From NCBI GenBank assembly GCA_015059285.1, contig SVAS01000001.1, positions 132,217 through 196,216 on the forward strand: 64,000 nt of DNA. Direction: 5' to 3'. Under the pieces are notes generated by a model. The model was given only the letters and a program-made list of their open reading frames with translations, searched no databases and had not been told where the DNA came from. This DNA is from Bacillota bacterium. GTDB lineage: Bacteria > Bacillota_I > Bacilli_A > RF39 > UBA660. This document shows positions 1 through 64,000 of this stretch, one piece after another (within the stretch, counting starts at the first letter, position 1; every line of letters begins with the position of its first letter). The position numbers were made by a program, and so were the translations under genes.

Positions 1-491
1 ATAAAATTATTAAAGATATTAATATGCCTAGAGGTAGTTTTTATTTATATTTTGAAAATAAAGAAGATATATATTTATATATTTTAGAAAATTATTTGAA
101 ATCATTTAAGAATGTTTTATTTGAGTTATTAAAAGAAAATAATAACGATATTTTTAAAAGCATGGTGTGTCTTTATGATTATATAGTAGATAATAAAAAG
201 TTAGACCATACTTTAATAACTAATATTTTTATTAATATGAATTCTAAACAAATAGAAATGGCTATTCCTAAACTTTTAAAAAAAGAAGTTGATGGTAGTA
301 TTATAAGTGCTACAGATTTTAAAAATTATAATGTAGAAGAAGATGAAATAGAAGTAATTATGAGTATTTTATTTCCTCTTTTATTTATGAGTATAGGAAA
401 AACTTATTCTAATACTTGTGATAAAAAAAATGTTAGAGAATTTTATATTAAACAAATAAATATAATTAAAAAGGGATTAGAAAGGAGATAA
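1..491 (+). CDS. TetR/AcrR-family transcriptional regulator, 5' truncated by window edge
   Basis: In-frame upstream codons KIIKDIN precede MPRGSFYLYFENKEDIYLYIL, typical end of a TetR HTH; followed directly by ABC exporter genes. Confidence 0.8.
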   Translation, partial: KIIKDINMPRGSFYLYFENKEDIYLYILENYLKSFKNVLFELLKENNNDIFKSMVCLYDYIVDNKKLDHTLITNIFINMNSKQIEMAIPKLLKKEVDGSIISATDFKNYNVEEDEIEVIMSILFPLLFMSIGKTYSNTCDKKNVREFYIKQINIIKKGLERR

Positions 492-493
492 TT

Positions 494-2689
494 ATGTTCA
501 AAATATTTAAATATTTAAAAACATCTATTATTTCAATTTTAATAATAATGGGATTATTAATATGTCAAGCAAATTTAGATTTAGCTTTGCCTGATTACAC
601 ATCTAAAATAATTAATATTGGTATCCAACAAAATGGTATAGAAAATGCTGCTTTAGAAGTTATTAGTGAAAGTACTTTTAATGAAATTTCTATTTTAGTT
701 GATTTTGAAGAGTTAGAATATTTAAAAGAAAACTATAAATTAATTAAAAAAGGAAATTCTAAATATATAAAAGAATATCCTATTTTAAAAGATGAAAATG
801 TATATTTATTAAATACTAAAAAAATAGATAAAATAGATGAAATATTAACTAATGCTTTTTCTTTGTTTTATGTAAGTGATATGCTTACAAAAATGGAAAA
901 CAATTCATTTAACATACCAGCAGGTATGAATTTAATTGATATGCTAACTAATATGGATGAGACTACAAAAGAAGAAACTATTAAAAAACTTGAAGACATT
1001 CTTTCTAATATGCCAGATACTATACTAAATTCATCTGCCATAGAATTTGTAAAAAACGAATATGAAAAAGTTGGTATTAATTTAGGTAAAATGCAAACAA
1101 ATTATATAATAACTAGTGGTGCTAAAATGCTTGGAATAGCACTTCTTATTATGCTAGTTGCAATAGGAGTTACTTTCTTTGGTTCTCGTTTAGCTGCAAA
1201 ACTAGCATATACTTTAAGAAGTAAAGTATTTGAAAAAATTGTTCATTTTTCTAAAAGTGAAATCAAAAAATTTGGTACAGCATCTTTAATAACAAGAACA
1301 ACTAATGATATCCAACAAATACAACAAGTAGTAGTATTTTTAATGCGTATAGTTTTTTATGCTCCAATTATAGCTATTGGCGGTATTTTAAAAACAACAT
1401 CTGCAGATAAATCAATGTTATGGATTATTGTTTTAGCAGTAATAACATTATTTATTATTTTAGGTACACTTTTTATAGTAACGTTGCCTAAGTTTACAAA
1501 ACTACAAGTTTTAATTGATAAATTAAATTTAGTAGCAAGAGAAACTTTATCAGGTATTCCTGTTATCAGAGCTTTTAGTAATGAAAAACATGAAGAAGAA
1601 AGATTTGATAAAGCAAATAAAACTTTAACGAAAGTAAATCTATTTGTTAATAGAACAATGGCTTTAATGATGCCTTTAATGATGCTTCTTATGAATGTTG
1701 TTTGTATAGCTATTGTATGGTATGGTGCTGTTGGAGTAGATAGTGGTACTATTCAAGTAGGAGATATTTTAGCATATATTCAATATTCTATGCAAATAAT
1801 TATGGCTTTCTTAATGATTTCTATGGTATCAATTATGCTACCAAGAGCAAATGTTTCTGCTAAAAGAATAGTTGAAATATTAGAAACAAAAGACACAATA
1901 ATTGATCCAAAAGAAGAACAAGAATTTGATGAAACTAAAAAAGGTTTAGTGGAATTTAAAAATGTATGTTTTAGATACCCAGATGCTAGTGAAGATATAA
2001 TTACTGATGTCAATTTTAAAGCATTACCTGGAACTACTACGGCTCTTATTGGTTCTACGGGAAGTGGAAAAAGTACTTTGATTAATCTTATTCCAAGATT
2101 TTTTGATGTGACAGAAGGTTCTATTTTAATTGATGGAGTAGATATTAGAAATATAAATCAAGAAACATTAAGAAATAAAATTGGTTATGTACCACAAAAA
2201 GGGATACTATTTAGTGGTAATATTGAAAGTAATGTTAAATATGGGAATAAAAGTGTAACTTTTAAACAAATGGAAGAAGCCGCAAAAATTGCTCAAGCTA
2301 CAGATTTTATTGAAGCTAAACCAAAAAAATATAAAGAAAGTATTGCACAGGGTGGGACTAATGTATCAGGTGGACAAAGACAAAGACTTGCAATTGCAAG
2401 AGCACTTGCTACTAATCCAGATATACTTATTTTTGATGATAGTTTTTCCGCACTTGATTTTAAAACAGATGCTAAACTTAGAAAAGAACTATCTAAAGTT
2501 ACAAAAGATAAAACAGTATTTATTGTAGCTCAAAGAATTTCTACTATCATGAATGCTGAACAAATTATAGTTTTAAATGAAGGAAAAGTAGTGGGAATAG
2601 GAACACATAAAGAATTAGTTAAATCTTGTGAAGTTTACCGTGAAATCGCACTTTCCCAAATAGGAGAGGAGGAGATAAATAATGGCTAG
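494..2689 (+). CDS. ABC transporter permease/ATP-binding protein (exporter type)
   Basis: TM domain, Walker A GSTGSGKST, signature VSGGQRQRLAIARAL, Walker B ILIFDDSFSALD. Confidence 0.93.
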   Translation: MFKIFKYLKTSIISILIIMGLLICQANLDLALPDYTSKIINIGIQQNGIENAALEVISESTFNEISILVDFEELEYLKENYKLIKKGNSKYIKEYPILKDENVYLLNTKKIDKIDEILTNAFSLFYVSDMLTKMENNSFNIPAGMNLIDMLTNMDETTKEETIKKLEDILSNMPDTILNSSAIEFVKNEYEKVGINLGKMQTNYIITSGAKMLGIALLIMLVAIGVTFFGSRLAAKLAYTLRSKVFEKIVHFSKSEIKKFGTASLITRTTNDIQQIQQVVVFLMRIVFYAPIIAIGGILKTTSADKSMLWIIVLAVITLFIILGTLFIVTLPKFTKLQVLIDKLNLVARETLSGIPVIRAFSNEKHEEERFDKANKTLTKVNLFVNRTMALMMPLMMLLMNVVCIAIVWYGAVGVDSGTIQVGDILAYIQYSMQIIMAFLMISMVSIMLPRANVSAKRIVEILETKDTIIDPKEEQEFDETKKGLVEFKNVCFRYPDASEDIITDVNFKALPGTTTALIGSTGSGKSTLINLIPRFFDVTEGSILIDGVDIRNINQETLRNKIGYVPQKGILFSGNIESNVKYGNKSVTFKQMEEAAKIAQATDFIEAKPKKYKESIAQGGTNVSGGQRQRLAIARALATNPDILIFDDSFSALDFKTDAKLRKELSKVTKDKTVFIVAQRISTIMNAEQIIVLNEGKVVGIGTHKELVKSCEVYREIALSQIGEEEINNG

Positions 2690-4493
2690 AGGTCCAATGA
2701 AAAAAAATCATACAATTGAAGATGATAAAGTTAAAGATTTTAGAGGAACTTTAAAAAAATTAATTCATTATGTTAAAAGACATAGATTAGCTATTATTTT
2801 AATTTCTATCTTTGCTTTACTTAGTACAGTATTTTCAATTATAGGCCCTAATATTTTGGGAAATGTAACCACAGAAATATTTAATGGCTTAATTTTAAAA
2901 ATAACAGGGCAAGGGACTATGAATTTTACTTTCATAAAAAATACTTTATTAATTCTACTAGGTTTATATGTATTTTCATCAGTTTGTTCATTTATTCAAA
3001 GCTATATTATGAGTACTATATTTTGTAAGATGTCTTATGAATTAAGACAAGATATAAGTACTAAATTACATAAATTACCTCTTTCGTATTTTGAAAGAAA
3101 GACACATGGAGAAGTCCTTTCAAGAATAACTAATGATGTGGATACATTATCTTCAAATTTAAGTCAAGCTGTAAGTGAATTCGTATCTTCAGTCGCAACC
3201 TTAATAGGGACTTTAATTATGATGTTTAGAATAAGTGGTTCTATGACTATCGCATCTATTTTAGTTTTACCACTTTCTGTTATTTTAATGGGATTAATTA
3301 TGAGTAAATCTCAAAAATATTTTAACAAACAACAAAAAAATCTAGGCGATATGAATGGAATAGTAGAAGAGACTTATGGTGGTCATGATGTTGTTAAAGT
3401 ATTTAATCATGAAGATGAATCGATTGAAGAATTTAATAAAATTAATGATAAACTATATCAATCAGGATGGAAAAGTCAATTTATAGCAACCACAATGCAT
3501 CCGCTTATGAATTTCGTTGGTAATATTAATTATGTTTTAGTTTCTATATATGGTGGCTATTTAGTAATCAAAAGTAAAATACAAGTGGGAAATATTTTAT
3601 CTTTCTCACAATATGTTAGAAATTTAAATCATTCCGCATCTAATATGGCTCAAATATTTTCATTATTACAACCAACGATTGCAGCTGCTGAAAGAATATT
3701 TGAATTTTTAGATGAAAAAGAAGAAGTAGACGATATTTTAAATCCTGTTAGTGTAGAAAATATTAAAAGTGAAATCGAATTTAAAAATGTTCATTTTGGT
3801 TATAATCCAGATAAAATAGTTATTAATGATTTTAGTGCTAAAATAAAAGAAGGTCAAAAAATTGCTATAGTAGGACCTACTGGGGCAGGTAAAACAACAA
3901 TGGTAAAATTACTTATGCGTTTTTATGATGTAAATAGTGGTGAAATATTAATAGATGGTCATAATATTAAGGATTTTAAAAGAAATGAACTTAGAAGTTT
4001 ATTTGGAATGGTTTTACAAGATACATGGCTTTATAATGGAACTATTGCAGATAATATTCGCTACGGTAAATTAGATGCTAGTTTAGAAGAAGTAAAAGAT
4101 GCATGTCGTGCTGCTAGTGTTCATCATTTTGTTAAAACTTTACCTGATACTTATAACATGATTTTAAATGAAGAAAGCGATAATATTTCTAGTGGACAAA
4201 AACAATTATTTACAATTGCACGTGTAATTTTAGCTAATCCTAAAATACTAATTTTAGATGAAGCAACTAGTAGTGTTGATACGAGAACAGAAATTCTTAT
4301 TCAAAATGCTATGGATAAACTTATGGAAGGTAGAACAAGTTTTATTATTGCTCACAGACTTTCTACCATTAAAAATGCTGATTTAATATTAGTTATGGAT
4401 AAAGGAGATATTGTTGAACAAGGAACACATAAAGAACTATTAAATAAAGATGGTTTTTATGCTAAACTTTATAATTCACAATTTGAAAAATAA
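2682..4493 (+). CDS. ABC transporter permease/ATP-binding protein, partner of preceding gene
   Basis: Walker A GPTGAGKTT, signature ISSGQKQLFTIARV, LILDEATSSVD; overlaps upstream ORF by 8 bp. Confidence 0.93.
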   Translation: MARGPMKKNHTIEDDKVKDFRGTLKKLIHYVKRHRLAIILISIFALLSTVFSIIGPNILGNVTTEIFNGLILKITGQGTMNFTFIKNTLLILLGLYVFSSVCSFIQSYIMSTIFCKMSYELRQDISTKLHKLPLSYFERKTHGEVLSRITNDVDTLSSNLSQAVSEFVSSVATLIGTLIMMFRISGSMTIASILVLPLSVILMGLIMSKSQKYFNKQQKNLGDMNGIVEETYGGHDVVKVFNHEDESIEEFNKINDKLYQSGWKSQFIATTMHPLMNFVGNINYVLVSIYGGYLVIKSKIQVGNILSFSQYVRNLNHSASNMAQIFSLLQPTIAAAERIFEFLDEKEEVDDILNPVSVENIKSEIEFKNVHFGYNPDKIVINDFSAKIKEGQKIAIVGPTGAGKTTMVKLLMRFYDVNSGEILIDGHNIKDFKRNELRSLFGMVLQDTWLYNGTIADNIRYGKLDASLEEVKDACRAASVHHFVKTLPDTYNMILNEESDNISSGQKQLFTIARVILANPKILILDEATSSVDTRTEILIQNAMDKLMEGRTSFIIAHRLSTIKNADLILVMDKGDIVEQGTHKELLNKDGFYAKLYNSQFEK

Positions 4494-4510
4494 ATTATAA
4501 TTTAAAAAAT

Positions 4511-4542
4511 GATATGCTACTATTTTTGTAGTATATCTTTTT
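4511..4542 (+). terminator. Rho-independent terminator
   Basis: GATATGCTAC-loop-GTAGTATATC followed by T-run. Confidence 0.7.
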
Positions 4543-4547
4543 ATATG

Positions 4548-4744
4548 TGATTTATGTTATAGAAACCACTTTAAATAAACCTTTATGTATAATAAAAGTG
4601 TCAATGATAGTAAAGTAAAACATAATGTTATTGACACTAAAATATTTATGTTATAAAATTAATCTAGAACAATATGTTATACAAGATAAAAATGTATAAA
4701 AGAATAAAACTTGTTCAAGATAAGAAAGAGGGAGTGGAAAGAAA
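4548..4744 (+). promoter_or_regulatory. Promoter/leader, copy 1 of a duplicated ~200 bp region
   Basis: TTGACA box and TATAAA/TAAAAT; GTGTCAAT...ATTGACAC inverted repeat (4598-4605/4630-4637) overlapping -35; close copy at 7505-7702. Confidence 0.65.
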
Positions 4745-5803
4745 ATGAATAAAAAAGGATTTACGTTAATTGAACTGTTAGCAGTAATCGTAATACTAGC
4801 AATTATAGCACTAATCGCAGTACCAGTAATTATGAATATAATAAGTAGTGCAAGAAAGAGTGCATTTGAGGATACTGCGTATGGACTAATTGATGCAGGA
4901 GAAATGTATTATGCAAGTTCATTATTAGAAAATGGAATGGCTTCAGATGTAGAGTTCACAATTGAAGATGGAAAGTTTGTAGGAGAAAACAAACTAGAAG
5001 TAAAAGGGGCACTTCCAACAAATGGAAAAATAACTGTAACAAAAGATGGACGTGTTGCAATAGCCGTAAATAATGGAGCGCATTGTGTAACAAAAGCAAC
5101 AAGCGAAAGCGCTATAACAACAGTAAAATATGAAGGAAGCTGTGAATATAAAAAAGCAGCAAATCCAATCATTACATCAACAGCAACATGTATCACAAAT
5201 GAAAACGAAACATGTAGTTTAGATGCAATCAAAGCAGGAATAGCAGTAAATGTTAAAGTAAACGCTAAAGAAGAAGCGAAGACATTCTATGTAGTAAAAG
5301 ATGATGCTACAACTAACACATTAACATTAATCATGGATAGAAACGTGGATGAAAACACAGTAGCATGGATCAGTGAAAAAGACTATGGATGTGGAGAAAC
5401 AGGAGATTATTGTTCAACAAACGAAAAAGGTCCACTAACAGCGTTAAATTACTTAGAAAGTAAAACAAGTAGTTGGACAAATATCCCAGCAAAAACATAT
5501 ACATTAGCAGACGATCAAGGACAATACACAATAGAAAGAACAAATGCAAGAGCTCGAATGTTAACACATGACGAAGCAATAGATTTATTAGGATGTGTAG
5601 ATTATGGTGTTGGATGTCCAGCATGGTTGTATGGAAATTTATCCAACCCACCATATGGTTTTTGGCTAAGCTCTGCTTATGTGGACGGTGGTGACTTCGC
5701 TTGGTATGTGAACAACGATGGTAGTTTTTTCTTCTACAATGTCTATCATGGCAGTGACTATGGTGTTCGTCCAGTAATAGAAATACAAAAAACGATTATT
5801 TAA
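4745..5803 (+). CDS. Prepilin-type N-terminal methylation domain protein with C-type-lectin-like C-terminus
   Basis: MNKKGFTLIELLAVIVILAIIALIAVPVIMN; C-terminus YGFWLSSAYVDGGDFAWYVNNDGSFFFYNVYHGSDYGVRPVIEI. Confidence 0.85.
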   Translation: MNKKGFTLIELLAVIVILAIIALIAVPVIMNIISSARKSAFEDTAYGLIDAGEMYYASSLLENGMASDVEFTIEDGKFVGENKLEVKGALPTNGKITVTKDGRVAIAVNNGAHCVTKATSESAITTVKYEGSCEYKKAANPIITSTATCITNENETCSLDAIKAGIAVNVKVNAKEEAKTFYVVKDDATTNTLTLIMDRNVDENTVAWISEKDYGCGETGDYCSTNEKGPLTALNYLESKTSSWTNIPAKTYTLADDQGQYTIERTNARARMLTHDEAIDLLGCVDYGVGCPAWLYGNLSNPPYGFWLSSAYVDGGDFAWYVNNDGSFFFYNVYHGSDYGVRPVIEIQKTII

Positions 5804-5824
5804 AATCAAATATTAGAATAAAAT

Positions 5825-5849
5825 AAAAGATGATGCAAGTCATCTTTTT
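5825..5849 (+). terminator. Rho-independent terminator
   Basis: AAAAGATGA-TGCAAG-TCATCTTTTT. Confidence 0.75.
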
Positions 5850-5977
5850 ATAATATTTTTAAAACTAAGCTTTTTTCTACGTAAATGTTAATAAAAAACT
5901 TATAAATTTACAAGAATAAGTTTACTTAAAGTGTATAATTGTGATAAAATGAAAGCAAATATAAGAGGTGGGGCAGT

Positions 5978-6499
5978 ATGGAAAAATATGTACCAGATGT
6001 TTATCAAAAAAGTATATATACTATAAATTATAATAAATTAAAAAATAATGGGATTAAATGTTTATTGTTTGATTTAGATAATACTTTAGTTCCTTATAGA
6101 ACTAAAGTACCAACTAATAAAATAATAGAATTATTTAATGGTTTAAAAGAACAAGGATTTAAAGTGGTATTGTTTTCTAATAGCAGTCGTAAAAGATTGA
6201 AACCATTTAAAGAATTGTTAGAAGTTGATTGTTGTGCAAGAGCATGGAAACCATCTCCTAAAAAATTTGTTAAAGTAATTGAAGAATTAGGATTTAATAT
6301 TAGTGAAGTTGCTATTATAGGAGATCAAATTTTAACCGATGTATTAGGTGGTAATAGAGTAGGTATTACAACAATACTTATTAATCCTATTAGTAAGAAA
6401 GATTATTTTTTAACTTATATTAATAGAATAAGAGAAAAACATAAAATAAGAAAATTAAGTAAGTTAGATTTATTTTATAAAGGAAAATATTATGAATAA
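5978..6499 (+). CDS. yqeG: YqeG-family HAD phosphatase
   Basis: LLFDLDNTLVPY, VLFSNSSRKR, IIGDQILTDVLGGNRVG; followed by yqeH. Confidence 0.9.
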   Translation: MEKYVPDVYQKSIYTINYNKLKNNGIKCLLFDLDNTLVPYRTKVPTNKIIELFNGLKEQGFKVVLFSNSSRKRLKPFKELLEVDCCARAWKPSPKKFVKVIEELGFNISEVAIIGDQILTDVLGGNRVGITTILINPISKKDYFLTYINRIREKHKIRKLSKLDLFYKGKYYE

Positions 6500-7472
6500 A
6501 TGTTTAGGATGTGGTAGTTTACTTCAGTATGATAATCCCAACTTAGAAGGTTATACAAGTAATAAAGATGCTACTTATTGTGAAAGATGTTTTAGAATTA
6601 AAAACTATGGAGATTATAAAAGTATTGTTAAAGATAATAATACTTTTATTAATATTTTAAAAGAAATAAATAATACTAAATCGTTAGTTCTATTAGTAGT
6701 TGATATATTTAATTTGCCAGAAAATTTTGATGTTATAGTGGGTAATATTAATAATCCTATATTATTGGTTTTAACAAAAAGAGATATTCTTCCTAAATCA
6801 ATTTATGAAGAAAAATTACTAAATTATATGGATAATTATAATTTAAAGGTATTAGATAAAATAATTGTTAGTAGTAATAAAAATTATCAATTAGATGAAT
6901 TAATATCTAAAATAAAAATGTATCAAACCGATGATAAAGTTTATGTTGTTGGTTATACTAATGCAGGTAAATCCACTCTTATTAATAAACTTTTATATAA
7001 TTATTCTAACGTATTACCAACAATTACAACCAGTCTACTTCCATCAACTACTTTAAATAGTATTGAAATAAAATTAGATGATAAACTTACTTTAATAGAT
7101 ACTCCTGGATTACTTGAAGAAAACACTATAGATAATTTTATTGATGTAAACTTACTAAAAAAAGTAACGCCTAAAAAAGCTATAAAACCAATAACATATC
7201 AAGTTAAAACTAAACAATTTATTATAATAGAAAATTTAGCAAAATTATCGCTTAAAGATAATAACATTACTATATTTATGTCTAATGATTTAAAAATTGA
7301 ACGTTATTTTAAAGATAAAGAATTAGAATTAGAAACAAAACAAATTGAAGTAGAAGCAGGATATGATTTAGTTATTAGTGGGTTAGGATTTATTAAGTTT
7401 ACTAAAAAGGAAATAATAGAAATAAGTGTTTTAAAGGGTGTTAAAGTATATACAAGAAAATCATTTATTTAA
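6492..7472 (+). CDS. yqeH: Ribosome-biogenesis GTPase YqeH-like
   Basis: N-terminal CxxC zinc motif (CLGCGSLLQ...CERCFRIKNYGDY), circularly permuted GTPase motifs, GYTNAGKSTLINKLL, DTPGL. Confidence 0.9.
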   Translation: MNKCLGCGSLLQYDNPNLEGYTSNKDATYCERCFRIKNYGDYKSIVKDNNTFINILKEINNTKSLVLLVVDIFNLPENFDVIVGNINNPILLVLTKRDILPKSIYEEKLLNYMDNYNLKVLDKIIVSSNKNYQLDELISKIKMYQTDDKVYVVGYTNAGKSTLINKLLYNYSNVLPTITTSLLPSTTLNSIEIKLDDKLTLIDTPGLLEENTIDNFIDVNLLKKVTPKKAIKPITYQVKTKQFIIIENLAKLSLKDNNITIFMSNDLKIERYFKDKELELETKQIEVEAGYDLVISGLGFIKFTKKEIIEISVLKGVKVYTRKSFI

Positions 7473-7498
7473 ACAGTTAACAATCGTTAGCTGTTTTT
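7471..7498 (+). terminator. Rho-independent terminator
   Basis: AAACAGTTAAC-AATC-GTTAGCTGTTTTT. Confidence 0.75.
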
Positions 7499-7504
7499 AT
7501 ATGC

Positions 7505-7702
7505 AATTTATGTTATAAAAAACACTCTAAGTAAAATTTTCTGTAAAATAAAAATGTTAATGATAGTAAAATAAAACATAATGTTATTGACACTAAAATA
7601 TTTATGTTATAAAATTATTCTAGAACAATATGTTATACAAACTAAACAAATGCATAAAAGAATAAAAATTGTTTAAGATAAAATAAGAAGGAGTGGAATA
7701 GT
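7505..7702 (+). promoter_or_regulatory. Promoter/leader, copy 2 of the duplicated ~200 bp region
   Basis: Shares AATGATAGTAAARTAAAACATAATGTTATTGACACTAAAATATTTATGTTATAAAATTAWTCTAGAACAATATGTTATACAA with 4548-4744. Confidence 0.65.
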
Positions 7703-8686
7703 ATGAAGAAAAAAGGATTTACCTTAATTGAGTTACTAGCAGTAATAGTAATACTAGCGATAATAGCACTTATAGCAGTACCAGTTATAATGAATATTAT
7801 AAGTAGTGCAAGAGAAAATGCATTTAAAGATACTATGTATGGAATAGTAAAAGCAGGAGAATTATATTATGCTGAGGAGTTATTAACAGAAGATGGGATG
7901 ACAGAAGATATAACATTTACATTCACAGAAGATGGAGTAAGTCCATCAGGATTAAATATAAAAGGAAGTTTACCAACAAGTGGTTCTATGACAGTGACAA
8001 AAGAAGGGAAAATAATATTAAATGCAACAGATGGTGTACATACAGCAACAAAAGAAGAAGATAATGAAGAAATAAAAGTTGTAAAAAAAGAAGAAATAGG
8101 AGAAACACCAGAAGCCCCTATAGAAAAAACACTAAGTGAACTTGCAAAAACAAATGATTTTGCAACAAGTATAGATGCGTGTGCAACAAGTGGTACTTGT
8201 GCAGTAGGAACAAAATTTGCTCTAGAAGTCGCACCAGGTAATATTCAAAATTTCTATGTGATAAGTGATACAGATAATACTGTGACATTATTGATGGATA
8301 GAAATATAGATGAAACAACAGTAACGTGGTCAACAACAAGTGATAATATGAACGGTCCAGACGCCGCTTTGAATTATTTAGAAAGTCAGACTACAGGATG
8401 GACAAATATAGTAGCTAAGGACTTTACATTAACAGATAGTGTATATGGAACGATTACAAGACAAAATGTGCGTACAAGAATGTTAACAGAAACAGAGGCA
8501 GAAAAGATTGTTTATACTTATGATTGGTCTTATGCAAATTTAACTGCTCCAACATATGGATATTGGACGAGCTCTGCTTATGGAGAATTTGCTTCAGGTG
8601 TTGATGACGTTGGTGGTATTTCCACCTATGCTGTTTACGATGATGTTGGCAATGGGGTTCGCCCAGTAATAGAACTTTCAAAATAA
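7703..8686 (+). CDS. Prepilin-type protein, paralogue of 4745-5803
   Basis: MKKKGFTLIELLAVIVILAIIALIAVPVIMN; C-terminus YGYWTSSAY...GNGVRPVIELSK. Confidence 0.85.
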   Translation: MKKKGFTLIELLAVIVILAIIALIAVPVIMNIISSARENAFKDTMYGIVKAGELYYAEELLTEDGMTEDITFTFTEDGVSPSGLNIKGSLPTSGSMTVTKEGKIILNATDGVHTATKEEDNEEIKVVKKEEIGETPEAPIEKTLSELAKTNDFATSIDACATSGTCAVGTKFALEVAPGNIQNFYVISDTDNTVTLLMDRNIDETTVTWSTTSDNMNGPDAALNYLESQTTGWTNIVAKDFTLTDSVYGTITRQNVRTRMLTETEAEKIVYTYDWSYANLTAPTYGYWTSSAYGEFASGVDDVGGISTYAVYDDVGNGVRPVIELSK

Positions 8687-8789
8687 GTATTAATATAAGC
8701 AATTGATTATTATATCAATTGTTTTTTCTTGAAAGAAAAAGTAAATTGGTATATAATTGATTTATAAATAATAATTGGGAGTTGGTAAT

Positions 8790-10454
8790 ATGAAGAAAAA
8801 AGGTTTTACTTTAGCTGAATTAGTAGGAGTAATAGTATTATTAGGTTTAATTACGATAATATCTTTTCCACTTCTTTTAAATCATATTAAAAATTCAAGT
8901 AATAATTTAGATAAAGCAACTCAAGATTTAATTATCGCAAATGCTTCTAATTATTTAGAAGAAAATAAGAGTAATTTTCCTAAAATAGAAGGTAATGTTT
9001 ATTGTATAACTTTAGGAACTTTAGTTGATAGTGGGAAACTATCATATGATTTGAAAGATACTAAGGGTGAAAAATTATCTTTAGATAAGTTTATACAAGT
9101 AAAAGTAGAAGATAAAAAGTATAATTATCTTATTACAGATACTTGTCAAAGTTCAAATTATCAAGAACCTATTTTGAGAGGTGCTGATCCAAAGCTTGGT
9201 AGTGGTATGATAGCTGTTACTATTAATGATAATGGAATAGTGAATAAAGCAGATGTTACTACGAAGTGGTATAGTTATGAAGATAAAATGTGGGCTAATG
9301 CAGTAACTGTAACCGATGAAAGTCGTGAAAAATATATGAATGCAGAAGTGGGTACAATAATAGCTGAAAGCGATATTTTAACTTATCTTGTATGGATACC
9401 AAGATATAAATATAAGTTATGGAATGTTGATAATGTTACTAATTCTGGTGCAGATTTATCTCAAATAAGAGAAATTAATGTGATTTTTGAAAGTAAAGGC
9501 AATACAAAATCTTTAGGAAATTCTAATGGAACTTATTTAACACATCCAGCATTTACATTTGGTGATGAAGAGTTAAATGGGTTTTGGGTAGGTAAGTTTG
9601 AAACTTCTAAAGAAGGAGATAGTGTTAATAATTCTATTGCAGGAAATGAAGTTAGAATAAAGCCTAATATCAAATCATGGACAAGTATTCAAGTAGCTAA
9701 TGCTTTTTATACTACTCGAGCTATGAGTGATGATGACAATGTTTTTGGTCTTTCAGCTGAAAGCGATAGTCATATGATGAAAAATATAGAATGGGGTGCT
9801 GTAGCATATTTGTCACATTCAAAGTATGGAAATAATTACGAAGTTAGACTAAATAATAACAGTGGACGTAAAACGGGTTGTGGAGCTAAAGAAGAAAATG
9901 GAACAGGTACTAGTGAATGTGAAATTCAATATGGTACGGCTATTAAATATCCACAAAGCACAACTGGAAATATAAGTGGGATTTTTGATATGAGTGGTGG
10001 TACTTGGGAGTACGTAATGGGAGTGATTTTAGATTCAACAAATATGAGACCAGTTAGTGGGAGAAATTCACTATATAATTCAGGATTTAACGGACCATTA
10101 AGTTGTGCAGAATGTGATGTTGATTCTGGCAATAACAATAGTATAGTTGAAATTAGTGATGGACAAATATGGCCAGAAGAAAAGTATTATGACACTTATG
10201 CCTATAGTAATAGTGAACAAGAATGGAATAGAGGATTTTTAGGTGATTCTACTAGAGAAATGGGTCCTTATCGTGCTGGAACAAGAAGTTCTTGGTATAG
10301 TGATTACGCATATTTTGTTTCATCCAATTTTCCTTGGATTGCTAGAGGAGGACAATATAGTAATGCAACTGGTACAGGAATATTTGCATTTTATCGCGAG
10401 CATGGGCGTGCATATGCTAGTAATACTTTCCGTGTTGTTATTTTAGGTAAATAA
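8790..10454 (+). CDS. Prepilin-type protein with C-terminal formylglycine-generating-enzyme/lectin-like domain
   Basis: ORF called from TTG 8775; ATG 8790 starts MKKKGFTLAELVGVIVLLGL. C-terminus FDMSGGTWEYVMG...WIARGGQYSNATGTGIFAFYREHGRAYASNTFRVV. Confidence 0.8.
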   Translation: MKKKGFTLAELVGVIVLLGLITIISFPLLLNHIKNSSNNLDKATQDLIIANASNYLEENKSNFPKIEGNVYCITLGTLVDSGKLSYDLKDTKGEKLSLDKFIQVKVEDKKYNYLITDTCQSSNYQEPILRGADPKLGSGMIAVTINDNGIVNKADVTTKWYSYEDKMWANAVTVTDESREKYMNAEVGTIIAESDILTYLVWIPRYKYKLWNVDNVTNSGADLSQIREINVIFESKGNTKSLGNSNGTYLTHPAFTFGDEELNGFWVGKFETSKEGDSVNNSIAGNEVRIKPNIKSWTSIQVANAFYTTRAMSDDDNVFGLSAESDSHMMKNIEWGAVAYLSHSKYGNNYEVRLNNNSGRKTGCGAKEENGTGTSECEIQYGTAIKYPQSTTGNISGIFDMSGGTWEYVMGVILDSTNMRPVSGRNSLYNSGFNGPLSCAECDVDSGNNNSIVEISDGQIWPEEKYYDTYAYSNSEQEWNRGFLGDSTREMGPYRAGTRSSWYSDYAYFVSSNFPWIARGGQYSNATGTGIFAFYREHGRAYASNTFRVVILGK

Positions 10455-10465
10455 ATGTAAATAAA

Positions 10466-10497
10466 TTGTATCTCTTAAGTGAGATACTTTTTTTTTA
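10466..10497 (+). terminator. Rho-independent terminator
   Basis: GTATCTC-TTAAGT-GAGATAC-TTTTTTTT. Confidence 0.8.
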
Positions 10498-10547
10498 ATC
10501 CAAAACATTGTATAATAATTATAGAATATAATAATAGGAGGAATATT

Positions 10548-12320
10548 ATGTTAGGAACTATAATAGGAATAGAAGAAGATATTGTTTTAGTTAGTTTAAA
10601 TGTTGATTTAGGCAAAATGCAAAATTTAATTAGTAGTTATGTAGTTATGGATAGTGAAGAACACAAAGTAATAGGTGAGATTATTGATATTAAAAATAAT
10701 ATTGCTAGTGTTAATTTATTAGGAGAGTTTATTAATGATAAATTTGTTTTTGGGGTTATTCATAAACCAAGTTTTTCATCAAATGTTAAATTAGTTTCTA
10801 AAGAAAGAATACCCTTGATAATTGGAATTGATAAATATAAAGAAAATAAACACTTATATTTAGGTACTAGCGCTATTTATGAAGGAGTAAAAATTGGAGT
10901 AGATGTAAATGATTTCTTTAGTAATCATTTTGCTATATTTGGTTCTACTGGTAGTGGTAAATCTTGTAGTGTAGCTCGTATTATTCAAAACTTATTTGAG
11001 AAAGAAAAATCAGTAGCGTATAAAGCAAGTTTCTTTATATTTGATGCATATGGTGAATATCACAATGCTTTTTGTAGCTTACATAGTAAAGTCCCAGAAA
11101 TTAATTTTAAAGCATACACTACTAATGTTTTTGATAAAGAACATGAAACATTAAGAATACCATTATGGCTTTTAGGTTTAGATGATATTGCTCTTTTATT
11201 AGAAGCTGAAAAATCATCACAGATGCCAATTATTGAAAAAGCTTTAAAATTAGTTACAATCTTTGGTCGTGAAGAAGAATTAGTTATTAAACATAAAAAT
11301 GATATTATTGCTAGAGCAATACTTGATATTTTATCTAGTGGAAAACCATCAAGTCAAATAAGGGATCAAATATTTTCTGTATTAACACACTATAATACTA
11401 AAGATTTAAATTTAGAAACTCCAGTATTTCAGCCTGGTTATACGAGACCTCTAAAACAGTGCTTACTAATTGATGCGACTGGTAAAATTAGAGAAATGGA
11501 GTTATTAACTTCATTTATGGAATCATTTTTATCTGATGATTTAGAACTTAATATGCCAGATGGTACATTTAAATATACCCTAAAAGATTTACAAGAAGCT
11601 TTTGATTTTGCTTTAATTTCAGAAGGTGTATTAAATAGTGACAAAGTATATGATGATTTTAATGTGTTAAAGGTTAGAATTCATAGTTTAGTTAGTAGTG
11701 ATTATAGTAATTATTTTGAATATGATGAATTTATTACTAAGGAAGAATATATTAGAAGATTGTTAACAGCAAAAGATGGTAAAAAAGTTCAAATTGTTAA
11801 TTTCAATATTAATTATATTGATGATAGGTTTGCTAAAACAATTACAAAAATTTATTCTAAATTATTATTTGATTATGCTAAAGACTTAAAGAAAAGAGCA
11901 AGCCTTCCATTTCATATAGTTTTAGAAGAAGCACATAGATATGTTCAAAATGACAATGATGTTAAGTTACTTGGTTATAATATTTTTGAACGTATTACTA
12001 AAGAAGGTCGTAAATATGGAGTTATATTAGGTCTTATTTCTCAAAGACCATCTGAACTTTCAGAAACGACTTTATCACAATGTAGTAATTTCTTAATATT
12101 TAAAATGCTTCATCCTAAAGATGTTGTTTATATAAAAGAAATGGTTCCTAATATCACAACAGAAATAGTTAAAAAACTAAAAATATTACAACCAGGTACT
12201 TGTGTAGCATTTGGTAATGCATTTAAAGTACCAATTATAATAAAGATGGAAATGCCTTCTCCTGCTCCGTCAAGTGAAAGTTGTGATATAAGTGGTATTT
12301 GGTTTATAGATAAAAAGTAA
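10548..12320 (+). CDS. HerA-like ATPase (DUF87-type, HAS-barrel N-terminus)
   Basis: ATG 10548 preceded by AGGAGGAA; Walker A FGSTGSGKSCSVARII, IVLEEAHRYVQ, ERITKEGRKYGVILGLISQRPSE. Confidence 0.85.
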   Translation: MLGTIIGIEEDIVLVSLNVDLGKMQNLISSYVVMDSEEHKVIGEIIDIKNNIASVNLLGEFINDKFVFGVIHKPSFSSNVKLVSKERIPLIIGIDKYKENKHLYLGTSAIYEGVKIGVDVNDFFSNHFAIFGSTGSGKSCSVARIIQNLFEKEKSVAYKASFFIFDAYGEYHNAFCSLHSKVPEINFKAYTTNVFDKEHETLRIPLWLLGLDDIALLLEAEKSSQMPIIEKALKLVTIFGREEELVIKHKNDIIARAILDILSSGKPSSQIRDQIFSVLTHYNTKDLNLETPVFQPGYTRPLKQCLLIDATGKIREMELLTSFMESFLSDDLELNMPDGTFKYTLKDLQEAFDFALISEGVLNSDKVYDDFNVLKVRIHSLVSSDYSNYFEYDEFITKEEYIRRLLTAKDGKKVQIVNFNINYIDDRFAKTITKIYSKLLFDYAKDLKKRASLPFHIVLEEAHRYVQNDNDVKLLGYNIFERITKEGRKYGVILGLISQRPSELSETTLSQCSNFLIFKMLHPKDVVYIKEMVPNITTEIVKKLKILQPGTCVAFGNAFKVPIIIKMEMPSPAPSSESCDISGIWFIDKK

Positions 12321-12372
12321 TTTGTTAAAGAAAATAAAAAGTGGTATAATGTTTGGTGCTAGAGGTGATTAG

Positions 12373-14391
12373 GTGAAAAATTTATTAAATAAATTTAAGA
12401 TAAATTCTAGAGCATATATAAAAACTAATATTTTATTTATGTCATATGTAATTGTGTCCTTATTAAATTCAACTATACTTAGATTTTTTACTGTTAATAA
12501 TTATTTTGCTATCAAACCTGTTTTAGCAGATTTAGCAGTTATATTATTAGTTGGGGCATTAGGTTATTTTATAAAACCTAAAAATCAATTTAAATATTTC
12601 TTTACATGGACAGTAATTTTTACCGCTGTTTGTGTAGTTAATTCTCTATATTATACTAATTATTTATCTTATGCTTCTTTTTCTTTATTAGCAACATCTC
12701 TTCAAATTGTAGACGTAGCAGATGCTGTAACTGAAAATATATTGGAAATAAAAGATTTTATATATTTAATTGCGCCTATAATTTTAATTATTGTACATAA
12801 TATACTTAAGAAAAAACAATATTATGAAGCTGTTAGTAAAATAGAAGTAGGAAAAGTGAGAGCATTAAATACATTAGTAGCAGGGTTAATTGTTTTAGGA
12901 TTTTTTATATCAATGTTAACAGCGGTTGATATTAGTCGTTTAAATAAACAATGGAATAGAGAATATGTTGTTATGCAATTTGGTATTTATACTTATCAAT
13001 TAAATGATGCAATTGCTTCTTTAAAACCGCAAATAAGTCCTTTATTTGGTTATGATGATGCGGCTAAAGAATTTAGAGATTATTATTCTAAAAATACAAG
13101 AGAAAAAAGTAACAATGATTATACAAATATTTTTAAAGGTAAAAACTTACTTATGATTCATGCTGAAAGCATCCAACAATTCTTAATTGGAAAAACATTT
13201 AATGGTGTAGAGGTAACTCCAACATTAAATAAATTATCTAAAGAAGGTTTATATTTTTCTAACTTTTATGCACAAGAAAGTGTTGGAACTAGTAGTGATA
13301 GTGAGTTTACATTAAACACTTCACTTATGCCAGCAAGTAGTGGTACCGTTTTTGTTAGTTACTGGGATCGTGAATATGTCGCAACACCTAAGTTACTAAA
13401 AGAAAAAGGTTATTATACATTTAGTATGCATGGTAATAATTCTACTTTCTGGAATAGAAGTAATATGCATAAAAAATTAGGCTATGACCGTTTTTATGCT
13501 TATTCAGATGATTTTGAAATAGATGAAACAATTGGATTAGGTCTTTCGGATAAATCATTTTTTAGACAAGCAGTTCCTTATATAAAACAAATTTCAGAAG
13601 AAAATAAAAATTTTTATGGGACTTTAATTATGCTTACTAATCATACACCATGGGCAGGGATTGAAGAACATACTGATTTCAGTGTTGATTATAAATATAC
13701 AAATGATAATGGTGTTGAGGTAAGTGCCCCATATTTAGAAGGAACTACGTTAGGTAAATATATTAAAGCTGTTCATTATGCTGATGAGGCTTTAGGACAG
13801 TTAATAAATGATTTAGATAAAGAAGGATTGCTTGAAGATACTGTTATAGTAATATATGGCGATCATGATGCAAAAATAAAAAAATCCGAATACATTCGTT
13901 ATTATAATTATGATCCATATACTGATAGTGTATTGGATGAAGATGATCCCAAATATGTAGATGTTGATTTTTATTCATATGAATTAAATAGAAAAGTTCC
14001 ATTTATTGTTTGGTCAAAAAATAATAAATTAAGAACAGAAGTAACTGAAGTAATGGGAATGTATGATGTTTTACCTACTTTAGGTAATATGTTTGATTTT
14101 TATAGTCCTTATGCTTTAGGTCACGATATGTTTAGTATTAATGAAAATGTTGTAGTATTTCCAGATGGTAACTGGTTAACAAATAAAATGTATTATTATA
14201 ATCAAAAAGAAGAAGGATTACTTTTAAAAGCTGATGAACCAGTTAGTGTAGAATATATCAATAAATATAATGAAATATCTGAAAATTTAATATCTGTTTC
14301 TGATAAAATAATTGTATATGATCTAATTAAGAAAACAAAAGAAACAGATGATTTATTAGAACAATATCAAAATAATAAAAAGAAAGAATAG
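12373..14391 (+). CDS. LTA synthase/sulfatase-family membrane protein
   Basis: GTG start; N-terminal TM helices; NLLMIHAESIQQF, SDSEFTLNTSLMP, YGDHDAKI sulfatase motifs. Confidence 0.87.
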   Translation: MKNLLNKFKINSRAYIKTNILFMSYVIVSLLNSTILRFFTVNNYFAIKPVLADLAVILLVGALGYFIKPKNQFKYFFTWTVIFTAVCVVNSLYYTNYLSYASFSLLATSLQIVDVADAVTENILEIKDFIYLIAPIILIIVHNILKKKQYYEAVSKIEVGKVRALNTLVAGLIVLGFFISMLTAVDISRLNKQWNREYVVMQFGIYTYQLNDAIASLKPQISPLFGYDDAAKEFRDYYSKNTREKSNNDYTNIFKGKNLLMIHAESIQQFLIGKTFNGVEVTPTLNKLSKEGLYFSNFYAQESVGTSSDSEFTLNTSLMPASSGTVFVSYWDREYVATPKLLKEKGYYTFSMHGNNSTFWNRSNMHKKLGYDRFYAYSDDFEIDETIGLGLSDKSFFRQAVPYIKQISEENKNFYGTLIMLTNHTPWAGIEEHTDFSVDYKYTNDNGVEVSAPYLEGTTLGKYIKAVHYADEALGQLINDLDKEGLLEDTVIVIYGDHDAKIKKSEYIRYYNYDPYTDSVLDEDDPKYVDVDFYSYELNRKVPFIVWSKNNKLRTEVTEVMGMYDVLPTLGNMFDFYSPYALGHDMFSINENVVVFPDGNWLTNKMYYYNQKEEGLLLKADEPVSVEYINKYNEISENLISVSDKIIVYDLIKKTKETDDLLEQYQNNKKKE

Positions 14392-14468
14392 AAAGGAAAG
14401 TGGATAATGCACCTTCCTTTTTTTCTATTTTAATTTATGATATAATGATAATATAAGGAGTTGTAGTT

Positions 14469-15131
14469 ATGAGAAAGAATATTTTAAAAGTATTAATTGT
14501 AACATTAATAATAAGTGCTATTCTAGGTATATCAATTATTTTCTTTGGATTATGGGGAGAAGTGTCTGGCAAAATTTTATTAACAACATCAACTATATTT
14601 GGATTTAGTATACCTGGATTGTCTTGTTCCACGATATATGAAAAAAAAGGTAAAGAAAAGTTCGCAAAATTGGGAATAATAATATGCATATTAAGTTGTT
14701 TATATATTTTATTTATTATTTGGGGATTATTTAGATTTTATGAAATAACATTAAAATTACTTGTTGCTGGAATTTTATTATCGTCATCATTTGGTCATTT
14801 AAGTTTATTAATGATGAATGAAAATAAAGATAATAAAGTTAGCATTTTTAGAGAAACAACCATCTTTTTATCTATTATAATTGATATATTATTTTTATTA
14901 ATGATTTTTTTGGAAATAGATGTTAGCTGGAAGATAGTAGCAATCTTATCTATTTTAATAGCACTGGGCACCATAGTGACACCTGTTTTAAGTAAGATTA
15001 ATAGTGGTAAAAAAGTTACAGTTGATGATAAATATAAACAATTAGAGCAATTAAAAAAATTATTAGATAGTAATGCAATAACTGAAGATGAATATAATAT
15101 AGAAAAAAATAAAGTTTTAAATGAAAAATAA
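14469..15131 (+). CDS. Membrane protein with C-terminal SHOCT-like motif
   Basis: Several TM segments; C-terminus YKQLEQLKKLLDSNAITEDEYNIEKNKVLNE. Confidence 0.6.
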   Translation: MRKNILKVLIVTLIISAILGISIIFFGLWGEVSGKILLTTSTIFGFSIPGLSCSTIYEKKGKEKFAKLGIIICILSCLYILFIIWGLFRFYEITLKLLVAGILLSSSFGHLSLLMMNENKDNKVSIFRETTIFLSIIIDILFLLMIFLEIDVSWKIVAILSILIALGTIVTPVLSKINSGKKVTVDDKYKQLEQLKKLLDSNAITEDEYNIEKNKVLNEK

Positions 15132-15214
15132 GAGAACTTGTATTCTCTTATTTTTTGATAGTAATATTTTTTTATTTGTTGTATAATTATAGTAGTTATA
15201 TAGTAGGTGAAAAT

Positions 15215-16453
15215 ATGCAGAAAAAATTAAAAAATGGGTTATTTATATTAGCTTTAATCCCTTATATTATTTTTTTAATATTAGGGGTTATAAATTGTAT
15301 TAAATATACTATAGATAATCAAGTGTTAGATTTATATGAATTAATAGCGCCTCTTAGTGATTTTTGGTTTGATACAATTGTAGAATTTAATTTTATATAT
15401 GTTATTTTAATAATTTTTTGTGTAGGTTATCCTATATTTTATTTGGTTGATAAATCGCATCAAAAACAAGAAAAACTAGAAAAAACAAAAAAATTTGATA
15501 AATATTTACTTTTATATATTTTAAGTTTTATCCCTTATTTATTTTTAACATATACTTGTATTTTTGGTATAGAATTTGGTTTCTTTACTACCGATATGTA
15601 TTATGGATTTGATGCTTTATTAATTGCATTAATAGCTGGTACTATTATACCAATTTATCCTTTAATATTAATTTATCAAATAGTTTATACTTTGAAACAG
15701 CATAAAAATTTTTCTAATAAGTTAAAAAAAAGTATTATTTTGATGGTGATATTATTAGTTGCATCAATTATTATTCCATCTTTAGTTCACTTAAATATTA
15801 AAAATAACAGAATTAATAATAATTATAAACAAGATAAAGTAATTATTGAAAAGTATTTGAGTGATACTTTTGGAAAATATTATGACGATATGGAAGTTTT
15901 AAAAAATAATAGTGAATCAGCATCCTATAGAATTAAGACTCCACTTTTAGATTATAGTTTTACTATAGAATTAAATAGAGAAAGAAATCAAGTAAATAAA
16001 AATACCTTTTATAAAGAGTTTGTAGAAGAAAATAATATGCAAGATAAATTTGATAGATATATTACTAATTTATATAATTTACCTAATAATGTTAAAATAA
16101 ATAGTGTAATTACAAGCTTTGATATAAATAATTATTCTGTAGGTGATTCGATAGATAATTTATTAAATACATGTGAATATAAAATAGATAGTATTTATAT
16201 ATATGATAGTAATTATAAAAAAGAAGAAATACTAAGTATAATAAAAGATTATTATAAAAAATATGACGTTTTATTAAAACCATATTATACAAAAGAGTGG
16301 TTAATGTTTTATGTTAAAATAAATGACAAAAATTATGCATCAATACAAGTAATTACATCAAATAATAATTTGACTATTCATTTTAGTGGTTATAACTATG
16401 GTGATGGTTACACTATTGCTTATGAAACAGAATATATAGATTTAAATAATTAA
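15215..16453 (+). CDS. Hypothetical membrane protein
   Basis: ATG 15215 preceded by GTAGGTGAAAAT; four TM-like segments then soluble domain. Confidence 0.6.
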   Translation: MQKKLKNGLFILALIPYIIFLILGVINCIKYTIDNQVLDLYELIAPLSDFWFDTIVEFNFIYVILIIFCVGYPIFYLVDKSHQKQEKLEKTKKFDKYLLLYILSFIPYLFLTYTCIFGIEFGFFTTDMYYGFDALLIALIAGTIIPIYPLILIYQIVYTLKQHKNFSNKLKKSIILMVILLVASIIIPSLVHLNIKNNRINNNYKQDKVIIEKYLSDTFGKYYDDMEVLKNNSESASYRIKTPLLDYSFTIELNRERNQVNKNTFYKEFVEENNMQDKFDRYITNLYNLPNNVKINSVITSFDINNYSVGDSIDNLLNTCEYKIDSIYIYDSNYKKEEILSIIKDYYKKYDVLLKPYYTKEWLMFYVKINDKNYASIQVITSNNNLTIHFSGYNYGDGYTIAYETEYIDLNN

Positions 16454-16463
16454 AGGTGATAAT

Positions 16464-17495
16464 ATGAAAAGAAAAAAAAGAATTTTAATGATAATTAGTA
16501 TTATTTTAATACTTGGAATATTAGTGTTTTCAGTATATTTATTATTATATTATAAAAAAATGAAAGATAGTAAAGAACAAACTCATAAGTTTATAGAAGA
16601 ATATAACGAGCTGGTAGAAAAGGAGCAAGCATCTTATGTTATTATAGAGATTAATCCTAAAGCTATATTAGAAGTAATTAATAATAAAGTAGTAAATTTA
16701 GGTTGTTTAAACGAAGACTGTGAAAATATATTTAATATAGATGTAGTTAATAAGGGACTTAATGAGACAATAGAAATTTTATATCAAACTGCTAAAGAAA
16801 AAGGAGTAGACGTGTCTAATGGTGTAAAAGTTTCATCAGTTAATAAAGAAATTGAAAAAGAAGTTAGTATTTTAGAATATACTAATTACCAAACAATTAA
16901 TCTAGAAGAAGAAAAAGAATGGTTAAGTAAAGTAAGAGACAATAAAGATATATTAAATCATACAGCTAAATATTACTATAATAATAAGCTATTAGAGTTT
17001 TATCAAAATGATAGTGATTATGGAGATGTATATACTTGTAATATTGTAAAAGAAGAAATAAGTTGTTATATAACACTAAAGTTTGAAAGAGAATTACCGT
17101 ATGATGTAACTTTAGCAAACCAATTTTCCTATAATGAAAAACATCAAAAACTAATGGATACTTTAGATAAGTTTAATATTGAATATAAAAATAAAATAGA
17201 AGACGTAGAAGGTATAGATTTATTTAAAATAAATAATATTGAAAAAATAAAGATTAATAATAAGTGGTATAGCGTTGGTGGTTCTTATCATGAAAAAGAT
17301 AGTTTTTATAAAGGAAATAATAATATTGTTTTAAATTCTGTTTTAGAAAGTGGTAGTTATGGATATAGTTTTACAACTTTACCACTATCAAAACTTGACT
17401 TAATTAGTTTAAGTTATAACGAAAGTGATTTAGTTATCTTAAAAAACTATCATAGTGAGACTATATCAATTCCAATGGTTCATGAAGAAAATTAA
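16464..17495 (+). CDS. Hypothetical membrane-anchored protein
   Basis: N-terminal TM helix RILMIISIILILGILVFSVYLLLYY. Confidence 0.6.
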   Translation: MKRKKRILMIISIILILGILVFSVYLLLYYKKMKDSKEQTHKFIEEYNELVEKEQASYVIIEINPKAILEVINNKVVNLGCLNEDCENIFNIDVVNKGLNETIEILYQTAKEKGVDVSNGVKVSSVNKEIEKEVSILEYTNYQTINLEEEKEWLSKVRDNKDILNHTAKYYYNNKLLEFYQNDSDYGDVYTCNIVKEEISCYITLKFERELPYDVTLANQFSYNEKHQKLMDTLDKFNIEYKNKIEDVEGIDLFKINNIEKIKINNKWYSVGGSYHEKDSFYKGNNNIVLNSVLESGSYGYSFTTLPLSKLDLISLSYNESDLVILKNYHSETISIPMVHEEN

Positions 17496-17505
17496 TGTGT
17501 TATAG

Positions 17506-18048
17506 GTGATAAAAATGATAATATTTATAATTTTATTTTCAATTGGTTTTATTGTTTCTTTAAAAAAATTTCATTACAATTTTAAAGGTGTAGAATTAGT
17601 TATATTTTGGTTGCTTTTTACCATATTTACATATTTTGACTTTGGAGTAGAAGGATTAATAGATATGGGATTAGTAGATATACCTATAATATTTATAGCT
17701 TTATATTATTTGATAAAAGTTATTAAAACAAAGCAATATATTGGTTTATTATCTTTTATAGTTCAAATAGTTTCATCAATTATTTTTATAATTATATTTA
17801 GTCAATATGAAAATTCTATTTGTGATGGAATGTGTTTTGGTAGTTTAATATTTTTCATTATTTTTATAGCTATAATAATTTACATGTTATTAGTTAATTT
17901 AGTTATGTTTATTGTAACTTTAATTAAAAATAAAAAGAAAATAAGTTTTACTTATAAAAATATTAATAAAAAATGGATAATAATTAGTATTATAGTTGTT
18001 TTTATAGTGTTATCTTTATTAGTTAAAGGGGTAATTGTCACTAATTAA
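17506..18048 (+). CDS. Hypothetical integral membrane protein
   Basis: Strongly hydrophobic ORF in the same tandem run. Confidence 0.55.
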   Translation: MIKMIIFIILFSIGFIVSLKKFHYNFKGVELVIFWLLFTIFTYFDFGVEGLIDMGLVDIPIIFIALYYLIKVIKTKQYIGLLSFIVQIVSSIIFIIIFSQYENSICDGMCFGSLIFFIIFIAIIIYMLLVNLVMFIVTLIKNKKKISFTYKNINKKWIIISIIVVFIVLSLLVKGVIVTN

Positions 18049-18091
18049 ATATTAATTTATTTTTAATAATGATTGTAGTAAGAGGGGTAGT

Positions 18092-18910
18092 ATGAATTTT
18101 TTTGAAAAGATACTTTATTTTTTACAAGGAGAAATGGTTGAACCAAAAACATTTGGATTATTTCACTTATTATGGTTAATTTTAGTAGTACTTGTTATTT
18201 GTATTTTATATACTAAAAAAAGTAATTATGGCGAAAAACAATTGAAGTTAGTATTAGGTATTTATGGCATAGTTGCTTTAATATTAGAAATATTAAAACA
18301 ACTAATTTGGTCATTTAATTATGATTTGATTTCAAATACTGTTAGTTGGGATTTTGAATGGTATGCGTTTCCATTTCAACTTTGTACAACACCTATATAT
18401 ATTAGTTTAATAAGTTTATGGTTAAAAAAAGGAGTTGTTAGAGATAGCCTTTTAGCATATATGTCATATATTACAATTATTGGAAGTATTACGACTATGA
18501 TTATGCCAGACAGTTGTTTTGTTAGTGATATATTAGTAAATATTCATACAATGTGGTTACATTTAGGAAGTTTTGTAGTATCAGTTTATCTACTTTTGAA
18601 TAAAGAAGTTAAAATAGATTTTTGTAGATTAAAACAAGCTATTATAGTATTTTTGATATTTGTTTTTATAGCTTTAAGTATGAATATTACAATATATAAT
18701 TTAGGTGTTTTAAATGGGGAAACATTTAATATGTTTTATATAAGTCCTTATTTTGTAAGTTCTTTACCAGTATTTGATATAATCCAAAAAAGTGTTCCTT
18801 ATATAATGTTTTTATTTATATATATTTTAGCTATCATTTTAGCATCTTTCATAGTTTTTGGTATTTCTAAATTGATAAGTAATAACTTATTAAAAAATAA
18901 TGAATTATAG
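18092..18910 (+). CDS. TIGR02206/YwaF-like integral membrane protein
   Basis: FGLFHLLWLILVV..., AFPFQLCTTPIYI, MLHLGSF-like HTMWLHLGSFVVSVYLL. Confidence 0.65.
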   Translation: MNFFEKILYFLQGEMVEPKTFGLFHLLWLILVVLVICILYTKKSNYGEKQLKLVLGIYGIVALILEILKQLIWSFNYDLISNTVSWDFEWYAFPFQLCTTPIYISLISLWLKKGVVRDSLLAYMSYITIIGSITTMIMPDSCFVSDILVNIHTMWLHLGSFVVSVYLLLNKEVKIDFCRLKQAIIVFLIFVFIALSMNITIYNLGVLNGETFNMFYISPYFVSSLPVFDIIQKSVPYIMFLFIYILAIILASFIVFGISKLISNNLLKNNEL

Positions 18911-19058
18911 TTTATTAGCAGGTCTATAAAATGATTTGCTTTTTTCATGATATAATAAGGTTAAAAAATTATTTTGCAACCAATATTCAACAAAAAACAA
19001 CCAAAAAGTGGTGGTTTGCTACCAGTAGAAAACTGTAAAATGTTAATGAAAAGGAGGT

Positions 19059-20597
19059 ATGAAAATGAATAATAAATTTTCTGAAAATTTAAAAAAGATT
19101 AGAAAAGATAATAATCTTTCGCAAGAACAACTTGCAGATGAACTTGGTGTATCAAGACAGGCAATATCAAAATGGGAGTCATCTGTTGCATATCCTGAAA
19201 TGGATAAAATAATTACTTTATGTGAAAAATTCAATTTAAATATAGATGATTTATTGCATAAAGATATTAGAGAGATAAAAGGAGAAGAAGAAAGTAAAAG
19301 AAATTTAAATAAGTATGTGGATGACTTTTTAAACTTCATTACCAATACAATAAATATGTTTAGTAATATGAGTTTTAAAAGTAAATGTAAATGTTTATTT
19401 GAACAAATTATTATTGGAACAATATTACTTATTGTTTGTTTAATTATAGGAACCTTAGGACAAGATTTGTTATCTGGTATATTTGGTTTGATACCAAATA
19501 AAGTTTATTTTGTTCTTCATTCTATCCTTCATTTTATATATGGCATATTTGCTATTATGAGTTCAGTAGTAATAATGGTGCACATATTTAAAACAAGATA
19601 TTTAGATTATTATGAAAAGATAAAAAAAGATGTTACTAAAGATAAAAATGAAGGTAATAAAACTTTAGATCAAGAAGAAAAAACAGATAATAAGAATAAA
19701 GTATATTTTAAAAATAATGAAAACAAAATAATTATTAGAGATCCAAAACATAGTGAGTACAAATTTATAAATGGATTATTTAAGGGTATAGTTGGGACTA
19801 TTAAGTTTTTCACATTGTGCTTTTCATCTATTTTATTTGTATCATTAATTTCTTTATTTTGTTTCTTTGTGCTTTCATTTTTGATAGTTAAAACAGGATT
19901 AGTATTTGTAGGTTTATTATTAGTAATATTATCTTTAGCAATTATAAATATAGTATTGATATTACTTTTATTAAATTTTACATTTAATAGAAAAAATGAT
20001 AAAAAGAAAATGATATGGTCATTTGTTATATCACTTATTATGATTGGGGTAGGTAGTGGCTTAATTTTAGTAGGAACATTAAACTTTGAATATATTAAAA
20101 ATGATAAAGAAATTTTAAAAACAGAATATATAGAATTGGAAATGAGAAATGATTTAATATTTGGATATCATTATCCAGAAGTAGAATATATTGAAGCTAG
20201 TAATGATAATATTAAAATAGAATATACTGTAAATAAATATTGTGAGTTAAATCATTCGGATTTATCTGGTAAAGTAATGCATATATGGGCAAGTTGTGAA
20301 AACCCTATAAAATTAGTAAAGGAAGTAATAAATAAATTTAATGATAAAAAGATTATTTCAATAAATAATCAACTCCAAGATATCAAAATATATACTACAA
20401 AGGAAAATATTGATTTGTTAAAGATAAATTTTAGAGATTATAATGATTCTGAAGTACAAACACAAAATATGATTAACTCTTATGAAAACAAAATAAATGA
20501 ATTACAACAAAAAATAGATGAGTATGTAAAAAAAGAGTTGGAATACCAAGAAGAAATTAACAATTTAAAAGAAGAAACATATAATTGTAATGAATGA
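19059..20597 (+). CDS. XRE-type HTH regulator with membrane-spanning C-terminal region
   Basis: LKKIRKDNNLSQEQLADELGVSRQAISKWESSVAYPEMDKI; later TM segments and coiled-coil tail. Confidence 0.8.
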   Translation: MKMNNKFSENLKKIRKDNNLSQEQLADELGVSRQAISKWESSVAYPEMDKIITLCEKFNLNIDDLLHKDIREIKGEEESKRNLNKYVDDFLNFITNTINMFSNMSFKSKCKCLFEQIIIGTILLIVCLIIGTLGQDLLSGIFGLIPNKVYFVLHSILHFIYGIFAIMSSVVIMVHIFKTRYLDYYEKIKKDVTKDKNEGNKTLDQEEKTDNKNKVYFKNNENKIIIRDPKHSEYKFINGLFKGIVGTIKFFTLCFSSILFVSLISLFCFFVLSFLIVKTGLVFVGLLLVILSLAIINIVLILLLLNFTFNRKNDKKKMIWSFVISLIMIGVGSGLILVGTLNFEYIKNDKEILKTEYIELEMRNDLIFGYHYPEVEYIEASNDNIKIEYTVNKYCELNHSDLSGKVMHIWASCENPIKLVKEVINKFNDKKIISINNQLQDIKIYTTKENIDLLKINFRDYNDSEVQTQNMINSYENKINELQQKIDEYVKKELEYQEEINNLKEETYNCNE

Positions 20598-20716
20598 AAG
20601 ATAGTTAAAAACTATCTTTTTTTGTAAACAAATGTATAAAAAATTAAAAATGTATAAATAGTTAGCACGTCTTCTATATTTATGTTATAATTAATAATAG
20701 AAGGAGATAGGATAAT

Positions 20717-22384
20717 ATGAAAATTGTAAAAAAAATATTAGGGGTTTTTGTATTGTTGATGGCTGTAATAATGTTCATGCCAAGCTACATTAAAGCGGCT
20801 GAAATGAGTGATGAGTTTAAATCATATTTAAATAAAGATGGAGAATTTGAAATTAATGCTGCAAAAGGGAAAACAGAAGAAGACTTAGCTTTATATTTAG
20901 ATTTTAAATATTCAAATGCAGATTTAGATTATAGTGTATGTTGGGATAAAATTTCAGATGATTTAAATTCATTTGAGTTTGGAATTCATTGTTGGGAAGA
21001 TGATGGAAAAGAAGAAAGACATACAGTAAACATCAAATATAATTATGATGAAAAAGTTAATAAAACAATCAATGAGTATTTGAATTCAGTTATTAAAGAA
21101 CAAAATATGTTCAAAGTATATGACTTAGAATTGGTAAGTTATTGGTTAAATACAGGTGCAGAAAATTCAGATGTTTTGGCTTTATATTCTGGGGAATTAA
21201 AAAAATTATTTGATTATAAAAATATTCAAGTATTTGCAGATGGTAGAGCGGGAGGAAACGATAAATTCATTACTAGTAATATGGGATTTGGTAGTTTCCA
21301 AAACAACGGAATAATTTATAAAATGGTTCCAGTATTAGGAGCAACAGCAGAGCATGTAATTTATATTGATGAAAACGTTGGTAATACTGAGGAAGAAGTA
21401 ATATCAGCTGTACAAAAGAGAATTGATAACTATTTTGGAAAAGGCAAAGTAACTGTTGAATTTGCCGGAGAAGGAATATATGACCTTTATATGGATGAAT
21501 ATGAATATGAAATAGAATATTGGCAAGAACAATATGATATTTTAAAACCGCAATTTGAGCAAGCTGAAGCAGATGTACAATTATATTGTGATACAAATTT
21601 ACCAGACTTTGATCAAAATATTTGTAATTCTAAACAAGAAATATGGTCTAATTTATTTCCACAAGTAGAAAATGCTAAATTTAATTTAGAATATGCTCAT
21701 ATTTATAAAGAAAATTTTATTGACGCTTGGAACGAAGAAAATGGCGAATATGAATTCTTAAAAGATGCTTATAATGGTTGGTACTTTTTCGCTCATATGC
21801 AATTTGGAGATTTAATGTATTCACCATTCTTTGTAGTAAAAAAAGATAGTTCAAAGATGGTAGAGCCATTTATTAAAACAGTTGACTCAACAACTAATGT
21901 AGAAATTAATACAAGTGCAACTTTACCATTAGATACTACTATTCAAGCTAACAAATTAACAAGTGGTACTGAATATGAAAGAATTCTTGAAATATTAAAT
22001 TTAACAGATAATGTAACATTTGATTTAAAATTATATTCTAATTCAATGGATAGATATATAACAAAATTAGAAGATGGTGCTTTTGAAGTAAAAATTCCGA
22101 TACCTGAAAATTTCAAAGGTAAAGATTTAGTTGTATATTACGTAAAAGAAGATGGAAAGAAAGAGTCATATACAGTTAATACAACTAAAGAACCAGGTTA
22201 TGCAATATTTACAACTAACCATTTTAGTATTTATACATTAGGATATACAGGAAATTCATCTATAGAAGTACCTGAAACATTTGATGGTATTAGTAGTAGT
22301 ATAATAATTTCAGTAATATCATTAATTGGTTTAACTTTAGCATCACTATATTTAAATAAAAGAAATAGTGTAAAATCAAATTAA
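20717..22384 (+). CDS. Secreted, C-terminally anchored surface protein
   Basis: Signal peptide ILGVFVLLMAVIMFMPSYIKAAE; C-terminal TM + KRN tail. Confidence 0.6.
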   Translation: MKIVKKILGVFVLLMAVIMFMPSYIKAAEMSDEFKSYLNKDGEFEINAAKGKTEEDLALYLDFKYSNADLDYSVCWDKISDDLNSFEFGIHCWEDDGKEERHTVNIKYNYDEKVNKTINEYLNSVIKEQNMFKVYDLELVSYWLNTGAENSDVLALYSGELKKLFDYKNIQVFADGRAGGNDKFITSNMGFGSFQNNGIIYKMVPVLGATAEHVIYIDENVGNTEEEVISAVQKRIDNYFGKGKVTVEFAGEGIYDLYMDEYEYEIEYWQEQYDILKPQFEQAEADVQLYCDTNLPDFDQNICNSKQEIWSNLFPQVENAKFNLEYAHIYKENFIDAWNEENGEYEFLKDAYNGWYFFAHMQFGDLMYSPFFVVKKDSSKMVEPFIKTVDSTTNVEINTSATLPLDTTIQANKLTSGTEYERILEILNLTDNVTFDLKLYSNSMDRYITKLEDGAFEVKIPIPENFKGKDLVVYYVKEDGKKESYTVNTTKEPGYAIFTTNHFSIYTLGYTGNSSIEVPETFDGISSSIIISVISLIGLTLASLYLNKRNSVKSN

Positions 22385-22655
22385 AAACTAATATAAGTAA
22401 AAAAAGTGGTAGAAATACTGCTTTTTTGTGTGGAAAAAACAATATTATAATCAACTTCTGATTAAATTTTCACGATTATTAAAAAAAGAGTTTTTATTGT
22501 TATGTTAACAGTAACCATCAAAAAGATACGTTTAATATAGTTGTATAGTGTAGTGATTGAATTTAATTTTCTAGACTACTTTTGAATGAAAGTATATATA
22601 CTTTTAAAAGACGAAAATATGTTAATGAAAATTAAAAATAAGAATTTTAACTATT

Positions 22656-23177
22656 TTAATTCTTATTTTTATATTCACTTATAATAATTTCATTTATTTC
22701 CTCAGGAGTTTCTTTACAACCATTATTTAACCATTTTTTAATAACGGCATTTAAACCTGATCTAAAAAATTCAATATGATAGTCTATATATTTATTATCG
22801 TAATATTTTTCTGCCAATTCAATACGATATTGAGCAGGGATGTTTAAAGAAATTGATTCTAATTTGAAATATGTTTTAAAGAAAATTTGGTTGTCTTTAA
22901 TGTATTTAAACATATTTAAATATCCATCAGGATTTTGTTTACTATTGTTAGATAATTGAAATCTAGCAAATTCAATTTCCATTTGTTGTTTTACTTTTTC
23001 TGCAAGATCATATATATCAATATAATTAGAATAAAAAGTAGAACGATTTAATCCAGCTATTTTACAAATGGTAGATACAGAAATTTCCTCAATGTTTTTC
23101 TTTTGAATCAATTGTAGAAACGTTTTTTCAATTTTTTCTACAGATGATTTTCTTTTTTTATTATTAGATATATTCAT
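22656..23177 (-). CDS. TetR/AcrR-family regulator
   Basis: EKTFLQLIQKKNIEEISVSTICKIAGLNRSTFYSNYIDIYDLAEKV. Confidence 0.85.
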   Translation of the reverse strand: MNISNNKKRKSSVEKIEKTFLQLIQKKNIEEISVSTICKIAGLNRSTFYSNYIDIYDLAEKVKQQMEIEFARFQLSNNSKQNPDGYLNMFKYIKDNQIFFKTYFKLESISLNIPAQYRIELAEKYYDNKYIDYHIEFFRSGLNAVIKKWLNNGCKETPEEINEIIISEYKNKN

Positions 23178-23307
23178 ATTTAAACCTCCAAATTTTATTA
23201 TTCCAACAAAAGTTGAAAATTGTTGATTGTTTTTAAATATCCATAAACATTATAATATAAATGTAAGAAAACAACAAGTGTTGCTTTTTATAGATGGAGG
23301 TGAAAAT

Positions 23308-23571
23308 ATGTCTAAAATGGTAGAAGTTAATAAGAAAGTTGAAGAAACTTTAGTTGATGGATATAAGAAAGTAGAAGATACTGTTGTAGGTGGGTACAAA
23401 AAAATTGAAGATAAATTTGTTGATACTTTCTTAAAAAAAGAAGGAGAAACTACTGAAGAAGCAAAAGCAAGAATAATATCTGAACAAGAACAATTAGAAG
23501 AAAAAAATAAAGCCAAAGTAGAAGAAACATTAAAATTATCTAAAGAAATTAATGATAAATATGTAAAATAG
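23308..23571 (+). CDS. Small amphipathic-repeat protein
   Basis: ATG 23308 behind GATGGAGGTGAAAAT; VEETLVDGYKK/VEDTVVGGYKK/IEDKFVDTFLKK repeat; divergent from TetR gene. Confidence 0.7.
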   Translation: MSKMVEVNKKVEETLVDGYKKVEDTVVGGYKKIEDKFVDTFLKKEGETTEEAKARIISEQEQLEEKNKAKVEETLKLSKEINDKYVK

Positions 23572-23584
23572 TGTGGAGGAATAA

Positions 23585-23983
23585 ATGAAAAAAGAAACTT
23601 TACTAGAAATTATATTTGGTACAATTGGTGGATTAGTTTTCGCAATTGGTATGTGTATGTGTTTACTTCCTGAATGGAATTTATTGAAATCCGGTATTGT
23701 AGTGTCAACAATTGGGTTTATAGTTTTATTGTGTATTATACCTATCTATAGAAAAGATCGTCCCAAAAAAGTTAATAATAAAAAAACTGATTGGGGTTTG
23801 ATATTAACTTGGATAATTGGTGTAGTTGGGGCTTTAATTATGGGATTTGGTATGAGCAAAATAATGGTTGATAGTCCAGAAAAAATGGATATGATTATTG
23901 GAATGATAACAGGAGTTGTAGGACTATTAATTTGTGTACTAAATTATCCAATTTATTCATATTTAAAAAGTAATAAAAATTAA
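23585..23983 (+). CDS. Hypothetical membrane protein
   Basis: Four TM-like segments. Confidence 0.6.
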   Translation: MKKETLLEIIFGTIGGLVFAIGMCMCLLPEWNLLKSGIVVSTIGFIVLLCIIPIYRKDRPKKVNNKKTDWGLILTWIIGVVGALIMGFGMSKIMVDSPEKMDMIIGMITGVVGLLICVLNYPIYSYLKSNKN

Positions 23984-24648
23984 TGAATAAACTAATACAA
24001 CAGTTTAAAAAATTAAAAAAAGAAGATCGTATAATGTTCTTCTTGATATTTACAACAATAGGCAATATTTTTATGGCAATAGTAAAGTTTGTATTGTCAT
24101 TAACGTTACCATCTCTTTGGTTTTTTATCAATGCAATATTTATGATGGTTTTATCATTTGCTAGATTTTTTTCGATAAGGGATTATAAAAAAACCAAGTT
24201 AATTGAAGATAAAGAAGAAATACAAAAAATTGGATATAAAAATTATCTTACTAATGGGATTTTATTAGTAGTATTAGGAATAATGTATTTTTTTGTTAAT
24301 GTTTATATTTATTATAAAGGAACAAATACAACAATATATGAATATTTAACTTATTTAGTAGCATTAGTTGCATTCTGGTCTATTGGTTCTGCAATTTATG
24401 GAGTGGTTAAATATAAAAGAAATCATATGCCGATATTAAAGGCAGTAAAATTAACAAACTTTGCAAATGCTTTAACTTCGATAATGCTTACACAAATAGT
24501 ATTATTGGATACTTATGCTGATACAAAAGTTTATAATTCAAATTTAATAAATGGATTAACAGGTATGGGGATAGGAATAATAATTGTTATATTAGGTTTA
24601 TATATGATAATTGGTATAAATAAAATAAGAAAGATAGATGAACTTTGA
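23983..24648 (+). CDS. Hypothetical membrane protein
   Basis: Multiple TM-like segments; start overlaps previous stop. Confidence 0.6.
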   Translation: MNKLIQQFKKLKKEDRIMFFLIFTTIGNIFMAIVKFVLSLTLPSLWFFINAIFMMVLSFARFFSIRDYKKTKLIEDKEEIQKIGYKNYLTNGILLVVLGIMYFFVNVYIYYKGTNTTIYEYLTYLVALVAFWSIGSAIYGVVKYKRNHMPILKAVKLTNFANALTSIMLTQIVLLDTYADTKVYNSNLINGLTGMGIGIIIVILGLYMIIGINKIRKIDEL

Positions 24649-24693
24649 TTCTATCTTTTTTTATGGTATCTTGTTGATGAATCAAGAGGGTAT

Positions 24694-24775
24694 AAAAAAA
24701 CTAACCCTAGTTAGGGGTTAGACTGTTACATCAATGGAGCGGTTGTCGAAGATATCTACAACTTTTCACTTCTTA
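24694..24775 (-). ncRNA. Candidate small RNA or tRNA-3'-end-like element A with terminator
   Basis: Minus strand GTTGTAGATATCTTCGACAACCGCTCCATTGATG... then CTAACCCC-TAACTA-GGGTTAG-TTTTTTT. Confidence 0.4.
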
Positions 24776-24846
24776 ACGATTTAATACATAAAATATCAAT
24801 CTCTAATAATATTTTATCACAAAAATTAAAATTTGTATTAATAAAA

Positions 24847-27285
24847 TTAGTCAATATAATATTTTAACTCATTTAACAATATTTCATTTTCCTTGAAATT
24901 ATCTAATATAGTTTTTTTAATATAATAATAATCATTTTCTTTATATATATATTCTTTATATTTGTTTACAACCAATGAAGATAATTCAGGTGATAAACCA
25001 TCTTTAACGAAATAGATTTGAATTTCATCACTAGTACCATATTTTAGTGAATTATATTCATTATCGCTAATTAGTCCTTCTGAATTTAAAAACTCAACAA
25101 ATTTTAATAATGTAAAATCAATATAATTATCTTCTTCTTTAATTCTTAGTATGGCATAATTTATAATTTCTTTTTTTGTTAGTTTAGTTATATCTATATA
25201 TTGTGGTTTGAAGTCCTTTGGATTACGTTTTACTAATCCCCATCTTTCACCAACATAGATAGCGCGTTTGTTTTCAGAATGATGTATCCAATAATATACC
25301 ATGCGCGAGATTTTCTCTTTGAAGGTGGTATTGTTTTTTCTTTGCTCAAATAACATTTGATAATAATTTCTTGCTGCAATATTGTCTAAACGTCTGATGT
25401 TATTTTTATTATCAGAAATTAATTCTATATCTTTAAAGAAAACATAATAGACTTTATCAATTAACGAAATATCAGGATTTTTTTCTTTCAAGTATTGTAA
25501 TCTTTCTAGAATTTTTTCTTCGTTCTCTTTTATATTGAATTCTATAACATTAGCTTTTATTAACTTTTTTCCAATATCTGTTGTAACAGTTAGTTTTTCT
25601 TTTAATTCTTTCTCAACAGGATAATTAGATAAATTAATTAATGTTTGCAAATCGTTTTCAGAAATTTCCTTTTTGGATTTTTTTAATAGTGGATTATCTA
25701 CCTTATCATCTTTTATTCTTGGAAGAATGTTGTAGCGTAATCTTTCTTTAATAAAATCTAAATAATTATCATTAGAATTGACATCTTTTATAAAATAGAT
25801 ATTACTTATTAATTTAGAAATATTTATATTTTCAAAATTAAATATTTCACTATACCTATTTACTCTTCCTACAAGATTTTTTAATTGACCATAGGATAAA
25901 TTAGAATTTCCTATCTTCTTCTCGCATATAAACATTGTATCAAAAGGCATATTAACACCTTCTAGTAAAGTAGATGAGCAAAAAACATACTTTATAAACT
26001 CGTATTTTTTTACACAATCTTCTATATAAATTCTAACATTATCAGGCATTCCTCCAAAATGATAGACAATACCTTTTCTTAAATACGAAATTAAATCATA
26101 GTCTTTATCTATATATTCAGCTAGATTACTTATTATATTATCAATCTCAGGATCATCTATATCGTTTAAATATGTTGAAAATTCTTCAACAGCTTTTTTA
26201 ATCTTTACTGGTGAATTTAAATAAATAATATTCTTTTTACCTGAATGGTTTATAATAAATTTATATTTATCTTCTTCCATTTTTGAGTTAAATTGAACAA
26301 AATTATCAAACAATGAGTCATAATAATATTTTTGCTTAACGTTAAAGTCGGCTAAATAGTATTTGTTTGATTTTATAAGAGGGAGAGCTTTTATTTCTTT
26401 TAAAGTTAAAATATCACTACATTTTAATTGTAAATTTTCTGCTTTTTCTATAACAGGACTAAATAATTTTACAATTAAATTAGGATTTTTAAGTTGTAAT
26501 AAAATAATTACTTTGGTTAACAAAATGGAACGTTCTTTGTTATTAAAAATATTATGAGCTTCATCAATTAATAATGTATCAAAAGAGATCGAATTATTCC
26601 TATCAAAAACCAATTTAAATAATCTTTCTTGAGTTAAAACAAAAATATTATTTTTTCCCTTTATTATAGAATCATAATGAGTAATAATTTTAGGAGTTAA
26701 ATTGTAGTTTGAAAACATCTTTAATAAGTCATAGCGCACTTGATTTACTAGTACTTTAGTAGGCACAACGATACAAATATTTTTGCTTTTATAGTTATCT
26801 AATACATATTGTTTTATTAATTCAGTTTTTCCAAAAGATGTTGGAGCAATTATTACTGCATTTTCATCTGAATGCTTAAATTCTTTATTAATATCAATTT
26901 GTTGTTGTGTATAATATATTCCTGATGTCGTATTTTTGCTTTTTTCTAATGCTATCGTTTGAAATTTGTCATATATATTATTATCAAATTTTTGTTTGTC
27001 TAATAGTTTTAACATTTTAACAGTTGGTGAATTTTTTAAACAAGATGATATTTCATATAAAGGAGTATAATCTTTGGTCATTAATGAATAATTTAAAATT
27101 ATTTCATAACCAACAGAACGAGTTTCGTAATCATTACTATTCAATAATAAAAGTCCAACAGATAATAATTTAATATAATCACTATCATTAAGTTGTTCTT
27201 TTTTAAACAACATTAAATTTTCATATATTTCCTTAAAACCACTAGATTTTAATAAATTTTGAATTTGAATTTTACTATTATTCAT
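24847..27285 (-). CDS. hamB: Hachiman helicase HamB-like (DEAD/DEAH SF2)
   Basis: IIAPTSFGKTELI, DTLLIDEAHNIF, VFCSSTLLEGVNMPF, LVGRVNRYSE; overlaps hamA-like gene. Confidence 0.8.
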   Translation of the reverse strand: MNNSKIQIQNLLKSSGFKEIYENLMLFKKEQLNDSDYIKLLSVGLLLLNSNDYETRSVGYEIILNYSLMTKDYTPLYEISSCLKNSPTVKMLKLLDKQKFDNNIYDKFQTIALEKSKNTTSGIYYTQQQIDINKEFKHSDENAVIIAPTSFGKTELIKQYVLDNYKSKNICIVVPTKVLVNQVRYDLLKMFSNYNLTPKIITHYDSIIKGKNNIFVLTQERLFKLVFDRNNSISFDTLLIDEAHNIFNNKERSILLTKVIILLQLKNPNLIVKLFSPVIEKAENLQLKCSDILTLKEIKALPLIKSNKYYLADFNVKQKYYYDSLFDNFVQFNSKMEEDKYKFIINHSGKKNIIYLNSPVKIKKAVEEFSTYLNDIDDPEIDNIISNLAEYIDKDYDLISYLRKGIVYHFGGMPDNVRIYIEDCVKKYEFIKYVFCSSTLLEGVNMPFDTMFICEKKIGNSNLSYGQLKNLVGRVNRYSEIFNFENINISKLISNIYFIKDVNSNDNYLDFIKERLRYNILPRIKDDKVDNPLLKKSKKEISENDLQTLINLSNYPVEKELKEKLTVTTDIGKKLIKANVIEFNIKENEEKILERLQYLKEKNPDISLIDKVYYVFFKDIELISDNKNNIRRLDNIAARNYYQMLFEQRKNNTTFKEKISRMVYYWIHHSENKRAIYVGERWGLVKRNPKDFKPQYIDITKLTKKEIINYAILRIKEEDNYIDFTLLKFVEFLNSEGLISDNEYNSLKYGTSDEIQIYFVKDGLSPELSSLVVNKYKEYIYKENDYYYIKKTILDNFKENEILLNELKYYID

Positions 27286-28048
27286 TATTACACATCCCCC
27301 TAATTATATTTAATGTTCTTTCTATGGTGTTTTCTCGAATGCATACAATAATTAATTTTTCATCTTTCTTTCTAAATTGTTCTAATTTTTTTACTATTTT
27401 TTGCTCATCAATTTGTTCCATAGTTTTTCCAAAAATAACACTTACAATAATTTTATTTTTTACTTTTGGTAAACGCATATCTGAATCTAAAATTTTTGCT
27501 AAATTTGAAATTTCTGATGCATCATTAGTGCATAAAAGCAATTTAGATTTTGCAGTTGTCCAGTAATTTGTGTTTTTGTTTGTTCCATCAAGTTTAGAAC
27601 TAATATCGGAATAGGCACTATTTAATTTATCAATATTTATTTTATTTAAAAGTGTAGGGATAGGAATTGATATTTCACCAGATTTTACTTCAGAATACCA
27701 AATGTTTCCGTCTTCAATCGATAACATATCAAACCCTTTTTTAAAGGAACGTTCTTCTAAATTCATCATAGGATTTATTGATTTTAAGAATGGGAATTTA
27801 TATTTGGCAAATACATAATATAATAGTTCTCCTATGTATCCTATTTTATGCCTATTGTCTTTTGAATTTTCTTTATCAACACGGAACAAGAACTCCTTAG
27901 CAATTTCTGGAATATCATATATATTGCAGTTACAATAACCACAACAAATTTCTATTATTTCTTCTTTTATAATTTTCTCGAAGTTTTCAAAAGTTTTATC
28001 ATCTAAAAATTGTATGTAATATCCTTTATCATTAAAATTGTTATTCAT
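27278..28048 (-). CDS. hamA: Hachiman HamA-like protein (DUF1837 nuclease-type)
   Basis: IGYIGELLYYVF...SFKKGFDMLSIEDGNIWYSEVKSGEISIP; immediately upstream of helicase. Confidence 0.78.
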   Translation of the reverse strand: MNNNFNDKGYYIQFLDDKTFENFEKIIKEEIIEICCGYCNCNIYDIPEIAKEFLFRVDKENSKDNRHKIGYIGELLYYVFAKYKFPFLKSINPMMNLEERSFKKGFDMLSIEDGNIWYSEVKSGEISIPIPTLLNKINIDKLNSAYSDISSKLDGTNKNTNYWTTAKSKLLLCTNDASEISNLAKILDSDMRLPKVKNKIIVSVIFGKTMEQIDEQKIVKKLEQFRKKDEKLIIVCIRENTIERTLNIIRGMCNNE

Positions 28049-28114
28049 TAAATCACCTACCGCTTTACTAAAATGAACATTATAAGTTTTCTAAAATTGC
28101 TTTATATAATAGCA

Positions 28115-28159
28115 CAAAAATCAAATTTTGTCATTTTGTATTAGCAAAAATCAGATTTT
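28115..28159. repeat. Two palindromic direct repeats CAAAAATCARATTTT in divergent intergenic region
   Basis: 28115-28129 and 28145-28159, spaced 30 bp start to start. Confidence 0.6.
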
Positions 28160-28233
28160 TAAGTTAATATGATAGGGAAATTATTCTTATTTAAAAAAAT
28201 ATGTTATAATATATAATGTTAAGGGGGGACTTT

Positions 28234-29400
28234 ATGGAACAAATAAATGAAGAAATGCAAATGATTGCAGTTGAAAAAGTATTAGAAGAAATGCAAGAAG
28301 CTGAGAAAAATTTAATGAAATGGAATGCCTACTGGTGGGAAAGTTATGATAATATTGTAGTCCCTACAGAATATCTTTATGATTATCTTGATTTAAATGA
28401 TGTAAGAGAATGTGTCAAATTTTTTGGAGATATTGATATATATAACTTACGAACAGATAGACCTTTAGGCATACCTTTAAAAAGATTTATTTCGAATCCT
28501 GTATATAATCAAGATATATGTACAATTAAATGGACAGGAATTGAAACAAATAATTCATCTAGAAAAATTATATTTAATAATACTGGAGAAATAACTTTAG
28601 AAAAACACTCTAAAAAAAGAAAACAAAAAAAACAATCTAAGAGCATAGAATATGACGCTAATTACAATGTTTTATCTGATGATTTTTCAATTAATATTAC
28701 TATTATTGATATGTTAATACCAAGATGTTTTGCTCGATATAAGTATGGTGAAATGTCAATTAATTTGAAAGATGGTTTATTAACATGCAGATATAATGAT
28801 ATAGAAATAATACAAGATTTAAATACAGGCGTAAAAATAGTAAGAATTTCAAAAAAATATGATAGAAGAGATAAAGAAAATAATGCATCAGTAGTATTTG
28901 AAGCTGTATTAAATGCTGATGATAGTTTAGAAATGGGAGCAGTTGCTATTAATACACATAAAGGTAATGGTAAAGTTAATGGAACATATAGATTTGATGT
29001 TAGTAGAAAAAAAGGAATTCGTGCTAATTTCTATTCAAGAAAAGGTATTAAGATTGATTTAACAACCAATCCTATGTTATTAGGAACTGCTAATACATTA
29101 TTATTGCCTTCACCAAATAGTGAAAATAGTAGTGACATTATTGTTTCTAATTTTGCTAATTCTACACAAAATGCAATCGCTAAAAACTTAAGTGAAAAAG
29201 TTATAAGTTTTGATAATTCTGATTTTAATATGGAAGCAGTAAAACAAGCAAAATCTAATATAATAGAAATGTTAAAATGTATAAAAGGTGAACTCCCTTT
29301 GTGTGGATTAGTGGAAAGAATTGATAATTGTTTGTTATTACTTGATAGTAAAAAACAAGAAAAAATAGAAGGAACAGCAAAAACTTTGAAATTAAATTAA
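28234..29400 (+). CDS. Hypothetical protein (unrecognised family)
   Basis: ATG 28234 preceded by AAGGGGGGACTTT; long ORF. Confidence 0.65.
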   Translation: MEQINEEMQMIAVEKVLEEMQEAEKNLMKWNAYWWESYDNIVVPTEYLYDYLDLNDVRECVKFFGDIDIYNLRTDRPLGIPLKRFISNPVYNQDICTIKWTGIETNNSSRKIIFNNTGEITLEKHSKKRKQKKQSKSIEYDANYNVLSDDFSINITIIDMLIPRCFARYKYGEMSINLKDGLLTCRYNDIEIIQDLNTGVKIVRISKKYDRRDKENNASVVFEAVLNADDSLEMGAVAINTHKGNGKVNGTYRFDVSRKKGIRANFYSRKGIKIDLTTNPMLLGTANTLLLPSPNSENSSDIIVSNFANSTQNAIAKNLSEKVISFDNSDFNMEAVKQAKSNIIEMLKCIKGELPLCGLVERIDNCLLLLDSKKQEKIEGTAKTLKLN

Positions 29401-29414
29401 TTAGGGAGGTTACT

Positions 29415-29840
29415 ATGAATTTAGAAGAAATTAGAGCAAAATATACTGAAGAAGAAATTTTAAAAATTAAAAAGAACTCAAGAGAAATACCTGCTTATGC
29501 TGGGGACTCACTAGATAAATTAGTTTTACAACTTGAAAATTTAAGAAGACAAGGAAAAATAAATTGCTTTGTTAATTTTAATGGTACTAAATTATATTCT
29601 ATAGATGTTACTATGGATAGTGCATATAAAGAATGCTTAGGTTGTACAAGAAAAACTTGGCTAAAAAAAGAAAAGAAATGGGCAGAAGATTATAAAACTA
29701 AAACAGAAAAATGGAAAAAAGAAGCTGAAGAAAACTTACCAATATGGATAGAAGAAGGAAAAAAATATACACATCCTGCTAAATTTGAAAGTTGGGAAAA
29801 AAATGTATTTCTTCTGCAAATGGAGATTATTATGGTTTAG
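29415..29840 (+). CDS. Hypothetical protein, N-terminal part of a gene interrupted or recoded at an A7 run
   Basis: AGGGAGGTTACTATG start; continues in -1 frame in ORF 29792-30829. Confidence 0.55.
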   Translation: MNLEEIRAKYTEEEILKIKKNSREIPAYAGDSLDKLVLQLENLRRQGKINCFVNFNGTKLYSIDVTMDSAYKECLGCTRKTWLKKEKKWAEDYKTKTEKWKKEAEENLPIWIEEGKKYTHPAKFESWEKNVFLLQMEIIMV

Positions 29841-30829
29841 AAATAAGAAATGCTTTAGAAATTATGAAAATGATTGAAGATGGTATTCCATTTGGCGATA
29901 TTAAATTAAAAATTAAACAACAAGGCCATAGCGGAATGACTTATTCAAAAATGATGAATATTATTTTATATTATGCAAAAAGAGGACCAGCTTTTTATAA
30001 TTTTATGAACAAAAATCATATGGATAAATTTGATAAGAAATATGTATCTAAAATTAAAGAATTAAATAAAAGAATTCTTTATGGAGAACCAATTGAAGAT
30101 GTGTGTGAAGATTTAAAAGACCATAGAATTATGGAAATATCAATAGTATCTGAATGTTATGACGGAATAGAAATATTTGACGGAACAATTTTGGTAAATG
30201 AAGATGGAACTTTTGAAGGAATTGTAGATGATAACAATGTTATCTCAGGTAAGTTGTTGGGAGAAAATGGTATTGTTTTTGCTAATTTTTGCAATTATGA
30301 AAAAGCATCAAATTATTGTGGAATAAATGAAGATGGTATTTATATGGGCAAACACGAAATATATTCATTTGATGGTAATATTGATAATGGTTCAATTCTT
30401 ATAGAAGTAAAAGATTCTCAAAGAAATTTTGCATCTGAAATTGGAGTAGAATATCAAATTGATAAAGTTAAAGGATATTTTGATGACTATGTAAAAGAAA
30501 TATATTATTGGTATAACAATAATATGGATTCTGAAATTGACAGAATTTTACTTTCATTACAAGATGGATTAGAAGAAAGATTATTAAATGCATTAAAATT
30601 AAGATTAAAAACATTAAAAGGCCCTCAAAGATTTGATGTGTTAGCAGTTCCTTGCAGAAGACCTTTCGTAGTTGCAGCTGATAAAGCAGAAGCATTTAAA
30701 AACTCAACTAATAGTAAGGAAGATAATGAACAAGTGAGAGAGATGGCTGAAACTTTTAGAAAAAATAATTTGGTTGTTGAAGAAGGACCGGTATTGAAAA
30801 AAGTAAAAAAAGATGATTCTAAGCATTAA
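29792..30829 (+). CDS. Hypothetical protein, C-terminal part of the same gene in -1 frame
   Basis: Overlaps 29415-29840 at GGGAAAAAAATG; no good ribosome-binding site of its own. Confidence 0.55.
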   Translation: MGKKCISSANGDYYGLEIRNALEIMKMIEDGIPFGDIKLKIKQQGHSGMTYSKMMNIILYYAKRGPAFYNFMNKNHMDKFDKKYVSKIKELNKRILYGEPIEDVCEDLKDHRIMEISIVSECYDGIEIFDGTILVNEDGTFEGIVDDNNVISGKLLGENGIVFANFCNYEKASNYCGINEDGIYMGKHEIYSFDGNIDNGSILIEVKDSQRNFASEIGVEYQIDKVKGYFDDYVKEIYYWYNNNMDSEIDRILLSLQDGLEERLLNALKLRLKTLKGPQRFDVLAVPCRRPFVVAADKAEAFKNSTNSKEDNEQVREMAETFRKNNLVVEEGPVLKKVKKDDSKH

Positions 30830-30848
30830 TGCTCATAATCATCTTTTT
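30807..30848. terminator. Bidirectional terminator overlapping both convergent gene ends
   Basis: AAAAAGATGATT ... AATCATCTTTTT with inner palindrome AGCATTAATGCT. Confidence 0.75.
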
Positions 30849-31305
30849 CTATTTCTATATAATCTCTTGAACTATTAATAGGTTTAGAAAAATTTATTAA
30901 TTCGTTATAATCATCTTCATCTAAACCTCTATGCTCATATAAATCACGAGTAAGTTGAACATATTTATCTTTCTTTTTATGGTCTATAAGTTTAGTAATA
31001 ATGAAATGTTTTATAAAATAAAATTTGTCTTTTAATTTTTCTAAAAGAGATTTTAAATTAAAATTTTCTTTCTTAAGTTCAGATATTTCTTCGTCTTTTT
31101 CTTTAATATTTTTTATTAAATTATCTACTTTTAGAGATAAATCTTCGTTATTTTGTTCTAACAATTTTAATCTATCACGATTACTTAATAATTCTGATTC
31201 TAGTTCTTTTAAAGTGGCAGTTGTATTACAAAAATCACATATAAATTCTAACTTTTGTTTTAAACCATTTTCGATCTCAATTTCTTGTTTAATAATATTA
31301 AACAT
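30826..31305 (-). CDS. Coiled-coil protein
   Basis: ATG at 31305 behind GGAAGGATGGTG; heptad-rich LKELESELLSNRDRLKLLEQNNEDLSLKVDNLIKNIKEKDEEISELKKE. Confidence 0.65.
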   Translation of the reverse strand: MFNIIKQEIEIENGLKQKLEFICDFCNTTATLKELESELLSNRDRLKLLEQNNEDLSLKVDNLIKNIKEKDEEISELKKENFNLKSLLEKLKDKFYFIKHFIITKLIDHKKKDKYVQLTRDLYEHRGLDEDDYNELINFSKPINSSRDYIEIEKDDYEH

Positions 31306-31343
31306 AAACACCATCCTTCCTTTAGGATGATTTCTTTGTATAA

Positions 31344-31364
31344 CTTCCAAGCTGATAACGTGGG
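31344..31364 (+). other. tRNA-Gly(UCC)-like segment in ORF leader
   Basis: CTTCCAAGCTGATAACGTGGG matches tRNA-Gly(UCC) CTTCCAAGCTAAGAACGTGGG at 19/21. Confidence 0.6.
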
Positions 31365-31374
31365 AGAAATACAC

Positions 31375-31402
31375 AAAAAAATCAATCTTTCGATTGATTT
31401 TC
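31375..31402 (-). terminator. Rho-independent terminator (minus strand)
   Basis: AAAATCAATC-GAAA-GATTGATTTTTTT on minus strand. Confidence 0.75.
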
Positions 31403-31490
31403 TATATATCAATGTCCGAATAGTTCGAACAGATTCGTCAATGGAGCGGTTAAGCTACAGCTTACGAACTACAACGTTCTCTTTCTAAAA
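31375..31490 (-). ncRNA. Candidate small RNA/leader element B, related to element A
   Basis: Minus-strand promoter TTGAAA-N17-TATAAT upstream; GTTGTAG...AACCGCTCCATTGACG; ends at terminator. Confidence 0.45.
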
Positions 31491-31592
31491 ACATTATATA
31501 GTAATTCCTATATTTTTTCAAGGAAGTATGGGAATTTTTTGCAATTTATAGTATAATTTAATTAGTTTTTGAAGTATTCAGGAGTTTCATGT

Positions 31593-33287
31593 ATGAATGT
31601 TATAAATAAATTAGAACTAGAAAATATAAAAATTGGAATTAGATATTATGGACTAGAAGATTTATCTACTGGTATAACAGTTAAAGATTTATTAGAAGGA
31701 AAGGAAATTATATTAAGTAATTATACAAATAATAATATCTTATCCTTAGATGATTATATAAATTATGTTTTTTTGGATTATATTATGAAATTTCAAGAAG
31801 TTATACCATATGTTAAAGAAGAAAAAAAAGATGAATTTGAAAAATTTATAACTAATTGCAAATTAATGTATGATAAATATAAACTTGCAGATGTTGTAAA
31901 ATATATTCAAAAAAATTATAAAGAAATTTATAACTATAATGATGAAGATAAAGTTACTTGTTTGTCATTTGATTTAAAAGACTATACTTCAGAATTTATA
32001 GGAGAACATTTCAATTGTTTTAATGAGGATGTTATAAAATATGTAATTAATGAAGCGACATATGATGTAATAGACTGTTTTGAAAAATGGCAAAAATATT
32101 TTATTAAAAATCCAGAAAAACTAAAAATTTTATTTAGTGTGGAAAATATAAATAAAGTATTTTTTATGAGAATTCAAGAGCTTATAAATATAATTGAATC
32201 TTTACATAGCAATAACAAATTTGATGAAGCAATATTAACCGCTATGGATATTATTTATGACATATTGGAAAAACAATATTTTAATCCTGAAGGTGAGCAA
32301 CATATTTGGCAAAGTTATTTTATGATAAATGATTGTTTACCTTTTTATAGAAAAATGAGCTCACCCTATGCCTACAAACTAGAAAAAGAACTAGAAAAGC
32401 AAGAAATTATATTTAATGATAATTTAATTAAAAATGGTCACACTCAAACTATAGAATTTGATTTAAAACCATTCAGAGACTTTTTTGAAGATGATACAAA
32501 ACCCTGGGAAGTAAAAATTGTATTTTCAACTCATTCTAGAGATGAAAATGGTAAATTGGTAAGTTTTTTAGAACAGGGTGCAAAATGTGTTGCTAAAGGT
32601 TTAAGTGATGAATTGGCCAGAAAAAATCCAGGAACAGATGATTATTTTACAAGTTGGAGATTAAGAAACCTAGGATTATATTCAATGGAAGTAAAATCAA
32701 GATTTATGACTTTAATGAGTAATGATCATAATATTAGTGAATATTTATCCGACATTTATGGTGAATTACGATATATATGTGAAAATATTAATACAACGAT
32801 AGAACTTGAAGGACTAAATGAAAATGTGGAAATGTTATCTCAATTTTTATCTGACCTATTTATAAATTTACCAAATAACGAGAAACAATATCAATTATCA
32901 ATAAAAACTACTGTATATGGATGTGCTATGTTTATATGTGGACTAATTGAAAAAGTTTTACGTATTATTTATAAAAATAGTATGAAAGAAGTATCATATA
33001 TACCAGATTCAAGTATAACTTTGGGTAATTTGCTGATTGAAAGAGATAAACATACTTCTATAATCTTAGATATATTAGGAACTGAACAAATTAGGTGTCT
33101 CAGATATTATCTGCATAAAATAGATTTTTATAATGCAGTTGGACAAAATATACGAAATGATCTTGCTCATATAAATGGAAGAACAATGAAAAATTTAAAT
33201 CACGACTTAATTTTAGAATTACTATCTTATTTCACATCAATTCTTAATAGTTGTGTTTTATATTATCAAAACAAAAATAAAAATTAA
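31593..33287 (+). CDS. DUF4209-like HEPN-motif protein
   Basis: ATG 31593 behind CAGGAG; C-terminus LIEKVLRIIYK...SITLGNLL...GQNIRNDLAHINGR (R-x4-H motif). Confidence 0.6.
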   Translation: MNVINKLELENIKIGIRYYGLEDLSTGITVKDLLEGKEIILSNYTNNNILSLDDYINYVFLDYIMKFQEVIPYVKEEKKDEFEKFITNCKLMYDKYKLADVVKYIQKNYKEIYNYNDEDKVTCLSFDLKDYTSEFIGEHFNCFNEDVIKYVINEATYDVIDCFEKWQKYFIKNPEKLKILFSVENINKVFFMRIQELINIIESLHSNNKFDEAILTAMDIIYDILEKQYFNPEGEQHIWQSYFMINDCLPFYRKMSSPYAYKLEKELEKQEIIFNDNLIKNGHTQTIEFDLKPFRDFFEDDTKPWEVKIVFSTHSRDENGKLVSFLEQGAKCVAKGLSDELARKNPGTDDYFTSWRLRNLGLYSMEVKSRFMTLMSNDHNISEYLSDIYGELRYICENINTTIELEGLNENVEMLSQFLSDLFINLPNNEKQYQLSIKTTVYGCAMFICGLIEKVLRIIYKNSMKEVSYIPDSSITLGNLLIERDKHTSIILDILGTEQIRCLRYYLHKIDFYNAVGQNIRNDLAHINGRTMKNLNHDLILELLSYFTSILNSCVLYYQNKNKN

Positions 33288-33300
33288 GGAGGATTTTATT

Positions 33301-34098
33301 ATGAATAACAATGATAATATTGCAGTAGTAGTAAGTAATGATAATAAAGATGTTACTATTTATGAAACGATAAATGCTATTAAAAATGCAGGATTTAAGA
33401 ATGTATTTATACAATGGTATAATAAAGATTGGAATCCTAGTCAAGAAGAACAATTAGAATATATAAGAAAATGTGGATTAAATGTTATTTTTGCTCACTT
33501 AGGATACCAAGGTATAAATAATTTATGGCTTGATAATGAGATTGGTAATAGTTTGGTTCAAAGATACAAAAATGATATTAAAATATGCAAAGACAACAAT
33601 ATACCAATGGTTGTAATGCACTTAACTAGTAAAAGTGATGCTCCTCAATATAATGAAATTGGTTTAAACAGATTAAAAGAAATTGTAAATTATGCAAAAG
33701 AACTTAATGTAAAAGTTGCGTTTGAAAATACGAAAATCAAAGGCTATCTAGACTATGTTATAGATAATATTGATAATGGTAACGTAGGCATATGTTTTGA
33801 TTCTGGACATTATCATGTTCATTTTAACGATGAATTGAATTTTAAAAAATTTAAAAATAAAATATTTGCAGTACATTTACATGATAATGACCAAAGTGAT
33901 GATTTGCATTTAATGCCATTTGACGGGACATTGAATTGGAAAGAAGTAATAAACAACTTAAAAGAATGTAATTATACAGGACCAATTACTATGGAACTTT
34001 GTTATAGATATGAATATCTAGATATGGGAATAGATAAATTTTATGAAAAAGGCTATGAGGTTGGAATACAATTAAATAAAATGATGAAGGAGGATTAA
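33301..34098 (+). CDS. Sugar phosphate isomerase/epimerase (AP endonuclease 2 fold)
   Basis: AAGGAGG start site; FENTKIKGYLDYV, GICFDSGHYHVH, VHLHDND, PFDGTLNWKEV. Confidence 0.8.
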   Translation: MNNNDNIAVVVSNDNKDVTIYETINAIKNAGFKNVFIQWYNKDWNPSQEEQLEYIRKCGLNVIFAHLGYQGINNLWLDNEIGNSLVQRYKNDIKICKDNNIPMVVMHLTSKSDAPQYNEIGLNRLKEIVNYAKELNVKVAFENTKIKGYLDYVIDNIDNGNVGICFDSGHYHVHFNDELNFKKFKNKIFAVHLHDNDQSDDLHLMPFDGTLNWKEVINNLKECNYTGPITMELCYRYEYLDMGIDKFYEKGYEVGIQLNKMMKED

Positions 34099-34099
34099 A

Positions 34100-34885
34100 A
34101 TGAAACAAGAATATTTAGAGTTTGCCAAAGATATAGCTTATAAAGCTGGAGAAATAATGATTAAATATTTCAAAGGTGATAATGAAGCAAGTTATAAATT
34201 TGACCAAACTATTGTTACAAAAGCAGATACAGAAATAAATAAGTATTTAATAAAAAGAGTTAAAGAAGCATTTCCTACACATTCAGTTGATGGTGAAGAA
34301 GAACAATTTGGAAAAAGTGATTATGTATGGGTATGTGATCCTGTTGATGGTACAGCTATGTATGCAAGACATATTCCTGTTGCTGTATTCTCTCTTGCTT
34401 TAGTTGTAGATGGAAGTTCAACTATAGGAGTTGTTTATGACCCTTTTACAAATAGTATGTATTCTGCAATTAAAGGTCAAGGAGCTTATAAAAATGGTGA
34501 AAAAATTAGAGTTAATGATATTGCATTAGATGATATGAAAAGCGTATCAAATTTTGATATGTGGCCTGAAGCAGAATATAATTTATATGACTCTATTAAA
34601 GAACTTGGAAAGAAAACATATTTTATTGGTATAGGTAGTGTTATAAGAGCTTGTATGTGTGTAGCAAATGGAGACTTTAACCTAGCTATATTTCCAGGAA
34701 CTAAACATAAAAATTGTGATATAGCAGCTGCTAAAGTTATTGTTGAAGAAGCTGGTGGTAAAGTAACTGATTTATTTGGTAATGAGCAAAGATATGATAC
34801 AGATATAAATGGAGCCATTATAAGCAATGGTCATGTTCATGATGAAGTTGTAGCGGTATTAAAAACTAGTTTGAAAGGAAATTAA
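34100..34885 (+). CDS. Inositol monophosphatase-family protein
   Basis: VDGEEEQFGKSDYVWVCDPVDGT (DPVDGT), CDIAAAKVIVEEAGG. Confidence 0.88.
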   Translation: MKQEYLEFAKDIAYKAGEIMIKYFKGDNEASYKFDQTIVTKADTEINKYLIKRVKEAFPTHSVDGEEEQFGKSDYVWVCDPVDGTAMYARHIPVAVFSLALVVDGSSTIGVVYDPFTNSMYSAIKGQGAYKNGEKIRVNDIALDDMKSVSNFDMWPEAEYNLYDSIKELGKKTYFIGIGSVIRACMCVANGDFNLAIFPGTKHKNCDIAAAKVIVEEAGGKVTDLFGNEQRYDTDINGAIISNGHVHDEVVAVLKTSLKGN

Positions 34886-34889
34886 AAGA

Positions 34890-35231
34890 ATGAATATAAA
34901 TGTTAATAAAGTAAAAATAATTGTTACAATTCCTATTGAGAATGTAGAAGAAGTTAGAAATGCTATGTGTGAAGCAGGAGCAGGAATTATAGGAAATTAT
35001 ACACATTGTTCCATGTCTACAAAATGTATTGGTACTTTTAAACCTAATGATGATGCAAATCCATACATTGGTGAAAACAATAAAATGGAATTTGTAGAAG
35101 AAGAAAAATTAGAAGTAGTGTGTGATACAAACAAGGTTAAAAATGTTATTACAAAATTAAGAGAATTTCATCCTTATGAAGAACCTGCAATAGATATTAT
35201 TCCATTAATTGATGAAAGTGATTTTCAGTGA
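34890..35231 (+). CDS. YqfO/NIF3 central-domain-like protein
   Basis: VRNAMCEAGAGIIGNYTHCSMSTKCIGTFKPNDDANPYIG...FHPYEEPAIDIIPL. Confidence 0.75.
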   Translation: MNINVNKVKIIVTIPIENVEEVRNAMCEAGAGIIGNYTHCSMSTKCIGTFKPNDDANPYIGENNKMEFVEEEKLEVVCDTNKVKNVITKLREFHPYEEPAIDIIPLIDESDFQ

Positions 35232-35248
35232 TAGGAGGAAAATAATAT

Positions 35249-35797
35249 ATGAATATAGGAAATTTAAAATTTAGCCCAATTATTGAGTCTAAAAATTTAG
35301 TACCTAGCTGTATTTATAATTTTGTTAGTAAATGGAATAATGAAATTGAAAAAAATAAATTTCTTGTTGCAGAGATTAATCCTGAATTTGCAGATGGTAA
35401 TAAATTATGCGATGAATATCATATAGATAAAAAAATTGGATTTAATTGTTTAATAGTAGAATGTAAAAGAAATGAAATAATAAAGTATTGTGCTTTAATT
35501 GTTCCTGTTGGATACAAATATAATATGGGAAGTGTTGTTAGAAAATACACTAATTCAAGAGTTGTTTCAGTTGCTTCACTTGAATATGTTTTAGATAAAA
35601 CTAAAATGGAATTTGGAAGTATTACTCCAATAGGATTGCCAGATGATTGGCAAATCTTAGTTGATCCTCTTATTAAAGAACAAGAAAATATAATAATTGG
35701 TGGAGGATTAGTAAAATCTAAAATTTCTTTACCTACGGAACTATTTTTAAAGCTACCTAATGTTGAGATAGTTGAAGGAATTGCTAAACAAGTTTAA
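35249..35797 (+). CDS. YbaK/EbsC-like aminoacyl-tRNA deacylase
   Basis: FGSITPIGLPDDWQILVDPLIKEQENIIIGGGLVKSKISLP. Confidence 0.7.
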   Translation: MNIGNLKFSPIIESKNLVPSCIYNFVSKWNNEIEKNKFLVAEINPEFADGNKLCDEYHIDKKIGFNCLIVECKRNEIIKYCALIVPVGYKYNMGSVVRKYTNSRVVSVASLEYVLDKTKMEFGSITPIGLPDDWQILVDPLIKEQENIIIGGGLVKSKISLPTELFLKLPNVEIVEGIAKQV

Positions 35798-35819
35798 TAA
35801 AAATCTTATAAATGTAAAA

Positions 35820-35854
35820 GGCAATGCAGAAAATAAATTCTGCATTGTCTTTTT
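35820..35854 (+). terminator. Rho-independent terminator
   Basis: GGCAATGCAGAA...TTCTGCATTGTC-TTTTT. Confidence 0.75.
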
Positions 35855-35877
35855 CTAGTTATTATTTCAAATTTTCA

Positions 35878-35945
35878 AGGGGATTGGGGACTTTCCCCAC
35901 ATAAGAATTTGTACAGGAGTACAAATTCATTGCTTGCTAGACACA
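35878..35945 (-). other. oriT-like region of a mobilizable element (tentative)
   Basis: Minus strand AGTTGTGTCTAGCAAGCAATGAATTTGTACTCCTGTACAAATTC + TGGGGAAAGTCCCCAATCCCC; 10-bp perfect hairpin 35905-35928. Confidence 0.4.
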
Positions 35946-36025
35946 ACTTATACTCCCATTCAAAACCACAAAATAAAAAGAGGATTAAATTATTTTTATA
36001 ATTTTTTCCTCTTTTTTTAGATTAT

Positions 36026-36379
36026 TTATATAAAAATATATTCTTTTAATATAATATCTTCTGCTGTATTTTTATAATTATTCATAAGTTTTGCCCACTC
36101 AATATGATTTATTTTTTTATTCTTTTCAGATAGTCTTTCATCTGATTTTTTATAACTTTCCATCAAAGTATTTAATAAATCTTCTGAACTTTTACTTACT
36201 GAAATAAGATGATTAGTAAGTTTTTCTTTCATTAAAAGTGAAGTATATAGGGCTTTTTTATACTCTTTTAAATAGGCTAATCTCATTCTTCCATATTTGT
36301 TTATATTCCCTTTTTTAGTTTCTTTTAAAGTTAAATCTGGTAATAAATAATCTCCATGTTTTGTATAAGTTATTTCCAT
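36026..36379 (-). CDS. tnpV: TnpV-family transposon-encoded protein
   Basis: MEITYTKHGDYLLPDLTL...YGRMRLAYLKEYKKALYTSLLMKEKLTNHL...IEWAKLMNNYKNTAEDIILKEYIF. Confidence 0.8.
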   Translation of the reverse strand: MEITYTKHGDYLLPDLTLKETKKGNINKYGRMRLAYLKEYKKALYTSLLMKEKLTNHLISVSKSSEDLLNTLMESYKKSDERLSEKNKKINHIEWAKLMNNYKNTAEDIILKEYIFI

Positions 36380-36406
36380 AATTAAATCATTCCTTTCTTA
36401 TTTTTA

Positions 36407-38197
36407 TTAAATATTTATAATTGTTTTTGGTATTAATAGTAGGTTATCTACTATGTTGTTATCCTCAATATATGGACAATTTATAATGCCATCTTGATAA
36501 AAGTGTTGTTTTATTAATTCCATATATAAAGTTAAATCTGCTTCAGAATATTTATTATCTTCATATTTTTTAGTAGAAAATATAAAGTAATCTTGTTCTA
36601 ATTTTTTCAATTCTTGTTTATTAATTTGTTCTTTATATTTAATTCCAATTTCATTATTATTTAAAATTTCATTAAGATAATTTAAATATTCTTTATTACT
36701 TTTTGATATAAATTCATCCGTAAATTTTATATGTTTAATTTCAATATTATAGTTTTTATCTCTTGTTATTTCTAAATTTGCTATTAATCTTTGTATTAAT
36801 TCTTTCTTAGTTTTTCTATTTAAACTATCCCATAAAAATGAGAATCCAAGATTATTTTGAAATAAAATATTGTTATCATCTTGATAATCACAATCTAATT
36901 TTTTAAGTAATTCTACTGTGTAATCCTTAAAGTCATCATCCGGATCTAGTTTGTTTTTCTTTTGATTTAGTTTATCTATTTCTTTTTTTATAATTTCATT
37001 TTTATGATTAATAATTTCAATATTTAGAGTAGAACTTAAATATAAATCAACTAACTTTTTCTCTTGTTGTTTTAGTTTTTCAATAGCGTTATCTATATCC
37101 TTTATTTCTTTTGTTTTAGTAGAATTACATACTATAATTTCATTATTCTCATCATACATATATCTAGTTAATTCATTTAAAATACGTCCTAGTTTTTGTT
37201 CTATTTTATCCGAACTATAATGGAGTCCTTTTGATTTACAATTACTATTTTTACAAGTTAAATGATAATAAACTTTTTCTTTTTCAGTTCCGCTATTCTT
37301 AAAAGAATTAGTAGAAGAAAGTATTCCACCGCAATCAGGACATTTAACTATTGAAGTAAACAAATGAATATGTTCTCCATAATTTGAGTGTTTGTTTTTC
37401 TCTAAATTTGTCCTTGTAATATTCCAAGTTTGTTCATCAATTATAGGTTCACAATAGTTATTTACCCTTAAAATATCTTGTGGTTTTCTTTTATATTTAC
37501 CATATTCAAATATGCCTATATAAATAGAATTAGTTAGTACTTTATAGACTCTGTCACTTCGCCATTTACCTTGTTTTAAATACGAATTATTATCTTTCAT
37601 AATACTTGCTATGTTTCTTGTAGAATGTCCTTTTTTACATAGTTCAAATATTTCTTTAACTACTTGAGCTTCAATAGGTTCTATTTCTAAATGACCTGTT
37701 TCTTGATTTCTAATATAGCCGTAGGGTGCTTTACTAGGGTGTATTTTAGATAAAGCCATTTCTTCCATAGCACGTTTAGTTCTTGCTCCAATTTCTTTTC
37801 TTTCTCTTTGACCAAATACTAAATTCATTCCAAATATCATTTCACCATTAGCAGTAGATACATCATAAGGCTCTAATATTAGTTCAATTTTTACATCGTG
37901 TTCTTCACAATAATTAAGTAGCCAAAAACCATTATAATTATTTCTAGTTAATCTATCTACTTTAATTGCAACTAACTTATCAATCTTTTTAGATTTAATA
38001 TCTTTTAATAATCTTTGCATTTCAGGTCTCATTAAATCTTTTCCAGAATGCCCTGCATCATTATAGACATCAACTATTAAATAATCATTTTTCTCACAAT
38101 ATTCTTTAATCATTCTTAATTGCGAATCAATAGAATAACCATTATCTCTTTGGTCATCTGTACTTACTCTTACATATACTGCACATCTATTACTCAT
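36407..38197 (-). CDS. Large serine recombinase
   Basis: AVYVRVSTDDQRDNGYSIDSQL, VAIKVDRLTRN, zinc ribbon CPDCGG...CKNSNC, coiled-coil C-terminus. Confidence 0.95.
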   Translation of the reverse strand: MSNRCAVYVRVSTDDQRDNGYSIDSQLRMIKEYCEKNDYLIVDVYNDAGHSGKDLMRPEMQRLLKDIKSKKIDKLVAIKVDRLTRNNYNGFWLLNYCEEHDVKIELILEPYDVSTANGEMIFGMNLVFGQRERKEIGARTKRAMEEMALSKIHPSKAPYGYIRNQETGHLEIEPIEAQVVKEIFELCKKGHSTRNIASIMKDNNSYLKQGKWRSDRVYKVLTNSIYIGIFEYGKYKRKPQDILRVNNYCEPIIDEQTWNITRTNLEKNKHSNYGEHIHLFTSIVKCPDCGGILSSTNSFKNSGTEKEKVYYHLTCKNSNCKSKGLHYSSDKIEQKLGRILNELTRYMYDENNEIIVCNSTKTKEIKDIDNAIEKLKQQEKKLVDLYLSSTLNIEIINHKNEIIKKEIDKLNQKKNKLDPDDDFKDYTVELLKKLDCDYQDDNNILFQNNLGFSFLWDSLNRKTKKELIQRLIANLEITRDKNYNIEIKHIKFTDEFISKSNKEYLNYLNEILNNNEIGIKYKEQINKQELKKLEQDYFIFSTKKYEDNKYSEADLTLYMELIKQHFYQDGIINCPYIEDNNIVDNLLLIPKTIINI

Positions 38198-38209
38198 AAA
38201 ATCATCTCC

Positions 38210-38395
38210 TCACTTGTTTCCTAACTAAAATGAGTTTTTTTACACACCAAGTTAAAATATTTATCTTCAATTGTTTCCTAACTAAAACGGAAAATAACAA
38301 ACACCTTCTCATATGTTTCCTAAGAAAATTGAAAAAAGTATAGTCTAAATTTTAAAATTTCTAATTATTCCTTCATATATTTCCTCAGTTAAAAG
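38210..38395. repeat. Iterated direct repeat TTTTAGTTAGGAAACA (minus) upstream of recombinase
   Basis: + strand TTGTTTCCTAACTAAAA at 38214 and 38271, ATGTTTCCTAAGAAAA at ~38313, ATATTTCCTCAGTTAAAA at ~38378. Confidence 0.6.
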
Positions 38396-38476
38396 TAATT
38401 TGTTAAGTTATAAATTTAAAATTTGTATATGTTTTCACTATATACTCACTTTTAATTAAAATTTTTACCCCTAAAG

Positions 38477-38755
38477 TTATAATTTTATGAGAATTTGCTT
38501 AATTTCTTTGAGATTATATTTTTCATTATGCTCTTTAATATAAAATGGTTTATTACTAATCTCATTTACTTTGTATTCAAGTATTGTAAGAGTAGTAGGA
38601 TATGTAATTATGTATTCGGTGGGTTCAACAAATTGTAGATTTGTTTTCAGCAAGTGTTTAACTTTACCATTTTTAGTTATGTAAGTGTAGCTTTTGATGA
38701 TTTCTAGAATTTCAGTATTTGGCTTTAATTCTTGTATTATTTTAAATTCAAGCAT
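38477..38755 (-). CDS. Small hypothetical protein
   Basis: ATG at 38755 behind AAAGGAGGACATTTTTA. Confidence 0.55.
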   Translation of the reverse strand: MLEFKIIQELKPNTEILEIIKSYTYITKNGKVKHLLKTNLQFVEPTEYIITYPTTLTILEYKVNEISNKPFYIKEHNEKYNLKEIKQILIKL

Positions 38756-38800
38756 TAAAAATGTCCTCCTTTCTAGAAAGAGAACATTGTATTTATATAT

Positions 38801-38827
38801 CTTCCAAGCAACTACGTGAGTTCGATT
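38801..38827 (+). other. tRNA-Gly(UCC)-like anticodon-loop to T-loop fragment
   Basis: CTTCCAAGCAACTACGTGAGTTCGATT vs tRNA CTTCCAAGCTAAGAACGTGGGTCCGATT. Confidence 0.55.
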
Positions 38828-38834
38828 AAAAGAC

Positions 38835-38873
38835 AAAATAAAAACTTACGACACCATATTGGTTCGTAAGTTG
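38835..38873 (-). terminator. Terminator of tRNA operon (minus strand)
   Basis: AACTTACGA...TCGTAAGTTTTTATTTT on minus strand. Confidence 0.75.
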
Positions 38874-38881
38874 TTTTCAAA

Positions 38882-38956
38882 TGGAGCAAGTGATGGGAAT
38901 CGAACCCACGTCTCAGCCTTGGCAAGGCCGCGTACTAGCCGTTGTACTACACCTGC
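38882..38956 (-). tRNA. tRNA-Gly(GCC)
   Basis: GCAGGTGTAGTACAACGGCTAGTACGCGGCCTTGCCAAGGCTGAGACGTGGGTTCGATTCCCATCACTTGCTCCA. Confidence 0.95.
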
Positions 38957-38960
38957 ATTT

Positions 38961-39034
38961 TGGAGGGCCTAGTCGGATTTGAACCAACGATCAGGGAGTT
39001 GCAGTCCCACGCCTTACCACTTGGCTATAGACCC
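38961..39034 (-). tRNA. tRNA-Cys(GCA)
   Basis: GGGTCTATAGCCAAGTGGTAAGGCGTGGGACTGCAACTCCCTGATCGTTGGTTCAAATCCGACTAGGCCCTCCA. Confidence 0.95.
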
Positions 39035-39187
39035 ATAAACGTAATACCATTTTATAATAAATTAGCTTAATTGTCAATGATGTATTATAAAAAATATTAA
39101 TTTCATAATATTATATTCATTACTTTTGTTTTGTTATACATAAATATTTAAAATGTGGTAAAATATTTATGGAAAAGGGATGATTAT

Positions 39188-39946
39188 ATGAATATAATAG
39201 CACTCTTACTTACTTTAGGAGTAGGTTTATTTATGATAGTAGGTGCTACTATTGTATTTGTTTTAAAAAATAATGAAAAAATAGTTAGTTTATCAATTAG
39301 TATGGCATTTGGAGTAACGATAGCTTTAGTTTTTGCAGAATTAATTCCAGAAGCTTTTGAATTGATGGAAAATAGTAATCGTATTATAACTGTTTTAATA
39401 GTTTTAGTATTTTCTTGTTTAGGCATAGTTATTTTAAAATGTTTAGACTTACTAATACCACATCATGAACACAATCATAAAGATAAACATGGAGATTTAG
39501 AAAACTTAGAACATATTGGTCTTGTTTCAAGTATTGCTTTAGTTATTCATAATATTATAGAAGGAATGGCTTTATATGGTACAGCCTTATCATCTATGAG
39601 TTTAGGATTAATGGTATGTATTGGTATTGGCTTACATAATATTCCAATGGGTTTAGTGATCGCATCTACTTTTTATAAGTCTAATAAAAGTATTAGTAAA
39701 ACATTATTTATAACTACCATTATTTCACTTTCAACTTTTTTAGGTGGAGTAGTAATGTTTGTTTTAAACAATAGTGTTATGAATAATTTTATATTAGGAA
39801 TGTTAATTTGTATAACACTTGGAATGATTATTTATATTGCTTTATTTGAGTTACTACCTAAAATGTTATGTAGTAAAGATAAAAAGACTACTATATTAGG
39901 AACCTCATTGGGTATATTAATTTTATTTATTAGTTCATTATTTTAA
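39188..39946 (+). CDS. ZIP-family metal transporter
   Basis: His-rich HHEHNHKDKHGD loop; IALVIHNIIEGMALY; GLHNIPMG. Confidence 0.88.
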   Translation: MNIIALLLTLGVGLFMIVGATIVFVLKNNEKIVSLSISMAFGVTIALVFAELIPEAFELMENSNRIITVLIVLVFSCLGIVILKCLDLLIPHHEHNHKDKHGDLENLEHIGLVSSIALVIHNIIEGMALYGTALSSMSLGLMVCIGIGLHNIPMGLVIASTFYKSNKSISKTLFITTIISLSTFLGGVVMFVLNNSVMNNFILGMLICITLGMIIYIALFELLPKMLCSKDKKTTILGTSLGILILFISSLF

Positions 39947-40011
39947 ATCACTTTTGTGATTTTTTTATTTTTCAAACGTTTGTTTGTGTTATAATAACAT
40001 TAGGTGATATT

Positions 40012-41223
40012 ATGGATAGGATTATATTTCATATTGATGTTAATAATGCTTTCCTTTCATGGACAGCAATTGATCTTTTAAATAAGGGATATAAATATGA
40101 TATTCGTAATAGTTATGCTGTAATAGGTGGGGATGAAACTAGAAGAAGTGGAATTGTATTAGCTAAATCAACCCCAGCTAAAAAAGTAGGAATATATACT
40201 TCAGAAACTTTATATAGTGCTAGAAAAAAATGTAAAGTATTAAAAGTTTATCCACCGAATTATAAATTATATGGAGAAATGTCTCAGAAGTTATTTGAAC
40301 TTTTAAGCAAATATTCACCAGATATTGAAGTTGCTTCAATTGATGAATGTTATATGGATTATGGTAAAGTTAAAAATTTGTATGGAGATCCTATAGCATT
40401 TGCCTATAAACTAAAAAAAGAAATAAAAGAAACATTAGGTTTTACTGTAAATATTGGAATAGCTAATAATAAATTATGTGCAAAAATGGCATCTGATTTT
40501 TCTAAACCTGATAAAGTGCATACTTTATTTAAAGAAGAAATTGAAGAAAAAATGTATCCTTTAAAAATAGATGAATTATTTGGAATAGGAAGAAAAACTG
40601 CTCCTAAATTTCACGAACTAGGAATTCATACAATTGGTGATTTAGCGCATACTTTACCAGATACTTTATTTAAATATTTCAAAAACCAAGCTTTAACTTA
40701 TGTGAATATGGCTCAAGGTATAGATGAAAGTAAAGTTATTAGTGAAGATAGCATTCCTGATAGTATATCTAATGAAACAACCTTAAATAAAGATGTATCT
40801 AATAAATTAGAGTTATATCAAAGTTTACTTGCGCTATCTGAATTAGTAGGTCTTAGAATAAGAAGACAAAAAAAATATGCTTCAGTGATTGCTGTTATTT
40901 TAAAAGATAGATACTTTAAAAGAAGAACTCATCAAAAAAAGATAATTAACCCAACTAATATAACTGATGAAATATACAAATTTAGTAAAGAAATTTTTGA
41001 TGAAATGTGGGATGGAGAACCTATTCGTTTAATTGGAGTTAGGCTTGATGGTTTGACTGATAATTTATATTTTCAAACATCATTATTTGATAATAATAAT
41101 AGAAAAGATCAAGAACAAATTGATATAGTAGTAGATAATCTTAAGGAAAAATATGGTTATAAAATTATAAATAAAGCAGGCTTAGTTGATAGTAAAATTA
41201 AGCATAAAGAATGGAAAAAATAG
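40012..41223 (+). CDS. Y-family DNA polymerase (DinB/UmuC-like)
   Basis: IIFHIDVNNAFLSW, SIDECYMD, NIGIANNKLCAKMASDFSKPDKV. Confidence 0.9.
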   Translation: MDRIIFHIDVNNAFLSWTAIDLLNKGYKYDIRNSYAVIGGDETRRSGIVLAKSTPAKKVGIYTSETLYSARKKCKVLKVYPPNYKLYGEMSQKLFELLSKYSPDIEVASIDECYMDYGKVKNLYGDPIAFAYKLKKEIKETLGFTVNIGIANNKLCAKMASDFSKPDKVHTLFKEEIEEKMYPLKIDELFGIGRKTAPKFHELGIHTIGDLAHTLPDTLFKYFKNQALTYVNMAQGIDESKVISEDSIPDSISNETTLNKDVSNKLELYQSLLALSELVGLRIRRQKKYASVIAVILKDRYFKRRTHQKKIINPTNITDEIYKFSKEIFDEMWDGEPIRLIGVRLDGLTDNLYFQTSLFDNNNRKDQEQIDIVVDNLKEKYGYKIINKAGLVDSKIKHKEWKK

Positions 41224-41256
41224 TTAAAAAATGATATTATATATTAGGAGGTACAT

Positions 41257-43407
41257 ATGAATAAAGACATAATAAAAAAACTAAGTATACAGTTAAATAT
41301 CAAAGAAAAAGGCGTTGAAGCAGTTTTAAAATTATTAGAAGAGGGAAATACTATTCCTTTTATAGCTCGTTACCGAAAAGAGGCAACTGGAGCTTTAGAT
41401 GAAGAACAAATTAGAAGTATTAATGAATACTATGAATATCAAGTAAATCTTTTAAAAAGAAAAGAAGATGTTATTCGTTTAATTGATGAAAAAGGATTGC
41501 TTACAGATGAATTGAAAACAAAAATAATGGAAGCTACCAAATTAGTTGAAGTAGAAGATTTATATCGTCCATTTAAAGAAAAGAAAAAAACCAAAGCTAC
41601 AGAAGCGATTAAAAATGGATTAGAACCAATGGCTAAAATTATGATGTCATTTCCACAAAAAGGAACAATAGACGAATTAGCTAGTCGTTTTTTAAACGAA
41701 AATGTAAAAACTAAAGAAGAAGCTATAACTGGAGCTTGTTATATTATTGCAGAATATATAAGTGATAATGCTTATTTTAGAAAATGGATTAGAAACTTCA
41801 TTTATAGAACAGGTATAATTAGCGCTAAAAAGAAAAAAGATGCAGTTGATGAAGCTAAAACCTATGAAATGTATTATGAATATAGTGAAGCTATAAAAGA
41901 AATAAAACCGCATAGAGTTTTAGCTATTAATAGAGCTGAAAATGAAAAAATTATTAATGTTTCAATTGAGGTAGATACTAAAAAAATACTTGAATTTTTA
42001 GAAGAAAAAGTAATTAAAAATAAAGAGTCTTTTGTATGGTCTTATATTGTAAAAGCTATTGAAGATTCTTATAAAAGATTAATAGAACCTAGTGTTAATC
42101 GTGAAATAAGAGCTGATTTAACCGAAAAAGCCGAAGTAGTTGCTATTGATAATTTTAGTAAGAATTTAGAAAATTTATTATTACAACCACCAATGAAAGA
42201 TAAAATGGTTTTAGGATTTGATCCCGCTTATAGAACTGGATGTAAACTTGCTGTAATTGATTACACAGGTAAAAAAATAGATATTAAAGTTATATATCCA
42301 CATGAACCGAAACGAGAATATGAAAAAAGTAAATTAATAGTATTAGATTTAATTAATAAATATAACATTGATATTGTAGCTATTGGAAATGGAACTGCAT
42401 CTCGTGAAAGTGAAGCTTTTATTGTTGATGTTATAAAGGAAGCTAAAAGAAAAGTAGAATATATAATTGTAAGTGAAGCTGGTGCAAGTGTTTATTCAGC
42501 ATCAAAATTAGCTATATCAGAATTTCCAGATTTACACGTTGAAGAAAGAAGTGCTATTAGTATCGGTCGTAGACTACAAGATCCTTTAGCAGAACTTGTT
42601 AAAATAGATCCTGAAAGTATTGGAGTAGGACTTTACCAACATGATGTTTCAAATAAAAAACTATCAGAATCTTTAGACTTTGTAGTAAGTAAAGCTGTTA
42701 ACTCAGTTGGTGTTAATATTAATACAGCAAGTCCTTCATTACTAAAATATGTATCTGGTATTACTAAAAAGAATATTGATAAGATAATAGAATACCGTGA
42801 TACTAAAGGTAAAATCAAATCAAGAAACGAAATTAAAAAAGCTAAACTTTTAAGTGATAAAGTTTATGAACAAGCGATTGGTTTTTTAAGAGTAGTTGAT
42901 GGAGATAATATTTTAGATGTTACTGATATTCATCCTGAAAGTTATAAAGCAACTATTTCTTTATTAGAAATGTTAAACTGTAGTGTTCAAGATATTGGAA
43001 CAGATAAATTAAATATAGCTTTAGATAACGTTGATTTAAATCAATTTTCACAAAAACTAAATATAGATATATATACATTAGAAGATATTATAAAATCTTT
43101 AAAAAAACCAAATCGTGATCCACGTGATGAAATGCCAAAACCAATTTTAAAAAGTGATATTTTACATATAGAAGATTTAAGAAAAGGGATGAAACTTCAA
43201 GGGACAGTTAGAAATGTAGTTGATTTTGGAGTATTTATTGATATTGGTCTTAAAAATGATGGACTAGCTCATATTTCTAAACTTACAGATAAATACATTA
43301 AACATCCTATGGAAGTTGTAAGTGTAGGAGATATTGTTGACTGTTATGTAGATGATATTTTCTTAGATAAAAATAAAGTAGCTTTATCACTTTTAGAACC
43401 AAAATAG
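41257..43407 (+). CDS. tex: Tex-family RNA-binding transcription accessory protein
   Basis: IPFIARYRKEATGALDEEQIR; GFDPAYRTGCKLAVID; HhH; C-terminal S1 domain GTVRNVVDFGVFIDIGLKNDGLAHIS. Confidence 0.95.
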   Translation: MNKDIIKKLSIQLNIKEKGVEAVLKLLEEGNTIPFIARYRKEATGALDEEQIRSINEYYEYQVNLLKRKEDVIRLIDEKGLLTDELKTKIMEATKLVEVEDLYRPFKEKKKTKATEAIKNGLEPMAKIMMSFPQKGTIDELASRFLNENVKTKEEAITGACYIIAEYISDNAYFRKWIRNFIYRTGIISAKKKKDAVDEAKTYEMYYEYSEAIKEIKPHRVLAINRAENEKIINVSIEVDTKKILEFLEEKVIKNKESFVWSYIVKAIEDSYKRLIEPSVNREIRADLTEKAEVVAIDNFSKNLENLLLQPPMKDKMVLGFDPAYRTGCKLAVIDYTGKKIDIKVIYPHEPKREYEKSKLIVLDLINKYNIDIVAIGNGTASRESEAFIVDVIKEAKRKVEYIIVSEAGASVYSASKLAISEFPDLHVEERSAISIGRRLQDPLAELVKIDPESIGVGLYQHDVSNKKLSESLDFVVSKAVNSVGVNINTASPSLLKYVSGITKKNIDKIIEYRDTKGKIKSRNEIKKAKLLSDKVYEQAIGFLRVVDGDNILDVTDIHPESYKATISLLEMLNCSVQDIGTDKLNIALDNVDLNQFSQKLNIDIYTLEDIIKSLKKPNRDPRDEMPKPILKSDILHIEDLRKGMKLQGTVRNVVDFGVFIDIGLKNDGLAHISKLTDKYIKHPMEVVSVGDIVDCYVDDIFLDKNKVALSLLEPK

Positions 43408-43415
43408 GAGGTATT

Positions 43416-43754
43416 ATGTATAATATTAATTTAAATGAACTTGAAATGATAGTATATAATAACGATTCGGCTTATGTATTAAGTAATAATAAAAAAATAG
43501 AAGTATCGCTGGTCATAACTAATCAAAGATTAATACTTTTAGAAGATGGTAATAAACTTGGTAATTTAAATACCATTTTAAAAACTACTAAGGGCATGAG
43601 TTTTATACCAAATAGAGAAATTATTTTTGAAGTTTCTTTAGAACAAATTATTGCGACTATTCCAGGTGAATATGTTAAATTAATATTAAGTAATAGTACT
43701 TTTGTTGAAATACAAGATGTTAATATTATTCATATATTAGAAAATATAAACTAG
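43416..43754 (+). CDS. Hypothetical protein
   Basis: Short ORF with RBS AGGAGGTATTATG. Confidence 0.5.
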   Translation: MYNINLNELEMIVYNNDSAYVLSNNKKIEVSLVITNQRLILLEDGNKLGNLNTILKTTKGMSFIPNREIIFEVSLEQIIATIPGEYVKLILSNSTFVEIQDVNIIHILENIN

Positions 43755-43810
43755 TAGACACTTAGTCTACTTTTTTAATTATTTAAAAGTATAATTTTAT
43801 ATAAAAACGA

Positions 43811-43839
43811 TTGACCTGACATGTTGTCAGTAGTATAAT
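43811..43839 (+). promoter_or_regulatory. Sigma-A promoter with palindromic operator in spacer
   Basis: TTGACC-N17-TATAAT; CTGACATGTTGTCAG palindrome 43816-43830. Confidence 0.75.
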
Positions 43840-43889
43840 TTTAATGTATGTTTTTGTTATTAAGTTCATAAAATAAAAATGGAGGAAAT

Positions 43890-46205
43890 ATGTTAGAATT
43901 AAAGAAAATAAAAAAGAGTTATACAACAGGTAATTTCACACAACATGCTTTAAAAGGTATAAATTTAGAATTTCGTGAAAATGAATTTGTGGCTATTTTA
44001 GGACCTAGTGGAAGTGGTAAAACCACTTTATTAAATATCATTGGTGGTCTAGATAGATATGATAGTGGTGATTTAATTATTAATAATAAGTCTACTAAGC
44101 AATTTTCAGATGTTGAATGGGATGCTTATCGTAATAATTGTATAGGTTTTATTTTTCAAAGCTATAATTTAATAAATCACATTAGTGTTTTAGAAAATGT
44201 AGAAATGGGTATGACATTAAGTGGTGTATCTGCTTCTAAAAGAAAAAAGAAAGCTTTACAAGTTTTAAAAAAAGTGGGCTTAAAAGATCATGCTTATAAA
44301 AAACCAAATCAATTATCAGGTGGTCAAATGCAAAGAGTAGCCATTGCTCGTGCTTTAGCTAATGATCCTGATATTATTTTAGCTGATGAACCGACTGGTG
44401 CACTCGATACTAATACTAGTAAGCAAATTATGGATTTAATTGAAGAAATAGCTAAAGATAAATTAGTTGTTATGGTAACACATAATCCAGAACTTGCTAA
44501 AACTTATGCTAATCGTATTGTTGAATTTAAAGATGGTGCGTTAATTAGTGATACTAATCCAGTAACACAAGAAGAAAAACAAGAAAATTCATATAATATC
44601 AAAAAAACATCTATGAGTTTTTGGACAGCTTTAAAATTATCATTTAATAATATAAAAACAAAAAAAGGAAGAACCTTACTTACAGCATTCGCATCTAGTA
44701 TTGGTATAATTGGTATTGCTTTAATATTATCTTTATCAAATGGATTTGATATTGAAATAGATAACTTTCAAGCATCAACTTTATCATCAATGCCAATCAT
44801 TATCTCTGAACAAGCCATGGATTTAGATGAAAATCAAATTAAAGAATTACAAAATGAGATGAATGTTTCTAAAGATAGTGGCGCATATCCAAATACTGAA
44901 AAAATATATCCTTTAAAATCCGTTCAAGAAGTAGTAACACATACTAACATTCTTACGAAAGATTATGTTGATTACATTGAAAAAATAAATTCTAAATATT
45001 TATCAGGATTATCATATACTAGATTAACTAGTTTAAATATGTTAATAAAAACAAATGATGGTTATAAAAAAATAGAAGCTAATTCTTTTAATGTAACTAG
45101 TATTCCAAAAACTTTAAATGATGATATTCCTACGGTTATTACAGATAATTATGATATCTTAAAAGGAAAAATACCTACTAATAAAAACGAACTATTATTA
45201 TATGTTGATAGTAAAAATAGAGTAGATGAAACATTCTTACAAAATTTAGGAGTGGATACTTCTAAAGAAAGTATTAGTTTTGAAGAAATAATGGATTTAG
45301 AAATAAAAGTAATTTTAAATAATGATTTTTATAAATCATTAGGTAATTATTTTACAATTAATACAGATTTTGAAACTATGTATAATAGTAATGATAATGT
45401 GACTTTAAAAATAGTTGGTATCGTTCGTGGCAAAGAAGATAAAGCTATGATTACAAGTGGTACAGGAATTGGGTATACAGAAGAACTTGTTGAATATATT
45501 GTTGAAAAAAATTCTAATTCTGAAATAGTTAAAAAGCAAAAGGAACAAGATTATAATGTTTTAACTGGTCAAAAATTTGATATTGATAGTGAAAGTGGAA
45601 TGACAAAAGAAACAATCCTTTCTTATTTAGGTTCAGATGATATTCCAGTTATGATTAATATCTATCCAAAAGACTTTGAAGCTAAAGATGAAATTATTAA
45701 TTATTTAGATAAATATAATAATAAACAAAAAGAAGAAAATAAAATTTTATATACAGATATGGCTGAATTAATATCTTCATTATCTGGAAGTATTATGGAT
45801 ACTATAACAATCGTTTTAATTGCTTTTTCAGCTATTTCCTTAGTTGTATCTTCAATTATGATAGGAATTATTACATATATTTCCGTATTAGAAAGAACCA
45901 AAGAAATTGGAGTACTTAGAGCTTTAGGTGCCCGTAAAAAAGATATTACGAGAGTATTTAATGCAGAAACCTTTATTATAGGAATTTGCTCTGGTGCATT
46001 AGGAATTATTATAGCAAGATTATTAATTATTCCAGCTAATATAATTATTGAAAATATGTCTGGTCTTCCTAATGTAGCTAAAATGAATCCATGGCACGCA
46101 ATTATGTTAATTATTATAAGTGTTATTTTAACCATTATTGGTGGTTTCATTCCATCTAAAATGGCAGCAAAAAAAGATCCAGTAGAAGCATTAAGAACAG
46201 AATAA
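43890..46205 (+). CDS. MacB-type ABC transporter, fused ATPase/permease
   Basis: GPSGSGKTTLLN, LSGGQMQRVAIARAL, ILADEPTGALDT; FtsX-like permease C-terminus. Confidence 0.92.
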   Translation: MLELKKIKKSYTTGNFTQHALKGINLEFRENEFVAILGPSGSGKTTLLNIIGGLDRYDSGDLIINNKSTKQFSDVEWDAYRNNCIGFIFQSYNLINHISVLENVEMGMTLSGVSASKRKKKALQVLKKVGLKDHAYKKPNQLSGGQMQRVAIARALANDPDIILADEPTGALDTNTSKQIMDLIEEIAKDKLVVMVTHNPELAKTYANRIVEFKDGALISDTNPVTQEEKQENSYNIKKTSMSFWTALKLSFNNIKTKKGRTLLTAFASSIGIIGIALILSLSNGFDIEIDNFQASTLSSMPIIISEQAMDLDENQIKELQNEMNVSKDSGAYPNTEKIYPLKSVQEVVTHTNILTKDYVDYIEKINSKYLSGLSYTRLTSLNMLIKTNDGYKKIEANSFNVTSIPKTLNDDIPTVITDNYDILKGKIPTNKNELLLYVDSKNRVDETFLQNLGVDTSKESISFEEIMDLEIKVILNNDFYKSLGNYFTINTDFETMYNSNDNVTLKIVGIVRGKEDKAMITSGTGIGYTEELVEYIVEKNSNSEIVKKQKEQDYNVLTGQKFDIDSESGMTKETILSYLGSDDIPVMINIYPKDFEAKDEIINYLDKYNNKQKEENKILYTDMAELISSLSGSIMDTITIVLIAFSAISLVVSSIMIGIITYISVLERTKEIGVLRALGARKKDITRVFNAETFIIGICSGALGIIIARLLIIPANIIIENMSGLPNVAKMNPWHAIMLIIISVILTIIGGFIPSKMAAKKDPVEALRTE

Positions 46206-46255
46206 AGATATAGTTTTATATCTTTTTTTGTGTTATACTTAAATAGAGGTGTAGT

Positions 46256-46744
46256 ATGGAAAGAGTAGATAAAATAAATTATTACTTAGACATTGCAGAA
46301 TCGGTTTTAGAAAGAGGTACATGTTTAAGAAGAAATTTTGGTGCTATTATAGTTAAAAATGATGAAATTATTTCAACTGGATATGTAGGTGCTCCAAGAG
46401 GGAGAGCAAATTGTTGTGATCTAAAATATTGCATGAGAGAAAAATTAAATATTCCTCGCGGCGAAAGATATGAATTATGTAGAAGCGTACATGCTGAACA
46501 AAATGCTATTATAAGCGCAGAACGCAAAGCAATGATAGGTTCCACTTTATATTTGGTTGGAAAAAATTATGGGGAAGATAAATATGTAGAAAATGCAAGA
46601 CCTTGTGCTTTATGTAAAAGGATGATTATTAATGCCGGAATTAAAGAAGTTATAGTTAGAAACAACAAGAAAGATTATACTAAAATTGATGTTAATGAAT
46701 TTATCACAAACGATGAAAGCCTTGATGGAGTATTAGGTTATTAA
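46256..46744 (+). CDS. dCMP/cytidine deaminase family (ComEB-like)
   Basis: VHAEQNAIISAERKA and PCALCKRMIINAGI zinc motifs. Confidence 0.9.
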   Translation: MERVDKINYYLDIAESVLERGTCLRRNFGAIIVKNDEIISTGYVGAPRGRANCCDLKYCMREKLNIPRGERYELCRSVHAEQNAIISAERKAMIGSTLYLVGKNYGEDKYVENARPCALCKRMIINAGIKEVIVRNNKKDYTKIDVNEFITNDESLDGVLGY

Positions 46745-46912
46745 AACAAAGAGATTTATAAATAAATCTTTTTTTTTGGATTTTACTTCCCTAAATTAGT
46801 CAAAAAGTGATATAATTGTTTTAGAAAAAATGGTAAAATTTTCCATTTTTGAGAAATATCATTTCCTTATTAATATTTCTTATCAATTTTACTTATGTTA
46901 AGGAGTGATGAA

Positions 46913-48190
46913 ATGCCAAAAATATATAACGGTAAAGATGTTTACACTGCTGCAATGGAAAGATTTGAATATATTTTTAATAATTTTGATAACTACTATT
47001 TTTCCGTAAGTGGTGGTAAAGATAGTAGCGTAATGCTACAATTAGCTGCAAAAAAAGCACGTGAAATGAATAAAAAAATAAGCGTTTTATATGTTGACTT
47101 AGAAGCTCAATATAAAGCAACTATAGACCATATTTATGAACTTATTGATGAAGTTAAAGATGTTTTAGATAATTGGTATTGGATCGCTATGCCATTAGCT
47201 TTGAGAAATGCTGTTTCTATTATTCAACCTAAATGGATTTGTTGGAATACAAAAGAAAAACGTAAATGGGTAAGAGACTTACCAAAAAACGAATGGGTTA
47301 TTAATGAAAAAAACTATCCTAAAGAGTGGGATTGGTTTTATAAAGGTATGGAATTTGAAGAATTTATTTTGTATTTTGCTGATTGGTTTAATAAAAAAAA
47401 TGGTGGAACTACTGCTTGTTGTATTGGCATTAGAACCGCAGAAAGTTTAAATCGTTTTCGCACAATTACGAATAAAAAGAAAGAAAAATTTCAAAATAAA
47501 AGTTGGACAACTAGATTTCATATAAAAAATCATGCCATTAATGTTTACAACGTTTTTCCTTTGTATGATTGGAAAGCAGAAGATGATTGGACCGCTGTAT
47601 TTAAGTTTGATTTAAAATATAACGATATTTATGAACAAATGTATAAAAATGGTTTATCTATTTATGAACAACGCCTATGCCAACCTTATGGTGATGATCA
47701 AAAAAATGGTCTTAATCAATTTAAAGCATTAGAATATGATACTTGGGAAAAAGTTTTAAATAGAGTTCATGGTGTTAATTTTGGTAACATATATTGTAGA
47801 ACTAGTGTGTTAGGGTATATGAAAACAGAAAAACCAGATAATATGACATGGCAACAATATACAGTTTTTTTACTTGAAAGTTTAGGTCTTTATGTTCCAG
47901 AACTGAGAGATCATTATTATGTTAAGATAAAAGGTTTCTTCAGATGGTATGAAAAAAAAGCCGGAATATTACCAAATGAAATAAAAGATGAAGAAGACAA
48001 AAGGTTAGAAAACTTAAGAAGAGTGGCAAGTTGGAGAAGAATTGCTAGAGCTCTTGAAAGAAATGACTTTTGGATGAAACGCTTAAGTTACTGTCAAAGT
48101 AAAAAAGATGCTAAAAAACTAGTTGAACTTCAGAAAAAATATAAAAATCTAATTGATAAAAATGATAGCCACTTTCAAGGGATAGAGTAA
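46913..48190 (+). CDS. PAPS-reductase/DUF3440 family, IbrA-like
   Basis: YYFSVSGGKDSSVMLQLAAKKA (PP-loop), YVDLEAQYKATIDHI, TACCIGIRTAESLNRFRTI; ATG 46913 after AAGGAGTGATGAA. Confidence 0.85.
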   Translation: MPKIYNGKDVYTAAMERFEYIFNNFDNYYFSVSGGKDSSVMLQLAAKKAREMNKKISVLYVDLEAQYKATIDHIYELIDEVKDVLDNWYWIAMPLALRNAVSIIQPKWICWNTKEKRKWVRDLPKNEWVINEKNYPKEWDWFYKGMEFEEFILYFADWFNKKNGGTTACCIGIRTAESLNRFRTITNKKKEKFQNKSWTTRFHIKNHAINVYNVFPLYDWKAEDDWTAVFKFDLKYNDIYEQMYKNGLSIYEQRLCQPYGDDQKNGLNQFKALEYDTWEKVLNRVHGVNFGNIYCRTSVLGYMKTEKPDNMTWQQYTVFLLESLGLYVPELRDHYYVKIKGFFRWYEKKAGILPNEIKDEEDKRLENLRRVASWRRIARALERNDFWMKRLSYCQSKKDAKKLVELQKKYKNLIDKNDSHFQGIE

Positions 48191-48201
48191 GGAGTAGTTT
48201 T

Positions 48202-48642
48202 ATGAATGCTGTAAAGAAATATGAAGTAAAAGAAAAATATAATATTAAAGTCTATATGGGAAAATATGATAAAAAAGAATTTTACGGACAAATGGGGGAA
48301 TTCTTTGCTGATCGTAATTATAGAAAACAATTACCATATTTAATCAATGATGTAGATAAAATTTGGTATTTAGTTTATGATAAAAATAAATTTATTGGTT
48401 TTTTTGGAGTTAAAATTTGTACTGAAAACACTTTGATTTCGGATATTTATTTTGAAGACGCTCCAAATAAAATAAACGCTTTTAAATATACAGCTGAATT
48501 TTTAGTTGACTTATATCAAGAAGAAGAATTAAAAGTACTAACAAAAATAAAAGAAGAACAAAACATTTGGTTAAAATTAGGTTTTGTCAAAGCAGGAACT
48601 AGAGGAAATTATTTAATATTAATTAAAGAAGGTAAAAAATGA
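48202..48642 (+). CDS. GNAT-like acetyltransferase
   Basis: Between IbrA- and IbrB-like genes; KIWYLVYDKNKFIGFFGVKI...WLKLGFVKAGTRGNYLILIK. Confidence 0.6.
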   Translation: MNAVKKYEVKEKYNIKVYMGKYDKKEFYGQMGEFFADRNYRKQLPYLINDVDKIWYLVYDKNKFIGFFGVKICTENTLISDIYFEDAPNKINAFKYTAEFLVDLYQEEELKVLTKIKEEQNIWLKLGFVKAGTRGNYLILIKEGKK

Positions 48643-49184
48643 AACCAATAACTTTTCCTGTCTTAGATGTAAAAATGGTGCCAATTAAGAAAGTTCTTGC
48701 TAATGATTACAACCCCAATAAAGTAGCTTATCCTGAAATGCAACTATTAAGATATTCAATTGAACAAGATGGGTACACTCAACCAATAGTTACATACTAT
48801 GATAAGAAAAATGATGCTTATATTATAGTAGATGGTTTTCATAGATATAGATGTGCTAAGGAGTATTTTCATTTAGACGAAATACCCGTAGTAGTAATAA
48901 GTAAAGATATTAAACATCGTATGGCTTCCACAATTCGTCATAATCGTGCCCGTGGAACTCATCAAATAAAAGATATGAGTGTAATCGTAAAAGATTTAAC
49001 AGAATTCGGTTGGAGTGATCAAAAAATATGTAGCGAATTAGGTATGGAATTAGATGAAGTTATTAGACTAAAACAAATAACAGGACTAAAAGAAGCTTTT
49101 CAAAATCATGAGTTTAGTAAATCTTGGGATGAATTTGAAAAAAAATATTATCCTGATGAAGTTTCTGAAGAAGTCAATTCATAA
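48639..49184 (+). CDS. ParB/sulfiredoxin-fold protein, IbrB-like
   Basis: VPIKKVLANDYNPNKVAYPEMQLLRYSIEQDGYTQPIVTYYD...IVDGFHRYRCAKEY. Confidence 0.87.
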   Translation: MKPITFPVLDVKMVPIKKVLANDYNPNKVAYPEMQLLRYSIEQDGYTQPIVTYYDKKNDAYIIVDGFHRYRCAKEYFHLDEIPVVVISKDIKHRMASTIRHNRARGTHQIKDMSVIVKDLTEFGWSDQKICSELGMELDEVIRLKQITGLKEAFQNHEFSKSWDEFEKKYYPDEVSEEVNS

Positions 49185-49317
49185 AAGAATTAGTATTTAA
49201 ATTATGGTAAAAAAAAGCTAAAAAACAAATGTTTTTTAGTTTTTTTTGTATAAAATCATAAAAATAAAAAGGATTTTGTTAACTTCTTAGCGAATATTAA
49301 TAATAGGAGGTAATAAA

Positions 49318-50082
49318 ATGCATGAATTAACAGGAAAAGACAATGAATTTGAATTTGTTAAATATTTTAATGGTAAAAAAATTTCAGAATTGAATCCAAA
49401 ATTCAGAGAATTGGTAGATAAACTATATCCATTTGAAAACGAAAACTCAATAATCAAAAGTTGGCGTAATCATTATCCACAAAAAACTGATATATTTATC
49501 AGGATTAATGGTGTAATGAAAGGAATTAGTATAAAAAAAGGAATGAAAAATTCAGTTCATGTGGACAGAATAACAGATTTTATTCATTTTTTGATTGATA
49601 ATAAAGTTGATGAAGATATTGTAATTGAATATTTAAAGTATCACTATGCTGATGGAAGTATAAATGGAACTGGCAAAAAGAGATTATCTTGTGAAGAATA
49701 TAAAACAAATAATCAGTTAGGAATTGATAGTATTAACAAAGCTTTTAATGATGAGAAAATATTACGTAAAGCAATTGAGAAATTTGTTATAAAAGGAAAC
49801 AATTCAGATTTTTATATTGATGCAATGATTTATGGAACTATTGACGATTTTTTATGGATAACTAAAAAGGAAGTAATAAATATCATTTTGTCAAAGCGAA
49901 ATGTTTATTCAACTGCAGTTCATTTTGGTCCTTTAGTTTGTCAACCTAAAAATAGATGTTTAAACTTTAATTCTAAATATGAAAAAGACCGATTTTGTGT
50001 ACAGTTGAAATGGTATAGTTTGTTTGATGATATTATTGAATATATGAATATTAAGGAAATGAATAAGAGAGCTCAATGGTAG
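49318..50082 (+). CDS. Putative PD-(D/E)XK-like nuclease/restriction protein
   Basis: PQKTDIFIRINGVMKGISIKKGMKNSVHVDRI (D-x11/12-I-x-I-K pattern). Confidence 0.45.
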   Translation: MHELTGKDNEFEFVKYFNGKKISELNPKFRELVDKLYPFENENSIIKSWRNHYPQKTDIFIRINGVMKGISIKKGMKNSVHVDRITDFIHFLIDNKVDEDIVIEYLKYHYADGSINGTGKKRLSCEEYKTNNQLGIDSINKAFNDEKILRKAIEKFVIKGNNSDFYIDAMIYGTIDDFLWITKKEVINIILSKRNVYSTAVHFGPLVCQPKNRCLNFNSKYEKDRFCVQLKWYSLFDDIIEYMNIKEMNKRAQW

Positions 50083-50185
50083 AACTCTCTTTATTTGTTT
50101 TTAATAACTGACAGGTTAAGAAAGTGGGTCCGAAAAAGTACAAAAAAAATGAACTAACTAAATAGTTCATTTAAACTATCAAATT

Positions 50186-50259
50186 GGAGCGGGTGATGGG
50201 AATCGGACCCACGTTCTTAGCTTGGAAGGCTAGAGTTCTACCATTGAACTACACCCGCA
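50186..50259 (-). tRNA. tRNA-Gly(UCC)
   Basis: GCGGGTGTAGTTCAATGGTAGAACTCTAGCCTTCCAAGCTAAGAACGTGGGTCCGATTCCCATCACCCGCTCCA. Confidence 0.95.
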
Positions 50260-50314
50260 AAATAGTAGGCACCATTAATATTACTAGAAATAAAGAAAAA
50301 AGTCAATACTTTTT

Positions 50315-50968
50315 TTAAAATTTTTCTTCTTTCATAATCCACTTGATATCTTCTATGGCTTTATCAATATTAAATCTCCCATTTCCAACAGGATAGTATA
50401 CAGCATACATTTTATAAGTTTTATCATTAATAGTTTTTGAATAACATTTTTTTCTAACTAATGAGACTGATATTTTTTCTTGTAGAACAATTGAACTAAC
50501 TTGGTTTCCAAACAAAATAATCACCTTAGGTTTAATTATTTCAAACTCTTTATATAATAGATGTAAATATTTTTCATATGTAGAATTAGGTAATTCTCTA
50601 GCATCTATCTGTGTACACTTTCCCAAGTTAGTTATAAAGTACTTATGTTTTTTTACATTTTCGTACACTTGTTCAGCAAAATTTTCAGACCAATCTGAGC
50701 CTTTTAAATTTTTAATTTCAGTATATAACTTTTTATCTAATAATTTTAGTGAATAAAATAAGTCCCAAATATTTTTTGTGCCAATCCAAGGAGACTTTAG
50801 TCCCTTCCAATTTTTATTTGCGGCAATATTTCTTTTTGTAGGATTCATAAATACAAAACAAATATTTGGATTTGTCTCACATCCCCCATTGTATATAGAA
50901 TCTAAATTAATATCGCCATATGTTTTTTGTAGAATATCATATTCTTTATTTAATTCTTTTAGTGTCAT
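50315..50968 (-). CDS. Uracil-DNA glycosylase superfamily-like protein
   Basis: NICFVFMNPTKRNIAA, KYFITNLGKC, KPKVIILFGNQVSSIV, YYPVGNGRFN. Confidence 0.7.
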   Translation of the reverse strand: MTLKELNKEYDILQKTYGDINLDSIYNGGCETNPNICFVFMNPTKRNIAANKNWKGLKSPWIGTKNIWDLFYSLKLLDKKLYTEIKNLKGSDWSENFAEQVYENVKKHKYFITNLGKCTQIDARELPNSTYEKYLHLLYKEFEIIKPKVIILFGNQVSSIVLQEKISVSLVRKKCYSKTINDKTYKMYAVYYPVGNGRFNIDKAIEDIKWIMKEEKF

Positions 50969-51074
50969 ATATTTTTACCTCTTATAAATTATATCACTTT
51001 TTGATTATATTTGTATATCATATTAATTATTAAACAACATATAATTAATTGTAGAAAGAGGAGGAATAATATAT

Positions 51075-51335
51075 ATGGAAACACTTAAAGTTGGTGCTAA
51101 ATCAAATCCTAATTCTGTTGCGGGAGCACTTGCTAATGTTTTTAGAGAAAAAGGAGCAGTAGAAATTCAAGCCATAGGTGCTGGAGCATTAAATCAAGCA
51201 ATAAAATCAATAGCTATTGCACGAGGGTTTGTGGCACCTAGTGGTAAAAATTTAATATGCATCCCAGCGTTTACAGACATCGTAATTGATGGTGAAGAAA
51301 GAACTGCTATAAAACTTATCGTAGAAGCAAGATAA
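51075..51335 (+). CDS. spoVS: Stage V sporulation protein S
   Basis: METLKVGAKSNPNSVAGALANVFREKG... Confidence 0.95.
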   Translation: METLKVGAKSNPNSVAGALANVFREKGAVEIQAIGAGALNQAIKSIAIARGFVAPSGKNLICIPAFTDIVIDGEERTAIKLIVEAR

Positions 51336-51386
51336 ACTTGCTTTTTTTTTGGTCAAATATTATAATGATTTTAGAAAGGAGATAAT

Positions 51387-51803
51387 ATGGATCCTAATTT
51401 AAAAAGAAGTATTATACTAGAACATTATCAAAATCCTAAAAATAAAGGATTAATTGATGATGAAAATTACATAAAAATAAATATGAACAATGAAAGTTGT
51501 ATAGATGAAATTGATTTAATGGTAAAAATTAAAGATAGTATTATTGAAGATATTAGATTTGATGGTGAGGCTTGTGCTATATGCACTAGCTCAACTTCAA
51601 TAATGATTAATACATTAATTGGTAAAACAATTGACGAAGTGCAAGAGATTTATACTAATTTTGAAAATATGGTTAATGAAAATGAATATAAGAGTGAATT
51701 ATTAGAAGAAGCAAATGTATATGATGATATATATAAACAGCCAAATAGAAAAAAATGTGCTTTACTTCCTTGGTGGGGTATAAATAAAATTATAAATAAA
51801 TAG
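51387..51803 (+). CDS. sufU: Fe-S scaffold SufU/NifU-like
   Basis: ILEHYQNPKNKG, DGEACAICTSSTSIM, KKCALLPWWGI. Confidence 0.88.
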   Translation: MDPNLKRSIILEHYQNPKNKGLIDDENYIKINMNNESCIDEIDLMVKIKDSIIEDIRFDGEACAICTSSTSIMINTLIGKTIDEVQEIYTNFENMVNENEYKSELLEEANVYDDIYKQPNRKKCALLPWWGINKIINK

Positions 51804-51815
51804 TAGGTGAATAAT

Positions 51816-52172
51816 ATGAATATTTATAAAGTTTCAACTTGTAAATTCACAGAAGCAGAAGACTGTTCATATATAACTCGTTTGGCTGTAGATAAATATG
51901 TGGATCACTTTTGTACTTTTGATTGTGAAACAAACATAGCTACAGATTTATTTAGTCAAGAACAGTTTTATGTGTTAAAAAAATCTTCAAACAATCGCAT
52001 TTTACAATCAGAAGTAGCAAAAATTAATTTTGTCGATAGCTTTGGAGTGAGGATAGAAAAATTAAAATTGAAATCATTATCGCGAAGTGAACAAATACAA
52101 CTAGGTTTAGCTTATTATAAATATCAAATACTAAGTAAAACGAAAGGTAAACAAAAAGTAATAAAAAGATAG
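51816..52172 (+). CDS. Hypothetical Cys-containing protein between sufU and sufB
   Basis: ATG 51816 after GTAGGTGAATAAT. Confidence 0.55.
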   Translation: MNIYKVSTCKFTEAEDCSYITRLAVDKYVDHFCTFDCETNIATDLFSQEQFYVLKKSSNNRILQSEVAKINFVDSFGVRIEKLKLKSLSRSEQIQLGLAYYKYQILSKTKGKQKVIKR

Positions 52173-52224
52173 ATTTTACTATCTTTTCTTTTGTTTTTAA
52201 TATATAATGTATATGGTGATATTT

Positions 52225-53538
52225 ATGAAAAGTACAAATGCATTAACTAGTGAAACGATAAAAAAAATATCAGCTTTAAAACAAGAACCAAACTGGATGT
52301 TAGAGTTTCGATTAAAATCATTAGATAAATTTAATAAACTTTCTAATCCAACATTTGGTCCAGAAATAAAGATAGACTTTTCTGATATCAATTATTATAA
52401 AAAAGTAATAGAAGAAATAAAAAATGATTGGAATGAATTACCAAATAATATTAAAAGCACATTTGATGAAATCGGGTTGCCACAAGCTGAAAAAAAGTAC
52501 TTAGCAGGGGTTCATGCACAATGTGAAAGTGAAACAGTATACCATAATATGCTTCAAGAAATAAAAGAAAAAAATATAATCTTTTGTGATACTGATACAG
52601 CATTAAAAAAATATCCTGATTTATTTAAACAATATTTTAACAATTTAGTCAAATATGATGAGAATAAATATACAGCATTAAATGGAGCGGTATGGAGTGG
52701 AGGAACGTTTATATATATTCCACCTAATACAACTTTAGATCGCCCTTTACAAAGTTATTTTAGAATTAATACTAAAAATATGGGGCAATTTGAGCGAACT
52801 ATTATTATTGTTGATGAAGGAAGTGACCTACATTATATGGAAGGTTGTACAGCACCAACTTATACTAGTGACGCACTTCATGCGGCTGTTGTAGAAATAT
52901 ATGTGAAGAAAAATGCGAAATGCAGGTACACAACAATTCAGAACTGGTCTAGTGATGTATATAATTTAGTTACCAAAAGGGCAATAGTTGATGAAAATGG
53001 GCTAATGGAATGGATTGATGGCAATATTGGTTCTAAAGTAAACATGAAATATCCAAGTTGTATTTTGAATGGCAAAAATGCTAAAGGAAATTGTATTTCT
53101 ATTGCTATTGCAAATAAAAGTCAATTTCAAGATACCGGTGCAAAAATGATTCACTTGGCTCCTAATACCCAAAGTAGTATTATTAGTAAGTCCATAGCTT
53201 TAAAGGGTGGAACTTCTAATTATAGAGGTACAGTGAAAATATCAAAAAAAGCAAATAATTCGTCAGCAAATGTAAAATGTGATACAATCATTATTGATAA
53301 ACATTCAAAAAGCGATACTATTCCTAAAAATATAGTTGATAATAAAACATCATATATTGAACATGAGGCAACTGTTTCAAAAATAGATGAAGAAAAATTG
53401 TTTTATCTAATGAGTAGAGGGTTATCAGAAGATAAAGCAAGAGAATTATTGATGATGGGATTTATTGAACGTTTTCGCGAAGAATTACCTATGGAATATG
53501 CAGTAGAATTAAATGCTCTACTAAAAAATTATTTTTAA
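52225..53538 (+). CDS. sufB: Fe-S assembly protein SufB
   Basis: ISALKQEPNWMLEFRLKSL, AVWSGGTFIYIPPNT, YMEGCTAPTYTSDALHAAVVEI, MGFIERFREELPMEYAVELNALL. Confidence 0.92.
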   Translation: MKSTNALTSETIKKISALKQEPNWMLEFRLKSLDKFNKLSNPTFGPEIKIDFSDINYYKKVIEEIKNDWNELPNNIKSTFDEIGLPQAEKKYLAGVHAQCESETVYHNMLQEIKEKNIIFCDTDTALKKYPDLFKQYFNNLVKYDENKYTALNGAVWSGGTFIYIPPNTTLDRPLQSYFRINTKNMGQFERTIIIVDEGSDLHYMEGCTAPTYTSDALHAAVVEIYVKKNAKCRYTTIQNWSSDVYNLVTKRAIVDENGLMEWIDGNIGSKVNMKYPSCILNGKNAKGNCISIAIANKSQFQDTGAKMIHLAPNTQSSIISKSIALKGGTSNYRGTVKISKKANNSSANVKCDTIIIDKHSKSDTIPKNIVDNKTSYIEHEATVSKIDEEKLFYLMSRGLSEDKARELLMMGFIERFREELPMEYAVELNALLKNYF

Positions 53539-53551
53539 AGGAGAACAATAT

Positions 53552-53857
53552 ATGAAAAAGATAATAATAATTTTATTTTTAAGTGTAGTTTTACTAACAG
53601 GGTGTAAAAACAAAGAAGAAGAGTATAAAAACATATTACAAGATTATGCTAAGACATATTATGAAAAACACATGGTAGGTGTTGAAAATCAACAACAAGC
53701 TGAAATTACATTAGAAATGTTAAAAAAAGCTAATAATTATGGTGATAATTATGACTTATCTTTATTGAAAAAATGCGATAATAAAACATCAGTAACTATT
53801 AGTTTAAATAATCAAAAACAAATTATTAATTATGAATATGAATTAAAATGCAATTAA
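53552..53857 (+). CDS. Small lipoprotein
   Basis: Lipobox MKKIIIILFLSVVLLTGC. Confidence 0.7.
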   Translation: MKKIIIILFLSVVLLTGCKNKEEEYKNILQDYAKTYYEKHMVGVENQQQAEITLEMLKKANNYGDNYDLSLLKKCDNKTSVTISLNNQKQIINYEYELKCN

Positions 53858-54034
53858 TTCATATTTTTTTAAATATTACAAATTTTAAATAATTTGATAT
53901 AAAAAGTTATAATAATTTTACATTTTGTCTATAGGATATTTTAAAACGCACCTATACACATATCTAAAAATTTAAAATCTGTCATTTGAACTTACTTTTA
54001 TTATTGTGTATTCTTAATGTGAAAGGAGAATTTT

Positions 54035-54370
54035 ATGTTAAATAATACAGTAATAGTAGGTAGGATTGTTCGTGATCCTGAATTAAAAGAGACTGAAACA
54101 GGAAAGAAAGTTGCAAACATAACTTTAGCAGTCCCTCGTAGTTATAAAAATATGGAAGGAGAATATGAAACAGATTTTATTCCCTGTGTACTATGGTCGG
54201 GCATTGCAGAAAATACAGTTGCTTATTGCAAAGTTGGAGACTTAGTTGGTATAAAAGGCCGAGTGCAAAGCAGGTCTTATGAGACAGAAGAAACAAGACA
54301 TCATGTTGTGGAACTTGTTGCAGAAAAAGTAACCTTTTTATCTAGCAAAAAAGAACCAACAAACGAATAA
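54035..54370 (+). CDS. ssb: Single-stranded DNA-binding protein (short)
   Basis: MLNNTVIVGRIVRDPELKETETGKKVANITLAVPRSYKN. Confidence 0.92.
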   Translation: MLNNTVIVGRIVRDPELKETETGKKVANITLAVPRSYKNMEGEYETDFIPCVLWSGIAENTVAYCKVGDLVGIKGRVQSRSYETEETRHHVVELVAEKVTFLSSKKEPTNE

Positions 54371-54526
54371 TTGAAGTAAAAAAATAAAAGTAGCTACATA
54401 AAAATTACTGTGTACTACTTTTATTAATATTTTTAATTATAATCTATTAATCTATTTTGAATATTAAAATAAATAATATATACAAAAGACTAATTTTAAT
54501 ATATAATTAAATTTAGGAGGTATATT

Positions 54527-55060
54527 ATGAAAAAAATAGAATTTGGATATTCAAATGATTTAGAACCAAGTGGTTCATGGGAAGGTATCGGCATAAAACA
54601 AGGCGTTTTGTTAACCGATGCAACATATTATGGAGCAATTGAATTTAATGGGGATTCTTTTGTGGTTGCTAAAGTTGAAAAAGATGAGTATGGTAGGTAC
54701 CCTGAATTAGTGGATAATTTTATTGTAAGAAATGCTATTGCAGATATGTATGCTGATGGGTCAGGGTCACTTTTATTAGATCAAGAAAAATCAATGGAAG
54801 CTACTAAAATAGAAAATCTTTTAAATGAACAATCAATAAAAAAACAAATTAATGGAATAAGTGATATACTAGCTGTTAGTAATGGTATTCATAGAGCTAA
54901 TAAATTTTTTACAATTTTAGAAACAGAAGAAAAAATTATTTCAACATCAATAACACATGATGCTTTTGAAGCAAAGAACAGTGCTTTAAAACGTTGCCAT
55001 AGAACTTTTTCTGAAATGCAAAGAACTTTAGAAAATCAAATAAGCCCTATGGAAAGATAA
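54527..55060 (+). CDS. Hypothetical protein
   Basis: TTTAGGAGGTATATT start site; no recognised domain. Confidence 0.55.
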   Translation: MKKIEFGYSNDLEPSGSWEGIGIKQGVLLTDATYYGAIEFNGDSFVVAKVEKDEYGRYPELVDNFIVRNAIADMYADGSGSLLLDQEKSMEATKIENLLNEQSIKKQINGISDILAVSNGIHRANKFFTILETEEKIISTSITHDAFEAKNSALKRCHRTFSEMQRTLENQISPMER

Positions 55061-55117
55061 GTGATAAAGATAGTTATTTGCTGAAATTTATAAACTAAGA
55101 AATTTTAAATAGGTGAT

Positions 55118-55579
55118 ATGATGGAAATTTTATGTTTAAAAGAAGCAGATGCTAAAGAAGTTTGTGCTTGGAGATATAATGAACCATATCAAATTTATAA
55201 TTTACCTGTATGGGAAGAAGTTGTTAGTAATAATTGGTCAATTGCAGACGAAGAAAGAAGAACAAGAGAATATAGAAAAATTGTTGATGAAAACGGCATA
55301 TTTTTAGGCTTTTTTAGATATAAAATGCAAGATGACAAAATAATTTTAGGACTTGGTTTGAACCCAAATTATTGCGGAAAAAAGCTAGGTAGTAAATTTA
55401 TCCAAAAAATACTTGATTATTTAAAAGTTTATAACTGTTTAATAGAACTAGAAGTTAGATCATTTAATGTAAGAGCTATTAAGTGTTATGAAAAGGTTGG
55501 ATTTAAAATTATTGATAAAAGTTACAAAAAAACTTTAAATGGCGAAGACGAATTTGTCGTAATGCAAATAAACTTATAG
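55118..55579 (+). CDS. GNAT acetyltransferase
   Basis: LGLNPNYCGKKLGSKFIQKIL...LEVRSFNVRAIKCYEKVGFK. Confidence 0.85.
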   Translation: MMEILCLKEADAKEVCAWRYNEPYQIYNLPVWEEVVSNNWSIADEERRTREYRKIVDENGIFLGFFRYKMQDDKIILGLGLNPNYCGKKLGSKFIQKILDYLKVYNCLIELEVRSFNVRAIKCYEKVGFKIIDKSYKKTLNGEDEFVVMQINL

Positions 55580-55626
55580 CATATATACAATAAAACAAGG
55601 AATATAGGCTAAACCTTTCAAAAAGG

Positions 55627-55839
55627 CTAGGACTTTAATCCTTGTTTTTTAATTTCTTCATAAAAAATTTCATCAGGAGATACTTTGAAAATTTTTGCAA
55701 TTTGAATAGCCCTTTCATATGAAAGACGACGTTTGTTATTTTCAATTTGCCAATAAAATGTTTTACTAATACCTAATAAATCCCCCATATTTTTATAACT
55801 TAGATTATATTTAATACGATATTTTTTTAGTGTTTCCAT
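55627..55839 (-). CDS. XRE-family HTH regulator
   Basis: YRIKYNLSYKNMGDLLGISKTFYWQIENNKRRLS. Confidence 0.85.
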   Translation of the reverse strand: METLKKYRIKYNLSYKNMGDLLGISKTFYWQIENNKRRLSYERAIQIAKIFKVSPDEIFYEEIKKQGLKS

Positions 55840-55857
55840 AATTCACCTTCCATAGTC

Positions 55858-55879
55858 AATTATACGTTAATTATATGTT
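55858..55879. repeat. Tandem 11-bp repeats between divergent HTH genes
   Basis: AATTATACGTT AATTATATGTT. Confidence 0.6.
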
Positions 55880-55973
55880 AATTTCAATAATAAATTCACT
55901 AAAAATTAATTTTATTTTCATTTGGCATGTTTACTGATATAATTAGATTAACAAATAGATAACGGAGGGATTA

Positions 55974-56330
55974 TTGATGTTAATAGGCGAAAGAATAAAA
56001 CAAGAAAGAATTAAAAGAGGTTTAACACAAGCTGAATTAGGTAATTTATTAGGCGTATCAAAAGTATCTATTTGTGGTTATGAAACAGGTGCTAGAACAC
56101 CAACTGTGGATACATTTTTAAGACTAATTGATATTTTATCTTTAACACCAGAATATGCATTAGGTCGAGATATGAATGTAGTAGCAGAAAAGGAAACAGA
56201 ATATCATGTTGTAATGGCTAAAGAAGATATGACAATAATTGAAGAACTAAAAAAGCATCGTGAACTTTACAATAAACTTTGTACAGATCCAAAAAGAGTA
56301 ATTGAACTTATTAGTAGAAAAATAAAATAA
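55974..56330 (+). CDS. XRE-family HTH regulator
   Basis: IGERIKQERIKRGLTQAELGNLLGVSKVSICGYETGARTPTVD; ATG within GGAGGGATTATTGATG. Confidence 0.87.
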   Translation: MMLIGERIKQERIKRGLTQAELGNLLGVSKVSICGYETGARTPTVDTFLRLIDILSLTPEYALGRDMNVVAEKETEYHVVMAKEDMTIIEELKKHRELYNKLCTDPKRVIELISRKIK

Positions 56331-56410
56331 TTTTAAACATAAAAATTGCTTAAAGGCAATTTTTTTTAAATAATAAAATTTATTATGATATAATTATAAT
56401 AGGTGATAAT

Positions 56411-57685
56411 ATGAATATAGTGGATATAATAAATAAAAAAAGATTAGGTTATAAATTAACTAAGGAAGAAATTGCTTTTGCTATTAATAATTATATAGAT
56501 AAAAAAATAGAAGACTATCAAATGAGTGCATTACTTATGGCTATTTGCTTAAATGGCATGGATAGTGAAGAAACTTTTAATATGACGGATGTATTTTTAC
56601 ATAGTGGGGATATTTTAGATTTAAGTGAAATAAATACTACCAAAGTAGATAAGCATTCAACTGGTGGCATTGGAGATAAAACAACCTTAGTATTAGCTCC
56701 TTTAGTTGCATCTTGTGGTGTTCCAGTTGCTAAAATGAGTGGTCGTAGTTTAGGTTTTACAGGAGGAACTATAGATAAACTAGAAGCTATACCAAATTTA
56801 AGAACAGATTTGACGTTAGAAGAATTTATTAATCAAGTAAAAGAAATAGGTGTAGCAGTTGTTTCTCAAACAGGTAATTTAGTTCCTGCCGATAAAAAAA
56901 TTTATGCTTTAAGAGATGTTACGGGGACAGTACAATCGCTTCCTTTAATAGCATCATCAATCATGAGTAAAAAATTAGCAAGCGGTGTAGATAAAATTGT
57001 TATTGATTTAAAAATAGGTGATGGAGCTTTTGTTAAAACTGTAGAAGAAGCTAAAATTTTAGGCAACATAATGGTTGAAATAGGGAAAAACTATAACAAA
57101 GAAGTTATCTGTGTTGTAACTAGCATGGATCAGCCATTAGGTAAAGCAATTGGTAATTCGTTAGAAGTTATTGAAGCCATGGATACCTTAAAATGTGAAG
57201 GACCAAAAGATTTAGAAGAAGTTGTTTTAACCTTAGGTTCATATATGGTTTCTATGGGGAAAAATATTAGTTATCAAGATGCCCAAAAAGAGTTGATGGA
57301 AAACTTAAAAAATGGTAAAGCTTATAGTAAATTTGAAGAAATGGTTAAAATGCAAAAAGGTAACATAGAAGCATTAGAAATAAGTTCAAAAGTTTATTCT
57401 TTAAAAAGTAAAACAACTGGTTTTATTAAAGAAATAAAAGCTCAAAAGCTTGGTGAATTAGTTCGCTCAATTGGTGGAGGAAGATATACTAAAGAAGATG
57501 TGGTTGACTTTAAAGTAGGTATGGTTTTAAATAAAAAAGTTAACGATTATGTTTTAGAAGATGAAGAATTAGTAAAAGTATATCTAGGAGATAAGGATAT
57601 TAACATTAACGAAATATTAGATTGCTTTGTTATTGATATGGAGCAAAAAGAAGATAATCAATTAATTTATGGTGTTATTAAATGA
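56411..57685 (+). CDS. pdp: Pyrimidine-nucleoside/thymidine phosphorylase
   Basis: KVDKHSTGGIGDKTTLVLAPLVASCGVPVAKMSGRSLGFTGGTIDKLE. Confidence 0.95.
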   Translation: MNIVDIINKKRLGYKLTKEEIAFAINNYIDKKIEDYQMSALLMAICLNGMDSEETFNMTDVFLHSGDILDLSEINTTKVDKHSTGGIGDKTTLVLAPLVASCGVPVAKMSGRSLGFTGGTIDKLEAIPNLRTDLTLEEFINQVKEIGVAVVSQTGNLVPADKKIYALRDVTGTVQSLPLIASSIMSKKLASGVDKIVIDLKIGDGAFVKTVEEAKILGNIMVEIGKNYNKEVICVVTSMDQPLGKAIGNSLEVIEAMDTLKCEGPKDLEEVVLTLGSYMVSMGKNISYQDAQKELMENLKNGKAYSKFEEMVKMQKGNIEALEISSKVYSLKSKTTGFIKEIKAQKLGELVRSIGGGRYTKEDVVDFKVGMVLNKKVNDYVLEDEELVKVYLGDKDININEILDCFVIDMEQKEDNQLIYGVIK

Positions 57686-58290
57686 TTAATAGATTAGATG
57701 ATACTTTTGTATATATATTAACAGAACTAAAGTCTATACTAGGTCCAATTATAATAATAGTATTAGTGCTTACAATTATACAAATTTTAATTAATTATAT
57801 AAAATATGGTGGAAAAATATTTGATGTTTTTAAAAAACGGAAAAGTATTAATATAACATATGATAGTTTAGAAATAATAATTAAAAATTTAAAAGTTTAT
57901 TATAAATTGATTAAAATTAATAATGGTCAAGTAATTTTACTTTTAGAAAGCGGTATATACGTACTATATATATTAGATTATAATGGCATAATAACAGGTG
58001 ATATAAAAAAAGACACTTTAGTTTTAAAAGCTAACACTGAAAACCAACAGAAAATTGCTAATCCTGTCTATGTGATTAATAATCAAATTAAAAAATTAGA
58101 AAAAATTGTTAATGAAAATATAAAAGGTTATGTTCTATTAAAGAAAGGTTGTCTTTTTAGTGTTTTAAATAGAACTGATATAAAAGTAATTCCAGCTAAC
58201 GCTTTTTATTATCATTTTTCTAAATTCATTAAAAATAAAAAATTAAGTAAAAAACAAATAGATGAAATATATGAGAAAATAGTTGCTTAA
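57682..58290 (+). CDS. Hypothetical N-terminally membrane-anchored protein
   Basis: TM helix ILGPIIIIVLVLTIIQILINYI then beta-rich domain. Confidence 0.5.
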   Translation: MINRLDDTFVYILTELKSILGPIIIIVLVLTIIQILINYIKYGGKIFDVFKKRKSINITYDSLEIIIKNLKVYYKLIKINNGQVILLLESGIYVLYILDYNGIITGDIKKDTLVLKANTENQQKIANPVYVINNQIKKLEKIVNENIKGYVLLKKGCLFSVLNRTDIKVIPANAFYYHFSKFIKNKKLSKKQIDEIYEKIVA

Positions 58291-58346
58291 AACTATTTTT
58301 TTCTTTTAATTTTAGGTATAATATTTATAGAAAAAGTAGGTGAATT

Positions 58347-60230
58347 ATGGCTATTACAAAAACAAATTTTATTAATTATAGTAGATGTCCTAGATATGTA
58401 GCGCTTGATGACTTGAAAAAAGAAAAATTAGATAGCGTAGTTACTTTAGAAGAATATAGAAAAGAAGAGGAAGCTGAATATATAAAAGAATTACTTGGTG
58501 ATATGTATGATGAAGATAATAATGATTTAATAGATGTTAAAAACGAGCATTTAGAAGTGATGCTTCCTTATTATAATAAAGTAGAAATCTTAGCAGGGCA
58601 ACTATCCCCTAAATATTTTGAAGGAACTTTTAAATATTCCGCTCATACACAAGCCCAAGAAAGTTTTGATTTTAAAAAAAATGGTATCAGGTATTTATGT
58701 TATGTGGATATTTATAATGAAACAAAAGATGCTTTTAATATTATAGAAGTAAAAGCAACAACTACTAATAAATATTTAGGTATAGGAAAAACAGTTAAAG
58801 ATGAGTTTGGCAATAAAAAAGTCAATTCTATCTTTCAAAGAGGGGACGATGGAATATATTATTTGTTAGAAGAACTTAATGTTAATATTAGTGACTATAT
58901 GGAAGAAGATAAATATTATACATACAAACAAAAATTATTTAAAAAATTAGATCCTTCCGGTCATTATGTTTTTGATTTAGCTGTTCAAAGATATATTATA
59001 GAAAACGATTTAAAGCAAAACAATATGAGTGATAAGATTGATAAAATTAAATACTATTTAGCTGTTTGCAATGCAGATTATGTATTTAATGGTAAATATG
59101 AAAATGATGAACCGCTTTATGAGACTGATGAAAATGGAAATGATATTATTTGTTATTTTGATATGACTAGCATTACAAAAGACTATTTAGATATAGTTGA
59201 TATTGAAAGAAAAAAAGTAGAAATGTATATTCAAAATTTAAAAATAGATCCTGTTCCTATTGGACAATATTGTGAAAATAAAAAGACAACAGTTTGTAAA
59301 TACAAAAAAATATGTTGGTCACATATTCCATCTTATAATTCAGTGTTTAATTATATTGATAGCCATCATGGATTTAAAGATGAAAACGGTAATAAATATG
59401 AATTATTTGATTTAGTTAGTGATGGTATTATCAAAATGGAAGATATTCCTACCAATTATTTAAATCGTCCTAAAAATGTAATTCAAAAAAATGCCTTAGT
59501 TAATGATGAGCCTTTTATTAATGAAAAGAAGATTATTGATGGTATAAAACAAATAACTTATCCAATATATCATTTGGATTTTGAAACGTTTCCTTGTCCG
59601 TTACCTCGTTATAAAGGCGAAAAATGTTATACTCAGTCAGTATTTCAATTTTCTCTACATATAGAAAAAGAACCAAATGTTTGTGATAAGGAAAAAGATC
59701 ATTATGAATTTTTAGCATATAATCATTCTGATTTGAGAGAAGAATTAGTTAAAAAAATGTGTGAATATATTGATACAAAAAGTGGAGGAACTGTTTTGGT
59801 TTATAATGAAGCTTTTGAAAAAACGAGATTGAAAGAACTAGCTAATATTTTTCCAGAATATAAACGAGAACTTTTAAAAATAAGAGAGATGATATTTGAC
59901 CTTATGAATATTACAAAAACCAAAAGTAGTTTATATGAAAATTTAGGATATGATAAAGAAGAAGCGAAAATGTTTAATTATTATCATAAAGATCAAAGCG
60001 GTTCATTTTCTATTAAAAAGTTTTTGCCCTTATTTAGTAATTTAACTTATAAAGGTATGGAAATAGGTAATGGCGTTGAAGCTATGATAGCGTACGCTAC
60101 ATTCCCTAAACTAAATGAAAGAGAATTTAAACATAAATATCAAAAATTAGTGGAATATTGTAAACAAGATACTTGGGCTATGTATGAAGTTTTAAAGGGG
60201 TTAAAAAAGAAAGTAGGATATCATGATTGA
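58347..60230 (+). CDS. DUF2779-like protein with Cas4-like N-terminus
   Basis: TKTNFINYSRCPRYVALDDL...EVKATT; YPIYHLDFETFPCPLPRYKGEKCYTQSVFQFSLH. Confidence 0.75.
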   Translation: MAITKTNFINYSRCPRYVALDDLKKEKLDSVVTLEEYRKEEEAEYIKELLGDMYDEDNNDLIDVKNEHLEVMLPYYNKVEILAGQLSPKYFEGTFKYSAHTQAQESFDFKKNGIRYLCYVDIYNETKDAFNIIEVKATTTNKYLGIGKTVKDEFGNKKVNSIFQRGDDGIYYLLEELNVNISDYMEEDKYYTYKQKLFKKLDPSGHYVFDLAVQRYIIENDLKQNNMSDKIDKIKYYLAVCNADYVFNGKYENDEPLYETDENGNDIICYFDMTSITKDYLDIVDIERKKVEMYIQNLKIDPVPIGQYCENKKTTVCKYKKICWSHIPSYNSVFNYIDSHHGFKDENGNKYELFDLVSDGIIKMEDIPTNYLNRPKNVIQKNALVNDEPFINEKKIIDGIKQITYPIYHLDFETFPCPLPRYKGEKCYTQSVFQFSLHIEKEPNVCDKEKDHYEFLAYNHSDLREELVKKMCEYIDTKSGGTVLVYNEAFEKTRLKELANIFPEYKRELLKIREMIFDLMNITKTKSSLYENLGYDKEEAKMFNYYHKDQSGSFSIKKFLPLFSNLTYKGMEIGNGVEAMIAYATFPKLNEREFKHKYQKLVEYCKQDTWAMYEVLKGLKKKVGYHD

Positions 60231-61377
60231 TAAAATAACTAATATTATAGAAAAATTAATAGAAAAAGGTTCAAATATTGAGCGTGAAAAAGATTACTTA
60301 ATAAAAAATAGTTTAAATATTTTAAAAAACAATAAATATGAAGAATTTGTTATAAATTTAAATCAGTTTATTGAAAGTAATATTAACAAAGAAACAGGAA
60401 TTAAAAATATATCAGTGGGTATTAAAGTAGGCAGTGCCAAGCTAATTATAAATAAGGGGAATTTTGAACCTAAAAATAGTGTATTTGATATAGCTAGTAT
60501 TACTAAATTATTTACTTTAAAACTTTGTTACGAGTTTAGAGAATTAGGCATTTTAGATTTCAATATAAAGATAAAGGATATAGATAATAGTTATATAAAT
60601 TTAGGTAATTATAAAATAATTGATATTTTGAAAATGCATGGATTAATTGAAACAGCAGGTAAATTATCAGAAACAAAGAATTACAATGAATTAATTGAAA
60701 GGTTAAAAACAGTTGAGGTAAAAAACTATGATAAATATGTTTATACTGATATTGGTTTTAATATTCTAGCTTTTCTTTTAGAAAAAATATATTATGATAA
60801 TTTTAATGAACATTTAACATTTGATAAACTATGTACAAAATATATTTTTAAACCTTATAATTTAATGAACACAGGTTTTAATTTGCAAGGCAAAGTTATT
60901 TTAGGTAATGATTTTGGAAATCTTCCGAGTGATAAAAAAGCCAAAATATTAGGTGGTGTTAGTGGAGCTGCTGGTATATATACAAATGTTTGTGATTTAT
61001 TACAGGTAGGAGAACTTTTAATTAATAAAAAATTTTTTAAAGAAGATTTTATTAATGAAATTCTAGATTATTATTTTTGGGATACGGTTGAAAGAAAAAG
61101 AAGTTATAGCGGAATTTATATTCATACACATAATCAAGATAAAAGTTATGCCCCAATTTATTTTTCTAATGAAACTATAGCGCATCAAGGGTATACCGGT
61201 GGAGTAGTTGCTTTTGATTTGAAAAATAAGATTAGTCAAGTAATACTTGTAGATGCTTTAGATAAAGAAAATAAAAAAACAGATAATTATTTTTACTATT
61301 TTCATCAAATTCAAAATCGTATTAGTTTGGATAGTTTAGTAATATATATTGTTAATGCATTAAAAGAACAAATGTAA
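60223..61377 (+). CDS. Beta-lactamase-family serine hydrolase
   Basis: DIASITKLF (SxxK), KYVYTDIGFNILAFLLEKI, HQGYTGGVVAFD. Confidence 0.8.
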   Translation: MIDKITNIIEKLIEKGSNIEREKDYLIKNSLNILKNNKYEEFVINLNQFIESNINKETGIKNISVGIKVGSAKLIINKGNFEPKNSVFDIASITKLFTLKLCYEFRELGILDFNIKIKDIDNSYINLGNYKIIDILKMHGLIETAGKLSETKNYNELIERLKTVEVKNYDKYVYTDIGFNILAFLLEKIYYDNFNEHLTFDKLCTKYIFKPYNLMNTGFNLQGKVILGNDFGNLPSDKKAKILGGVSGAAGIYTNVCDLLQVGELLINKKFFKEDFINEILDYYFWDTVERKRSYSGIYIHTHNQDKSYAPIYFSNETIAHQGYTGGVVAFDLKNKISQVILVDALDKENKKTDNYFYYFHQIQNRISLDSLVIYIVNALKEQM

Positions 61378-61453
61378 AATAATGTAAAAAAGAATTGAAT
61401 TACTTGAATTTAGTTAGAATATATTATATTATCATAATAGGGAGAGTGATAAT

Positions 61454-61654
61454 ATGATTCATCCTTCAATTGATAAGTTATTAAATAAAATAGGTTCTAA
61501 ATATTTACTTGTAAATATTGTATCTAATCGTGCAAAAAAAATGCAAGAAACAGAACATTATCAAATGAAAGAAAACGAATATAAATCTAAAAAAGCTATA
61601 GGAAAAGCTTTAGAGGAAGTATCAAAAGACTTAATCAAAATAAAAGAAGATTAA
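61454..61654 (+). CDS. rpoZ: RNA polymerase omega subunit
   Basis: MIHPSIDKLLNKIGSKYLLVNIVSNRAKKM...SKKAIGKALEEVSKDLIKI. Confidence 0.85.
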   Translation: MIHPSIDKLLNKIGSKYLLVNIVSNRAKKMQETEHYQMKENEYKSKKAIGKALEEVSKDLIKIKED

Positions 61655-61702
61655 GTCTTTTTATTCAATATAAAAGCATATATTTAAATAGGTGGTTTTA
61701 TA

Positions 61703-62893
61703 TTGAATGATGAATTATTTTTAAAAATTATCTCTAATAGTCCTAATCCTAATTTAGAACAATTAAAAAAAATTAGATTAGAATTACAAAAATATATTAA
61801 TAAAGACTATTCTTTTAATAGTGTTATGGAAATTATATTAAAAGAATTAAAAGAACAATCAGAACAAATTTTGTATAACTATAAACAAATTGTATCAGGT
61901 CTTTCTTCTTCTGTTTTTGTTAATGGTCACTATATAAATATAATAGGTGGTAATAAAAAAAGAGGTGTCCAAGATAAAATTGATGAACAAACTTTATTTG
62001 ATATCGCAAGTATCACTAAAATGTATATGGGATTATTAATTATGAAATTAAAGGAAATGGGATTAATAGATACAGCCAAAAAAATAAATGAATTAACTAA
62101 AACATTTAGTTTACCTAATTATTCTGTTGATGATTTAATTCATATGAGAGGCATTATTGTTACACCCATCAGATTAGATAGGTGTGAAAATTCTAAACAA
62201 GCTCTTAATATTTTAAAGAAAACTTATGTTGAAGATGAGAATAAAAGTATTTATACATATACAGATATTGGGTTAATAATTTTAACTTACATTTTGGAAG
62301 AGATTATGAATATGAAGTATAGTGAAATATTAGATAAGTATTTGTTAAGCCCTTTAGGACTTAGTGCTACTTATCATCCAAATTTTAATGTTACAGGTAA
62401 TGGAAGAAAAGACAATAAACCAAATGATCCAAAAGCTAATATTTTAAAACATGAAAATGGTTCAGCTGGCTTGTTTATAAATAGTAATGATTTAATTTTA
62501 TTAAGTAAACATTTATTTGATGGAAAATATTTATCTTTAGAGACATTAAAACAATTTTGTTGGAATAATGAAAGTAACTCAAAAGGAATATTTGGATGTT
62601 ATACATATCATAAACAAGGACTTGAAAAAACTTACGTCCCAGGTTTATATTCTAAAGATAGTTTTGCGTTTGAAGGATATACTGGAAGTGTAGTGGTATT
62701 TGATTTAATAAATAAAATTCATAACAATATTTTAGTAAATACAATGTTTGAAAACACTTTAGAAAAACATCCATTATATAATCGTGCTTTAAGAAGTTAT
62801 CAAGAAGTTCTTAGTGAAGCAAGTATCAAAATATGCGCGTTAGAAAAAATTTTTGAAGAACCTCAAAGTTTTGTCAAAAAAATAAAAATATAA
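61703..62893 (+). CDS. Beta-lactamase-family serine hydrolase, paralogue of 60223-61377
   Basis: TTG start; DIASITKMY, YTYTDIGLIILTYILEEI, FEGYTGSVVVFD. Confidence 0.8.
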   Translation: MNDELFLKIISNSPNPNLEQLKKIRLELQKYINKDYSFNSVMEIILKELKEQSEQILYNYKQIVSGLSSSVFVNGHYINIIGGNKKRGVQDKIDEQTLFDIASITKMYMGLLIMKLKEMGLIDTAKKINELTKTFSLPNYSVDDLIHMRGIIVTPIRLDRCENSKQALNILKKTYVEDENKSIYTYTDIGLIILTYILEEIMNMKYSEILDKYLLSPLGLSATYHPNFNVTGNGRKDNKPNDPKANILKHENGSAGLFINSNDLILLSKHLFDGKYLSLETLKQFCWNNESNSKGIFGCYTYHKQGLEKTYVPGLYSKDSFAFEGYTGSVVVFDLINKIHNNILVNTMFENTLEKHPLYNRALRSYQEVLSEASIKICALEKIFEEPQSFVKKIKI

Positions 62894-62917
62894 TGGTATA
62901 ATTTAGTTGGTGGTAAA

Positions 62918-63694
62918 ATGAAAGTAGAAAAAATAAAAAAATTAAAAAACGGTAAATATAAAATAGAATTAGACGATGATTATAAAATTACTACATATGA
63001 TGATGTTATTTTAAAACATAATTTACTTTTTAATAAAGAAATAGACAATGATGAATTAAATGAAATGATAAAAGATAACGAATATTATGATATTTATAAT
63101 AAATGTATAAAATATATTAGTAAAAAACTAAGAAGCGAAAAAGAAATAAAAGAATATTTAAATAAATTTGAAATAGAAGAAAATACTAAAAATAAAATAA
63201 TAAAAGATTTAAAAAATATTAATATGATTAATGATTATAATTTTATGAAAGCATATATTTCAGATCGTATATATTTAAGTAACGATGGTTTAGATAAAAT
63301 TAAAACTGATTTAATAAGTCATAATATTGATATTTCATTAATTAATGATGAACTTGATAAAATAGATAAAAGTATTATCAAAGAAAAACTCACTAAATTA
63401 ATAATAAAAAAAGTTAAAAGTAATCATAAAAATTCTAGTTATATGATACGTCAAAAAATATATCATGATATGATTAACTTAGGATATAGTAGTGAAATGT
63501 TTAATGAATGTTACGACTTATTGGATGTTGACGATAATGATAATTTAAAGAAAGAATTTAATAAATTATATAAAAGGCTATCAACTAAAGAAATAAATGA
63601 TAATTTGTATTTAAAAATAAGACAAAAATTATATCAAAATGGATATAATTTGTCTGATATTGATAAATTGATACAAGAAAAAAGAGATTATTAA
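62918..63694 (+). CDS. recX: RecX regulatory protein
   Basis: CIKYISKKLRSEKEIKEYLNKFEIEE... repeated three-helix modules. Confidence 0.85.
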   Translation: MKVEKIKKLKNGKYKIELDDDYKITTYDDVILKHNLLFNKEIDNDELNEMIKDNEYYDIYNKCIKYISKKLRSEKEIKEYLNKFEIEENTKNKIIKDLKNINMINDYNFMKAYISDRIYLSNDGLDKIKTDLISHNIDISLINDELDKIDKSIIKEKLTKLIIKKVKSNHKNSSYMIRQKIYHDMINLGYSSEMFNECYDLLDVDDNDNLKKEFNKLYKRLSTKEINDNLYLKIRQKLYQNGYNLSDIDKLIQEKRDY

Positions 63695-63703
63695 CAATCT
63701 CTT

Positions 63704-64000
63704 TTATTTATAATCTTTAATAGTTTTTTTGTATTCAGAATTAATATCACTATCAATAATATCTAAATTATATTTTTCACGAATTTTAACCCAAGAAGTA
63801 ATTGTTAAATTAGCATCTGTACTAATTTTTTCTTGTGTTAAAGTATCTAAAATTTCTTCTTTTGAATCTTCTAAAGATGGTTTTTCAGCTTGTTTAACTC
63901 TTAAAATAACAAAGTAACCATAACTAGATTTAACAGGAGATGTAGTATAAGCACCATCTTTTAACGCAACTGATGCATTCCAGAATTCTTCTACAACATC
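63704..64000 (-). CDS. PrsA/parvulin-like foldase C-terminus, truncated by window end
   Basis: Reverse-strand translation ...VALKDGAYTTSPVKSSYGYFVILRVKQAEKPSLEDSKEEIL...; absent from supplied ORF track because it has no start in window. Confidence 0.75.
   Translation of the reverse strand, partial: DVVEEFWNASVALKDGAYTTSPVKSSYGYFVILRVKQAEKPSLEDSKEEILDTLTQEKISTDANLTITSWVKIREKYNLDIIDSDINSEYKKTIKDYK

What the first reader, a model, noticed from the sequence alone, without database searches (positions are those of the whole stretch)
46800..50082. IbrA-like / GNAT / IbrB-like / PD-(D/E)XK-like cluster: possible unreported DNA-modification or defence unit
Seen: PP-loop PAPS-reductase-like protein, GNAT-like protein and ParB/Srx-fold protein in one overlapping operon, then a protein with KTDIFIRINGVMKGISIKKGMKNSVH, reminiscent of restriction nucleases. 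Known: IbrA/IbrB pairs are mostly mobile-element borne with poorly defined biochemistry; PAPS-reductase relatives (DndC) perform DNA phosphorothioation. Inference: the cluster may modify nucleic acid or protein, with the nuclease-like gene as effector. The PD-(D/E)XK call is weak, and that gene is separated by a 133-bp gap containing a terminator-like hairpin.
Basis: partly seen in the sequence, partly recalled or inferred. Interest (0 to 1): 0.6.

Follow-up and report, generated by a model that had tools for sequence, protein, structure and literature searches.

The report
IbrA-GNAT-IbrB operon beside tRNA-linked nuclease
What looked like one four-gene defence cluster is two neighbouring units: a recurrent three-gene IbrA/acetyltransferase/IbrB cassette of unknown chemistry, and an unrelated restriction-enzyme-like nuclease whose solitary relatives repeatedly sit just behind tRNA genes next to an upside-down, partly decayed copy of the same tRNA.

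Summary
The four genes are real and correctly placed. The grouping is not: they form two units. Unit A (46913-49184) is IbrA (DUF3440/PAPS-reductase-like), a GNAT-fold protein and IbrB (ParB_N plus HTH). The GNAT belongs to a subfamily tied to IbrA: 26 of 29 cellular IbrAs at >=45% identity have it within two genes. It also occurs in phages and once fused in frame to IbrA. The unit is under purifying selection; its chemistry is unknown. IbrA has no invariant cysteine, which argues against DndC-type thiolation. Gene 4 (49318-50082) is genuinely PD-(D/E)XK-like (AlphaFold model matches HinP1I, E 1.3e-8) and related to the N-terminal half of R.AciI, but it is not part of unit A. It follows a terminator hairpin, is absent beside the syntenic operon in the same genus, and was found at no other ibr locus. 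It has no cognate C5-methyltransferase or second half in this genome. Of 48 solitary relatives, 33 lie within 223 bp of a tRNA gene, 32 on its 3' side. In 25 of those 33 an inverted partial copy of the same tRNA lies between, as here (50070-50133). I infer a tRNA-gene-associated selfish nuclease derived from a restriction subunit. Defence by the four-gene set is not supported.

The parts
46913..48190 (+). ibrA: PP-loop (SGGKDS) PAPS-reductase-like protein with DUF3440 region, 425 aa
   Evidence: 70-87% identical in same genus/family; dN/dS 0.075 vs G001
48202..48642 (+). GNAT-fold protein of an IbrA-linked subfamily; acyl-CoA loop motif degenerate in this copy
   Evidence: fold; linkage; dN/dS 0.28 vs G001
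48639..49184 (+). ibrB: ParB_N/Srx-fold domain with conserved DGFHR motif, followed by a region read here as ParB-type HTH
   Evidence: HTH reading from sequence
49210..49247 (+). Rho-independent-terminator-like hairpin (17-bp stem, U-tract) separating unit A from gene 4
   Evidence: z -4.25
49318..50082 (+). Separate unit: solitary HinP1I-fold nuclease related to the N-terminal half (R1) of R.AciI
50070..50133 (+). Decayed partial copy of tRNA-Gly(TCC), inverted relative to the intact gene; overlaps the last codons and TAG stop of the nuclease gene
   Evidence: score 44; no shuffle reaches it
50185..50258 (-). Intact tRNA-Gly(TCC), tail-to-tail with the nuclease gene

Best explanation
Two independent units abut. 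Unit A (ibrA-GNAT-ibrB) is a chromosomal copy of an IbrA/IbrB cassette also found in phages, with a dedicated GNAT as third component. Shown: operon layout, linkage of the GNAT to IbrA, folds, purifying selection. Inferred: IbrB binds DNA through its HTH and uses its ParB/Srx domain as a nucleotide-dependent switch; IbrA adenylates a target with its PP-loop; since IbrA has no invariant cysteine, the attacking group is more likely nitrogen than sulphur (as in TilS); the GNAT tailors or senses the product. So unit A most likely modifies a nucleic acid or nucleotide, or uses that chemistry to control transcription (about 0.35). Unit B is a solitary nuclease derived from one subunit of an AciI-type (Type IIT) restriction enzyme. 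Shown: HinP1I-like fold, no cognate C5-methyltransferase or second half, residence on the 3' side of particular tRNA genes, and an inverted partial copy of that tRNA in between. Inferred: it is a selfish, site-specific nuclease that cuts or nicks a tRNA gene and spreads by repair of the break, in the manner of a free-standing homing endonuclease (about 0.45).
For: Two units: G001 (same genus) is syntenic from the ABC gene through ibrB (79% DNA identity) but lacks gene 4; gene 4 homologues were found at no ibr locus except the window's own; terminator between. Unit A: GNAT within two genes of 26/29 cellular IbrAs at >=45% identity; in 36 family genomes searched for both, IbrA and the GNAT subfamily occur in the same four; in-frame IbrA-GNAT fusion in L147; GNAT upstream of IbrA in Bacteroides and others; SNF2-type helicase directly upstream of IbrA in 21/88 cellular and 21/80 viral loci. 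Unit B: second half absent from 12 solitary genomes; no C5-MTase above cut-off in G000; 33 of 48 solitary loci within 223 bp of a tRNA gene, 32 of 33 on its 3' side, nine isoacceptors; nuclease clades follow the tRNA type; inverted partial copy significant in 25/33, direct copy 0/33, control tRNAs 2/20; the resident tRNA is the best match in 20/25 Gly and Met loci; sporadic, 55 of 291 family genomes, with fragments and in-frame stops in several.
Against: Unit A: no chemistry shown. The GNAT is absent from most distant IbrA loci (cellular <45% identity: 8/63 have it; viral <55%: 0/62) and its CoA loop is degenerate here, so it may not be an enzyme. IbrA/IbrB are annotated as co-activators of prophage gene expression, which would fit a purely regulatory role. 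Unit B: 10 of 48 solitary loci have no tRNA nearby and 5 are cut off by contig ends; the inverted copy could be a by-product of local rearrangement; no cleavage site is known (CCGC in 17/33 adjacent tRNAs against 3/22 background is weak); the Met-tRNA clade shares far-side neighbours in all pairs, so part of the pattern is inheritance.
Confidence: 0.6

Rival explanations
1. All four genes form one modification-plus-restriction defence unit, gene 4 being the effector that cuts unmodified DNA.
For: Same strand and adjacency; gene 4 is a real restriction-type nuclease.
Against: Gene 4 absent from G001, G004, G016 and G030, which have the operon, and found at no other ibr locus; terminator between; relatives follow tRNA genes; neighbours mostly housekeeping.
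Confidence: 0.04
2. Unit A is purely regulatory: IbrB is a DNA-binding activator, IbrA and the GNAT act on IbrB or on small molecules, and no nucleic acid is modified.
For: IbrA/IbrB are annotated as co-activators of prophage gene expression; ybdNM is an E. coli relative under a LysR regulator (PMC9068703); HTH region conserved.
Against: PP-loop and other polar residues of IbrA are fully conserved, suggesting an enzyme; helicase association suggests action on nucleic acid.
Confidence: 0.35
3. IbrA thiolates DNA like DndC, with a host cysteine desulphurase as sulphur donor.
For: Same PP-loop superfamily as DndC (established knowledge; family hits); SUF genes nearby (51387-53538).
Against: No cysteine conserved above 79% in 168 IbrAs, whereas DndC has a distinct cysteine dyad (PMC10853773); no dnd partners in the cluster; the suf genes look like housekeeping and stay in place in G001.
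Confidence: 0.1
4. Gene 4 is only a decaying leftover of a lost AciI-type restriction-modification system that happened to survive near tRNA genes.
For: Related to R.AciI half; complete split system exists in G023; some copies are fragments or carry stops.
Against: Most copies intact with invariant active-site residues; dN/dS 0.16-0.41 (dS high); chance residue cannot explain 32/33 on tRNA 3' sides, clade-specific tRNA choice and inverted tRNA copies.
Confidence: 0.25
5. Gene 4 is cargo of small islands that integrate at tRNA 3' ends through a recombinase.
For: tRNA 3' ends are classic integration sites; 32/33 copies lie there.
Against: No direct duplication of the tRNA end: longest exact match on the far side 10 nt, direct copy 0/33; the copies are inverted; no integrase seen next to gene 4 in the window.
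Confidence: 0.15

Closest known systems
IbrA/IbrB pairs (E. coli YbdN/YbdM; Listeria lmo1310/lmo1309; many phages)
   Same: DUF3440 PP-loop protein followed by a ParB-type protein; 30-42% identity of IbrA to phage IbrAs
   Different: A GNAT subfamily gene sits between them; absent from the Streptococcus, Lactobacillus and E. coli phage pairs examined
DndBC (DNA phosphorothioation) and DpdB/DpdE (deazaguanine DNA modification)
   Same: ParB-superfamily protein with a PAPS-reductase-like enzyme (Dnd) or an SNF2 helicase (Dpd, as in phage ibr loci)
   Different: No conserved cysteine in IbrA, no other Dnd or Dpd genes in the cluster
R.AciI (Type IIT restriction enzyme, single chain with two catalytic domains; PMC4081073)
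   Same: Gene 4 aligns with its N-terminal half (27% identity over 96% of gene 4)
   Different: Second half and both methyltransferases missing; lies beside a tRNA gene
HinP1I restriction endonuclease
   Same: Fold over nearly the whole chain (TM about 0.6)
   Different: 17% identity; S-x-K where HinP1I has Q-x-K (recalled); no methyltransferase
Free-standing homing endonucleases, and the PD-(D/E)XK intron enzyme I-Ssp6803I
   Same: Solitary nuclease, sporadic, tied to a specific site in or near tRNA genes, with degenerating copies
   Different: No intron seen; HinP1I-like fold; an inverted tRNA copy accompanies it; cleavage not shown

Membership tests
IbrA/IbrB family | DUF3440 + PAPS-reductase PP-loop protein | tested here: met
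   S33, G35, K36, D37, S38 of the PP-loop motif in 100% of 168 relatives; DUF3440 score lower than in most classical IbrAs (97.8 against 268-298 bits)
IbrA/IbrB family | Adjacent ParB-type IbrB | tested here: met
IbrA/IbrB family | Activation of prophage or eib-type genes | not testable with these tools
   needs expression experiments
DndC / DNA phosphorothioation | Conserved cysteine dyad for sulphur transfer | tested here: not met
   no Cys column above 79% in 168 IbrAs
DndC / DNA phosphorothioation | dndD/dndE partners next to it | tested here: not met
GNAT superfamily | GNAT fold | tested here: met
   profile hits in relatives
GNAT superfamily | (R/Q)xxGx(G/A) acyl-CoA loop | tested here: not met
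   absent in the window copy and most relatives; canonical in L044; near-canonical RxxG in a few (read; strict scan)
HinP1I-type PD-(D/E)XK nuclease | Fold and active-site D...xK | tested here: met
   K56, D58, S71, K73 invariant, E10 nearly. Activity not tested
AciI-type (Type IIT) restriction-modification system | Second catalytic half | tested here: not met
   absent from G000 and 11 other solitary genomes; present in G023 only
AciI-type (Type IIT) restriction-modification system | Cognate C5-cytosine methyltransferases | tested here: not met
   PF00145: no match above cut-off in G000
Homing endonuclease (function) | Residence at a specific, conserved genomic site | tested here: met
   (33 of 48 solitary copies)
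Homing endonuclease (function) | Cleavage of the empty site | not testable with these tools
   needs purified protein

The most novel reading that the evidence does not exclude
Gene 4 represents an undescribed class of selfish element: solitary HinP1I-fold nucleases recruited from AciI-type restriction enzymes, each lineage specific to one tRNA gene, inserting on its 3' side and leaving an inverted partial copy of that tRNA as a footprint.
Probability: 0.4. Interest if true: 0.75.

Novelty: new variant of a known kind. Interest (0 to 1): 0.58.

Why it matters
For unit A, a third component tied to IbrA, plus alternative small genes in the same position (GNAT, an ectoine-synthase-like cupin, or an unrelated small protein), gives a concrete handle on a widespread phage-borne pair whose biochemistry is unknown. 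For unit B, restriction-enzyme subunits turned into tRNA-gene-linked selfish nucleases would connect restriction-modification systems with homing elements, explain why such orphan nucleases survive without a methyltransferase, and can be tested directly by cutting assays on the named tRNA genes.

Tried and rejected
Four genes as one defence unit: rejected on co-occurrence and synteny. PADLOC on genes 1-2: no hit. Gene 4 or GNAT in viral contigs by peptide patterns: none. Sequence-profile search of gene 4 against PDB: nothing meaningful; only the fold comparison worked. An apparent IbrA-GNAT fusion in L123 was a wrong reading frame in GC-rich DNA and is discarded. att-type tRNA duplication: not found. 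CCGC/GCGG (AciI site) as the insertion target: only weak enrichment. Small slot proteins of Microcystis and Pseudomonas phages as GNATs: rejected, no similarity. Mom-like DNA acylation for the GNAT was considered but not tested against Mom itself.

Full report
WHAT IS THERE. The window lies on contig C3 of a 1.04-Mb genome. Four plus-strand ORFs are present as described. Gene 1 is IbrA-like, gene 3 IbrB-like. Gene 2 gives no direct family hit, but its orthologues in the same family reach Pfam GNAT models, and its AlphaFold model from 28 relatives (pLDDT 91.9) matches GNAT structures. Gene 4 hits a PADLOC type II restriction-enzyme profile over its whole length. Genes 1 and 2 are separated by 11 bp, genes 2 and 3 overlap by 4 bp, and a strong terminator-like hairpin (49210-49247) separates gene 3 from gene 4.

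UNIT A IS REAL. The order ibrA-GNAT-ibrB is kept in four further genomes of the genus and family. In a survey of 80 genome loci and 80 viral loci plus those fetched earlier, 26 of 29 cellular IbrAs at 45% identity or more to this one have the GNAT within two genes, against 8 of 63 below 45%; among viral loci 6 of 16 at 55% or more, and 0 of 62 below. One viral contig carries an in-frame IbrA-GNAT fusion (L147). In Bacteroides and some others the GNAT lies upstream of IbrA instead. In 36 family genomes searched for both, IbrA and this GNAT subfamily occur in exactly the same four; the next-best GNAT scores 43 bits against 129 or more. All three genes are under purifying selection between this genome and its congener (dN/dS 0.075, 0.28, 0.097; flanking genes 0.063 and 0.084), the GNAT with a ratio about three times higher.

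WHAT UNIT A MIGHT DO. In 168 IbrA sequences the PP-loop and several polar residues are essentially invariant, but no cysteine column exceeds 79%. DndC depends on a cysteine dyad (PMC10853773), so sulphur transfer of that type is unlikely. PP-loop enzymes without such cysteines (TilS, for example; established knowledge) use nitrogen nucleophiles. An SNF2-type helicase gene lies directly upstream of IbrA in 21 of 88 cellular and 21 of 80 viral loci. Three unrelated small genes occupy the slot between ibrA and ibrB in different lineages: the GNAT, an ectoine-synthase-like cupin (Pseudoalteromonas phage XCL1123 and a planctomycete; fused to IbrB in Mycobacterium phages), and an uncharacterised small protein in ibrB-X-ibrA order. 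I infer an adenylating enzyme plus exchangeable tailoring or sensing parts acting on nucleic acid or on a regulator. The acyl-CoA loop of this GNAT is degenerate, so its catalysis is doubtful. IbrA/IbrB are otherwise annotated as co-activators of prophage gene expression, and E. coli ybdNM is under a LysR regulator (PMC9068703).

GENE 4 IS A RESTRICTION-TYPE NUCLEASE BUT SEPARATE. tblastn finds the N-terminal half of R.AciI on plasmid pAciIRM, a Staphylococcus plasmid protein beside two C5-methyltransferases, and one subunit of a split system in a Terrisporobacter phage. R.AciI is a Type IIT enzyme with two catalytic domains in one chain (PMC4081073). The AlphaFold model (pLDDT 91.2) matches HinP1I over nearly the whole chain (E 1.3e-8). 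K56, D58, S71 and K73 are invariant and E10 nearly so in 12 sequences. The genome has no C5-methyltransferase above cut-off and no second half; its one other restriction-type pair elsewhere looks unrelated. G001, the same-genus genome, is syntenic through ibrB but lacks gene 4, and gene 4 homologues were found at no ibr locus except the window's own.

GENE 4 FOLLOWS tRNA GENES. Profile searches found it in 55 of 291 family genomes and 27 of 395 class genomes. Of 48 solitary loci examined with about 1.5 kb of flank, 33 lie within 223 bp of a tRNA gene (median 80 bp), 5 are cut by contig ends, 10 have none near. In 32 of 33 the nuclease is on the tRNA's 3' side, in either orientation; nine isoacceptors occur, Gly(TCC) 13 and Gly(GCC) 7 being commonest. 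Loci with complete AciI-type systems are not near tRNAs. This genome yields only 22 tRNA genes, so chance proximity should be a few per cent (my estimate). The nuclease tree groups by tRNA type: Gly(GCC) is one clade with full support, and all labels need 20 changes against 31.3 in shuffles, none of 200 as low. Gly(TCC) loci hardly share other neighbours (1 of 78 pairs on the far side), whereas Met loci do (10 of 10), so both movement and inheritance may be involved.

THE INVERTED tRNA COPY. Between the tRNA 3' end and the nuclease lies a decayed partial copy of the same tRNA in inverted orientation: significant (at most 1 of 200 shuffles) in 25 of 33 loci, against 0 of 33 for direct copies and 2 of 20 for control tRNAs (a few of the 20 are counted twice). 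The resident tRNA is the best match in 20 of 25 Gly and Met loci. In the window it spans 50070-50133 and overlaps the end of gene 4, so that its last codons and TAG stop lie in tRNA-like sequence. The tRNA-Gly(TCC) of G001, which has no nuclease, has no such copy. The shuffles keep only base composition; the contrast between inverted and direct copies is the stronger control. I infer a selfish nuclease that targets a tRNA gene; cleavage has not been shown, and recombinase-driven integration or inherited residue are not excluded.

VERDICT. Two units lie side by side: a variant of the known IbrA/IbrB kind, and a solitary restriction-derived nuclease with an unexpected tie to tRNA genes, which is the more surprising result.

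Noticed in passing
window 50315-50968 (-): Uracil-DNA-glycosylase-superfamily protein (Pfam UDG 2.7e-7; UDG family 4 3.8e-10) next to the tRNA-Gly.
   Followed up: no
L052 4332-4724; L138 7320-7688; L053 4302-5201: Ectoine-synthase-like cupin in the slot between ibrA and ibrB (Pseudoalteromonas phage, planctomycete) and fused to IbrB (Mycobacterium phages); in at least 4 of 5 phage records found it lies beside IbrA (the fifth is unannotated).
   Followed up: partly
L057, L058, L129, L172-L215: In many viral loci the order is ibrB-X-ibrA with an uncharacterised X of about 125-170 aa; in L193 an X-like domain is fused to IbrB.
   Followed up: partly
L139 1428-3945 and similar loci: SNF2-type helicase (about 460-490 aa) and a second gene of about 380-410 aa directly upstream of IbrA in many phage loci.
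   Followed up: partly
L028 5295-9003 (G023): Complete split AciI-type system: two nuclease subunits and two C5-methyltransferases.
   Followed up: partly
window 38882-38956 (-): tRNA-Gly(GCC) without a nuclease also shows a weak inverted partial copy downstream (score 27, 0 of 200 shuffles); possibly an old footprint.
   Followed up: no
G000:C3 about 256800-257500 (L219): N4/N6-type DNA methyltransferase next to a small protein that looks like a restriction enzyme, a probable type II pair elsewhere in the genome.
   Followed up: partly
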